The notes under the pieces are model-generated. The model was not told the DNA's origin. It searched no databases and saw only the letters and a program-made list of their open reading frames with translations. A program made the translations under genes and the position numbers. From the NCBI GenBank assembly GCA_031270705.1, contig JAISWW010000108.1, positions 1 to 52,118 on the forward strand: a DNA stretch of 52,118 nucleotides, given 5' to 3'. Source of the DNA: Deltaproteobacteria bacterium. Lineage in GTDB: Bacteria > Desulfobacterota > Desulfarculia > Adiutricales > Adiutricaceae. This document shows positions 1 through 52,118 of this stretch, in pieces. The number at the start of each line of letters is the position of its first letter. Within the stretch, counting starts at the first letter, position 1.

Positions 1-2
1 CG

Positions 3-497
3 GAGGGTCAAACTATCTCGGTCTTGGTCGATAATGACATCGCCGTCCAAAACCTCAGCAAAATGGCCAAAGGTTTAGGCCATTCCGCCCAAGTCGTTCC
101 TCAAGGCCCCAATTTTGAGGTCATTATTACGGCGGGAAAAAAGACCGCTCCCGAGCTAGACGCGGGGCTCGTGGTGGCTATTGGCCGCGATCAATTGGGC
201 CAAGGCGACGAAAAGCTCGGGAAAAACCTCATGAAGGCTTTTATTTTTTCCTTGACCGAGATCGAGCCGCGTCCAGAGAGCCTTTTATTTTTTAATGGCG
301 GGGCCTTTTTAACCACCGAAGGCTCCGATAGCCTCAAAGATTTGCGAACCTTAGCCGATCGGGGCGTGGTCATCGGCACCTGCGGAGCTTGCCTTGATTT
401 TTATCAGTTAAAAGACAAGTTAGCCATTGGGGCGGTCACCAACATGTTCGCCATCGCCAGCTCCATGGGTCAAGCCAAACGCCTAATTAACATTTAA
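3..497 (+). CDS. yedF: YedF-like sulfurtransferase/selenium metabolism protein (5' end cut by window edge)
   Basis: Frame is open to the window edge (...GQTISVLVDNDIAVQNLSKMAKGLGH...); C-terminal CGACLDFYQLKDKLAIGAVTNM resembles YedF; directly upstream of selA. Confidence 0.75.
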   Translation, partial: EGQTISVLVDNDIAVQNLSKMAKGLGHSAQVVPQGPNFEVIITAGKKTAPELDAGLVVAIGRDQLGQGDEKLGKNLMKAFIFSLTEIEPRPESLLFFNGGAFLTTEGSDSLKDLRTLADRGVVIGTCGACLDFYQLKDKLAIGAVTNMFAIASSMGQAKRLINI

Positions 498-782
498 CTT
501 AACTTTTTCCTTCGCGGGCTAGCGACATTCTAGGAGTCTTTAAGTAGATTTTAGCCTAGGCTTTTTAGTAGCCTCTTTGAGTGGCGCTAAAATTGTCATA
601 ATTAATTGACAATTATTTTACAAAGGCCATCTATATATCAAACTTTAGGCGCCTAAACTCTTTAACTAGCCTGGCTTTTAAAAAACCATATTTTTTGGCT
701 TAGCCCAATTAAGGCTATAATGGATCTCTGACTTTTGGCTTTTTGGCTAAGTCGAATAAACCGCGTTGGGGGCGTCAATCCC

Positions 783-3026
783 ATGTCTCAAGCTAGCGTT
801 TTAAAAAATATTCCGCAGGTGGAAAAACTGCTCGCCTCCTGTTTAAGCGAGCCTACCTTACAAGATCACCCGAGGTCGCGACTTTTGAAGGCTATCCGTT
901 TGACCTTGGCCGAGCTAAGGGCCGACGTATTGGCTGACCGTTTGCTAGCCATCCCCGAGGAACCGGCTCTTTTGGCTCTCATCAAAGCCCAAGACCAGGC
1001 TTTAAGCCGAAATCGCTTGCGCCCAGTCATTAACGCCACCGGGATTATCCTCCACACCAATTTGGGCCGAGCTCCCTTGGCGGCGGAGGCTTTGGACTGG
1101 GTGGCCAAAACTAGCCGCTCCTATTGCTCTTTGGAGTACGATCCCGCCACTGGCCAGAGAACGGATCGCCTAAAACGTTGCGCCGCCTTATTGACGGAAT
1201 TGACTGGGGCTGAGGACGCCTTCGCGGTCAACAATAACGCCGCGGCTTTGTTTTTATTAACGCTCGCCTTGGCCAAAGGCCAAGGGGTCGTGGTCTCCCG
1301 AGGCGAATTGGTGGAGATTGGCGGCTCTTTTCGCTTAAGGGATATCATCCTGGAGGCCGGGGTCACCTTGATTGAGGTGGGGGCCACCAACCAAACTCGC
1401 TTAGCGGATTATGAAAAAGCCTTAGCCAATCCGGAAGCCAAGCTTATCTTAAAAGCCCACGCCTCTAATTTTCGCCAAACTGGTTACGTGGGCCAAGTTG
1501 AAATTGGGCCTTTAGCCAAGTTAGCCCACGCCCATGATCGGCCTTTGATTGTGGATTTAGGTAGCGGAACCTTAACTGATCTAACTGGTTTCGGCTTAAT
1601 TGACGAGATCCCGGTCAAAAAAGCTTTGGAGTTAGGCGCGGATGTGGTCTCTTTTAGTGGCGACAAACTCTTGGGTGGGCCGCAAGCGGGTCTCATGGTG
1701 GGTCGAAAAGCCCTCATCAGCCAACTGAAAAGGCAACCTTTAGCCAGAGCCGTTCGCTTGGACAAAATGGCCCTAGCCGCCTTGGAAGCCACTTTGCTTT
1801 TAGGTCAAGAGCCAGAAACCGCCCAAAAAACGCCTATTTATCAAATGCTTAACGCTACTGACCAAGAGCTGAGACAAAAAGCCTTAAAACTCAAAGACTT
1901 CCTCGGCGCGCCTCTCGGCTTAAATCTTGACCTGATCCAGGTGGAGAGCCAAACGGGCGGCGGATCTGGCCCCGAAATAGGTTTGGCTTCCTGGGCCGTC
2001 TCTTTGGCCAACCAAAATATTAATATCGCTCTCTTGGAAGAAAACTCGCGGGCCCAAGAAATTCCCATTGTGGCCCGGGTCAATCGCGATCGGCTTTTAT
2101 TGGACGTTCGAACCATCGCCGAAGAAGAATTTCCGGATCTGAAAAAAGGCCTCCAAGCGGCTTGGCGTCAACTAGTCGGCCCGGATAGCTGGCCAGAAAG
2201 CGCTCAAGCTAGGGAGCCTAAAGTTGTCGCGCCCGAGCCCGTTCTCCTGGAAACCAGCCCCGCGCCTAGCCTTCTGGAGACCAAGGTAGCTCCGCCAGAA
2301 ATCGCCGCCCCAGAAAAGGTCGCTCCAGAAATCCCCGAGCCAAGCCCAGCCCCGCCGCTGAGTCTAGTCCAGCCGGAGGAGGAAGCTCCACTCTTGGCGA
2401 GCCTAGAGGATCTGGAGCCCGAGTCCGTCCTCCTGGAAACTAGCCCTGAGCCGAGCCCTTTGGAGACCAAATCAGCTCCGCCAGAAATCCCCACGCCAAG
2501 CCCAGTCCAGCCGGAAGAGGAAACTCCTCTCTTGGCGGGCCTAGAAGATCTGGAGCCCGAGTCCGTCCTCCTGGAAACCAGCCCTGAGCTCACGCTAGCT
2601 CCGCCAGAAATCGCCAGGCCAGAAATCCCCGAGCCGAGTCTAGACCAGCCGATCCCGGAAGCTCCTCTTTTGGCGGGCCTAGAGGATCTGGAGCCTGAGT
2701 CCGTCCTCCTGGAAACTAGCCCCGAGCCCAGTCCTGAGACCAGTATTGAGGCTGATTGGCTGAACGACCAAGAGCTTAATTTTGAGCATGACTTCGATCT
2801 TTTCGCCGCCAACATAGACGCCAATATTGACGAGGATCCGGCTGGTACCCTAGTCGATAACTTTAGCGACGGCCTGAACGACTTTATAGATGACCAAATA
2901 GAAAGGCGCTTTGACGGAGGCCCTGACCTAAACTTTGATCCTCATCTTGATCCTCAACTTGATCCTAGCTCGCTCCCAGATCTCGACCTTGACCCCTGGC
3001 CCAATCTCTTTCCGGACAAAGGTTAA
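783..3026 (+). CDS. selA: L-seryl-tRNA(Sec) selenium transferase with ~280-aa repetitive acidic/proline-rich C-terminal extension
   Basis: Core shows RPVINATGIILHTNLGRAPL, NNNAAA, GDKLLGGPQAG, typical of SelA. Core ends near LKKGLQAAWRQL; a low-complexity tail follows. Likely ATG is at 783 rather than 735. Confidence 0.9.
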   Translation: MSQASVLKNIPQVEKLLASCLSEPTLQDHPRSRLLKAIRLTLAELRADVLADRLLAIPEEPALLALIKAQDQALSRNRLRPVINATGIILHTNLGRAPLAAEALDWVAKTSRSYCSLEYDPATGQRTDRLKRCAALLTELTGAEDAFAVNNNAAALFLLTLALAKGQGVVVSRGELVEIGGSFRLRDIILEAGVTLIEVGATNQTRLADYEKALANPEAKLILKAHASNFRQTGYVGQVEIGPLAKLAHAHDRPLIVDLGSGTLTDLTGFGLIDEIPVKKALELGADVVSFSGDKLLGGPQAGLMVGRKALISQLKRQPLARAVRLDKMALAALEATLLLGQEPETAQKTPIYQMLNATDQELRQKALKLKDFLGAPLGLNLDLIQVESQTGGGSGPEIGLASWAVSLANQNINIALLEENSRAQEIPIVARVNRDRLLLDVRTIAEEEFPDLKKGLQAAWRQLVGPDSWPESAQAREPKVVAPEPVLLETSPAPSLLETKVAPPEIAAPEKVAPEIPEPSPAPPLSLVQPEEEAPLLASLEDLEPESVLLETSPEPSPLETKSAPPEIPTPSPVQPEEETPLLAGLEDLEPESVLLETSPELTLAPPEIARPEIPEPSLDQPIPEAPLLAGLEDLEPESVLLETSPEPSPETSIEADWLNDQELNFEHDFDLFAANIDANIDEDPAGTLVDNFSDGLNDFIDDQIERRFDGGPDLNFDPHLDPQLDPSSLPDLDLDPWPNLFPDKG
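2385..2729 (+). repeat. 138-bp-period in-frame tandem repeat encoding APLLA(S/G)LEDLEPESVLLETSPE in the SelA tail
   Basis: Near-identical blocks start at 2385, 2523 and 2661. Confidence 0.9.
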
Positions 3027-3035
3027 CCGACCGCC

Positions 3036-3611
3036 ATGACCATAGCCAAACCTAAAGACGCCAAGCCTGATTGGCGGGATTATCTAGACCGCGCCCTGGA
3101 ATATCACGGTCATCTGTGTAGTGGGCAGATACTGGGGCTACGGGTGGTCTTAAAAGGTTTGGAGCTTTTAGGCCTCGATCCTCTTCAGCCGCAGAGGGAT
3201 TTGGCTCTTTTTATCGAAACCAATCGCTGTTTGGCTGACGCGGCTTTTGTGGTCACCGGCGTTACCTTAGGACGGCGGCGGGTGGCTATTTACAATTTTG
3301 GCAAAGCGGCCATTACTTTTTTGGACTTAAATACCCAAAGAGCTTACCGCGTGGCGGTCAGCTCAGCCATCCACCCTAGTCGCGAGGTCAAAGATCTGGT
3401 GGCCTTTTGGAGTCAATATACCGATGAGGAAATTTTAGTCGTTCAAAAAGTCACGGTGCCTTTAAAACCCGAGGATTTGCCTGGTCGCCCCTTAAAGCGG
3501 ATAACTTGCCCCAAATGTGGGGAAGAAGTCTTGGATGGCCGCGACGTTGTGGTCGAGGGAGTAGCCTTGTGCCGTTCCTGCGCTGGCCAAAGTTACTATC
3601 AGCGCCTTTAA
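3036..3611 (+). CDS. FmdE-family protein with C-terminal zinc-ribbon-like CPKCGE...CRSC
   Basis: EYHGHLCSGQILGLRVVLKGLELLG resembles the FmdE N-terminal motif HGHxCxG. Confidence 0.75.
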   Translation: MTIAKPKDAKPDWRDYLDRALEYHGHLCSGQILGLRVVLKGLELLGLDPLQPQRDLALFIETNRCLADAAFVVTGVTLGRRRVAIYNFGKAAITFLDLNTQRAYRVAVSSAIHPSREVKDLVAFWSQYTDEEILVVQKVTVPLKPEDLPGRPLKRITCPKCGEEVLDGRDVVVEGVALCRSCAGQSYYQRL

Positions 3612-3634
3612 AAAATTTTATTTAAGCTAATTTA

Positions 3635-3664
3635 TTGACAAATCCTGGGTTTGCCGGTTAATAT
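3635..3664 (+). promoter_or_regulatory. Candidate sigma70-type promoter upstream of MOSC gene
   Basis: TTGACA at 3635-3640, 18-nt spacer, TAATAT at 3659-3664. Confidence 0.4.
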
Positions 3665-3728
3665 ATAGAGCAAGCCCTAAAAGACCTAAGGCGCGAAATA
3701 TGGTCACCCTAAAAATAGTAGCCCTAAT

Positions 3729-4130
3729 ATGGTAACTCAAAAAAAGGCAACCCATGATTCGCGAGATACCGCTGGACGAATCTTAAGCGTTAGCCTCAGC
3801 TCCCAGCCAGGGCCAAAACGCTCGGTTGGCCAAGCTCAGCTAGTCAAAAACCATGGTTTGAATGGCGATCTAGATAGCCGAAATCACTTTTTGACCCTTT
3901 TGGCGGAGACGGATTTTTTGGCCCAAAAAGCCTTAAAGCCAGATTTAAAGCCCGGAGCCTTAGGCGAAAACCTTTTGGTGACTTTAACCCTCAATCATCT
4001 GCCCCTAGGCCAACGCCTCAGATCCGGCGACGCCCTCCTGGAGCTGACCGAGAGCCTTAACCCTTTATTTAGGGCCCGGGTCATCTTAGATGGCATCGTG
4101 ACCGAGGGGGATCAAATAATTTTGGAGTGA
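3729..4130 (+). CDS. MOSC-domain protein
   Basis: NHGLNGDLDSRNH, KPGALGENLLV, LPLGQRLRSGDALLELTE match small stand-alone MOSC proteins. Confidence 0.75.
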   Translation: MVTQKKATHDSRDTAGRILSVSLSSQPGPKRSVGQAQLVKNHGLNGDLDSRNHFLTLLAETDFLAQKALKPDLKPGALGENLLVTLTLNHLPLGQRLRSGDALLELTESLNPLFRARVILDGIVTEGDQIILE

Positions 4131-4235
4131 TTTGGCCAAAAGCCTTTTTAGGCTTTGGCCAATCTAGTTTTTAGGTTTTTTCGCTTGTTTTTTTGAGATT
4201 AGCTGAAAGACTTGCGGAAAGAAAGGAAGAGGCTT

Positions 4236-6431
4236 ATGCCCATTAAGGAAGTCCAAACCACCTGCGCCTATTGCGGGGCCGGTTGTCAGATCTTATTTAC
4301 GGTCGACCCTGACCAAAATAAGATTCTGGAAGCTCGCCCGGCTCATGGACGCACCAACGAGGGAACGTTGTGTCTGAAAGGACATTACGGGTGGGACTAT
4401 ATAAACGATCCCCAAATCCTCACCAAAAGGCTCAAAAAGCCCCTCATTCGTCGAGGCGGCAAAGGGGCTTCTTTGGAAGAGGCTAGTTGGGACGAGGCCA
4501 TTAATTACGTGGCCACGCGCCTAACGGACATCAAGAAACAACACGGCCCTGACTCAATCATGTGCACTGGCTCGGCTCGAGGGCCAGGCAATGAGGCCAA
4601 CTATATCATGCAGAAATTCGCGCGGGCGGCCATCGGCACCAATAACGTTGACCACTGCGCCCGAATATGACACGCTCCCTCAGTAGCGGGTCTACTGTAC
4701 TCATTAGGATCAGGAGCCATGAGCAATGGCGTTCACGAAATCGAGGACGCTAAGCTTTTATTTGTTTTTGGTTACAACGGGGCTGACTCCCACCCCATCG
4801 TCGCTCGCCGGATTGTGCGGGCCAAACGCAAGGGAGCCCAGATTATCTGCGTGGATCCAAGGCGCATTGAAACCGCTCGGATCGCGGATTTACATCTCCA
4901 GCTAAAAAATGGGTCTAATCTAGCCCTAGTCAACGCCATCGCCCACGTCATTATTGAAGAGGGCCTAACGGACGACAAATTTATCGCCGAGCATTCCCAC
5001 GGCTTTGACGAGTTTAAGGATCTTTGCCAAAAATATTCGCCTGAGGCGGTCAGCGAAATTACCCAAATTCACCCGGACGACATTAGAAAAGCCGCCCGGA
5101 TGTACGCGACCAGCGGTCAATCCATGATCCTTTACGGCATGGGGGTCTGTCAGTTCGCCCAAGCGGTCAACGTGGTCAAGGGTTTAGCCAATCTGGCCAT
5201 CATGACCGGCAATTTTGGCCGGTGGGGCGTGGGCATTGGGCCGGTGCGCGGACAAAATAACGTCCAAGGGGCTTGCGACATGGGGGCTCTCCCCAACGCC
5301 TACCCTGGCTACCAAAATGTCACTGTCCCGGAAATCCAGGCTAAGTTCGAAAAAGCTTGGGGCGTCCCTCTCTCCAATAAGGTCGGCATTCCTTTAACCC
5401 AAGTGCCCCATTACGTTCTCCATGAGCCGCCGGAAAAGAAGATCCGGGCTTATTATGTCTTTGGCGAGGATCCGGCCCAATCGGATCCCGATTTGGCCGA
5501 AGTCCGGGAGTCTTTGGAAAGCTTAGAGCTGGTTATCCTCCAAGACATCTTCATGAACCGCACGGGCCAATACGCCGACGTGGTCTTGCCTTCCACGGGC
5601 TGGAATGAGCATGACGGGGTCTACTCCTGTTGCGACCGCGGATTTCAAAGGATTAGGAAGGTCATTGAGCCGCCCGCTGACGCGGACGTCTTAACCGACT
5701 GGGAGATCATCAGCCGAATTTCCACGGCCATGGGTTATCCCATGAAATACCATAACACCGAAGAGATTTGGAACGAGGTCATCGCCCTCTGCCCAAGCTT
5801 TGTCGGGGCCACTTACGAAAAACTGGAAAAATACGGCAATATCCAGTGGCCCTGCCGCTCAACGGACATGTCCGACCGCGGGACGAGTTTTCTCCACAAA
5901 GATGGGAAATTCGCCAACCCCGATGGGAAAGCCAAGTTCTCTTCCATTGATTGGCAACCGCCCACGGAATTGGAAAACTCCGAGTACCCGCTCATCTTTT
6001 CGACCTTTAGGGAAGTGGGCCATTACTCGGCTAGAACCATGACTGGCAACTGTCGCTTACTGAGAAATCTCGAGGATGAGCCGGGCTGGATCTGGATGCA
6101 TCCGGATCTTTGCCAAGAGTTAGGGGTCAAGCATGGCGAGCTAGTTAAGGCCATCTCCAAGCGCGGCTTCTGCCTGGCTCGGTGTCTGCCCACGGATCGC
6201 GTCAAAAAACAAGCCGTTTACATGAGCTATCAGTGGTGGGTCGGGGCCTGCAACGAGCTGACCATCGCCGCCTTGGATCCCATTTCCAACACGCCGGAGT
6301 ATAAATACTGCGCTTGCCGGGTGGAGAAGATCAAAAACCAGCTCTGGGCCGAGAAGTACGTCCGCGAGGAGTACGCTAAAATTCGCCAGTCCATGGGCAT
6401 TGATAATAAGAAAGGGGGTAAGGCCGCGTGA
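4236..6431 (+). CDS. fdhF: Formate dehydrogenase H-type catalytic subunit, selenoprotein (UGA = Sec at 4668-4670)
   Basis: Two ORFs of the track are one gene: NNVDHCARI-U-HAPSVAGLLYSLGSGAMSNGVHEIEDAKLLFVFGYNGADSHPIVARR aligns with E. coli FdhF NVDCCARV-U-HGPSVAGL...; GQNNVQGACDMGALP and YQWWVGACNELT are conserved; N-terminal CAYCGAGCQ cluster motif. Confidence 0.97.
4668..4697 (+). promoter_or_regulatory. bSECIS element: UGA plus downstream hairpin
   Basis: CAGTAG-CGGGT-CTACTG (4681-4697) starts 10 nt after the UGA; the GGUCU apical portion lines up with the E. coli fdhF SECIS. Confidence 0.88.
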
Positions 6432-6976
6432 ACGGTTTTGTCCAGGGCGATCCCCTGTTGTGCATTGGTTGCCGAACCTGCGCCATCGCTTGCGTCGTGG
6501 CCCATGAAGGCAAACGTATTTTTGAGATAGATCCTGATGGCTACGATTTCCATCCGCGCCTGAAGATCGTCAAAACTTGGGCCGTTAGCGTGCCCGTCCA
6601 GTGCAAGCACTGCGAAAATCCAGCTTGTCAAGCCGTCTGCCGCTCGGAGGCCATTACGAGAATAGACGGCAAGGTTTTGGTGGATCGGGAGAAATGCATT
6701 GGCTGCAAATCCTGCGTGGAAGCTTGCCCGTTTGGGGCGGTCAATATGGCCCCTTTGGGTTTTGAGCGAAATCCGGACGGCTCTAATAGATCCGTGGCTC
6801 ATAAGTGCGATCTCTGCCACGAACTCGACGGCGGGCCAGCCTGTCAAAGGGTCTGCCCCACCGAGGCTTTGCGCCTAGTGGAGAGAGAAGATCTCGAGCG
6901 CATCCTTTTTACCAAGCGCCAGGCCGTGCTCGTGGCCGCTTCCTCGCCCGAGCTCAGTCGGCCCAACTTTTTCTAA
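6428..6976 (+). CDS. hycB: HycB/HydN-like 4x[4Fe-4S] ferredoxin, formate dehydrogenase partner
   Basis: Overlaps the fdhF stop (GTG start); CIGCRTCAIAC, CKHCENPACQAVC, CIGCKSCVEACPFG, CDLCHELDGGPACQRVCPTEAL. Confidence 0.88.
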   Translation: MNGFVQGDPLLCIGCRTCAIACVVAHEGKRIFEIDPDGYDFHPRLKIVKTWAVSVPVQCKHCENPACQAVCRSEAITRIDGKVLVDREKCIGCKSCVEACPFGAVNMAPLGFERNPDGSNRSVAHKCDLCHELDGGPACQRVCPTEALRLVEREDLERILFTKRQAVLVAASSPELSRPNFF

Positions 6977-7002
6977 CCCTTTTTTGGCTTAAAATAAAAC
7001 CT

Positions 7003-7033
7003 AAAAGCCCGCCAAGATTTGGCGGGCTTTTTC
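7003..7033 (+). terminator. Rho-independent terminator after fdhF-hycB
   Basis: aaaagcccgccaa-gat-ttggcgggctttttctt. Confidence 0.88.
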
Positions 7034-7210
7034 TTTAAAGGCCTTTATATTTTAACGACTAGAAGCTAAAAAAACCAAACCCCCAAACCCTCTTTAGGAG
7101 AGTCTGAGGGTTCGGCGCTGGAAAAAGGCTGATTTCGCGTGGTGAAAAATCAGTTTTCCCCATCAAGGCCCTAAGCCCAAAAAAGTGGCTGGCTACCACC
7201 TCTAAGTCGC

Positions 7211-8599
7211 TTAGTGACTATGATGGCTCTTAGCGTCCCCACAATAAGTGGTGTGCAGCAATTTGTGACTTTCCTCGCCCAAGGGCTTTTTGAGGAAGGT
7301 GTCGTAAAGTTTTTTGACCGAGGGGTTTTCGTGAGATTTCCGGATCGGGAGCTCTAGGTCGTGGGCGTAAGTGGCCGCCGCCCTATTTTGATAAGCCTCG
7401 TCAAAATCTTTGTCCAAAACGAGTTTGGGTTGGCCGCCGCCGGTCACGCAACCAGCTGGGCAAGTCATGACTTCCACGAAATGGCGATCGAGTTTACCGG
7501 CTTTGAGGGCCTCCATAACGGGTTTGACGTTTTTGAGGCCCGTCACGATGCCAATTTTTAAGGTTAAGTCGCCGACTTGGATGTCCGCTTCCCTATAACC
7601 GTCAGAGCCCCGCGCGGCTTTAATGTCCACGGCCGGAATGGCTTGGCCAGTAATGAGCTCGTACCCTGTCCTTAAAGCCGCTTCCATGACGCCGCCCGTC
7701 ACGCCAAAAATCTCCGCCGCCCCAGTGTAATCGCCCATGGGCAGATCATACTTCTCGTCCGGCAAGCTCAAAAAGTCTATGCCCTTAAGTTTTAGGAGAT
7801 AGGCCAATTCCCTGACCGTAATGACCACGTCCACGTCCCGATAGCCGCTATCGACCATTTCCGGGCGACTGGACTCATATTGCTTACAGGTGCAGGGCAT
7901 GATGGAGACCGAAAAGATCTTCTTGGCCTCGACTTTTTGGGTCTTGGCTCCGTAAGTCTTCAATAAGGCGCCTTGGATCTGTTGGGGGCTTTTGGTGGTG
8001 GAGAGGTGATGGCGCAGTTCTGGGTAATTGAGCTCTAGATAACGCACCCAGGCTGGACAACACGAGGTAAACATCGGGAGTAAGCCTTTGTTGGTGACCC
8101 GATCGATGAGCTCCGAGCCCTCTTCCATGATGGTGACGTCCGCGGCGTAGTTGACGTCAAAGACTTTGTCAAAGCCTAGCCGCCTTAAGCCAGCGGCTAA
8201 TTTGCCAGCGGCCAATGTCCCTAAGGGAGCCCCAAAATCCTCGGCGATGCCCACGCGCACGGCGGGCGCGCTCTGAACCCAGGTCTCGACCTTGGGATCT
8301 TCCAAAGCCCTTAAGACCTCGTCCAAATGCGTGACATTATAGGCCGCGAACAAGGGCTCCACGACCGTCTCCGGCAAACCCCTCTCCTTACGGATTTTCG
8401 CGTGGGAGCCAAATCCATGCTCAGCCACTGAGACGTAGGATTTACACTTTTGGACGCACTGGCCACACATGACGCATTTGGTCTCATTGATCTTTTGGGG
8501 TTGATGCGGCAGTCCCTCAATGGCCAAATTAGGGCAAACTTTCGAGCATTCCTGACAACCGGTGCAGAGTTTGTCATCAATAGCGATAACCGTGGTCAT
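7211..8599 (-). CDS. hydA: [FeFe] hydrogenase with two N-terminal [4Fe-4S] motifs, HydA2-like
   Basis: H-cluster motifs TSCCPAW, MPCTCKQYE and EVMTCPAGCVTGGGQP; N-terminal CTGCQECSKVCP and CVMCGQCVQKC. Confidence 0.95.
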   Translation of the reverse strand: MTTVIAIDDKLCTGCQECSKVCPNLAIEGLPHQPQKINETKCVMCGQCVQKCKSYVSVAEHGFGSHAKIRKERGLPETVVEPLFAAYNVTHLDEVLRALEDPKVETWVQSAPAVRVGIAEDFGAPLGTLAAGKLAAGLRRLGFDKVFDVNYAADVTIMEEGSELIDRVTNKGLLPMFTSCCPAWVRYLELNYPELRHHLSTTKSPQQIQGALLKTYGAKTQKVEAKKIFSVSIMPCTCKQYESSRPEMVDSGYRDVDVVITVRELAYLLKLKGIDFLSLPDEKYDLPMGDYTGAAEIFGVTGGVMEAALRTGYELITGQAIPAVDIKAARGSDGYREADIQVGDLTLKIGIVTGLKNVKPVMEALKAGKLDRHFVEVMTCPAGCVTGGGQPKLVLDKDFDEAYQNRAAATYAHDLELPIRKSHENPSVKKLYDTFLKKPLGEESHKLLHTTYCGDAKSHHSH

Positions 8600-9180
8600 G
8601 ACAAAAGTCTCCTTTCCGGAACCCCAGCGTTAACGACCATGAGAGCCTCAGCCGCGGCGATGTTCTTCTTCTTGCGATCCTCGTTAATGTCCGAGACGCG
8701 CAGAGCCTCATTGGGACAATTCCTGACGCAAGCGGGGCCATCGGGATCATCCAGACAGAGATCGCACTTGGAGGCGGCTACTTTGTTTTCCGTGGAGCCA
8801 ACTTGCTTGATTGGCTGTCCTTTATCGTAATAGGGCAATAAAGCGATAGCCCCAAATGGGCAGGCCACCAAGCAATCTTTACAGCCAATGCATTTGGACT
8901 CGTCAACCACGACCTGCTGGCCAAAACGGATGATGGCTCCTTGCTTGCACACGGCCTTACAGGGAGAATTTTCGCAATGCTTGCACTGGATAGGCATGCT
9001 AGCGGTCTCAATCACCGTCACATACAGTTTGGGCGTCACCGGAGTGGTAATGGTCCCAATGGTTTTCCCCACTTTGTTTCGCTTGCTGTTATGCGATTGG
9101 AAACAGGCTATTTCGCACGCCTTGCAACCAGTGCACTTGGTTGTGTCGGTCGAGACGAATAATCCAAAATCAGTCGTCAT
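8596..9180 (-). CDS. hycB: HycB-like 4x[4Fe-4S] ferredoxin, hydrogenase partner
   Basis: CTGCKACEIAC, CKHCENSPCKAVC, CIGCKDCLVACPFGAI, CDLCLDDPDGPACVRNCPNEAL; overlaps the hydA start. Confidence 0.88.
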   Translation of the reverse strand: MTTDFGLFVSTDTTKCTGCKACEIACFQSHNSKRNKVGKTIGTITTPVTPKLYVTVIETASMPIQCKHCENSPCKAVCKQGAIIRFGQQVVVDESKCIGCKDCLVACPFGAIALLPYYDKGQPIKQVGSTENKVAASKCDLCLDDPDGPACVRNCPNEALRVSDINEDRKKKNIAAAEALMVVNAGVPERRLLS

Positions 9181-9413
9181 ATATATATCCTCGCGTCCAG
9201 ATCAAATCTGGCTGTCATTCATGCCCTCGTTGGAGCGCCAATTGGCCTGGAGCTCGTTTGTCCACCCAGGATCCGTCAATTTTTAAGGGTTTTTCGATTT
9301 TTTGGCGCGATCGGCCCCTGGCTTCGAAAAAAACCTTTAAATCATCACACTTTTAGCCTCTTAGGCTTATGGCCCCCTTGACCGTCAATTTTCTTTTTTG
9401 TCTTTATTTTTTG

Positions 9414-9442
9414 AATCTACTCTAGCGTCTAGGCCTTGTCAA
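9414..9442 (-). promoter_or_regulatory. Candidate promoter for the hycB-hydA operon
   Basis: Minus strand TTGACA (9442-9437), 17-nt spacer, TAGATT (9419-9414), ~230 nt upstream of the hycB start. Confidence 0.4.
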
Positions 9443-10020
9443 TAAACTCTTATAAAAAAACCATCTTCAAAAGCCTAGTTATAACAAGCGTTTAAAGGAT
9501 TGAGTATATGTTTTAGGAGAATTTGCGGTCGAAAACAGACCTAAAAGGGGATTAATTATGCGTGAATACATTTAAGATTCAAATTTAAGCTATAAGAATT
9601 TTTTATAGATAAACTTAATTTTTTACAAATCAGCTGGATTCTGGAAACTACCGGGCTAGTTTTTGGCCGACCCTCGATTCGGGCGCCTAAATTCGGGCTT
9701 ATAGATCGGCGACTATGGGCTCTAAATTAACCCTAACCTAAAAGAGCGCTATAAGGCTATTTACTAAGTCTTTTTACGTCTTTTTGTGGCCAAAGTCGTA
9801 AAACGGAGCCACTCTCATAAGAACTTAGGGCCATATGGTCTTATCATATAAGTTTTCCTAAGGAGATCGCGGCCCAGGCTAAAACTAAACTGTCAATAAA
9901 TTAGCTTATTTTTTCAATTCTGTCAACATAATTATTTGGCGGAATTAGGCCCACCTTTGTGGCCATGGTTTTAAGCGGGGACGAGCTAGGTCGGAGCCAT
10001 AAGACTTTCTCCCTTAACCG

Positions 10021-10195
10021 AAGAAATCAATGATCCCAGACGTCAAAGCCTCTCGCCGGATCTCCACTAGCCAGGTCTTTCCATTTTTAAGGGCTGGTCA
10101 ATTTAAGATAGCTCGCGCCAAGTCAGCGATCTCTAAAAAGGACGGGTGATGGACTTTTCGCTCAAAAACCCATAAGTCCAGCGGATTCGCCCGCT
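10021..10195 (-). pseudogene. Possible coding remnant in the 1.2-kb intergenic region
   Basis: Minus-strand translation ANPLDLWVFERKVHHPSFLEIADLARAILN*PALKNGKTWLVEIRREALTSGIIDFFG* is protein-like but has one internal TGA and no start context. Confidence 0.3.
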
Positions 10196-10413
10196 AAGTC
10201 GTTTCATGACGGCCATTTTCCTCGACTTTAGGCTCTAGCCCTAGGCTACGCGTCCATATGGGCGCCCGAGAAATCTTTTTTAGTTTTTAAAATTGGAAAA
10301 AGGGAATTTTGACAAGGGTATTTATGGATCTATTTAGCAAAATACATTTATTTATATAACGCGTATTTATCTTTTTTATTATTTAGATAATAATAGACTA
10401 GTTCTTCTCCGGG

Positions 10414-10713
10414 TTAGCCTTTAGATTTAGACTCTCTTATCAAATTCTCCCAAACCGCGAGCGGAATTTCCTTATAAACATAACGACTTTCCGGATCCAA
10501 AAACATGTCATAGACCCCGCGGATGGTCACCCGCCCCAAAAGCCGCCTTAAGCCTAAAAGCCAAGTTTCGGGATCCAAGCGGACGCAAAACCCACACTCC
10601 GCCCCTAAGCTATTGGGCCTACTCATGATCCGAACTGGGATACCCTCGGCCTTTAAAATATCCTCAGCTCTTAAGGCCGCGTTGGTTCCATCAAAGGTGA
10701 GGATCTTTTCCAT
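10414..10713 (-). CDS. DUF3343 family protein (putative Se/S carrier-like)
   Basis: TFDGTNAALRAEDILKAEGIPVRIMSRPNSLGAECGFCVRL resembles the DUF3343 signature. Confidence 0.7.
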   Translation of the reverse strand: MEKILTFDGTNAALRAEDILKAEGIPVRIMSRPNSLGAECGFCVRLDPETWLLGLRRLLGRVTIRGVYDMFLDPESRYVYKEIPLAVWENLIRESKSKG

Positions 10714-10725
10714 TTGGCCAAAACC

Positions 10726-12456
10726 CTAAAACTTTAATGTCCACTCCAGATCTTGGGCCGAAACGTCAAATTTGGCTTTATGGGGCCCAACCGACTCCTG
10801 GCTAAAAAACTCTGGCAAGCGATCAGTAGCCTCGGATAATCCCGCTCGCCGATTAAAATCCAGCTCCAAGCTTAAAACCTTTTGGCCTAAGGCCTCCAGG
10901 TTTTGGCGAGTCAAAGGCCAATCAAAGCGGGCCGAAAGCATCTCCACCACCGCGTCCAAAGCTTTGGGCGACTCAAAAAAAGCGAAAGAGACAAAAAGAC
11001 ATAAACCTAAGGTATCCACGGCCGCCGCCGTGATCTGGGCCCGCCTAGAAAGCTCGGCTTGCCCTTCGGGCGACAAAGGATCGACGTCCCCGCCCAAACC
11101 TAGGATATTGGCCGCGTAACTAGGGCCCGCCGTATGATCGGCTCCTTGGGGATTGGTGGCGAAGGTGACCCCTTGGCCTTTCACGCTCCGGGGATCAAAA
11201 GCCGGCAAAGCCTGGCCTTTGACCTCGGCCACCCGCCAAAGGCCATAAACCCGGCCACAAACCGCCACCCCTGAGCCGAGGATCCGCCCCATGGGCGTTC
11301 CGTCGCCAATCTCGGCCACTAATTTTAAAACCGTCTGGACGTCGCCATATTTAATGATCCCAGCTTCCATCAATAAGGCTAGACAGGCCCCCACCTCAAT
11401 GGTGTCCACCCCGATGTCGTCGCACAACCGGTTTAAGCGAGCCACCACGTCCAAATCGCCAATGTCCGCGTTGGGCCCAAAAGCCCACATGGTCTCGTAA
11501 TCAGGCCATTTGCCCACTTTTTGGCCCGCGCTATCGGGAAAAACGCCTGAGCAGCGCATCACGCAACCCGACATGCAACTTCTGGCCACTCGCCCTTCCC
11601 CGCCCCGGGATTTGGTCAAAGCGTTAAGCGTCTCCCCCGAAAGACGCTCAAACTTATCAAATTGACCTTCGGTGAAATACTTGGTTGGCAAAGCCCCGGC
11701 CTCGTTAAATAGGCCCATCATGGCCGCGGAGCCGTATTCGGCTAGACTATGCCCGCAAACCGGATGATTGATTAAAGCCTCCCGAAATTCCTTGGCCGCT
11801 CTCTGAAAATCTTTGGCCCGGGCGATGGGGAGCTGATGGTGGCCCGGCTTTATAATGATGGCTTTAAGGCCTTTCGAGCCCATAACCGCCCCTAAGCCGC
11901 CCCGCCCGGCGTGGCGAGTGGGGTGCCCATCCAGGTCAGTCATGGCGATGGTGGCCGCGGCCAAACGCGCTTCCCCGGCTCGGCCTATAACTATAAAACT
12001 ACATTCCGGGCCAAACTCTTCCCTTAATTTTTCCACCGCCGCGTAAGAATCTAAGCCCGCGACCTGAGTGGTCGCGAGCTTGGCTCCCTCGGGAGAGATC
12101 TCCAGTTGTCGCCATTCCGAAGAACCCAGATCTTCTATGATAACGGCCAATATGCCCAATCTAGCCAAATGACCGCCAGGTTGTCCGCCGCTATTGGCTT
12201 CCTTGACGCCGTAAGTTAAGGGACTCTTGGCCCCCACCGATAAGCGCCCGGAACTCGCGCAAGAAGTCCCGCCCAAAAGACCAGGGGCGAAAACCAGTTT
12301 GGCCCCTGGGCCTAGAGGATGAGCCAGAGGATCGACCTCCTTGGCCACCACGGCTGAAGTCAAACCCCGACCACCCAAGCCCCAAGCCCAGTCTGGGGCT
12401 GGCTCATAAGCGCAGTAGCCGGTGGCCGCGTTTACGCGCAGGAAACTAAGCCTCAT
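10726..12456 (-). CDS. Aldehyde:ferredoxin oxidoreductase family protein
   Basis: WGLGGRGLTSAV, GLLGGTSCASSGRLSVGAKSPLTYGVKEANSGG, HAGRGGLGAVMGSKGLKAI, SCMSGCVMRCSG, DTLGLC. Likely start MRLSFLRVNAATG at 12456. Confidence 0.9.
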   Translation of the reverse strand: MRLSFLRVNAATGYCAYEPAPDWAWGLGGRGLTSAVVAKEVDPLAHPLGPGAKLVFAPGLLGGTSCASSGRLSVGAKSPLTYGVKEANSGGQPGGHLARLGILAVIIEDLGSSEWRQLEISPEGAKLATTQVAGLDSYAAVEKLREEFGPECSFIVIGRAGEARLAAATIAMTDLDGHPTRHAGRGGLGAVMGSKGLKAIIIKPGHHQLPIARAKDFQRAAKEFREALINHPVCGHSLAEYGSAAMMGLFNEAGALPTKYFTEGQFDKFERLSGETLNALTKSRGGEGRVARSCMSGCVMRCSGVFPDSAGQKVGKWPDYETMWAFGPNADIGDLDVVARLNRLCDDIGVDTIEVGACLALLMEAGIIKYGDVQTVLKLVAEIGDGTPMGRILGSGVAVCGRVYGLWRVAEVKGQALPAFDPRSVKGQGVTFATNPQGADHTAGPSYAANILGLGGDVDPLSPEGQAELSRRAQITAAAVDTLGLCLFVSFAFFESPKALDAVVEMLSARFDWPLTRQNLEALGQKVLSLELDFNRRAGLSEATDRLPEFFSQESVGPHKAKFDVSAQDLEWTLKF

Positions 12457-13381
12457 TTTTGCTTTTGACTCGGCGCTGGGCAAAGGGCATTTTTCCATCT
12501 CTTTTCAGCTCAAAAAAGATATCCACTAAGGCTTGAGCCACTTGGGCGTTAAAATGGTCTTTGCGGCGAATCAGAAAAAATCTCCGGCAAGGCCCAAACT
12601 CTAGAGGCCAAGCCACTAAGCCAGTCATGTCAAAGGTGGAGACAATCATGTTGCTGACCACCGCCGCCCCAAAGGAGGAACGGACTAGGTTCATGGTTGG
12701 GCCCACCCCGGCCACTTCGGCTTTAAAGCGAAAGCGACTGACCTCATCGCCTAAGGAGGATAAAAAAGCCGCTCGGGTGCCGCTGCCATCTTCCCTTAGG
12801 ATGATGGGCCAGTTAGCTAAATCGGCTGGGGTCTTGGGTTTGTGGCCCATTTTGTGAGCCAATTCCACGCTGGCCACTAAGACCAGGCGATCGATGGCGT
12901 AGGGGCGAGCCCAGATCTTTTCCGTCTCCGAGACTACTGTGCCCACGAGGCCCAAATCCAGATCGCCCTCTTGTACCAAGCGGGCGATCTCTCGGGAATG
13001 ACCCGAGGTCAAAGTCAAAAAAACTCTGGGGTAACGCTGGCTAAAAAGCTCGACCGCCGGCGGCACCAAAACCAATGACGGCACCGAAGAGGCGCCCACG
13101 GCCAACTTATCTTGGGCCACGGCCATCTGACGATTGACGGCCCAAGCGGCTTGACCAGCCGTTTCCACTATTTTAATCGCGTAAGGGGCTAAAACCAAGG
13201 CGGCGGGCAAAGCCTTGACTCTTCTTGGGGTTCGCTCAAATAGCTTCTGACCCAGAAACTCTTCCAAGCTTTTCAGGTTTTGGCTGACCGTGGGTTGGGA
13301 AAGGCCAAAAAACTGGGCGGTCTGGGAAAAACTACGGGTATCCAGAAGCTTTAAAAATATTTCCAAACGCTTTATATCCAT
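12446..13381 (-). CDS. LysR-family transcriptional regulator
   Basis: N-terminal HTH MDIKRLEIFLKLLDTRSFSQTAQFFGLSQPTVSQNLKSLEEFLGQKLFER; overlaps the AOR start by ~11 bp. Confidence 0.9.
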   Translation of the reverse strand: MDIKRLEIFLKLLDTRSFSQTAQFFGLSQPTVSQNLKSLEEFLGQKLFERTPRRVKALPAALVLAPYAIKIVETAGQAAWAVNRQMAVAQDKLAVGASSVPSLVLVPPAVELFSQRYPRVFLTLTSGHSREIARLVQEGDLDLGLVGTVVSETEKIWARPYAIDRLVLVASVELAHKMGHKPKTPADLANWPIILREDGSGTRAAFLSSLGDEVSRFRFKAEVAGVGPTMNLVRSSFGAAVVSNMIVSTFDMTGLVAWPLEFGPCRRFFLIRRKDHFNAQVAQALVDIFFELKRDGKMPFAQRRVKSKNEA

Positions 13382-13409
13382 AAAAATCCATCAATTAACT
13401 AAAAACTAG

Positions 13410-13877
13410 TCATCGCCTTAAATAGCTTTCCAAAAGGTCAGCCAAACCCTCATAATCATCCATCTCTAGCCTCGGAGCCCCGGTCAATTCAAATTGGCCC
13501 GACACGCAGTAAGCCAAATGAGGCGGCCTCCCCACTAACCCTTCGGAAACTCCTTGACGCAAGAGCTCTATCTTCGGATAAGGAGAGTTTTTTCCCCCTT
13601 CCAAAAGGATAAGGTGACAATCGGCGAAACGCGGGGCTAAATCCTCAAGCCCCACGGTCATCTCCCGGACGATCATATATCTATATGGAGAATAGACGGC
13701 CACGCCCGCGGCGCCAGCCCGCGTTAGCCGGTAACTATCGGTTCCTGGGACATCGGGCTCAAAATCATGACCATCGCTCTTAATAACCGCGACTTTTAGG
13801 CTCCTAGCCCGTAAGGCGGGAATCAAGCCGCAAAGCAAAGTGGTCTTGCCAACATTCTTGACCCCGCAAAAGGCCAC
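13410..13877 (-). CDS. mobB: Molybdopterin-guanine dinucleotide biosynthesis protein B-like
   Basis: FCGVKNVGKTTLLCGLIPAL P-loop, VAVIKSDGHDFEPDVPGTDSYRLTRAGA, LLEGGKNSPYPKIE; GTG start likely. Confidence 0.85.
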   Translation of the reverse strand: MAFCGVKNVGKTTLLCGLIPALRARSLKVAVIKSDGHDFEPDVPGTDSYRLTRAGAAGVAVYSPYRYMIVREMTVGLEDLAPRFADCHLILLEGGKNSPYPKIELLRQGVSEGLVGRPPHLAYCVSGQFELTGAPRLEMDDYEGLADLLESYLRR

Positions 13878-14078
13878 GACTGGGGGAAAAAGAGCGTTTT
13901 CGATGAGCTACCCGCCTTTTACCAGAAAATCGTCAATTTTGGACGAAAGAATTGGTAAATAAATTATCGCGCGTTTAACTAAAAATTGAAAGTTTTTTGA
14001 TTTTTTGTATTTTTTGGTCTTGTCCTCTGGCTAAGGGCCCGTTTGACGCCAAGGCTCCTGGTAATATAAAATTTCTGT

Positions 14079-14175
14079 GGGGATATATGGGTTCTGGTGG
14101 GCTCCTTGGTCTTCAAAACCAATGCTGGCGATTGACCGTCGCCTAGGTGGGTTCGATTCCCACATATTCCCGCCA
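14079..14175 (+). tRNA. selC: tRNA-Sec (anticodon TCA), CCA encoded
   Basis: 8-bp acceptor GGGGATAT/ATATTCCC, 6-bp D-stem GGGTTC-TGGT-GGGCTC with 4-nt loop, anticodon arm TTGGT-CTTCAAA-ACCAA, long variable arm GGCGA-TTGACCG-TCGCC, T-arm GTGGG-TTCGATT-CCCAC, G-CCA 3' end. Confidence 0.96.
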
Positions 14176-15200
14176 ATTTTCTAGTTAAGTCACAAAACCA
14201 ACCTTTAAATTAGCCAAAACAAAATTTTCCGCGCTATTAAATTAAAAAAATTAAATAATATTTTTTTATACATACTTTTAGCTATTAAAAATTAATTTTT
14301 TAAGTTGACAAATTTTTAACAGTCAAATACAAAATCATAAATAATTTCGTCAGGCCTAATGTAGAAAGCCAAAGGGCAACTCCAAGGACGGCTTCAATCT
14401 TTTCAATATCTAAAAATGTTAGGAATGATCTAGGGTTTATGGAAAATTGGCTCTAGCCTCGCTTTGCCTAAATTTTATTTTCTCTCCTTAAGGCTGATAA
14501 AAAGTTTTAAAACATAAAAAATACAATCGCTTTCGCGTTTTGGCTAAAATAAAAATATTTATTTCTCAATACTGATAATTTCCCACCGCTTTTTTGGGCG
14601 GCTCAGTAGGTCTCAAAAAATTTTAGCTCGCGACAATAAAGACTTGACTATGATTCTTATAAGAATAGTCAATTAATTAAGTTAACAGTTTTGGTGGCGA
14701 AAAACTCTGGTCATTCATAGCGCTCAAATCAAATTTCGGAGAGTTTCAAACGCGGGGCTGATTATTTAATTTTACATAAAATTATGCTTGACACAAATTT
14801 AGATATTAAAATAATGAATATTATAAAAAACTCTATTTCCCGCGCTAAGAGCGTCAATTCCCCGGATGGCCTTAGTGGTTTCAAACGCTCCGAGGGTTGT
14901 TCTGGGGCTGGCTCGCTCCAAATTCGTTTGGGGCCTTTTCGACTCTTCTCCTCGTCCCGACGTTACGCCTCAAAAAATTAGGCTTGGCTCTAGTAAATCA
15001 TGATTTTATGTTAATAATATTGTCTATATAAAGCAAAGAATCATTTTTATACCCAGCCATTCCAAGAAACTTTAAAATTGTTTCAAAACAGCCTATTTTT
15101 TTACTTGCTATTCTAAACTTTTAAGGTTATCTTTGAGGAGACTTTTTTTTGTTACATCTGTTTTGTTTGCCCAAGCTGTTGTCGGGATAAGGTTTATTTT

Positions 15201-16757
15201 ATGTATGTCGCCGATAGCCATGAGAGTCGTAATTTAGACCGCGTCGCCATGGACTTTGGCTTAGCTGGCCTGGTTCTCATGGAAAACGCTTCCCGATCCA
15301 TCTTCCAGCTGGCTTTAGATTTTTGGCCTCCGCTAAAAAACTCGAAAATTCCGGTTTTTGTTCTGGCTGGGCCAGGACAAAACGGCGGGGACGGCTATGT
15401 TCTGGCCAGATTATTCGCGGCCCAAGGCCATCCGGTCGTTATCGCCCAAGTTGGCTCCGCGCCCAAAGGCGACGCGGCCATAAATCTGGCTCTGGCCAAA
15501 AAGCTGGGCCTTAATATTACGCCCTTAGGGGTTTCAAGCGATCCTTGGCCCGAACTCCCGCCCCAAGCCCTTTTGATTGACGCTCTCTTGGGCACTGGCC
15601 TCGATCGCCCTGTGACTGGCCTCTTCGCGGAAACCATCGAAAAAGCCGCCAACCACCCTGGCCCCAAATTGGCCGTGGATCTGCCTTCTGGTTTGTCGGC
15701 GGACACTGGCCTCGCTTTAGGGCCGGTTATCCCCGCGGATCTGACGGCCACGGTTGGAGTTTATAAAAAAGGCCTTTTTTTAAATGATGGCCCTCGGCTT
15801 TCGGGTCAAATCCGGGTGGCTGATTTGGGTTTTTGCCCCCAGATGATCGAAAAAGCCCGGCCTCAAGGCCTTTACCTGGACGCGGCCCTAGCCAGATCCT
15901 TTTTGCCCTCCAGAACCCAAGATGGCCACAAAGGGACTTTTGGGCACGCCTGCGTCATGGGCGGCGGGGCTGGCAAAACTGGGGCCTTGGCTTTAGCCGC
16001 TTTAGGGGCTTTGCGCTCTGGCGTAGGCCTAGTGACCGCGGCTAGCCCAAAAAACTCGCCCCTCCTTTTAAATTCGGATCTCATTTCGGCCATGACCTTG
16101 CCTCTCCCCGAAGAATCGAGTGGCCATTTCGCCCTAGAAGCCTGTGAGCCTTTGGTGGCCTTTATGACCCCGAAAAAAAAGGCCTTGGGTTTGGGCCCGG
16201 GTCTGGGTTTGGGTCAGGGAGCCCAAGAGCTAGTCCGCAAATTAACCGTTTTTTTGGAACGGCCCATGTTATTGGACGCCGACGCCTTAACCGCTTTGGA
16301 AGATCGCCCTGAGCTGGTCTCCAAAGCCATGGCCCCCCGCCTCTTAACCCCTCACCCTGGGGAAGCGGGTCTCCTTTTAGGTCTTTCCCCCAAAGAGATC
16401 CAAGTGGATCGCTTTGGGAGCCTTTCGACTTTAGCCAAGATCACCAAAGCCACTGTTTTATTGAAAGGCCAATACACGCTCATTATGGAGCCAGAAACTG
16501 GTCGCTATTTGGTCAATTCCACCGGCAACCCTGTCTTAGCCGTGGGCGGCTCGGGGGATATCTTAACGGGCTTATTGACGGGTTTCTTGGCTCAAGGCTT
16601 AAGTCCTTTCGCGGCGGCCGGCTTAGGGGCTTTTGTCCATGGCCGAGCCGCCGATCTGGCCGCGAGCCGGCTCGGCTCGCGCGGTATTTTGCCCCAACAG
16701 GTCGCGGCTTTTTTGCCAGAAGTATTAACGGCTTTAGCCGATCCAAATTATGTTTAA
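15201..16757 (+). CDS. nnr: Bifunctional NAD(P)H-hydrate epimerase / ADP-dependent NAD(P)H-hydrate dehydratase
   Basis: YjeF N-domain LAGPGQNGGDGYVLARLF and C-terminal kinase-like LTPHPGEAGLLLG, NSTGNPVLAVGGSGDILTG. Confidence 0.93.
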   Translation: MYVADSHESRNLDRVAMDFGLAGLVLMENASRSIFQLALDFWPPLKNSKIPVFVLAGPGQNGGDGYVLARLFAAQGHPVVIAQVGSAPKGDAAINLALAKKLGLNITPLGVSSDPWPELPPQALLIDALLGTGLDRPVTGLFAETIEKAANHPGPKLAVDLPSGLSADTGLALGPVIPADLTATVGVYKKGLFLNDGPRLSGQIRVADLGFCPQMIEKARPQGLYLDAALARSFLPSRTQDGHKGTFGHACVMGGGAGKTGALALAALGALRSGVGLVTAASPKNSPLLLNSDLISAMTLPLPEESSGHFALEACEPLVAFMTPKKKALGLGPGLGLGQGAQELVRKLTVFLERPMLLDADALTALEDRPELVSKAMAPRLLTPHPGEAGLLLGLSPKEIQVDRFGSLSTLAKITKATVLLKGQYTLIMEPETGRYLVNSTGNPVLAVGGSGDILTGLLTGFLAQGLSPFAAAGLGAFVHGRAADLAASRLGSRGILPQQVAAFLPEVLTALADPNYV

Positions 16758-16781
16758 ATTAGTTTAAGGCCAACATTGCCC

Positions 16782-18011
16782 ATGAAACGCTCATTTTGGA
16801 AAATTTTTCTCATCTTGATCCTCATCCTCGGTGGGGCCACGCTCTTCGTTTTAAAGCCCTGGCAAGACAAAACCCCACCCAATTTCTATCGTCTCCAACG
16901 CGTGGCCAAAGGGCAATTGCGCTTAGCGGTCAGCGCCACGGGAGCCTTGAACCCGGTGCGCTTAGTCAATGTGGGCACCCAAGTTTCGGGCACTATTCGC
17001 GAATTAAAGGTGGATTTTAACGATCAGGTTAAAGCTGGGGATCTGATGGTGGTCTTAGACGACGATCTTTTTCAAGCCAAAGTCAACATGGCCAAAGCCC
17101 ATGTGCGGACAGCCGAGGCCCAAGTTCGCTTGGCTCGCATCAAGTACGATCGCCTGGTGAAATTGCGGCAAGCCGGAGCCACCCCCCAAGAGGAGCTGGA
17201 CACGGCCAAAGCCAATCTCGATATCGCCGAGGCGGGTTTAGAGCAACAAGTCGCCTCTTTAAACCAAGATATCTATAACCTCAATAACACCAAGATCTTG
17301 GCCCCCATCGATGGCGTGGTCATCAATCGAGCCGTGGACGTGGGCCAAACTGTGGCCGCGAGCTTTCAGACCCCCACCCTCATCGACATCGCCGGGGATC
17401 TGACGGAAATGCAAATCAACGCCAGTTTCGCCGAGGCGGATATTGGTCGCTTAAAACCAGGCTTAGCGGCCTCTTTTACCGTGGACGCTTACCCTGGCTC
17501 CACTTTTAAGGGCGTTTTAAGGCAAATCCGCTTAAATCCCACGACCACTTCCAACGTGGTGACCTACGACGTGGTGGTGGACGTCAATAACCTAGATGGC
17601 CGCTTATTGCCGGGCATGACGGCTTACGTGGACATAGAGCTGTACCGCGAGGATAACGCCCTCATAATTCCGAACACGGCCCTCAATTATCGGCCCTCCC
17701 AAGCCCCCTCGCGCGAGAATGGCTCCTTAGCCTCTCAAGCCGTGGTCGAGGCCAACCCCGAAAACGCCCCGACCGAGGGGGAAGCTTATGTTTTGGATAA
17801 GGGTCAGCCTCGCCGAGTCCCATTGACCTTGGGGGCCACGGATCTGCGCTCCACGGTCGTTAAATCAGGCCAGCTGGAACCAGGGGATATGGTCATCATT
17901 GGCGAAAACGTCCAGTCCACAGCCGAAAGAACGCTATTCTCTCGGCCCGCTGGCCAAGGCGGACCACCTCCAGGTGGCGGCGGCGGTGGCGGGGGACGCC
18001 GAGGTTTCTAA
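16782..18011 (+). CDS. macA: MacA/HlyD-type periplasmic adaptor subunit
   Basis: VGTQVSGTIRELKVDFNDQVKAGDLM, APIDGVVINRAVDVGQTVAASFQTPTL. Confidence 0.88.
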   Translation: MKRSFWKIFLILILILGGATLFVLKPWQDKTPPNFYRLQRVAKGQLRLAVSATGALNPVRLVNVGTQVSGTIRELKVDFNDQVKAGDLMVVLDDDLFQAKVNMAKAHVRTAEAQVRLARIKYDRLVKLRQAGATPQEELDTAKANLDIAEAGLEQQVASLNQDIYNLNNTKILAPIDGVVINRAVDVGQTVAASFQTPTLIDIAGDLTEMQINASFAEADIGRLKPGLAASFTVDAYPGSTFKGVLRQIRLNPTTTSNVVTYDVVVDVNNLDGRLLPGMTAYVDIELYREDNALIIPNTALNYRPSQAPSRENGSLASQAVVEANPENAPTEGEAYVLDKGQPRRVPLTLGATDLRSTVVKSGQLEPGDMVIIGENVQSTAERTLFSRPAGQGGPPPGGGGGGGGRRGF

Positions 18012-18712
18012 TGGGCGTGGTCATCGAAACCCAGAACCTCACCAAAAGCTATCCCACGGGGGCGGGAGATTTGCCAGTTCTGCACGGGGTGGATTTTACC
18101 TTGGAGTCCGGCGAGTTTACGGCCATCATGGGTCCCTCTGGCTCGGGCAAATCCACCTTCATGAACATCCTCGGTTGCTTGGATAGGCCGACCTCAGGGG
18201 TTTATAAGCTCTTAGGGGAAGAGGTGGCCAAACTGTCCCCGGATCAGCTGGCTCACCGGCGTCTCCACTATATTGGCTTTGTCTTTCAGGGTTTTAATCT
18301 TCTGCCTAGAGCCGATCTCTTGGAAAACGTCTCCTTGCCCCTTTTATACGCTCGTCTGCCCGCCCAGCAGCGGAAAATCAGGGCCATGGAAATGCTGGAG
18401 CAAGTCGGTTTAGCTCCTTGGGCCAAACATCGCCCCTCGCAAGTTTCTGGCGGCCAACAACAAAGAGCGGCCATCGCTAGAGCTTTAGTGGCCAAACCCT
18501 CTCTAATCTTGGCCGACGAGCCCACCGGCAATCTCGACACCCAGACCTCCGACGAGATTATGGCTCTTTTAAGTCGCTTAAACGACGAGGGCATCACTTT
18601 GGTTTTGGTGACCCATGAGCCAGACGTGGCTAGATACGCCAAAAGACTCACTCGGTTTAGAGATGGCTTATTGGTGGAAGATAGCCCAGTGCTCGATCGA
18701 CGGAGACCATAA
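18011..18712 (+). CDS. MacB/LolD-type ABC transporter ATPase
   Basis: GPSGSGKST Walker A, VSGGQQQRAAIARAL signature, LILADEPTGNLD Walker B. Confidence 0.95.
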   Translation: MGVVIETQNLTKSYPTGAGDLPVLHGVDFTLESGEFTAIMGPSGSGKSTFMNILGCLDRPTSGVYKLLGEEVAKLSPDQLAHRRLHYIGFVFQGFNLLPRADLLENVSLPLLYARLPAQQRKIRAMEMLEQVGLAPWAKHRPSQVSGGQQQRAAIARALVAKPSLILADEPTGNLDTQTSDEIMALLSRLNDEGITLVLVTHEPDVARYAKRLTRFRDGLLVEDSPVLDRRRP

Positions 18713-19935
18713 TGTTAGCTCCTTTAACAATAGAAGCCATCCGGGCCATGATCGCCAACCGCTTAAGAACCTTTTTAACCATGCTGGGCATGGTGATTGG
18801 GGTCGGGGCCGTGGTCTTAATGCTCGCCGTGGGCGAAGGCACCAGGATCACCATCCGCAAGCAAGTGGAAACCCTTGGCACTAACTTATTTATAGTCTTG
18901 GCTGGTTTTCAACAAGCCTCGGGAGCTCGCACTGGCTCAGGCAGTCGGCACACTCTGACCGAAGCCGACGGCAAAGCCTTATTGGAATTGGAAGGAGTGG
19001 CCTTAGCTTCCCCGGTCGTCAATAACAACCTCCAATTAGTGGCTGGGGGGCAAAACTGGAACTGCATGGTCATGGGCGTCAATGAAATGTACCTCCCCTT
19101 AAGGGATTGGGAGGTGGCGAGTGGGCGGCCCATGGACGCTTTGGACGTCTCTTCGGCGGCGAGGTTAGTTTGGCTAGGCAAATCCACGGCCAAAGAGCTT
19201 TTTGGCTCCATGGAGCCGGTGGGTCAAGGGGTGAGGCTGGGTCAAGTGCCCTTTACCGTGGCCGGAATTTTGGCCACCAAAGGCCAAAGCCTGGATGGTC
19301 GCGACCAAGACGACACGGCTATCGTGCCCTTAAGCGCCTCCCAACGATACCTCGTTGGTAGCCGTTTTCGGGGTAGCATTCGGATGATCATGGTGCAAGC
19401 CGATAACCCCCAGATCATGACCTCTTTACAAGAGGATATGCGCCGCCTCTTGCGGGAGAGGCATCATCTTATTGACGCTTCCCAAGATGACGACTTTTTT
19501 ATCAATAACATGTCTTCTTTAATGGAAACCGCCGAGAACATGGCTAAATCCATGACCCTTCTTTTGGGGGCCATCGCTTCCGTCTCTTTATGCGTGGGGG
19601 GCATCGGCATTATGAATATTATGCTGGTCTCCGTTACTGAGCGGACAAGGGAGATTGGCATTAGGCTCTCCATTGGGGCTCGGCAAAGGGATATCTTAAC
19701 TCAGTTTATGTTAGAGGCGGTTTTGGTCTCTTTGACTGGCGGGTTACTCGGTTTAGGGGCTGGAGCCATTGGGGCTTGGTTGGTCTCTTATTTTTTACAG
19801 ACCAGCGTCTTTATAACGCCCATGTCTCTCATTCTCTCCTTTACCGTCTCGGCGGGCATTGGGTTATTTTTTGGCTTTTATCCAGCCTATAAAGCGGCGG
19901 GTCAAGATCCCATAGAGGCTTTGCGCTTCCAATAA
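18712..19935 (+). CDS. MacB-type ABC transporter permease
   Basis: LRTFLTMLGMVIGVGAVVLMLAVGEG, GGIGIMNIMLVSVTERTREIGIRLSIGARQRDILTQF, GFYPAYKAAGQDPIEALRFQ. Confidence 0.94.
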   Translation: MLAPLTIEAIRAMIANRLRTFLTMLGMVIGVGAVVLMLAVGEGTRITIRKQVETLGTNLFIVLAGFQQASGARTGSGSRHTLTEADGKALLELEGVALASPVVNNNLQLVAGGQNWNCMVMGVNEMYLPLRDWEVASGRPMDALDVSSAARLVWLGKSTAKELFGSMEPVGQGVRLGQVPFTVAGILATKGQSLDGRDQDDTAIVPLSASQRYLVGSRFRGSIRMIMVQADNPQIMTSLQEDMRRLLRERHHLIDASQDDDFFINNMSSLMETAENMAKSMTLLLGAIASVSLCVGGIGIMNIMLVSVTERTREIGIRLSIGARQRDILTQFMLEAVLVSLTGGLLGLGAGAIGAWLVSYFLQTSVFITPMSLILSFTVSAGIGLFFGFYPAYKAAGQDPIEALRFQ

Positions 19936-20007
19936 TAGCCGCTTTGCGTTTCCAATAATAGCGGCTTCGCGCTTCCAATAATAGCCGCTTCGCGTTTCCA
20001 AAAAAAG
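19916..20007 (+). repeat. Four 23-bp tandem repeats starting in the macB-like stop region
   Basis: aggctttgcgcttccaataatag / ccgctttgcgtttccaataatag / cggcttcgcgcttccaataatag / ccgcttcgcgtttccaaaaaaag. Confidence 0.9.
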
Positions 20008-20082
20008 CTGAGACTAAGAAAGATTTTCGCTCAGCTCCGCTAGATAAGAATCAAGGAAAAGAAAAGAGAGCGAGGTTCTTTT

Positions 20083-20114
20083 ATGAGCGAGCCCCAATAA
20101 TGGGGCTCGCTCAT
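20083..20114. terminator. Strong hairpin between convergent genes (probable transcription stop)
   Basis: Perfect 14-bp stem atgagcgagcccca-ataa-tggggctcgctcat; no clear U-tract on either side. Confidence 0.55.
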
Positions 20115-20159
20115 TGTATCTAGATTCTCGCCTAGATTTGTTTCAAGCCAAAGGCCTTA

Positions 20160-23100
20160 TTAGAAGTTAAAGCCAAGACCTAAAGCGGCGTTGTGGCTGA
20201 TAAACTTACTAGAGGCGTCTAGATCGTAGTTAACGAAAATATCCACCCGGTCGCTAATATCATATTTGAGCCCAACGCCCACTTGCGCGCTTCCCCGAGC
20301 CGGTTTAATCCCTTCAGGATTCATCCTCCTGTTGTGTTGCCACCCATTGGAGTTTATCAGGCCGTCGCGTAGCGAGCGACCGGGTTTTTGAGCCACAAAG
20401 GTGTAACCAGCCCTAAACTCAGGGGTAATCTTGCCCGACCCAGTCTCAAAAGAGCCATTAAGCTTTAAGAGAATTGGAATCTCCACAATATGATCTGTTT
20501 TCTTGTCGAAATAGTTGGCGGTGGCCTGAGAGTTAACTACCCGCTCAGCGAAGGCGTCTTGCTGAACGCTTATGTATCTCAACCCCACGGAGGGAGTGAA
20601 TTTAAGGTTACCAAAATCAAAGATCTTGCCCACCCGGGCCCCAAACTGCCAAGTATCAATATCAAAGTCGCCGGTTTTATAGCCGCCGTTCCAGGTTAAG
20701 ATTTTGGAGTCATTTTTGGAATGAGAGTAGGCCACATTGGCGTCAAAGAAGAAACCATTGTCTAAAAGATAGCTACCGTAAATCCCGACTCCCGCCGTAT
20801 CCGTATCCACGGTCGAAAAACCGTCATTGCTCTCGATTTTGCCAAAGGAGAAGGAGGTCACGATACCAAAGCGAAGACCTGGGAAACCCTCGGCCCGGCG
20901 ATCGTAACCCAAGCTAAACCCACCCGCGTTGTAATCGTAACCATCAATCCCGTCGCGATCCTTTTGACGGGCCCAAGAACCGAATCCGCCAACCCAAGCC
21001 CGATTAAAGGCGTCCGCCGCGCCAGCCGCTGGAGCCGCCGAGTTTAGGGACTCATGAATTTGATCCAAACGCTTAAAGACCACGCCCTGAACTTTAACCG
21101 TCGTTTCCGCGACGCCTTGGGAGACGCCCAGAATATATTCGCCCGTAATCTCTTTTAAGACTCGATTTAAGACGCCCTTATCGCCAGTCTTAACGGCGTC
21201 GGCAATCCTTTTGTTAACCTGAGCGGCCAAAATGATTAGTTCTGGGCCGCCAAGACCATTTGATATGTCTTTTACAATATGGTCTGATAAGGAGAGAAAC
21301 TCTTTTTGGTTATGAGTGGAAGAATCTAAATCTGTCCCACCCTGAGAGATTATCTGGCCCGCGTCTTTATATCCATTAATATTGATAGCGATTAAACCAG
21401 ATACTGAATTATCAGAGACAATTGTAAATAGATCGCTATTAAAATTTTCTTCTGGATTTAAGTTTAAAGCGCCAGCGCTAGTATCAATTTCAATAATTTT
21501 TGAGCCAAGAGATACTTCATCTGGATTTTTCGCTTCTATACGCGCTACTTCATTTGTTGAATTAATGTTAAGATCTCCAACTATATGAAGAAGTCCTTGG
21601 GCGGTAGAATTAGTATCAAATCTAAAAGTTGAGGCGTTATAAAATGTTACATTGCCTTTGACTTGAAGTTCATGTAAGCCAACGTCTAAGATTCCGCCAA
21701 GTTCTAGGCCTGCGGCGTCAGTAATGGTCAAATTAGCGTCGCTTACAAGATTTATAGAGCTAGGAGAATTTAGAATCAAAGATTTTTGAAATATGATATC
21801 GCCACCGCCAGCCCCAAAATACAGCTGACTATTGTCGACTTCAACGCCTTGGCTGGTAAATATTAACTGATCAGTAGTCGAGTTAAAATAGTGCTCGCCT
21901 CCACCTAAAGTAAATTTATTGGCGGAAATATTTCCGGCGTAAGTTGTCTTTACGCCAGAAATTGATATATTGCCTAGAGTGTTAATATAATTAAATGTGT
22001 TATTGCCACCCGTGACTTTAACGTCGCCGCCAATCAAGTTTAAGTCGCCTTTGAACTCTGTGAGGCCACCAGTAATTGTCAGATTTTGACCCGCGCCCAA
22101 GACTTTAACATTGGCGAATGTATTTTCGCCGCCAGAAATTAAAACTTCTCCTAGCGTTACGCTAAGGTCATTTTGAAACTCTGTGACGCCCCCACTAATC
22201 GCGACGCTGTTATTAACAATGGCTCCGTTCTTAAATAGAGTATCTCCTCCAGTAACGCTTAAATTCCCCAGATCGGCTGTTTGATTGACCGTGTTTTCGC
22301 CACCAGCAATTAATAACTCGCCACTAATATTTACGGTTCCATTGACATAATTTGGAACTGAGCCAGCCTCAAAGACTACTGAGTTATTCGCGCCATTATC
22401 CCCTAAAATTGAGCCAGAAATATTAGCTCCCCTTAAGATTACTCTGTTATGGTTATTATTAGTCGTTGAGCCAGAATAGCCACCGGTGACATTGCCGCTA
22501 ACGTTAACGCCTGACAAAATCACCAGGTTGTTTGAAGCGTTGCCGCTAGAGGAGAAACCGCCATAAACATTTTTCGAGACGTTAACCCCAGACAAAGTTA
22601 CCTGGTTGTTTGAAGCGTTGCCGGAACTGGAGTGACCGCCATAAACATTGGTGACGTTCACCCCAGACAAATTAACCTGGTTGTTGGAAGCGTTTCCTGA
22701 ACCGCCGGAGTAACCGCCATAAACAGAGGAGGCGTTAACCCCAGTCAAATTTACCTTGTTGTTTAAAGCGTCGCCATAACCGGATAAACCGCCATAAACA
22801 TCATACGAGACGTTCACCCCATTCAAAGTTACCTGGTTGTTTGAAACCTCACCTGAACCTTCGGAGCGACCGCCATAAACATAGGAGACGATAACCTCAG
22901 ATAAAGTTACCTGGTTGTTTGAAGCGTTGTAGGCGGCGCTACCGCCATAAACCTTGCCCGTGACGTTAACCCCAGACAAAGTTACCTGGTTGTTTAAAGC
23001 GTGGCCGTTATGGGAGTAACCGCCATAAACATTGTAGGAGACGTTCACCCCAGACAAAGTTACCTGGTTGTTTGAAGCGTCGCCTAAAGCGGTATTTGAC

Positions 23101-24860
23101 CAACCGCCATAAACAGAGGAGACGTTCACCCCAGACAAAGTTACCTGGTTGTTTGAAGCGTTGCCGAAAGCGATATTTGAGCAACCGCCCACAACATCAC
23201 CTAAGACGTTAACCCCAGTCAGATTAACCTGGTTGTTTGAAGCGTTGCCGGGACCGGATAAACCGCCATAAACAGAGGAGACGTTCATCCCAGTCAAAGT
23301 TACCTGGTTGTTTGAAGCGTGGCCGGAACCGGAGCTACCGCCAATAACATAGGAGACGTTCACCCCAGTCAGATTAACCTGGTTGCTGGATGCGTCGCCG
23401 GAATCGGAGTGACCGCCACAAACATAGTCAATTGACTTTAACGTGTTGGAAATCTCAACTATATTATTATTAGCCTGGCCCAGGGTGGCGTAACCACCAT
23501 AGACTTCACCAGTCACATTGCCGCCCGTAATATTAACCAAGTTATTGATCACATTCGCGACTGAGTTAGAGCCCGCGTAACCACCATAAATATTGACCGC
23601 GTCGGCCCCCGAAAAATGGACTACGTTATGGTGGACATTTCCACCTTCAGAATTGGCTCCTGTACTACCACCAAAGATCGCTTCTGTAATATTTCCACCA
23701 GTAACAGTAACATTGTTAGAAGCCACGTCTCCGGTAAAATTATCCAAAGCGTATCCGCCCGCGACTATCTTTGCGGATCCACCTTTATAGGTAACTTTAT
23801 TATCGCTAATTGTTCCATTTGTGTTGTGGCCCGCTTGACCACCGGCCACAACACCATCCTCTGAATGATATTGATTGGGTTGAGAATGATCTCCGATAAA
23901 GCCACCTTCATTATCTATAATTACTTCATTAAATCTTACGCTACCATTTTGAGGGGAACGGCCTGATGACAGGACGCCACCACTTACTTCACTCCGATTA
24001 CCGGTTATATTTGATGAGCCGTTAATTGTCACAGAGTTGTTTTCCGCGTAAACTCTAGCGTTAACATCACCGTCAACGCCATCCGCTTTGCCGCCAATCA
24101 CGTCGCCATCACCGCTATTGCCACTAATATTGCTGTTAGTGAATATAATAGTGTTGTTAGAAGCTGAGGCGCCGACACCAGCCCAAGCGTGTTGACCGAC
24201 TTTAGCGTCAGTTATTTTTACAGTATTGTTAAAGGCTATGCCATTTTGAGAATTGCCACCATAAACGTCCCTATGAACTGTCCCGTTATCTATAATCACC
24301 TGATTATTTTTAACAGTGGCTTCAGCGACATCGGAGAGACCTCCAAAAACAGACCCTTTCAATCCTTCTACATCAGAGCCAATTACAGTTCCATTTTTTA
24401 TAGTTACTATATTATTACTAACATTGCCACCATCTATAGCTGGATTCAAATTGACTCCACCAATAACAGAAATATTTAAATTCGCTGGATTTAATGATGT
24501 TATGGTTATTCTGTTCCCTGAGGCGTTATCGCCTGGGCTAATAAACGCGTTCATGCCACCAGACACGATAATTCCCTCCGTAGCGTTACCTAATTGTTCT
24601 AACGTGCCAGTTGGGACCGAAAATGTAATAGTTAGAGTAGACTCATTAATAAAAAATTCAAAATCGCTATCCGCCGACGCGGGATTTAAGTCGATGGTAT
24701 TATTGATGTATTTGTCTAAAGCCGCTCTGGCCGAACCGACCCAACTAAAAAGAGCTATTACAAAAACCCCAAGCCCTAAAATGAAAGCCCCAGCCTGACC
24801 AACCTTATTAAGGCTAGTCGCTGGAAAGGCCCTTTGCCCCCTCATCCGTTTTTCCTCCAT
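20160..24860 (-). CDS. Large type V autotransporter with repeat-rich passenger
   Basis: N-terminal signal region (AFILGLGVFVIALFSWVGSARAA), repetitive VYGG/NNxV passenger, C-terminal beta-barrel AWVGGFGSWARQ...ALGLGFNF. Confidence 0.92.
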   Translation of the reverse strand: MEEKRMRGQRAFPATSLNKVGQAGAFILGLGVFVIALFSWVGSARAALDKYINNTIDLNPASADSDFEFFINESTLTITFSVPTGTLEQLGNATEGIIVSGGMNAFISPGDNASGNRITITSLNPANLNISVIGGVNLNPAIDGGNVSNNIVTIKNGTVIGSDVEGLKGSVFGGLSDVAEATVKNNQVIIDNGTVHRDVYGGNSQNGIAFNNTVKITDAKVGQHAWAGVGASASNNTIIFTNSNISGNSGDGDVIGGKADGVDGDVNARVYAENNSVTINGSSNITGNRSEVSGGVLSSGRSPQNGSVRFNEVIIDNEGGFIGDHSQPNQYHSEDGVVAGGQAGHNTNGTISDNKVTYKGGSAKIVAGGYALDNFTGDVASNNVTVTGGNITEAIFGGSTGANSEGGNVHHNVVHFSGADAVNIYGGYAGSNSVANVINNLVNITGGNVTGEVYGGYATLGQANNNIVEISNTLKSIDYVCGGHSDSGDASSNQVNLTGVNVSYVIGGSSGSGHASNNQVTLTGMNVSSVYGGLSGPGNASNNQVNLTGVNVLGDVVGGCSNIAFGNASNNQVTLSGVNVSSVYGGWSNTALGDASNNQVTLSGVNVSYNVYGGYSHNGHALNNQVTLSGVNVTGKVYGGSAAYNASNNQVTLSEVIVSYVYGGRSEGSGEVSNNQVTLNGVNVSYDVYGGLSGYGDALNNKVNLTGVNASSVYGGYSGGSGNASNNQVNLSGVNVTNVYGGHSSSGNASNNQVTLSGVNVSKNVYGGFSSSGNASNNLVILSGVNVSGNVTGGYSGSTTNNNHNRVILRGANISGSILGDNGANNSVVFEAGSVPNYVNGTVNISGELLIAGGENTVNQTADLGNLSVTGGDTLFKNGAIVNNSVAISGGVTEFQNDLSVTLGEVLISGGENTFANVKVLGAGQNLTITGGLTEFKGDLNLIGGDVKVTGGNNTFNYINTLGNISISGVKTTYAGNISANKFTLGGGEHYFNSTTDQLIFTSQGVEVDNSQLYFGAGGGDIIFQKSLILNSPSSINLVSDANLTITDAAGLELGGILDVGLHELQVKGNVTFYNASTFRFDTNSTAQGLLHIVGDLNINSTNEVARIEAKNPDEVSLGSKIIEIDTSAGALNLNPEENFNSDLFTIVSDNSVSGLIAININGYKDAGQIISQGGTDLDSSTHNQKEFLSLSDHIVKDISNGLGGPELIILAAQVNKRIADAVKTGDKGVLNRVLKEITGEYILGVSQGVAETTVKVQGVVFKRLDQIHESLNSAAPAAGAADAFNRAWVGGFGSWARQKDRDGIDGYDYNAGGFSLGYDRRAEGFPGLRFGIVTSFSFGKIESNDGFSTVDTDTAGVGIYGSYLLDNGFFFDANVAYSHSKNDSKILTWNGGYKTGDFDIDTWQFGARVGKIFDFGNLKFTPSVGLRYISVQQDAFAERVVNSQATANYFDKKTDHIVEIPILLKLNGSFETGSGKITPEFRAGYTFVAQKPGRSLRDGLINSNGWQHNRRMNPEGIKPARGSAQVGVGLKYDISDRVDIFVNYDLDASSKFISHNAALGLGFNF
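22490..23425 (-). repeat. ~13 tandem passenger repeats (consensus GNASNNQVTLSGVNVSxxVYGGxSxx)
   Basis: Recurring DNA block (a/g)cgttnaccccagacaaagttacctggttgtttgaagcg on the plus strand, spaced ~70-80 bp. Confidence 0.9.
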
Positions 24861-25993
24861 TCAAGAAAAACCCAAATAGGTTAAATAAAATTAGGAGTGG
24901 GCAAAGACACCATCATCAGTCGCTAAATCGCTTAGAAATGGGCTGGAGCTGGATTGGTCTTCGTCACCACCCGCCGGACATTTGTTTTCCGCCTCGCCCG
25001 ACGTTCCCGTTAAAATATAAATGGAAAAAGGCTCTGCCTCGCCTCCATCAAGCGCTTTGTTTTTACAACAACGCTTGACTGACTATCTTTTTGACATTGA
25101 AAACTTCTTAGGCCACCTCACTACTTGACCTCTCAGCGCGGTCAACAAAATACTTATAAAATTTCAAGAACATCGTCTTTAAAGTTAGCGCAAGAGATAT
25201 AAAATAATATATAGACGAACTGATATGGTAAAAGTTTAGCTAACTTAATTTTTATTACTACATTTAATAATCAAGATATAATTAATGAGGTAAAATATTT
25301 AAAAATATTTTGCTGACCTACCATCTACATGAGTCGCTCGAAACAACAGTTTTTTTATTTTATACCACAAATCTTATTTTGTCAAAATTTTGGCGTCGGA
25401 AATACATAACCTATTGTTGTTTTTGGGCTGTAATAGTCAATCAACTTAAGATGTTATTGGGCAAAAGAGTCAAAAGTAGGAATTTTTTTAGGTCAAAGTA
25501 GACTTTTCCTGGCCATATTAGTGGCTATCAAATCGCGATCACAATATTATTCACGATTTTTGATAAAAATTAAAAAATTCAATATTAATTAAAAAATCAT
25601 CTATATTTAGAGTAGATTTTAAAAACAAAATTTTAAAATATTTTATCAATCTTATATAATAATTAAAAAGTCAAACATTAGTTAAAAAGACATAGTATAG
25701 GCTTAAAGGAAGACAACTTTTTTATAATGGAACTTTTAAAAATATAATAGATCTTTAATATCCTAAAATATTATTTATATATATTTTTCTTAAATTCTCT
25801 CTTTTTACTTTTATATTATTATTTTATACTATATATTTATATTTTACTCATTTTTATATTACCAATCACTTTTTATTTTTATTCTTTATTTTATTTTTTA
25901 GAATATTTTCTTGACTATCTATTGATTTATTATTTTTTAGCCCTAAAAAAGTTGGCCAGGCGACGGTTCTTAAAAAATTACTGGCCATTAGCC

Positions 25994-26033
25994 AAAAAAA
26001 ACTGGCCAACCAGAGTCGCCTCCAGTTGGCCAG
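25994..26033 (-). terminator. Rho-independent terminator of fhs
   Basis: Minus strand CTGGCCAACTGGAG-GCGA-CTCTGGTTGGCCAG followed by TTTTTTTT. Confidence 0.9.
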
Positions 26034-26064
26034 GCAAATTAGGCTTTTTGGCCTAGATTAGGTC

Positions 26065-27843
26065 TTAGAACAGACCCTTGACTTTGCCAGTCGCGGTATC
26101 CACGTCCACCCGACGATAGGCCGGATCGGAAGCGGTGCCAGGCATCAAGGTGATAGCGCCAGCCACCGGCACCACAAATCCCGCGCCCGCGTAAATCAAG
26201 ACATCGCGGACAAACAGTCTCCAGCCCTTGGGCACGCCCTTGACCTGGGGATTGTCGGAGAGGGAAAGGTGGGTTTTGACCATGCAGAGACCCAACTTGG
26301 AAGTGGCGGGATCTTTTTGGAAACCTTCCAGCTTCTTAGCCGCGTCGGGATTGTAGTCTACGCCATCGGCGCCGTAAACTTGCTTGGCGATGACCTCGAT
26401 CCTATCCTTCAGAGGTTGATCTAGACTATAGAGGAACTTGAAGTCAGGTTTGTCGTTGCAAGCGTCAACAACGGCTTCGGCCAACTCTCTCGCGCCTTCG
26501 CCGCCTTTGAGCCAGTGATCGGAGACCGCGACCCGAGCGCCAGCCGCTTCGGCCATGCTCTTGATCTTCGCGATTTCTTCTTTGGTGTCAGTGACAAAGG
26601 AGTTAATGCAGACGACGGGGCTGATGCCGGAGCTCTTAACCGTCTTAATATGATGAATCAAGTTCGCCACGCCTTTTTCAACTTGACCGACGTTGGGGAT
26701 CTTGTACTCTTCGGGTAGGGGTTTGCCAGGAGCGGGAATGGGCGCGCCACCATGGCATTTAAGGGCCCGCACGGTGGCCACGATAACCGCGGCGTTGGGG
26801 ATGAGGCCCGAGTAACGGCATTTAAGGTTCCAGAACTTCTCAAAACCTATGTCAGCCGCGAAACCAGACTCGGTCACGTGGTAGTCAGCCAGCTTCAGAG
26901 CTAAGCGGTCAGCCACGATGGAGCTTTGGCCAATGGCGATGTTGGCGAAGGGGCCAGCGTGGACGAAGCAGGGTTGACCCTCAAGAGTTTGCAACAGGTT
27001 CGGGTTCAGAGCCTCAACCATCCAGGCGGTCATGGCCCCAGCCACGTCGAGGTCGCTGGTGGTGACGGGGTTGCCCTTCTTGTCGTAAGCCACCACGATT
27101 TTGCCCAGCCGCTCGCGCAGATCTTTTAGATCGGCGGCCACGGCCAAAATAGCCATGATTTCCGAGCTAACCGCGATGCCGAACTTGGACTGCATCAGGT
27201 AGCCATCTTGCTTCCCGCCCAAGCCAATAATAATGTTACGAAGACACTGGGCCGCGAAGTCCATGATGAAGCCGTACTCCACCCTGGTGGGATCCACGTC
27301 CAGCCTCTTTAAGCCGCGTTTGGCCAAAGTGGCGTCATCGTAATTGCGCTCATGCTGCATGCGGGAGTTCAAAGCCACCATGCCCAGGTTGTGGGCGTTC
27401 ATAATGGCGTTGATATCCCCGGTCAAGCCTAGGGAGAAGGGGGTTAGGGGCACGCACTGGCTCATGCCGCCGCCGGCCGCTGAGCCCTTGATATTCATGG
27501 TCGGTCCGCCAGAGGGCTGACGAATAGCCGCGCACACGGTCTTGCCCAGTTTGCCAATGCCCTGGACTAAACCCATGGTGGTGGTCGATTTGCCTTCCCC
27601 TAGGGGGGTTGGGGTGATAGCGGTCACGTCGATGTACTTGCCATCGGGCTTGTTGCTTAAACGACTAAGGGCCCGGGCGTAATCGATCTTGGCGATGTAA
27701 TGACCGTAGGGCAAAACCTCGTCATCGGTTAGGCCGATCTTGGACGAGATGTCCTTGATCTTGAGTAGTTCCTTCTCAGCGGCCTCGGCGATTTCGTAAT
27801 CCTTGGCGCCTTTGGCGGTGTAATCCTGCCAATTCAATGCCAT
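26065..27843 (-). CDS. fhs: Formate--tetrahydrofolate ligase
   Basis: [63 protein letters not shown] at 27843 preceded by GGAGGATC. Confidence 0.97.
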
Positions 27844-28174
27844 AAAAAGATCCTCCATTTTCATTGGATGGTAAGTTCGCCCAACCTGGGGTTCATCAAC
27901 GGTTGGGCGGGATTAAAGCTTTGCCCAGTTGACCACCTTTGGCGAGAGTAGTCAAAGGCTAACCCACAAAAAGCGAGTATTTGGCAAAATATTGTCATTT
28001 TAGCCTAAAAAAATAGGCAAAATTAGACAAAAAAATTAAAACAATTAGGGTTCCCAGGGAACGCCAGATTTTTTGTTTTCCTGATTATACCAGAACTTTT
28101 TCTGGGTCAAAGAGAAAAATGACTCGCGGCCCAAAAAAATATTTTTACCTAAACCAAAGGACTCTCAAAAGCCT

Positions 28175-29020
28175 TTAAGCCGCTCTTTTGGCTTTGGTGT
28201 TATTGGCCCAATAGTAGAACATAGCCACAAACAGGGCGCCACCCACGTAATTGCCTAAAATAACGGGAATTAGATTTTTGATAAACAAAGCGCCCCAAGT
28301 GGCTGTTAAGACCGTGGCGTTGGCCGTGGCGATATAAGTCGGATCCGCGCCAATGAAGAGACCTAATGGCACGAAGGTCATGTTGGCCACGCTGTGTTCC
28401 ATGCCCATGGCCACGAAGGCGGTGATGGGCGGCCAAAGCAAAATGGCTTTCGAAACGCCGTCGGTGCTAGACAGGCTCATGTAAATGGCCAAACAGACTA
28501 GCCAGTTACAAAGAATCCCTCGATAAAAAGCCACGTCCCAGGCTAAGACGCATTTGCCGTTGGCTATGGCCACGGCGTAATTGGCCAATGGTCGGCCCGC
28601 CGCTGAGCCATCCATCAATAAGGTGCCTTTATAAGACAACCAAGCCACCAGAACCGAGCCAATAAAGTTGCCAATGACGCTTAAAATGAGGATTTTAAAG
28701 AACTTGCCCCAGTCGATTTGCTTGTGAGCCAAGGCTCCAGTCATGAACATGCAATCGCCAGTGAAGAGATCCGCCCCGGCCAATAAAACCAACAATAAGC
28801 CCACCGGGAAAACGCCGCCAAAAACCAGACGAACAAAAGTGCCCCAAGTTTCGGCGGGCATCCCCCCAGCCACCTTAATCGCGAAAACCGACCCAAAGCC
28901 AATATAGGCTCCAGCCAAGAGAGCCAAAATCATCTGACTTTTGAGGGTCATTTTCGACTTGGCCACGCCAATGGTGATAGTCGTGTCCATGATTTCAGCC
29001 GAATTTTTCACCACGCTCAT
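28175..29020 (-). CDS. focA: Formate/nitrite transporter family protein (FocA/FdhC-like)
   Basis: ADLFTGDCMFM, RGILCNWLVCLAIYMS, GMEHSVANMTFVPLGLF; ATG at 29020 preceded by GGAGG. Confidence 0.9.
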   Translation of the reverse strand: MSVVKNSAEIMDTTITIGVAKSKMTLKSQMILALLAGAYIGFGSVFAIKVAGGMPAETWGTFVRLVFGGVFPVGLLLVLLAGADLFTGDCMFMTGALAHKQIDWGKFFKILILSVIGNFIGSVLVAWLSYKGTLLMDGSAAGRPLANYAVAIANGKCVLAWDVAFYRGILCNWLVCLAIYMSLSSTDGVSKAILLWPPITAFVAMGMEHSVANMTFVPLGLFIGADPTYIATANATVLTATWGALFIKNLIPVILGNYVGGALFVAMFYYWANNTKAKRAA

Positions 29021-29870
29021 AAAAAACACTATCCTCCATCCCTCCAAATACGCGTTTGGCGCGTTTGGCGGGAAATAATAGAATGTAACTCCAAAGGCTT
29101 GAGCCACCGACGCCCGAAAAAGGGCAGCCAGTATCGGTAGCGACAAGCGACGCGAACGTAACTAAATATTTTTTTAACTAAGCCATCGCCGGGGATCAAA
29201 AATAATAAAAATTTTCGATTAAAGCAATTTGATTTCCTTATAGATAGAACCCATAGGAAAACCTACTGGCTGGAATTACTACATTTTTTTATTTTTAAAT
29301 TGCTAGTTTTTATAACTAAATCACGCGCTAAATATACGTCCAATGCTTTAAATACTTAAAAAAATATAATCTTATAATTTTACTTATAAGATTTATTGAA
29401 GGTATTATAATTATTTTACTACTTATTGAACTATATAAAAATACCAAAAACCCATAATTATATTGAAATTTATTTTGGCCTCCCTGATGACTAATATCGA
29501 ATTTTTCTATTTTAAGCGAAAAAATATTTTAACTTTTTCTCGCCAGACCGCGTTGGCCAGCCAATTTTGGGCTGGTTTGGGGGGTCTTTGGGGGCACAGC
29601 TAGCCTTTTGGGGGCCTTTAGAAGAAGCCTCATGACCATTTTTTTCTGGCCCTGGCCTCTCAAGCTGGCTTAAATCCAGAGTTTACCCCGTCCAAAGACT
29701 ACACATAAAATAGGATTTAAAATGTTTTAGCGACTAGCTTAGGCTGACTCAAAAGACCACGCCAAAACTTTTAAATCCAAAACAATTTAAAATCTAACCT
29801 TGGGCGGATAAATTTTAAATCCCACCACCTAAATGGATATCCGCGCCCAAAAAAATTTTTATTCTCGCTA

Positions 29871-29899
29871 TTTATACAGAGCCCAAAATCATTTGTCAA
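29871..29899 (-). promoter_or_regulatory. Promoter of repeat copy A
   Basis: TTGACA (29899-29894), 17-nt spacer, TATAAA (29876-29871). Confidence 0.65.
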
Positions 29900-30143
29900 G
29901 AAGACCCTCTTCGTTTTTTTGAGTCAAATCAATATTTTTAAAACTAAATTACGCTATTTAATTAAAAATCTTGTAAAATAACGCAAAGTATGCTCATGGC
30001 CCGAAAAATCTTACCCGGCCAATTGAGCGCGGGGGCGATTATTTTATTCGCCTAAGGATTAAGGAGCCCCAAAACCCCAACCATTTGTTTATCTATTGAC
30101 GGCCATCTCGCTGGCTAAGAGGGGCAACTAAGCCCAATAGGCC

Positions 30144-30339
30144 AAAAAAAATCCGACTGGCTCCCAAGCCAACCGGGTTTTTGGCCTCTAAACAAGAGGA
30201 TCTATTAAGTTTTGGCGACTAGGCCAAGCCTTAAACCAGGCCCAAGCCAATAAAATCCAAAAAATGGCCAAAATCCGCCCTTGGGGCGGATAAAGTCCCA
30301 CCACCCCTATGGATATAGCCAACCCAAAATTTTTTTATA
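30144..30339 (-). ncRNA. Candidate small RNA, copy B (~195 nt)
   Basis: TTGACA (30374-30369)-N17-TAGATT (30351-30346); internal hairpin ATCCGCCC-CAA-GGGCGGAT; hairpin CCTCT-TGTTT-AGAGG; terminator CCGGTTGGCT-TGGG-AGCCAGTCGG-ATTTTTTTT at 30176-30144. Confidence 0.65.
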
Positions 30340-30577
30340 CTCAATAATCTACAGATCCCCAAATCATTTGTCAAGAAAAGACTTTTTGTTTTTTTGAGTC
30401 GTATAAATATTTTTAAGCCTAAATTATTATATTTTAATAAAAATCTAGTAAAATTTTGTAAAGTATAGTCATGACCATAAAATCTAGCCCAGCCAATTGA
30501 CTAGGCTTAAAGTAAAAAATTTTTTACCCAAAGGCTCCAACTGGACAAAGAGGGCCGGCTATTAAAACCCTAAGGCC

Positions 30578-30767
30578 AAAAAAAATCCGACTGGCTCCCA
30601 AGCCAACCGAGTTTTGGCCCCTAAACAAGAGGATCTATTAAATATTGGCGACTAGGCCTAAAACCAGGCCCAAGCCAATAAAATCCAAAAAATGGCCAAA
30701 ATCCACCCTTGGGGCGGATAAAGTCCCACCTCCCCTATGGATATAGCCAACCCAAATTTTTTTTATG
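30578..30767 (-). ncRNA. Candidate small RNA, copy C (~190 nt)
   Basis: TTGACA (30802-30797)-N17-TAAAAT (30779-30774); same hairpins with G.U-preserving changes; terminator with 8-nt U-tract at 30610-30578. Confidence 0.65.
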
Positions 30768-31028
30768 CTAGTTATTTTACAGAACCCAAAATCATTTGTC
30801 AAGAAAAGGCTCTTTGTTTTTTTGAGTCTAATCAATATTTTTAAAACTAAATTACGATATTTTATTAAAAATCTAGTAAAATTTAGTAAAGTTTAGTCAT
30901 GGCCCGAAAAATCTAGTCCGGCCAATTGATTAGAGGGGCGATTATTTTTTTCGCTTCAGGACTAGGGAGCTCAAAAAAACCTAAACTATTTGTCTTTTGT
31001 TTTTGACGGCCATCTAGGCCAAAGCCCG

Positions 31029-31065
31029 AAAAAAACCCGGCTGGCTTTAAAGCCAACCGGGTTTT
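31029..31065 (-). terminator. Rho-independent terminator after the nitroreductase pair
   Basis: Minus strand CCCGGTTGGCTT-TA-AAGCCAGCCGGG-TTTTTTT. Confidence 0.85.
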
Positions 31066-31078
31066 CTAATTATTCCCC

Positions 31079-31615
31079 CTAAACAAAGCGGACAATGTCT
31101 TCCAAAGGTTTTCTAAGCTTCGGCCGAGCCTCTTTCTCCGTTTCTGGGTAACCCACGGCCACGATTAGAAAAAATCTTTGATCTTTAGGCAGATCCAAAA
31201 GCTGGGTCAGTTTGGGCCGATCAAAGACGCCTATGATACAAGTCCCCAAACCCAAAGACTCAGCCGCCAAAGTTATGGCGTAGGTGGCCGCCCCCAGATC
31301 GCCCTTGGCCCAATATTGGCTATCCAAAACGCTAGCGATCTTGGGCATTAAAACCGCGCGCTCCTCCAAAACAATGACAAAGGACTTCACATTGGCGAAA
31401 TACTCATTGACCCCAAAATGTTGGACGGTCTTAGCCACTTCTGGGGCGATCTTCGGATCATCGACCACCACGAATTTCCAAGGCTGAGAATTACAGCCCG
31501 AGGGCGTTAGGCGAGCGGCCTCAATTATTTTAACCAATTTTTCCCGCTCCACCGGGCGATCGGAATATTTACGGCAACTACTACGTTTCGCGGCCAATTC
31601 TAAAAAATCAGACAT
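31079..31615 (-). CDS. Nitroreductase family protein (copy 1)
   Basis: SCRKYSDRPVEREKLVKIIEAARLTPSGCNSQPWKFVVV, LGAATYAITLAAESLGLGTCIIG. Confidence 0.9.
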   Translation of the reverse strand: MSDFLELAAKRSSCRKYSDRPVEREKLVKIIEAARLTPSGCNSQPWKFVVVDDPKIAPEVAKTVQHFGVNEYFANVKSFVIVLEERAVLMPKIASVLDSQYWAKGDLGAATYAITLAAESLGLGTCIIGVFDRPKLTQLLDLPKDQRFFLIVAVGYPETEKEARPKLRKPLEDIVRFV

Positions 31616-31663
31616 CTTGCCTTCCTTTTGATCTCCGAGCCAAGGCTCGGGCTAAAAATAGCC

Positions 31664-32200
31664 TTAAACAAAACGAGCGATGGCCTCTAAAGATTTTCGC
31701 TGCTTAGGCCGAGCCTCTTTCTCCGTTTCTGGGTAACCCACGGCCACAACCAGAAAAAACCTTTGACCTTTAGGCAGATCCAAAAGCTGGATCAGTTTGG
31801 GCCGATCAAAGAGCCCGATAATACAAGTCCCTAAACCCAAAGACGCGGCTTCCAGAGTTAAGCCATAAGTCGCCGCCCCCAGATCGCCCTTGGCCCAGTA
31901 TTGGCTATCCAAAAAACAGGCCACCTTGGGCATTAAAGTGGCGTGTTCCTCCAAAATAACGATAAAGGACTTGACATTGGCGAAATACTCATTGACCCCA
32001 AAATGTTGGACAGTTTTGGCCACTTCTGGGACGATTTGGGGATCATCGACCACCACGAATTTCCAGGGCTGGGAATTACAAGCCGAGGGGGTCAAACGCG
32101 CGGCCTCAATCAATTTGACCAGTTTTTCGCGCTCCACGGGGCGATCGGAATATTTGCGGCAACTCTCGCGTTGGGCGACCAATTCAAAAAAATCCGCCAT
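31664..32200 (-). CDS. Nitroreductase family protein (copy 2, tandem paralogue)
   Basis: Same length (178 aa) and highly similar to copy 1 along its full length. Confidence 0.9.
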   Translation of the reverse strand: MADFFELVAQRESCRKYSDRPVEREKLVKLIEAARLTPSACNSQPWKFVVVDDPQIVPEVAKTVQHFGVNEYFANVKSFIVILEEHATLMPKVACFLDSQYWAKGDLGAATYGLTLEAASLGLGTCIIGLFDRPKLIQLLDLPKGQRFFLVVAVGYPETEKEARPKQRKSLEAIARFV

Positions 32201-32313
32201 AAGGCTCTCCTCTTTGTCCTCAGAAAAACCCTAAAAAGGGTCATTCAGGTAAAAAAACTTCGACCAGTTAATAATTACAAGTTAAAATTGTTAAGAAGAG
32301 GAATCGCGTTGGT

Positions 32314-32361
32314 AAAAAAGGCCCTAAAACCTCGTCCCAGAGGACAAGATCATAGGGCCTT
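32314..32361 (-). terminator. Terminator after rplY/ctc
   Basis: Minus strand AAGGCCCTA...CTTGTCC-TCTG-GGACGAG...TAGGGCCTT-TTTT. Confidence 0.8.
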
Positions 32362-32403
32362 ACAGTTTGGAAGCAAATCTAAAGGCCGTAAAGAGCTACC
32401 TGG

Positions 32404-33072
32404 CTATCTTCTAACCGTTTCTTTCTTGACGTTTTTGGCGGTTTTCTTGCTCGCGGCGGCTTTGGCCACTGGCTCCGCGGCTTTGGCGGCCTCATCGAGC
32501 TCAATCTTTAAGCCTTTGGGCACAGCCACCACGGCCACCGGCAGATCAACGGTCTTATCCAAAGACAGGCCTTCCGGCAACTGAACTTGGCTTAAATGCA
32601 TGGTCTGGCCTAAGGCAAGATTGGTCACGTCCACGTCAATGGAGGCCGGAATCTTATCTGGCAAGCCGCTAACCCGAATATCCCGCTCGCCTTGTTGCAG
32701 TTGCCCGCCTTTTTCCACGCCCGCGGCTTTCCCGACCAAATTCATGGGCACCAAAACGACGATGGGTTTTTCGGGATCGATCTTTAAAAAATCCACGTGA
32801 GCGACTTTCCGGCTCAACGGATTTATCTGAGCGTCCTTTAAGAGAACTGGCTGAGGAGCCTGGCCCTCAATAGCCAAGGTAAAAAGGGTCTTAGCCCCGT
32901 CCGAGCGCGTGAAGGCGGTCTTAAATTCCGCGTAATCCAAGGTTAAAGCCTGGGATTGATCAGCCCGGCCATAAAAGATAGCTGGCAATTGACCGCTAGC
33001 CCTTAAGCGGCGAGCGGCGTTTTTGCCTTGGGGCTCGCGGGGTTTAGCCAATATGGTGGTGTTCAGACCCAT
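32404..33072 (-). CDS. rplY: 50S ribosomal protein L25/general stress protein Ctc
   Basis: GKNAARRLRASGQLPAIFYG, VLLKDAQINPLSRKVAHVDFLKI, C-terminal Ctc domain with Ala/Lys tail. Confidence 0.93.
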   Translation of the reverse strand: MGLNTTILAKPREPQGKNAARRLRASGQLPAIFYGRADQSQALTLDYAEFKTAFTRSDGAKTLFTLAIEGQAPQPVLLKDAQINPLSRKVAHVDFLKIDPEKPIVVLVPMNLVGKAAGVEKGGQLQQGERDIRVSGLPDKIPASIDVDVTNLALGQTMHLSQVQLPEGLSLDKTVDLPVAVVAVPKGLKIELDEAAKAAEPVAKAAASKKTAKNVKKETVRR

Positions 33073-33089
33073 GGTCGATTCTCCAAATT

Positions 33090-34031
33090 CTAGACAAAGA
33101 GAGAGCTAATGGAATCCTCGTTGTGGATTCGTCTAATGGCTTCCCCCAAAAGCTTAGCCACGGTCAGAACTTTGATTTTAGGCAAAGCCCGACCAGCTGG
33201 GGATAAGGGAATGGTGTTAGTGACCACCACTTCCTTTAAAGCCGAGTTTTTTATTTTTTCAATGGAAAGGCCAGAAAAGACCGGGTGCGTGGAGCAAGCC
33301 ATGACCTCTTCGGCTCCTAAACTCATGATGACTTCGGCGGCTTGGGTTAAGGTGCCCGCCGTATCGATCATGTCGTCAATTATTAGGCACCTTTTGTTTT
33401 TGACCTCGCCAACGATATTCATGACCTTGGCCTCGTTGACGGCTTCTCGTCTTTTATCGACAATAGCCAAAGGCGCGGAAAGATGCTTGGCGAAATACCT
33501 CGTCCTTTCCACTCCGCCGGCGTCTGGGGAAACCAAGACAATATTATCTGTCCCAATCGCCTTTAAATAGGACAAAACCACGGGGGCGGAAAAAAGATGA
33601 TCCACGGGGATATTAAAGAAACCCTGGATTTGGCCGGCGTGCAGATCCATGGCCAAAACCCGATTAGTGCCGGCGGCGGTCAAGAGATCGGCCACTAATT
33701 TGGCCGAAATGGGAACCCTGGGCGCGGCTTTCCGATCTTGCCTCGCGTAGCCATAATAAGGGATGACCGCGGTAATCCGCCGAGCCGAAGCCCTTTTTAA
33801 GGCGTCAATGATCAATAACAACTCCATTAAGTTGTCATTAACCGGGGCGCAGGTGGATTGGATGACGAAGGTGTCCCGACCGCGGACATTGGCCCCAATC
33901 TCCACCAAAATTTCTCCATCGGAAAATCGCCGAACCTGGGCCTCGCCTAAAGGTTGCCAGAGCGTCTCGCTAATTTCCTGAGCTAGCTCCAAATTGGAGT
34001 TACCGGAAATCACCACTATATCATTGGGCAT
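33090..34031 (-). CDS. prs: Ribose-phosphate pyrophosphokinase
   Basis: [85 protein letters not shown]. Confidence 0.97.
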
Positions 34032-34115
34032 TTTAAATCCTAGGAAGCTCGAAATAGCTCAAAAAAAACTATTCGCGACCTAACCCTGGTTTACCTCCGC
34101 GAGTCATGGAAAATT

Positions 34116-34191
34116 TGGCTGGGGCGGAAGGAGTCGAACCTTCGAATGCAGGAACCAAAACCCTGTGTCTTAACCACTTGACGACGCCCCA
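34116..34191 (-). tRNA. tRNA-Gln (anticodon TTG), CCA encoded
   Basis: Minus strand TGGGGCG...CAGGG-TTTTGGT-TCCTG...GGTTCGACTCC...CGCCCCA-G-CCA. Confidence 0.93.
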
Positions 34192-34262
34192 TCGCCTACT
34201 TTGAGGACGAGCCTAATCCTCTTTTACCTAAATAATTTATCAAAATTACTTATAAATTATAG

Positions 34263-35129
34263 TCAATCGCTAGCCAAAGCCGTCAAAATAGACAGCCAAG
34301 GTCGCGCTTTTAAGCTAGCCCTAGCTTCCTTGGCCTCTTCATGGGTCGCGAAAAGAACCCAAAAAGTCGGCCCACTGCCAGACAAGCCAAAAAAAAGACC
34401 GCCCAACGACTCTAGCTCCTTTTGAGCCTCCAAAAGCCTAGGCTCAAGGCGCAGAGCCGGGGCCAATAAATCGTTCTCCCCAAAAGGACAACCGCCCAAA
34501 GGCGATTGTGGCCACAATGTATGATCTTCGGCCCTTTTTGTCAAGGCCAATTCCCGAAAAACTCGGCCCGTGGCCAAAGGAAAACCCGGATTGACCAAAA
34601 GCGCCCACTTGGGACAAGCCCCAGACCAAGGGCTAATAATCTCGCCCCGGCCTTCCACCAAAGCCATTTTCGGGCCGAAAAAAAAGGGCAAATCCGAGCC
34701 TAGGCTCAAACCCAGGCTAAGCAGTTGGCTCTGGCTTAAACCGAGTTTTGGCCCCAAAGCCAAAAGAATGGCCGCCGCGTCCGAGGAACCCCCGCCTAAG
34801 CCAGCGGCTAGGGGAATATTTTTTTGAATATAAACCCCAAAATAGCTCAAATCCGGGTTTAAGGCCCTTAAAGCCGCCAGAGCCTTAAGAGCCAGGTTAT
34901 TGTCCCGAAAACCTAGGTCAGCTGGGTCGCCAAAACCCTCGTAAGTGAGGCTATCCGCGGCCTTTAAAGGTCGCTCGAGAGGCTCTAAAACCAAAAAATC
35001 GGCCAGCTCCAAACGAGCCATTAAGGAATAAAGATCGTGATAACCATCGGCTCGCGGGCCCAAAACCTTTAAAAAAAGGTTGATTTTCGCGGGAGCCCTT
35101 AATTCCAGCCGCTCCTTAATGATGGACAA
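34263..35129 (-). CDS. ispE: 4-diphosphocytidyl-2-C-methyl-D-erythritol kinase
   Basis: LRAPAKINLFLKVLGPRADGYHDLYSLM, PLAAGLGGGSSDAAAILLAL, GLSGSGPTFWVLF. Confidence 0.95.
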   Translation of the reverse strand: MSIIKERLELRAPAKINLFLKVLGPRADGYHDLYSLMARLELADFLVLEPLERPLKAADSLTYEGFGDPADLGFRDNNLALKALAALRALNPDLSYFGVYIQKNIPLAAGLGGGSSDAAAILLALGPKLGLSQSQLLSLGLSLGSDLPFFFGPKMALVEGRGEIISPWSGACPKWALLVNPGFPLATGRVFRELALTKRAEDHTLWPQSPLGGCPFGENDLLAPALRLEPRLLEAQKELESLGGLFFGLSGSGPTFWVLFATHEEAKEARASLKARPWLSILTALASD

Positions 35130-36489
35130 CGGTAATAATTTCCGCCGGATCTAGGGGATTGACGACTAGGCCGTTAGAGACCTTGGGATAAAAATAGGTG
35201 GCTTTTCTGGGCATCAATAAGCCATCTTCGGTCACCCGCAGGATCTCGTCCAGGGAAGTCGGATTGATGATAAAAGCCGCCCGAGCCTGATCGGCGGTTA
35301 TGAGCCTCACCGCCTCCGTGGTTGAGGATATATAATGGATCAGATCTTGGTCGTCCATGTCCTCGTCCGACAAACCCAAGCCTTGTTGAAAGACAATCTG
35401 GGTCAAAACCGTGACATCCAAGGCGGCCAATTGGCTGGTCGCGGGATCGCGCTCCACTTCCTCTTGCTTTATCCGCTCCCTAACCTTTAATAGATAGCAA
35501 CTATCGGCTCCGGAGAGATAGAGCCCAAAAACCGATAGACCCTTTTTATTGTCCTCCAGGAGCTTAGCGGATAAAAGCTTGCGGGCCCCCTTTTCGCCGT
35601 GAGGGGCGAAGGGGTATTCCTTAATGTCGACCAAAGGCTCCAGGGCTTTTAAGACTTCCGCGTTGGATTTGTCCAAACGCTGGAGGATCCGGTGAGTGGG
35701 CAGAACGCATAAGCCGGGATCGCTCATCGGGCACAGATAGGCCATGACATAATTAATGGCCGAGTTTTCGTCCACGCTTTTTAGGGTCTTTTTGATCTTG
35801 TTCGAGTAATTTAAGGCCGTCTCGTAACGATGATGGCCATCGGCGATATAAACGGTCTTATCGGCCAAAAACTCGGTTAATTTGCCGATCGTCTCGTGAG
35901 TCTGGAGAAAACTAACCGAATGAGCCAAACCTGAGCGCTCATTGATATAAATATCAGGATCCGTCCGGGAAAAATCAAACATGGTCTTTAAAATCTGACC
36001 ATCGGGATCCGGAAAAAAACCAAAAATCGGGCTCAACTGGGCCTTGGTCTTTTCCATGAGCGAGAGCCTTTCTTGCTTATGGTAGCTAAAGGTCTTCTCA
36101 TGGGGGCGAACCGTGGAGGTAGGCGAGGGGGTCTCCAAGCGCAAAAGGCAGACAAAGCCGTGCCTGGTCTGTTTGCGGCCCGTGACGGGATGAGTCCAAT
36201 CCGTATCCATTAGATATATGGCTGGTTGTTCCCGCCGAGTCAAAACCCCGGTTTTCACCCATTCTTTCAGGAGCTTAGCCGAGCGAGCGTGCCACGCGTG
36301 CGGATCTTTGTCGCGAGGCAAAACTCGGCCCAGATCCAAATGGAGAAAATTGTGAGGGTGACACTCAAGCAACTCAGCCCTTTGGGCGGGGGTCAAAACG
36401 TCATATGGCGGCGAGGTTAATAGCGGCCCGTGATCGGCTATTTCCTCTATGTTATAAACCAACCCTTTAAAAGGGGCTATCTTGACCAT
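35116..36489 (-). CDS. DUF1015 family protein
   Basis: MVKIAPFKGLVYN, SPPYDVLTPAQR, YIADGHHRYETALNY, PTHRILQRLD. Confidence 0.88.
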   Translation of the reverse strand: MVKIAPFKGLVYNIEEIADHGPLLTSPPYDVLTPAQRAELLECHPHNFLHLDLGRVLPRDKDPHAWHARSAKLLKEWVKTGVLTRREQPAIYLMDTDWTHPVTGRKQTRHGFVCLLRLETPSPTSTVRPHEKTFSYHKQERLSLMEKTKAQLSPIFGFFPDPDGQILKTMFDFSRTDPDIYINERSGLAHSVSFLQTHETIGKLTEFLADKTVYIADGHHRYETALNYSNKIKKTLKSVDENSAINYVMAYLCPMSDPGLCVLPTHRILQRLDKSNAEVLKALEPLVDIKEYPFAPHGEKGARKLLSAKLLEDNKKGLSVFGLYLSGADSCYLLKVRERIKQEEVERDPATSQLAALDVTVLTQIVFQQGLGLSDEDMDDQDLIHYISSTTEAVRLITADQARAAFIINPTSLDEILRVTEDGLLMPRKATYFYPKVSNGLVVNPLDPAEIITVVHH

Positions 36490-37570
36490 CCCAGTGGACC
36501 TCCAGAAAAAACTTGTCAATTATGAACCCATAAACTAGAAAAAGCAAGAAATTTTCGTTAAATTTTTATGCCTTGATTCTAATGTATTTAACCTAATTAA
36601 GATAATAATTTTATTTTTTAATGAATTTAAAAAATAAAAAAACTTCTTATATTATCGTTTTATCTACTCAAATATTGACAATAATCTTTATTATTGAACT
36701 TTATAAAAGTTTTTTTATACTACGTTTTTATTTTATAACTTAAAAAATTGTTAATCGCCTTAGGCCTGTCCCAAAAATAGCTGGAAATAAAAAGGCCTCT
36801 GGAGCCAAGAAGTTGGCCGTTTAACCAGCTAGGCCAAAAACTTTTGGCTAGTAACTATTATATATAGCGCTCGCTTAGACTAAAAATCATACTTGGCCTT
36901 TGACTAAAAATACAAACCCGATGGCCTTCCGAGGCCCTTAAAGCCTCTGGACAGTCAAGCGGAAATCTAATATATTGGTTCTTATTTATTCATGTTAGAT
37001 AAAATACGTCATATTAACTATAAAATTAAACTATATTTTATTTATATAAACTATTAATAACATAATTAATAGTTGAGATAAAATTTTAGAACAAAAAATA
37101 TTATTATTAAAAATTTTATACTAATAAATGAAGTTGTTTAAAACAACACTCTGAAATTATTGAGTTTTTTCATTTTTATCTTCCAAAAAAGTGTTTCTAG
37201 CAAACTACCAATCTTCAAGCTCTTAAGCCTATCAACAAGCTTGAGGTAGCTCTATGCCGCGTCGGTTTAGCTGAATGGCCTCAGGCGCCTTTATGTCAAA
37301 TCCAAAGAAACTCGAAAAAACCGTTTGATTGCTTCGCTAAATTTCATATAATAAACGACACTTTAGTCTGATAAAAGTGAATGGAAGCCAATGTGTTTCT
37401 CCCTTTGAGGATCTATGTGTTAAATCGAAGCCCTGAGGCTATTGAGCAATGAGACCAGCCTCCGCGCGAATGTAGATAGCGCTGGCTCTCTGTAAACAAA
37501 ATCGCGACCTATCTCAGCCTTTATGCTGGATTTGGCTTTCGAAGTGGATTCTCATAAAAATTAAGCGCCA

Positions 37571-37587
37571 GCGCGTTCCGAACGCGC
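37571..37587. promoter_or_regulatory. Perfect interrupted palindrome upstream of the defence operon (candidate operator)
   Basis: GCGCGTTC-C-GAACGCGC, ~110 bp upstream of the first ATG. Confidence 0.4.
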
Positions 37588-37699
37588 CTCACCAGGAAAT
37601 TTCCAAAAAAACGAAGATTGGGTTAAGAGGCGGGGCTGAAAACAATGAACAGGGCCAATCGCCAGCGGCGGGAAGAAATATCTCAGCGAGGAGACTTTG

Positions 37700-40471
37700 A
37701 TGCTGAACCTAAAATTACGAGACGAATTCCTCGACTCCCAGACGCCAGGCACCGCCATTATCCTGAGCGGAAAAGATCCCTCTAGACTTGGAGCCGCTCA
37801 AAAAGACCCAGACTTCATCCTCTCAATTACCTACCCTACCGCTGACGTTCAGACGGCCTTGCGCGCGGTCAGCGCGGCTCGATCAAAAGGCCCCATTGTC
37901 CTTATGGGCGACCGGGGAAGCGGTAAATCCCACATCATGGCCGTGACGCACCACGCGATCGAATCGCCCGCCAAGGTTCAGAAGTGGGCCAACGATTGGG
38001 GAAACAGGCTTGACGCGCGGCCTTTAAGCGAGCTTGAGCTTAAGGGTGGATATTGTGTTATTTCGGAGCCGGTTCACAACCAAGAGTACCCTCTATTGTG
38101 GGAACTCCTATTCGATCGTCATCCCAAAGGAGATTTTTTTAGAGGCAAGTTCCTTCAGATGGGTAACCCTTTCCCGCCCCGCTCCCTGTTGGAGGATATG
38201 TTCAAGGAACAGCCCGTCGCGCTTATTCTTGATGAATTCCAAAAGTGGTTCGAAGGCCTGAGCGATCAGTCTGGATCGGAAGGAGTCAAGTACCGTACCT
38301 GGGCCGAGAATTTTATCCAAATTCTATCTGAGCTATCCAAAGAACAACCAGAACATCTGATCCTTGTCGTTTCGTTGCTCAATAACAACACCGAAGCCTT
38401 TAGACAAATCCATCGTGATAGTCCAGTCCTCATTGATTTCCGAGGCCCTACGGCGAGGGAAGACCGAAAGAACCTTGTCCTATATCGTCTCTTTGATAAC
38501 CACCGAAACATCCCGCAAGACGAGATACGCGATCTTCTTGATTCCTACGCGTCTGAGCGGTTCCGGCTGTGTTTTTCGCATCTGTCGGATTCCGAAAGAT
38601 CTCGGAAAGTATCAGAAGTCATAGCTTGTTGGCCGTTCTCACCGGAGCTTATGGAGTTATTGGAAGACCATATCCTTATGGCTGAAGCCGCTCAGGAGGC
38701 GCGCGACCTTATTCGCGTCCTCGCTTCTTCTTTTCGAGCGAGAGGCGAGGAGGTTCCGATCATAACGCCCGCCGATTTTTTCGTGGATGATGACGCGGGC
38801 GGCGTTCAATCGCTCCTAGACTCAATCACCACGACTGGAAACCAGGAAAAGCTACGACTAGTGGCCCAACGAAATCTTGAAACAGTCAAGACCATCGGAG
38901 TCCCCGCGCCTCACGCCCGCGAGCTGATCAGCGCTCTCTGGTTGCGCTCAATGTCGTCTGGAAGAAACGCTGGCGCGAAGCGATCCCAACTTCAACTCGA
39001 TATTACTCGGAAGCGGCCTATTGATGACAATTCATTTCAGGATGAGCTAACTCAACTGATTGAGGCTAGCATAAACATCCATGGCGAAGAAAAACCAAAC
39101 GGTCGCCTGATATTTAATTTGGAAGAAAATCCACGCTCGAAAGTCCGAACCGCGGCCAAGAACAACAAGTTATGGCAACCAGGCGTTACGGCCACTGAGA
39201 CTGGCCAAACAATTTATCCAGGAGAAGACATTAAGCACGTTCGCGAAACTCTGCGACATATCTTCTCGCCGCAAGTAAAACAAACCGCCTCTCGCGTTAT
39301 AATTCTCGGCCCTAACTGGCGGAATGACCCTTGGAGCGAGGTCAATGAGGCGGACATGCCCTTGAAATGGGTCATCCCAGTTCTCATTGTCATACCTGAG
39401 CCAATACTGAGCGGCGAGGGCAACTTAAATAAAACTCTGGGAACCTGGCTAGCCACTCATGTACCTGAGAAGCGGAACACAGTTCGCTTCCTTCTACCTT
39501 CGGACGATACGAAAAGTCTTTATCAGGACATGGATCTTCTTTTCAGCGCGCGGTGCTCCTTTCTTACCAAAAAAGCTTGGAAAGATGATCCTAATTACCA
39601 CGCGTTACAAAACGGATTCGACGCGCCGCTTCGGGACGCGTTGAAAAAGCGCTTCGACAAGTTCGCGGTATTGCGCCGTTGGAATTTTCAGAGCCCAGAG
39701 CGATGCGCGTTCAATGTGGAACGAGTGAGCGCGCAAGGAGAGGATATCCCGACCGCGGTTGAGAAATCTCTTATTGAGGATCATTTCGATCAAGCCTTGT
39801 TTCAATCTTTAGTCTTGGAGCGAGCCAAAAAATCACGCCTGGTAGGCGATTTGCTCAACGAGTTAACTGAGCCGCCCTCCCAGGACACCAAAGACGCCAT
39901 ACCTTTCCTTGGTGAAACCCCAATCTATGAACAAATTCTAAAGATCGTCGCGCAAGGCAAAATCGTAATTAATGTCAAAGGAACTTGGATTACTCGCCCT
40001 ACAGAGCAGACGAACGATGAGGCGGCGCTCAAAAATATACAATCCAAGGCTTTTCTCTCCGGCCAAGAGATGCGGCAAATTCAACTTGGCCTTCCAAGCG
40101 TGGTTGGCGGAACAACCGTTACGACTTTAGGGCCTAAACCGCCCAAGCTTACCTCGCCACCACCCACAAGCGAAGATCCACCGCCACCAATCACTAACCC
40201 GAATCCGCCTTCAATAGGGCCTACTGAGCCAGCGCCGGTGTCTCCAAAGCCCATAACCACAAAGTCTCACCGGACGGACGAAGAAGCCACCGGCCTTAAC
40301 CTCTCCGCTTGCTTCGAAAAGTGGGGCGTTGAGTCTAGCGCCACGCTTAACACAGCCAAGATCGAATTCAAAAATCTCAAAGTACAGCAGGTAAAAGAGA
40401 TTCTCTCGCGCCTGCCTTTGATTATAAAAGCCTCTTTAGAAGTGACGATCACCCAAGAGGGAGACGAATAA
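37700..40471 (+). CDS. DUF499-like P-loop ATPase of defence operon (BrxC/PglY-like role suspected)
   Basis: PIVLMGDRGSGKSHIMAVTHHAIESP Walker A, PVALILDEFQKWFEG Walker B; Pro-rich linker before the C-terminal domain; RBS GAGGAG. Confidence 0.7.
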   Translation: MLNLKLRDEFLDSQTPGTAIILSGKDPSRLGAAQKDPDFILSITYPTADVQTALRAVSAARSKGPIVLMGDRGSGKSHIMAVTHHAIESPAKVQKWANDWGNRLDARPLSELELKGGYCVISEPVHNQEYPLLWELLFDRHPKGDFFRGKFLQMGNPFPPRSLLEDMFKEQPVALILDEFQKWFEGLSDQSGSEGVKYRTWAENFIQILSELSKEQPEHLILVVSLLNNNTEAFRQIHRDSPVLIDFRGPTAREDRKNLVLYRLFDNHRNIPQDEIRDLLDSYASERFRLCFSHLSDSERSRKVSEVIACWPFSPELMELLEDHILMAEAAQEARDLIRVLASSFRARGEEVPIITPADFFVDDDAGGVQSLLDSITTTGNQEKLRLVAQRNLETVKTIGVPAPHARELISALWLRSMSSGRNAGAKRSQLQLDITRKRPIDDNSFQDELTQLIEASINIHGEEKPNGRLIFNLEENPRSKVRTAAKNNKLWQPGVTATETGQTIYPGEDIKHVRETLRHIFSPQVKQTASRVIILGPNWRNDPWSEVNEADMPLKWVIPVLIVIPEPILSGEGNLNKTLGTWLATHVPEKRNTVRFLLPSDDTKSLYQDMDLLFSARCSFLTKKAWKDDPNYHALQNGFDAPLRDALKKRFDKFAVLRRWNFQSPERCAFNVERVSAQGEDIPTAVEKSLIEDHFDQALFQSLVLERAKKSRLVGDLLNELTEPPSQDTKDAIPFLGETPIYEQILKIVAQGKIVINVKGTWITRPTEQTNDEAALKNIQSKAFLSGQEMRQIQLGLPSVVGGTTVTTLGPKPPKLTSPPPTSEDPPPPITNPNPPSIGPTEPAPVSPKPITTKSHRTDEEATGLNLSACFEKWGVESSATLNTAKIEFKNLKVQQVKEILSRLPLIIKASLEVTITQEGDE

Positions 40472-41442
40472 TGAGCTCCCCTTCCGCCTGGGTCGACATC
40501 ATCTTGAACTCGCCATCGCCAGAGGACGCGTGGCGCGGTATCTTCGAGCGTTTAGAGACGCTGGTCAAAACTAACATCTCCCCAGTCGAGCTTCATAATC
40601 AGACCGTCGCTCCCGACCGCCTCTTGGCCGAGGCCGCATGGGATTTATGGCAGGCTTATCCACAGGACGCTCCCAGAACCGCGCCCCTCTTAAAGCAATG
40701 GTGTTCTACGTCACCCAACGATGGTCGCGCCATTTTAATATTGGACGCCTTGTCTCTGCGCGAAATGCCTTTTCTCATAAACGGCGCTCAAAAGCGAAAT
40801 ATCCAGATCGTTAGCGCGCGCGTAACCGGATCTGAAGCTCCCTCCAATACTGACGATTTCGCCCACGCGCTGGGACTACCTTCGCGCGCTTGTCTGGCTG
40901 GGAATAACGCGCCTAGTGGCTTTAATCTCTTTTCTTCCAAGGCTTACACGACTGTGATTACCTTGCCATTTGAAGACGCCCTGGGTGATATTCCCCCCGA
41001 GGCCAATATTTTCGCGTGGCATAGCTGGCTCGACGATCTCATCCACCTTCACAAAAAAAAACCTGAACAAATCCACAAAGCCGCGAGCGCGACTCTCCAG
41101 GGTGATGGCTTCTGGAAATTTGTCGATAGACTAAGGCAAGGCCGAAAACTAGTCATCACGTCTGACCACGGTTACGCGGTGAGTAAACTTTTTTCGAGCG
41201 AGGAATCCGATCCAGACGTTATAAATCGCTTGCGCGAGGTATTCGGCGCGTCGCGGCACAAAAAAGCGACTGACCCTTGGCGGGAACGATTCATGCCCCC
41301 GATCGCCCTCACCCACAACGAAAACCACATAGTCATGGGCCAAAAAAAATGGAAGGCTCCGGGAGGCTTTCCTGATATTTGTCATGGGGGGCTAAGCCTT
41401 CTGGAGGTCGCCACGCCCTTTATTGAATTGCCTCCTAAGTGA
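40471..41442 (+). CDS. pglZ: PglZ-like alkaline-phosphatase-superfamily protein
   Basis: AILILDALSLREMPFL, NIFAWHSWLDDLIH, LVITSDHGYAV, CHGGLSLLEVATPFIEL; TAATG coupling with the upstream gene. Confidence 0.8.
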   Translation: MSSPSAWVDIILNSPSPEDAWRGIFERLETLVKTNISPVELHNQTVAPDRLLAEAAWDLWQAYPQDAPRTAPLLKQWCSTSPNDGRAILILDALSLREMPFLINGAQKRNIQIVSARVTGSEAPSNTDDFAHALGLPSRACLAGNNAPSGFNLFSSKAYTTVITLPFEDALGDIPPEANIFAWHSWLDDLIHLHKKKPEQIHKAASATLQGDGFWKFVDRLRQGRKLVITSDHGYAVSKLFSSEESDPDVINRLREVFGASRHKKATDPWRERFMPPIALTHNENHIVMGQKKWKAPGGFPDICHGGLSLLEVATPFIELPPK

Positions 41443-44400
41443 GCGCGGAGCGAACGATGAATAACGATAAGTTCGATCTTTTTGGAGAGCGGCCAACGCC
41501 AACTGACAAAAAATCGTCCGAAAAAAAACCTCGCGTTAAAGCGAACTGTTACGATCCGCCCAACCTCGCTAAGGCCATCCGCCTTCCGGTAGCCGATTTT
41601 AGTAACGCGGAGCGAACTCCAGTCTGCCTGGAAGTGGATTTTCCCATCGCGCCCATAAACGCCCTTTCTTACCTTGAGGGCAACGCGAGCAAACCCATCT
41701 ATCAGATGTCCAAGTGGTGGGCACGTCGCCGCTCCAGCGTCTTCCGAAGCTTATTGATCGCGGCCGCCACGAAAGCACCCGAAGATCCATCCCTAGCGGC
41801 TAAACTAGTTTGGGATCATTACTACTGTAACCACCAAAAAACGGGCTCTTTCCAGAAACTCCAGGTTCTTGACCTATTCATGGGAGGCGGAACCACTCTA
41901 GTCGAAGGCTCGCGGCTGGGCTTTCAGATGACGGGCGTAGATCTAAATCCGGTGGCCTGGTTTGTGACAAAAAACGAGCTAGCTCGTAGCGATCCCGAAC
42001 AAATTAAAGCTCTCTTCGCGGAGATTGAGGCCAAGGTCAAGCCTCTCGTCCAGCCTTTCTACGTCGCGTCCTGTCCACGGGGACACACGGGGAACTGGAT
42101 AGATCAAGAGACCGGCCAAGTCGCTAACATCGATCCCACCGAGATCTCGCCAGATCAACGCGCCCGATACCACTGGGAAGGCCCAGAGATTATTTATACC
42201 TTCTGGGCCAAGCACGGCCCTTGTAACTCGCCTGGTTGCGGTCATCGAACGCCGATATTCCGCTCGCCCGTTATCGCCGAAAAAAAACTGACCGCTTACT
42301 TCATCCCCGCAACCTGCCCAAACTGCGACTTTAAATTCAATATTGAGCTGGGCGAAACGCGCATGGCCCCGGGAGTTGAGCGCGTTGTTCTTGAGAATGA
42401 GCCCAGCTTTACGGAGACAAGCCAACAGTTCGCCCGAATCCTCAAAGACTATAGCAAAGGCGGTCAAAACGAAAAGAGCGTTCGAATTGATCAAGCCTTG
42501 TCTATGTTAGATATGGAACCCGGTTTGCGTTGCCCCAATTGCGACTCCTTCGCCGGGAGCAAGATAAAGACGGTTCTGGAAAAACACAGCGGGGAAAAAT
42601 ACGAATTGGGAGTTCTGTTTCCTTATAATTTCAAAGTCGGAATCGTTAAAAAGAAAGATCTCGGAATTGAAAGCCGACATGTTTACATGTATCTTCTGAT
42701 TCATCCTAAATGGCTGACGGGAACGCCCGGGTTTGAGGCCCAGGTTGAGTTGGGCGGCTACGCTGGGGCCGATCCAGAGATGACGGCCCGGTGGTTTGAA
42801 AGGCGGCTTGAAGAGGCGCGCTTGGTCGAGGTTCGCGGTCGCGTCCGCCTGGCTGACGAAGAGATACCCGAGGAATCGGAAATGGAGGACGGAGAGAACG
42901 AGAACGACGCTGGTGATGACGATTCCGAGTCCATGGCGGATCGCAAAAAATTTGGGCTCCCCCGCGAGATAGAACTCGCCGACGGCTCGCGCCTTCAGAC
43001 GCGAACCGCGACCGTGCCGAGCCAATCCCACTTCATTTGCCAGAACTGTGGGAAAAAACAAGATATACTCGAATCGGTGAGACCAATGGGCCACACCGCG
43101 CCCGTGGCGGCCTACGCTCTCCAATGTCACTGCCCCCAGTGCGAAGCCGAGGGCTACAGTTACAATGGTCGCTACTTCAAACCCGTTGAGCTGGAAGACG
43201 CGCGTAGACTAATTGCGACTGAGCGGGAATGGGTCGACCACAAAGATACTAATTTGAATGACTATTGGCCGAAGTCTGAACTCCTTCCCGCGTTCATGAC
43301 CCATAAGCTCAATGGCGGGATTCCAAATTGGGGTTACACGCATTGGTGGAAAATGTTTAACCCCCGCCAGCTTCTGGTTCACGCGCGGCTCACGCGCGCT
43401 ATCATGGAAGCCAGTAAAGTTCAATGGCCTCTTGATGTAAGGGAGCAGGCGTTAGGCGCGTTGCAACAGTATCTAAGAAACCAAAACATGTTCGTGTTCT
43501 GGAATCTGACTTATGATAAGATAGAGCCAATGCTTTCAAACGCGAATTACCACCCCAAACAACAAGTAATCGAAAACTGCGTTTTTCATAAAATTGGGCG
43601 CGGCAATTGGGAATCCTGCGCTCAGAAGGTTGTAGACGGGGCTATTTGGGCGCGAACTCCCTGGGAATTAGTTGTCAACACAAAAGATAGCGGCCTCTCG
43701 AATTCCGTAAAGGTGAAAACTGAAGAACCGCTACAAATAGGAACCTCCATATTTTGTGGCTCCTCCACCGACCTTTCAACGCTCAATTGCGCTTCTTTTG
43801 ATTTGGTGATCACCGATCCACCATTCGGTAACAACGTGTTCTACGCTGATCTAGCCGATTTTTTTTATGTCTGGCTACGCCTGCCTCTTCTTAAGTGGTA
43901 TCAAGGCCTGCCAGAACGCGGATACTTCGAGCCAGCGCGAACTCCGCGCGCCCTGGAAGCCATTGACAATAGTTTTGAGCGTCCTGACGACCGCGAAGCC
44001 TATGAACAAAAGCGATTCCTCACCAAGGCTATCGTCGAAAAGGCGCGCGAATTGACCGGCAATAAGGAACTGAAAGTAAATGACCCTAACCCGCTTTATC
44101 GGCCCCAACCGTCCTCTGATTTCTATCAGAATACCCTAACCGCTTGTTGGGCCGAGGCGGCTCGACTCCTAAAACCAGGCGGTCTTATGGCTTTCACCTT
44201 CCATCATAGCGCTGACGCGCCTTGGGTGGATGTTCTTGAGGCCCTGTTTAGCGCGGGCTATCTCCTGGTCGCCACGTACCCAATTCGTAGTGACGAGACC
44301 AAAGGCGCGACCGGCGCGTTCGGATCCCGAAAGATCGAGTACGATATCATCCATGTCTGCCGGAAACGATTAGAAAAGCCAAAAGCGGCGAGCTGGGCGC

Positions 44401-45152
44401 GGATGCGCCAATGGGTCAAGGACGAGGCGGCGCGACTCAAGGAGCTTCTGGAGATTTCCCATGGAAAAAATCTACCCGAATCGGATCTTCTGGTCATTCT
44501 GCGGGGCAAGGCTCTTGAGTTCTACAGCCGCCATTATGGCCAGGTCTTTAAGGGCTCCGGGCAGGAATTAGACGTGCGCGAGGCGCTCCTTGGCATCAAC
44601 TTGCTCTTGGATGACCACTTGACCAGTAAAAATGGTAGTGGTCAGCGCCGCCCGCCCGAAGAGGCGGAACCGACGTCGCGGTTATTGCTACGCCTTTTCC
44701 AAAGCCGCCGCTCCATACCCCGGGACGAGCTACACAAGACCCTACGCGGCACGGGTATTTCCCAAGGAGACATTGAGGCGCGCGGCTGGATTCGCGTGGT
44801 TGGAACTAAGGTTCATATGATACCTATCGCGGAGCGCTTTAAGTATTTAAATGCTCCGGGACGCAACCGCAAGGTTCTCGCGACTGACCTAGATCAAGCC
44901 CATTTCCTCATTGGCGCGGCGACGCCCAATAGCAAAATTGATATCACGGATGAACTCAACCGGGAATCCTTTAAAATCAAGAGATCGGTCGATTCGATTT
45001 TAGACTGGTACGCCCAGACCGATTTTGATCTTGAGGTTCAACAGGCCGCCAAGCTCGCCCTAGACCTCGTCCGCCATTGGCGGGCCAAACTGACGAAAGA
45101 ACCGCCTAGGGAAAAATCATTGTTCGATCAATTGGAATCGGAGGCCGAATGA
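41439..45152 (+). CDS. DUF1156 domain DNA (adenine-specific) methyltransferase with zinc-ribbon-like inserts
   Basis: ISYLEGN-type ALSYLEGNASKPIYQMSKWWARRRSSVFRSLL, LDLFMGGGTTLVEGSRLGFQMTGVDLNPVAWF, DLVITDPPFGNNVFYADLADFFYVWLR; multiple CPxC pairs. Confidence 0.87.
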   Translation: MSAERTMNNDKFDLFGERPTPTDKKSSEKKPRVKANCYDPPNLAKAIRLPVADFSNAERTPVCLEVDFPIAPINALSYLEGNASKPIYQMSKWWARRRSSVFRSLLIAAATKAPEDPSLAAKLVWDHYYCNHQKTGSFQKLQVLDLFMGGGTTLVEGSRLGFQMTGVDLNPVAWFVTKNELARSDPEQIKALFAEIEAKVKPLVQPFYVASCPRGHTGNWIDQETGQVANIDPTEISPDQRARYHWEGPEIIYTFWAKHGPCNSPGCGHRTPIFRSPVIAEKKLTAYFIPATCPNCDFKFNIELGETRMAPGVERVVLENEPSFTETSQQFARILKDYSKGGQNEKSVRIDQALSMLDMEPGLRCPNCDSFAGSKIKTVLEKHSGEKYELGVLFPYNFKVGIVKKKDLGIESRHVYMYLLIHPKWLTGTPGFEAQVELGGYAGADPEMTARWFERRLEEARLVEVRGRVRLADEEIPEESEMEDGENENDAGDDDSESMADRKKFGLPREIELADGSRLQTRTATVPSQSHFICQNCGKKQDILESVRPMGHTAPVAAYALQCHCPQCEAEGYSYNGRYFKPVELEDARRLIATEREWVDHKDTNLNDYWPKSELLPAFMTHKLNGGIPNWGYTHWWKMFNPRQLLVHARLTRAIMEASKVQWPLDVREQALGALQQYLRNQNMFVFWNLTYDKIEPMLSNANYHPKQQVIENCVFHKIGRGNWESCAQKVVDGAIWARTPWELVVNTKDSGLSNSVKVKTEEPLQIGTSIFCGSSTDLSTLNCASFDLVITDPPFGNNVFYADLADFFYVWLRLPLLKWYQGLPERGYFEPARTPRALEAIDNSFERPDDREAYEQKRFLTKAIVEKARELTGNKELKVNDPNPLYRPQPSSDFYQNTLTACWAEAARLLKPGGLMAFTFHHSADAPWVDVLEALFSAGYLLVATYPIRSDETKGATGAFGSRKIEYDIIHVCRKRLEKPKAASWARMRQWVKDEAARLKELLEISHGKNLPESDLLVILRGKALEFYSRHYGQVFKGSGQELDVREALLGINLLLDDHLTSKNGSGQRRPPEEAEPTSRLLLRLFQSRRSIPRDELHKTLRGTGISQGDIEARGWIRVVGTKVHMIPIAERFKYLNAPGRNRKVLATDLDQAHFLIGAATPNSKIDITDELNRESFKIKRSVDSILDWYAQTDFDLEVQQAAKLALDLVRHWRAKLTKEPPREKSLFDQLESEAE

Positions 45153-45646
45153 CGTTAGATATGTCCACAACCGGTTGGCGTCGCCGCGGATCTAGTATCG
45201 TGTTTGATCGGCGTTCCCTGGATCCACTCCTTAACGAAGGCGCCCTTGTCTCCATGCGGGAAGCTCTTGGGTGGACGCGCGCTTGGCCCACCACGCCGCC
45301 TGGCGGCGGTCAAACGGTGCTCGTGGGCGGCTTAGAGACCTTTCTTGAAGTCCTAGAACCAACTCAGGCCGAGGATTTTCTAAAAAGACGGGTTTCGCCT
45401 TTCGCGCAAGAATTTCAGGCCAGATGGGATCAACGAGGCCTTGTTTTCGGGTTCGGCGTCCACGCGAGATCTTTTGAGCTTACTGAGTCAGATGAGGAGG
45501 TTCTATTCATTCGTCAGGACAAAGAGCGGGTACGGCTCTCGCGCGCGCTGTGGGATGGTAGCGCCACCATGAATATGATCCGACTTATTAGTGAAGAGCA
45601 AGGCAAAACCTTAACGGTTGGTTACCATGTCGCCAGAATTTCCTGA
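45149..45646 (+). CDS. Uncharacterised 165-aa protein in defence operon
   Basis: ATGA overlap with the methyltransferase; overlaps the helicase start; no recognised motif. Confidence 0.75.
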   Translation: MTLDMSTTGWRRRGSSIVFDRRSLDPLLNEGALVSMREALGWTRAWPTTPPGGGQTVLVGGLETFLEVLEPTQAEDFLKRRVSPFAQEFQARWDQRGLVFGFGVHARSFELTESDEEVLFIRQDKERVRLSRALWDGSATMNMIRLISEEQGKTLTVGYHVARIS

Positions 45647-48416
45647 AACGCGGATCGGCCAGAAGGTTGAGCATCCTGAGCTAGGAGAAGGCGTGGTCAT
45701 CGGCTTTGAGCCGACAGGATTCTACAGGGTTTTCTTCCGCTCTCTGGGCGAACGACAAGTGCCGCCGAAGTCGCTTCAGGAAGCGGAAAGCTGGGTCGAT
45801 CGCCTCATCGCAGGGTTAAAACCGGTCACCCCGGAGGCCATAGAGCGTCTGTGGCTGGCTGTGGAAGCGGTCGAGTTGCCACTTATAGAAAACTCGGTAA
45901 CCCTGACCTCAGCCAAAGTGGATCTATTGCCCCACCAAGTAGTGCTCGTCCATCGAATCGCCAACACCAGGCCTAGAAGATTTTTAATCGCGGATGAAGT
46001 TGGTCTTGGCAAAACCATCGAGACGGCTTTAATTCTTCGAGAGTTGGCCTCGCGCGGCGAAATGCTCCGGGCGCTAATGGTTGTGCCCGCTGGCTTGCTG
46101 GACAACTGGCGTCGCGAGCTCAATGAGGTCTTCAATCTTGATTTTGAGGTGTTTGGGGCGGATGGAGACGTGACTGACCGAAAGTCAAACGCCTTCTCTA
46201 AACATAATCGTTTGATCGCCTCCGTGGACACGCTAAAGAGGCGAACTCGAGTCAAAAAACTTTTGGAAGCGCCGCCCTGGGATCTTGTGGTCTTTGACGA
46301 AGCCCATCATCTTAGCGTTTATAAGATTGGCAAAAAGATACGCAAGACCGAGAACTTCCTACTGGCGGAATCGCTCCGTCCCCATTGCCAGGACTTAATA
46401 CTGCTCTCGGCCACGCCGCACCAAGGCGACAATTTCCGGTTCTGGTCGCTCACGCGTTTGCTTGACCCAACTCTGTTCGAGGATGAAAAAGACATGGTCG
46501 AAAACCGTCACCGGCTTAACGCTGTCGTTATTCGACGCACCAAAGCGGACGCTTGCGCCGCGGATGGCGGGCCTCTTTTCGCTAGACGGATTGTTCATAC
46601 CCAAGGTTTTTCCCTCAACGAAAGAGAGATGACGTTTTATCAAGCCCTTCTTGATTACCTACGTGACGGCTATAACCTCGCGACCGCCAAGGGCAATCAA
46701 GGGCGAGCCCTCGGTTTTGTCATGACCGTTTTTCAGAAGATCGCCGCGAGCAGTTTCGCCGCCGCGCGGATTACCCTTCGCAAACGACTCTTGGCGCTAA
46801 CCATTGAAGAGGCCATTGAAAAAGATGAATTACTGGACGTGGATGGTCGAGATAAAGCCATCTTGGACGCGAAAGCCCTCATCCGCGAGATTCACAATCT
46901 ACCCAATGACGCTTTCGGCCAAGCCCAAGTGGAACGATTGCTGGCCGAAGCCAACCTTCAACTTATTAAGAAACGAAATGATACCGCCGCCTTCGCTCTG
47001 ACAGCGGAAAGCCACGATGACACAGAGATTATGGCCGGCGCGAGCGAAGACGCCGTGGCCAATTTGCTCTCTGTGGCTATTCCAGAGGAAAGAAGGATAA
47101 TTCGAAAACTTCTTGATCTGTTCCCCGAGGAGATAGAAACAAAGACAAGCGTCCTTTTAGACGCTTTAAGGCAGTTATGGCGAATAAGCCCTGACGAAAA
47201 AGTCGTGATTTTCGTCACCTATCTCGGAAGTATTGATAGTCTACGAGCGGCCATTGAAACCGCTTTTCCCGAAAAACGCGTCGAGATCTTAAAAGGTGGC
47301 GATCACGGATCCAAGGTCGCGGCCCAGCGCCGATTCCGCCGTCCCGATGGCCCCAAGGTATTGCTTAGCACGGCGGCGGGGCGCGAGGGCATAAACCTTC
47401 AGTTCTCGCGAGTGCTCTTCAACTATGATCTACCCTGGAACCCCATGGATCTGGAGCAACGCATTGGACGTATCCATCGGTACGGACAGAAGGACACCGC
47501 CCAAGTCTACAACCTAGTCGCTCAAGACACTATTGAGGGCAACATATTTCTGCTATTAGAAGAAAAGTTACGCGAAATAGCTCAGACTTTAGGCAAATTA
47601 GACGACAATGGCCAGATCGCCGAAGACATCAGAGGCCAGGTTCTGGGCCAGCTCAGTAGCCGGCTCAGTTACGACCGCCTATATCAGGAGGCGATCCTCG
47701 ATCCGACCCTAAAACGGACGCGTCAGGAACTCGAGGTCGCGATGACCAACGCCAACCTCGCTCGGGACGTGGTCTTCGATCTTTTCCAAGATCTTGATAG
47801 ATTTAATCTGGGCGATTACAAAAGCTTCGACGACGATGGCCTCGGCATGCGACGTCTTCTTTTCTTCGCTCAAAAAGCGGCCCATCTTAATGGAGAAGAA
47901 TTTCTCCCCATTGGCGGCGATATCTTCGAGCTAAGTCGCCCGAATTCTGAGACGGTTCGATTTACCACCGATCGTGACCAAGCCTTGGAGGCGGAATATT
48001 TGAGTCTCCTAGGCCTTGAGCACCCAATTGTCAAACAGTGGCTCGATTCTAGCGCCTCTCTCCAACCACGAGACCGGGCGCTTATTGGTCATATTGATGG
48101 CCAAAACGACTGTACTGGCTTGATCACAATTTGGCTCGTGGTAACCCATGCCAAGGGAGGCCAAACGAGACAAAAAGTCGTCAGGTTGGGAATTTCTGAA
48201 GGTGGCGAGCGTTTGCCATATCTAGAACGGCTGTCACAAGATATCCTACGCGCGCGCCCATCTCAGGGAGGTCATTTTCAGGACAAAGAGCGAGTTGGTT
48301 TCTTAATCAACAGCGTGGCGCCCGAACTCCTCCATCGCGAGCTTATCTATTCGGGTTTCCTTCAAGATGAAGCGTCATACTCAAGCCGATTGCTGGCCTG
48401 CCTAGCGCTAAGCTAA
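45627..48416 (+). CDS. SNF2/superfamily II helicase of defence operon
   Basis: FLIADEVGLGKTIETALILRELA, VVFDEAHHLS, LILLSATPHQGD, LLSTAAGREGINLQFSRVLFNYDLPWNPMDLEQRIGRIHRYGQ. Confidence 0.92.
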   Translation: MSPEFPETRIGQKVEHPELGEGVVIGFEPTGFYRVFFRSLGERQVPPKSLQEAESWVDRLIAGLKPVTPEAIERLWLAVEAVELPLIENSVTLTSAKVDLLPHQVVLVHRIANTRPRRFLIADEVGLGKTIETALILRELASRGEMLRALMVVPAGLLDNWRRELNEVFNLDFEVFGADGDVTDRKSNAFSKHNRLIASVDTLKRRTRVKKLLEAPPWDLVVFDEAHHLSVYKIGKKIRKTENFLLAESLRPHCQDLILLSATPHQGDNFRFWSLTRLLDPTLFEDEKDMVENRHRLNAVVIRRTKADACAADGGPLFARRIVHTQGFSLNEREMTFYQALLDYLRDGYNLATAKGNQGRALGFVMTVFQKIAASSFAAARITLRKRLLALTIEEAIEKDELLDVDGRDKAILDAKALIREIHNLPNDAFGQAQVERLLAEANLQLIKKRNDTAAFALTAESHDDTEIMAGASEDAVANLLSVAIPEERRIIRKLLDLFPEEIETKTSVLLDALRQLWRISPDEKVVIFVTYLGSIDSLRAAIETAFPEKRVEILKGGDHGSKVAAQRRFRRPDGPKVLLSTAAGREGINLQFSRVLFNYDLPWNPMDLEQRIGRIHRYGQKDTAQVYNLVAQDTIEGNIFLLLEEKLREIAQTLGKLDDNGQIAEDIRGQVLGQLSSRLSYDRLYQEAILDPTLKRTRQELEVAMTNANLARDVVFDLFQDLDRFNLGDYKSFDDDGLGMRRLLFFAQKAAHLNGEEFLPIGGDIFELSRPNSETVRFTTDRDQALEAEYLSLLGLEHPIVKQWLDSSASLQPRDRALIGHIDGQNDCTGLITIWLVVTHAKGGQTRQKVVRLGISEGGERLPYLERLSQDILRARPSQGGHFQDKERVGFLINSVAPELLHRELIYSGFLQDEASYSSRLLACLALS

Positions 48417-48783
48417 TAATGACTAACGAGACGTTCGACAAAATTTTCAATAACAAAATTGAAATTTTATCAATCTTCCCATCGGAGTAGACCATAATTC
48501 ATATCTATTTATCCATTCACGGCTATTGATTTTAGTTTGACTGAGTTAACATCAATTATTTTATACAGTAGATGTTCATACATGCTGAATTTATTCAATC
48601 TCCAATAATCTATCAAGATTGGTTTTTATTCCTATTTTAGTATAAATTATGATTTATTGCCTCGGGATAAGGGGTAAATTTTTTAAAAACTGGCCTGTCG
48701 CGCGAATATTTATAAAATTTTCAGAAAAGTAGGGCACCCCCAAAGTCGCGCGTTAGAGGGTTGCCCACGGGCGATGATTAAAA

Positions 48784-48836
48784 GTGGCCCACTTTTTAGA
48801 ATTTATCATTTACCATATAGATGGTGGCCCATTTTT
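48784..48836. repeat. Two direct GTGGCCCA(C/-)TTTTT repeats 40 bp apart, possible IS end remnant
   Basis: GTGGCCCACTTTTT at 48784 and GTGGCCCATTTTT at 48824. Confidence 0.35.
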
Positions 48837-49330
48837 GGCTGAGAAACCGCCATTAAGCTCGGCTTCGCCCCCTGGTCATGAATCTTTGGCCGATAGCGTT
48901 CGCTCTACCCCAAGATTTAGTGGCCGAGAATTGGTAAAAATACTATATATTGTCTGATTCACGGTAAATGTCGGCCAAAATAGCCCAGAAATTTTTGAGA
49001 ATATCCAAAGGGCGACAAATTATTTTGGGATTCTACCCGGTTGGTAAACTACTTTTTTCGCTTTAATCGCGCCCTGGATTAACCATAAAGGACGCGCGGT
49101 AAATTTACGCCAGGGGCGGATCTTCCCGCCATAAACCCTTGACTTGTCAAAAATTTTTCTTTAAACTGGAAACCATAAAATCTGTAATTCATTTTTAAAT
49201 TTTCTTTAGTTATGGATATAAAAACCAAAGATTAACCTATTTGATATAAATTTATTTCTTAATATCTGTTACTTACAATTAACATTCTAAAAATATCTAT
49301 ATCTTAATTTTTAACGCGCATGGATCCATT

Positions 49331-50224
49331 ATGAGCCAAAATTATCAGCCTTCTGGTTTTTTTACTCCTGGGGCCTTTCTAGTCACTCTTCTGGCCACCA
49401 GCCTTTTTACCGCCCTCACCTCGGTTATTTACGCTTTAGCCATCTGGTATATCCCTCTCTTCTTTGTCGGCGCTTTAGCTCCTTTCGTCTGGGCCTTGTT
49501 AAGCGCTAAGACCGTGGGCAGTCTTATTAACCGAACCAAAATCCGTAACTCGAAAGTCGCGGGCCTGGTCGGTTTATTGGGATCTTTGCCAGGTTATTAT
49601 TGCTCCTGGGTGGTTTGGGCCAATCTGGTCATCAACATGGGGGAAATAATTGGCTTTGGCTCCGGGCGATCCAGTATCTCCGTCAGCAAATCCTCGATCC
49701 ACCTTGATCAACTCATCCTTATCGCCACCCATCCCCAAGATATAATTGAGCTTATGAAACTGGTTAATGTTGATGGGCTCTGGGCGATCAAAAATTTTGT
49801 GGTTAAAGGCTACTTTTTATGGGGCGTCTGGGCCCTGGAGTTTTTGGTTATTATAGGCGCCCACTGCGTCTATTTCGCCCGAAGAGCCGCCATCCCTTTT
49901 TCCGAGGCCACCGATAGCTGGATTAAGCCAACTAAATTAAAAACTAAAGTCGCTTATCCCCTCGAGGATGAGCTTTTTCTGAATAATCTGAATCAAGGCG
50001 ACATCTCCTATCTTTTGTCCGCTTCGCCCGCGGCGAATACTGAATCCGAGAACTACTTAACTTTAACTACCTATTATGATCCCAACGAGAGCCAAGCTTA
50101 CCTGGATATTGAGGCGGCCTTTTATAGTGGTAAAAAGAATCGTAAATTTAAATACGAAAAAATCGCTTCGCTCCTCCAAATTAGACCTGATCAGGCTAAA
50201 AAATTACAAGATCTGTTCGCTTAA
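49331..50224 (+). CDS. Predicted multi-pass membrane protein, function unknown
   Basis: Several hydrophobic segments in the N-terminal two thirds; no recognised family. Confidence 0.75.
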   Translation: MSQNYQPSGFFTPGAFLVTLLATSLFTALTSVIYALAIWYIPLFFVGALAPFVWALLSAKTVGSLINRTKIRNSKVAGLVGLLGSLPGYYCSWVVWANLVINMGEIIGFGSGRSSISVSKSSIHLDQLILIATHPQDIIELMKLVNVDGLWAIKNFVVKGYFLWGVWALEFLVIIGAHCVYFARRAAIPFSEATDSWIKPTKLKTKVAYPLEDELFLNNLNQGDISYLLSASPAANTESENYLTLTTYYDPNESQAYLDIEAAFYSGKKNRKFKYEKIASLLQIRPDQAKKLQDLFA

Positions 50225-50256
50225 GCGCGGCTAGCCGCGCTAAGCGGGAACAAAAA

Positions 50257-50307
50257 TAGGGGCTTTAAAAAAACTGGCTTTGAGGCCTAATTTTTAAAGC
50301 CCCTTTT
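50257..50307 (+). terminator. Rho-independent terminator
   Basis: aggggctttaaaaa ... tttttaaagccccttttct. Confidence 0.75.
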
Positions 50308-50684
50308 CTGTATCCGTTCAGGGGGGTGTAATTTATTGAGGTATTAGCCTCCTCGCAGGGTCTGAGTCTTGTTTCAGTTGGAGGTTGGTTAATACCCGTC
50401 ATAGAGCCACGCCTTTCGGCCAGTCCTTCCAGGTTATCAGTCTGTTTTTCCCCAGATTCAGTTTTGCGCCTCTTCCATACTCCGACGTCGAGACATGGAA
50501 CTCTCTCCAGTCAGTCAGTCAAGGCGCCATGTGTCAGTATTTAATGGAAACCCTCCCCTTGAGCGTAGCCTAAACCATTTTTTATCTTCAGACAAGCCTC
50601 CCACATGGAAGCCAAATCTTGTTTGGGTTGACGCTATCGCTTTGTTTTTGCGTCAGGTATCTTTTCAGAGATTTGAAGTGAGAG

Positions 50685-52118
50685 CTAAACTGGAGAGACT
50701 TCTGACGCTACTTTGCGGCGGTGAGGCCCAGGTGGGCAGGCTCCAGAACTTTCCGTTTGTTCTGGAGCCTTACTGGGTCGATGACAGTAAGTCAATTCAA
50801 GGAGTTTTTGCCTTATAGCCTTGGAGAGCTTTGGGCCTCTCCATTCTTGTTGAGGCTCTCTTGGCTCAACTCCATTTGAAGATGGTTGTGGGTTTGTTTG
50901 CCCTGGAGTTGGATCTGGACGCTTTGGGTTCGCGCCAACAGTCTCTGGGCGTGGATTGGGCGTATTCCTGGCGTAGCCAGTAGATTTTGTCTCTAAAGGC
51001 TTTTCATTTCCAGGATCATTGGCGACCATAGGACTAGCCACGAGAGGCTTTTCTCTGGTGGGGACAAAGAGAGGATTTTCGTCCATCGCTTTATGGTCAG
51101 TTCCAGGTGGCTTCTTTGGGATTGCCTTTGGATATTTCATTCCGTTGGCGGTGTTAAGGTCGGAAGCTGATGGACTTTCGTCCATCGGCTTTTGGTCGGC
51201 TTTCAGAGGAGTCTTAGTGGCTATCTCTGGAGAGTTGGTAACGATGTCGGAGGCGGCGGGATTTTCGTCCATCGCCTTCTTCTCAACGTTGTTTTGATTC
51301 CCCGAATCTGATTTTGAGGCCATATCGTCGGTCTCGGTAGCCTTGGCGACCGTTTTTGGAGCGGCTTTTCTGGCGGCCTTCTGCTTAGTAGTCTCAATTT
51401 TCCTATCAATTAGAATCCGCTCGCGCTCTTCTTTGGCCTCATCAATATATTTTTGGGGTACCGTTTCACCGATATTGATAATAGATGGTAGTGGCTCTCC
51501 AGATTTATATCTTTTTAGGGCGTCGGTTAAAAACTCTCGTGGGCTTATTCCCTTTAAGTCCAAGTTCTCAATGACTGTCCAAATTGTCTCGCAGAAATAG
51601 GATCCGAGATTGCTTTGGACGCCGTAACTAATCTTTCTATCAATAACAATGGATCTAATAAGACGTTCCGCGGCATTATTAGTTGGCGTTACATCAAGAT
51701 TAAATAAAAAAGTGAAATAATATTCTCCATGTTCCTGAAACCTTTTAGCCAGCAAGTTGGGTTTTTTAGAGTCTGGTGGAGCGTCAAGAGTGGCCTCGGT
51801 TATCTTTTTCTTGAGTTCAAGAAGGCGAGCGAATATTTCCTCGGCCTTAGGGCTGGTTTTGTCGAGAATCTCCATATAAGCCCGGTACTCAACGAAGAGT
51901 TCTTTGAGGATGAGGATACACTTTTCGCCGTACCTATGAACCTCAGCCGAAAGACAATCGTAACAGAAAATATATTCCCTGAGCAAATGCGCCCAACAAA
52001 GGCTCAACATAGCGTTGGTCAGATTTTTTATGAAAGCGAAGTAAGCCGCGTAACAATCACAGATGATTGTCCCATTAAAATATTTCCCCAACACATCTTC
52101 CAGGTTGAAGACGGATCG
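50685..52118 (-). CDS. IS66-family transposase (TnpC), N-terminus beyond the window, with ~240-aa low-complexity C-terminal tail
   Basis: CDCYAAYFAF, CWAHLLREY, NAAERLIRSIVIDRKISYGVQSNLGSYFCETIWTVIENLDLKGISPREFLTDALKRYKSGEPLPS; frame open to the window edge. Confidence 0.88.
   Translation of the reverse strand, partial: RSVFNLEDVLGKYFNGTIICDCYAAYFAFIKNLTNAMLSLCWAHLLREYIFCYDCLSAEVHRYGEKCILILKELFVEYRAYMEILDKTSPKAEEIFARLLELKKKITEATLDAPPDSKKPNLLAKRFQEHGEYYFTFLFNLDVTPTNNAAERLIRSIVIDRKISYGVQSNLGSYFCETIWTVIENLDLKGISPREFLTDALKRYKSGEPLPSIINIGETVPQKYIDEAKEERERILIDRKIETTKQKAARKAAPKTVAKATETDDMASKSDSGNQNNVEKKAMDENPAASDIVTNSPEIATKTPLKADQKPMDESPSASDLNTANGMKYPKAIPKKPPGTDHKAMDENPLFVPTREKPLVASPMVANDPGNEKPLETKSTGYARNTPNPRPETVGANPKRPDPTPGQTNPQPSSNGVEPREPQQEWRGPKLSKAIRQKLLELTYCHRPSKAPEQTESSGACPPGPHRRKVASEVSPV

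Follow-up and report, generated by a model that had tools for sequence, protein, structure and literature searches.

The window, meaning the whole 52,118-nt stretch of DNA that was analysed, is one contig of a 3.1-Mb, 80% complete assembly. The closest relatives of its nitroreductases come from termite-gut 'Deltaproteobacteria' MAGs, and the Adiutricaceae are described as putatively acetogenic (PMC9137090). On the minus strand two tandem nitroreductase genes (31079-32200, proteins 84% identical) are followed by three repeated units, termed C, B and A, and then by focA and fhs. Elsewhere in the window are a gene for an autotransporter of 1566 aa, with many repeats of the NASNNQVTLSGVNVS type in tandem (20160-24860, minus strand), a selenocysteine tRNA gene (14079-14171, plus strand) and two formate-dehydrogenase-like open reading frames (4212-4670 and 4719-6431). 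The break between the latter two (4670-4719) is possibly a candidate selenocysteine UGA.

Architecture of the repeated units

Coordinates of the features are collected in Table 1. Repeat analysis displays three direct, paralogous copies on the minus strand, in the 5′ to 3′ order C, B, A, with start-to-start spacings of 428 nt (C to B) and 475 nt (B to A). A search of the 3.1-Mb genome with unit C retrieves B (E=3.5e-88) and A (E=3.9e-13), in agreement with the three tandem minus-strand units of a preliminary description of this DNA. No convincing second locus is found in the genome with this query; the sole other match, of 39 nt (E=0.008), sits inside an apparent coding sequence. Weak DNA matches of 22-39 nt in this genome and in relatives were rejected, most of them after inspection, as due to chance or terminator-like.

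Table 1. Features of the nitroreductase-fhs region, in window positions
Feature	Position	Strand	Remarks
Nitroreductase, 3′ copy of tandem pair	31079..31615	-	other copy 31664-32200
Terminator T0, after nitroreductase gene; upstream repeat edge	31031..31065	-	homologous to C and B terminators
Spacer upstream of promoter C, in repeated unit	30803..31030	-	82% identical to A spacer, 73% to B spacer
Promoter C, TTGACA-17-TAAAAT (11/12)	30774..30802	-	
Body C, predicted ~190-nt transcript	30578..30767	-	terminator stem 30610-30587, then T8
Promoter B, TTGACA-17-TAGATT (10/12)	30346..30374	-	
Body B, predicted ~196-nt transcript	30144..30339	-	terminator stem 30176-30153, then T8
Promoter A, TTGACA-17-TATAAA	29871..29899	-	
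Body A, degenerate, 58% identical to C; no recognisable terminator	29660..29864	-	probably a pseudogene, or a leader reading through to focA
focA-type formate/nitrite transporter	28175..29020	-	PF01226; downstream of units, same strand
fhs, formate-tetrahydrofolate ligase	26065..27843	-	PF01268

All three promoters have TTGACA with exactly 17 nt to the -10 hexamer, as had been described, and the pattern TTGACA-N17-TANNNT occurs 6 times in the window, where 0.24 occurrences are expected. The bodies of B and C, of approximately 190 nt, end as previously noted in intrinsic terminators; these are near-identical, each with a 10-bp stem, a 4-nt TGGG loop and T8. Copy A has no recognisable terminator. 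Thus a promoter and an intrinsic terminator of its own accompany each of units B and C, and A has the promoter only.

A further terminator, T0, lies directly after the nitroreductase stop codon and matches the terminators of C and B in 28/35 and 29/35 aligned columns, respectively. The duplicated unit is therefore larger than first described and, judged by this alignment, is composed of terminator, spacer, promoter, body and terminator. The DNA upstream of the -35 hexamers is indeed repeated, but the repeat reaches further, to T0. The shared regulation that had been proposed from the upstream conservation is not needed, as this DNA simply belongs to the unit that was duplicated.

Divergence of the copies and predicted fold

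When C and B are compared, body and terminator are identical at 183/191 positions (96%) and the upstream spacer at 134/183 (73%; Fisher p=3.8e-10). In 25-column steps the identity climbs just past the -10/discriminator and drops right after the U-tract. The pattern is reversed between C and A, with 169/205 identical positions in the spacer (82%) and 109/187 in the body (58%; p=1.4e-7). The divergence is a mosaic: upstream the closest pair is A and C, and in the body it is B and C.

Of the evidence for a transcript, this pattern of B/C divergence is the strongest. B and C are best read as candidate sRNA genes, because their highly similar block coincides with what is predicted to be transcribed, from +1 to the terminator. 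A B/C block from approximately +1 to the U-tract is what selection on the transcript would predict, unlike gene conversion acting alone; conversion might likewise have homogenised the two bodies, but the coincidence of the tract ends with the transcript ends would then be fortuitous. Copy A is probably a decayed pseudogene, since its body is only 58% identical to that of C and its terminator is lost, while its spacer stays 82% identical. The simplest reading of the identity pattern is that two transcripts are constrained and the third has decayed. The earlier proposal of three tandem copies of an sRNA gene family is plausible for B and C, given the predicted transcript block, and unlikely for A, whose terminator is gone along with most of its body.

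The DNA itself shows the repeats, promoters of sigma70 type that are near consensus, and intrinsic terminators; it also shows that B/C identity is concentrated within the predicted transcript and that A has decayed. The explanation that we favour for these features, with moderate confidence, is that B and C are two intact, recently diverged tandem sRNA genes and A a decayed copy, all originating by tandem duplication in one termite-gut Adiutricaceae lineage.

Secondary structure modeling of the terminated transcripts gives -68.6 kcal/mol for C (z -3.0) and -71.3 kcal/mol for B (z -2.8), both relative to dinucleotide shuffles. The two predicted folds differ in detail; common to both are the terminator and three hairpins, UCCGCCC-CAA-GGGYGGA, UUGGC...GCCAA and CCUCU-UGUUU-AGRGG. 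In a consensus fold of B and C the substitutions at paired positions keep the pairing in 3/3 cases (U-G to C-G twice and G-U to A-U once); the remaining six substitutions, like every gap position, fall outside the stems. As the structure was derived from the same two sequences, this compatibility gives mild and partly circular support to the model.

The corresponding gap in related genomes and alternative readings

Rfam matches and homologues in relatives, both proposed as checks in the preliminary description, were searched for. Rfam 15 has no match to the units at the gathering score, and the 6S RNA model (RF00013) has no match in the region even at E<=10. A DNA search of 60 related genomes and a covariance model search of 40 gave marginal scores only and no homologue, so that cross-species covariation lends no support to the fold. 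One 20-bit covariance match, in genome G004, is merely a terminator region downstream of its nitroreductase gene. Promoter-like sites upstream of fhs at two loci, L018 and L022 (TTGACAATGA...), looked homologous and were set aside: no focA is present between the two genes there, and the similarity to the units extends little beyond the promoter consensus. Nor do the units have a match in collections of phages, plasmids and viruses, and with no copies elsewhere in the genome an identity as a mobile or repeat element finds no support. As far as searched, the units are by sequence an orphan, lineage-specific family.

Nitroreductase and focA genes flank a gap of 0.9-3.1 kb in five congeners (G001, G002, G003, G005 and G006), and the order nitroreductase-(long gap)-focA-fhs is kept in the five genomes of the genus that have both genes at one locus. 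None of these five gaps has a detectable homologue of the units. The gap of G003 has one perfect promoter pointing at focA, TTGACA-16-TATAAT. That of G005 has two near-identical TTGACAAATC promoters (TTGACA-16-TAAAAT and TTGACA-16-TAGAAT; a significant pair) in addition to TTGAAA-17-TATAAT. In local alignments of the G003 and G005 promoter regions with the units of the window, no score is clearly above those of shuffles, and the gaps of G002, G006 and G001 have no promoter of at least 11/12. Strong promoters directed at focA thus recur, by prediction, in the gaps of some species, with downstream sequence unrelated to the units. Either the gap is the place of a fast-evolving RNA gene, or these would be promoters of focA. 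Some further details of these loci may be mentioned. The TTGACAAATC...GTAaAATAC promoters of G005 (locus L120) are at 2364-2391 and 3081-3108, 717 nt apart. G003 has a tandem nitroreductase pair in the same place as in the window. In G001 focA is a pseudogene (contig C77, 9615-10212; L122), with 7 stops within the best match, and the neighbouring nitroreductase gene is intact.

The conserved gene order, although focA is broken in G001, and the focA-directed promoters of G003 and G005 would fit a possible but unlikely alternative, in which the units are a duplicated promoter and 5′ leader of focA, A serving as a cis leader into the gene and the transcripts of B and C stopping at attenuator-like terminators. 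The missing terminator of A, and the lack of a strong one ahead of focA, would agree with it. However, three of the gaps have no such promoter, no homology to the units is detectable in the leaders of G003 and G005, approximately 850 nt of AT-rich DNA separate promoter A from focA, and body A, the supposed functional leader, is the least conserved copy.

Neutral tandem duplication, with B and C homogenised by gene conversion and any transcripts functionless, is rather improbable. The region would be prone to duplication, as the adjacent nitroreductase gene is also duplicated, the mosaic of A/C and B/C similarity is what conversion may leave, and the units are not conserved in the relatives searched; but both ends of the converted tract would have to fall at those of the predicted transcript, and both B and C retain near-consensus promoters and 10-bp terminators.

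It was claimed earlier that the units have no convincing open reading frame, and this holds: the bodies have no ATG-started frame, only GTG/TTG frames of at most 45 codons, none of which is common to all three copies. Translation of each unit into a very small, hydrophobic protein from a GTG or TTG start (e.g., VGLYPPQGWILAIFWILLAWAWF in C) is very improbable: on the strand of the transcript C and B do have an open hydrophobic frame, but it has no ATG and no spaced Shine-Dalgarno sequence, its C-terminus is shifted between B and C, it is broken in A, the sole change inside it is W to R, such frames arise by chance in T-rich DNA, and no antisense promoter of quality is present. Type I toxin-antitoxin arrays (ldr/rdl, ibs/sib) consist of tandem repeats, a few hundred bp in length, that carry a tiny hydrophobic frame. 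The units resemble them as tandem repeats with a possible frame of this kind, but differ in having neither start nor Shine-Dalgarno sequence, no conserved frame and no recognised antisense RNA gene; the conserved hydrophobic frame with start and Shine-Dalgarno sequence and the antisense RNA that define such systems are thus not found.

Candidate target, the fhs leader and known systems

The sibling sRNA candidates lie between nitroreductase and the formate operon focA-fhs. Under the favoured explanation, that of two intact sRNA genes and a decayed copy, tandem duplication of the unit (terminator, spacer, promoter, body and terminator) would have produced C, B and A, and would have raised dosage. 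Each unit would be transcribed on its own into a structured RNA of approximately 190 nt with a 3′ U-tract. More tentatively, the RNA might act in trans without Hfq, most likely in that its conserved AGAUCCUCU segment pairs with Shine-Dalgarno regions. The nearest candidate target would be fhs, two genes downstream.

B and C share an unchanged 19-nt stretch ahead of the terminator, AAUAGAUCCUCUUGUUUAG, which A has lost. The AGAUCCUCU segment comprises the 5′ arm of a small hairpin that precedes the terminator, together with its flank, and is predicted to pair with the fhs ribosome-binding site GGAGGAUCU by 9 contiguous pairs, including one G-U. With the 19-nt segment, which was picked after seeing the sequence, the fhs Shine-Dalgarno site comes 5th among 173 sampled gene starts. 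By whole-RNA duplex scores fhs ranks only 100 and 113 of the 173, and neither focA nor fhs is singled out. The genome has 25 occurrences of GAGGATCT near an ATG, the CCUCU part of the pairing segment is itself paired in a short hairpin of the predicted fold, and the segment was chosen post hoc; fhs as a target of AGAUCCUCU is therefore a lead only.

A profile search with positive controls did not find Hfq in 7 genomes of the genus, three of them 93-96% complete, and this removes the usual partner of trans-acting sRNAs. No 6S RNA (RF00013) was found in the 7 genomes. CsrA is encoded in the genus; GGA counts of 5-6 in the units, vs approximately 3 in shuffles, were not convincing for a CsrA sponge. 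That B and C form a lineage-specific, Hfq-independent sRNA pair of a probable acetogenic termite symbiont, tuning the entry of formate into the one-carbon pathway via the ribosome-binding site of fhs, and possibly that of focA, is put forward as speculation of low probability.

Just upstream of the fhs ribosome-binding site is a conserved leader of approximately 120 nt (window 27852-27975, minus strand) with a 3′ hairpin that ends near this site and has the loop core CCGYUGAnGAaCCC. In 6/7 predicted stem pairs a double-sided change is found in at least one of 15 sequences. The model of this leader (R2) has one match in each of 16 genomes from 5 genera of the family and none outside the family; 15 strong matches are directly upstream of fhs, and the 16th is weak (E=5e-5). 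Rfam has no match to the leader at the gathering score in the window, nor at E<=0.5 in those loci and the stretch that were searched more permissively. The leader may be regarded as a candidate cis-regulatory RNA or riboswitch for formate-tetrahydrofolate ligase, and is better supported as a conserved RNA element than the tandem units. The fhsA motif, a weak riboswitch candidate with a terminator hairpin from Leptotrichia and environmental DNA, likewise forms a structured leader ahead of a gene for formate-tetrahydrofolate ligase (PMC11109978); the leader described here, compared with it by description only, differs in having no U-tract and in occurring in Adiutricaceae. A promoter-like block of fhs is also conserved in the genus (GTTCTGNTATAATCAG; window 28090-28120, minus strand), and its poor -35 sequence suggests an activator.

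Tandem sibling sRNAs are exemplified by PrrF1/PrrF2, OmrA/OmrB and AbcR1/AbcR2 (reviewed in PMC4211561). As in these, at least two adjacent, homologous non-coding units are present here, which would be paralogues of one duplicated gene with their own promoter and terminator and with unequal divergence. Unlike them, the units match no Rfam family, Hfq is undetected in the genus, and a third, decayed copy is present. A length of approximately 190 nt and a strong promoter are shared with 6S RNA, which has more than one copy in some bacteria; however, the units are predicted to fold as several hairpins and a terminator with no clear rod and central bubble, and fail the RF00013 covariance model.

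A convincing promoter-terminator sRNA locus can be missing from close relatives, and this limits comparative discovery. If transcribed, the units would represent a young sRNA family during birth and decay, in which two copies are constrained and the third retains its promoter but is losing its body. They adjoin genes of formate uptake and activation, in a symbiont group that is believed to supply its termite host with acetate (PMC9137090).
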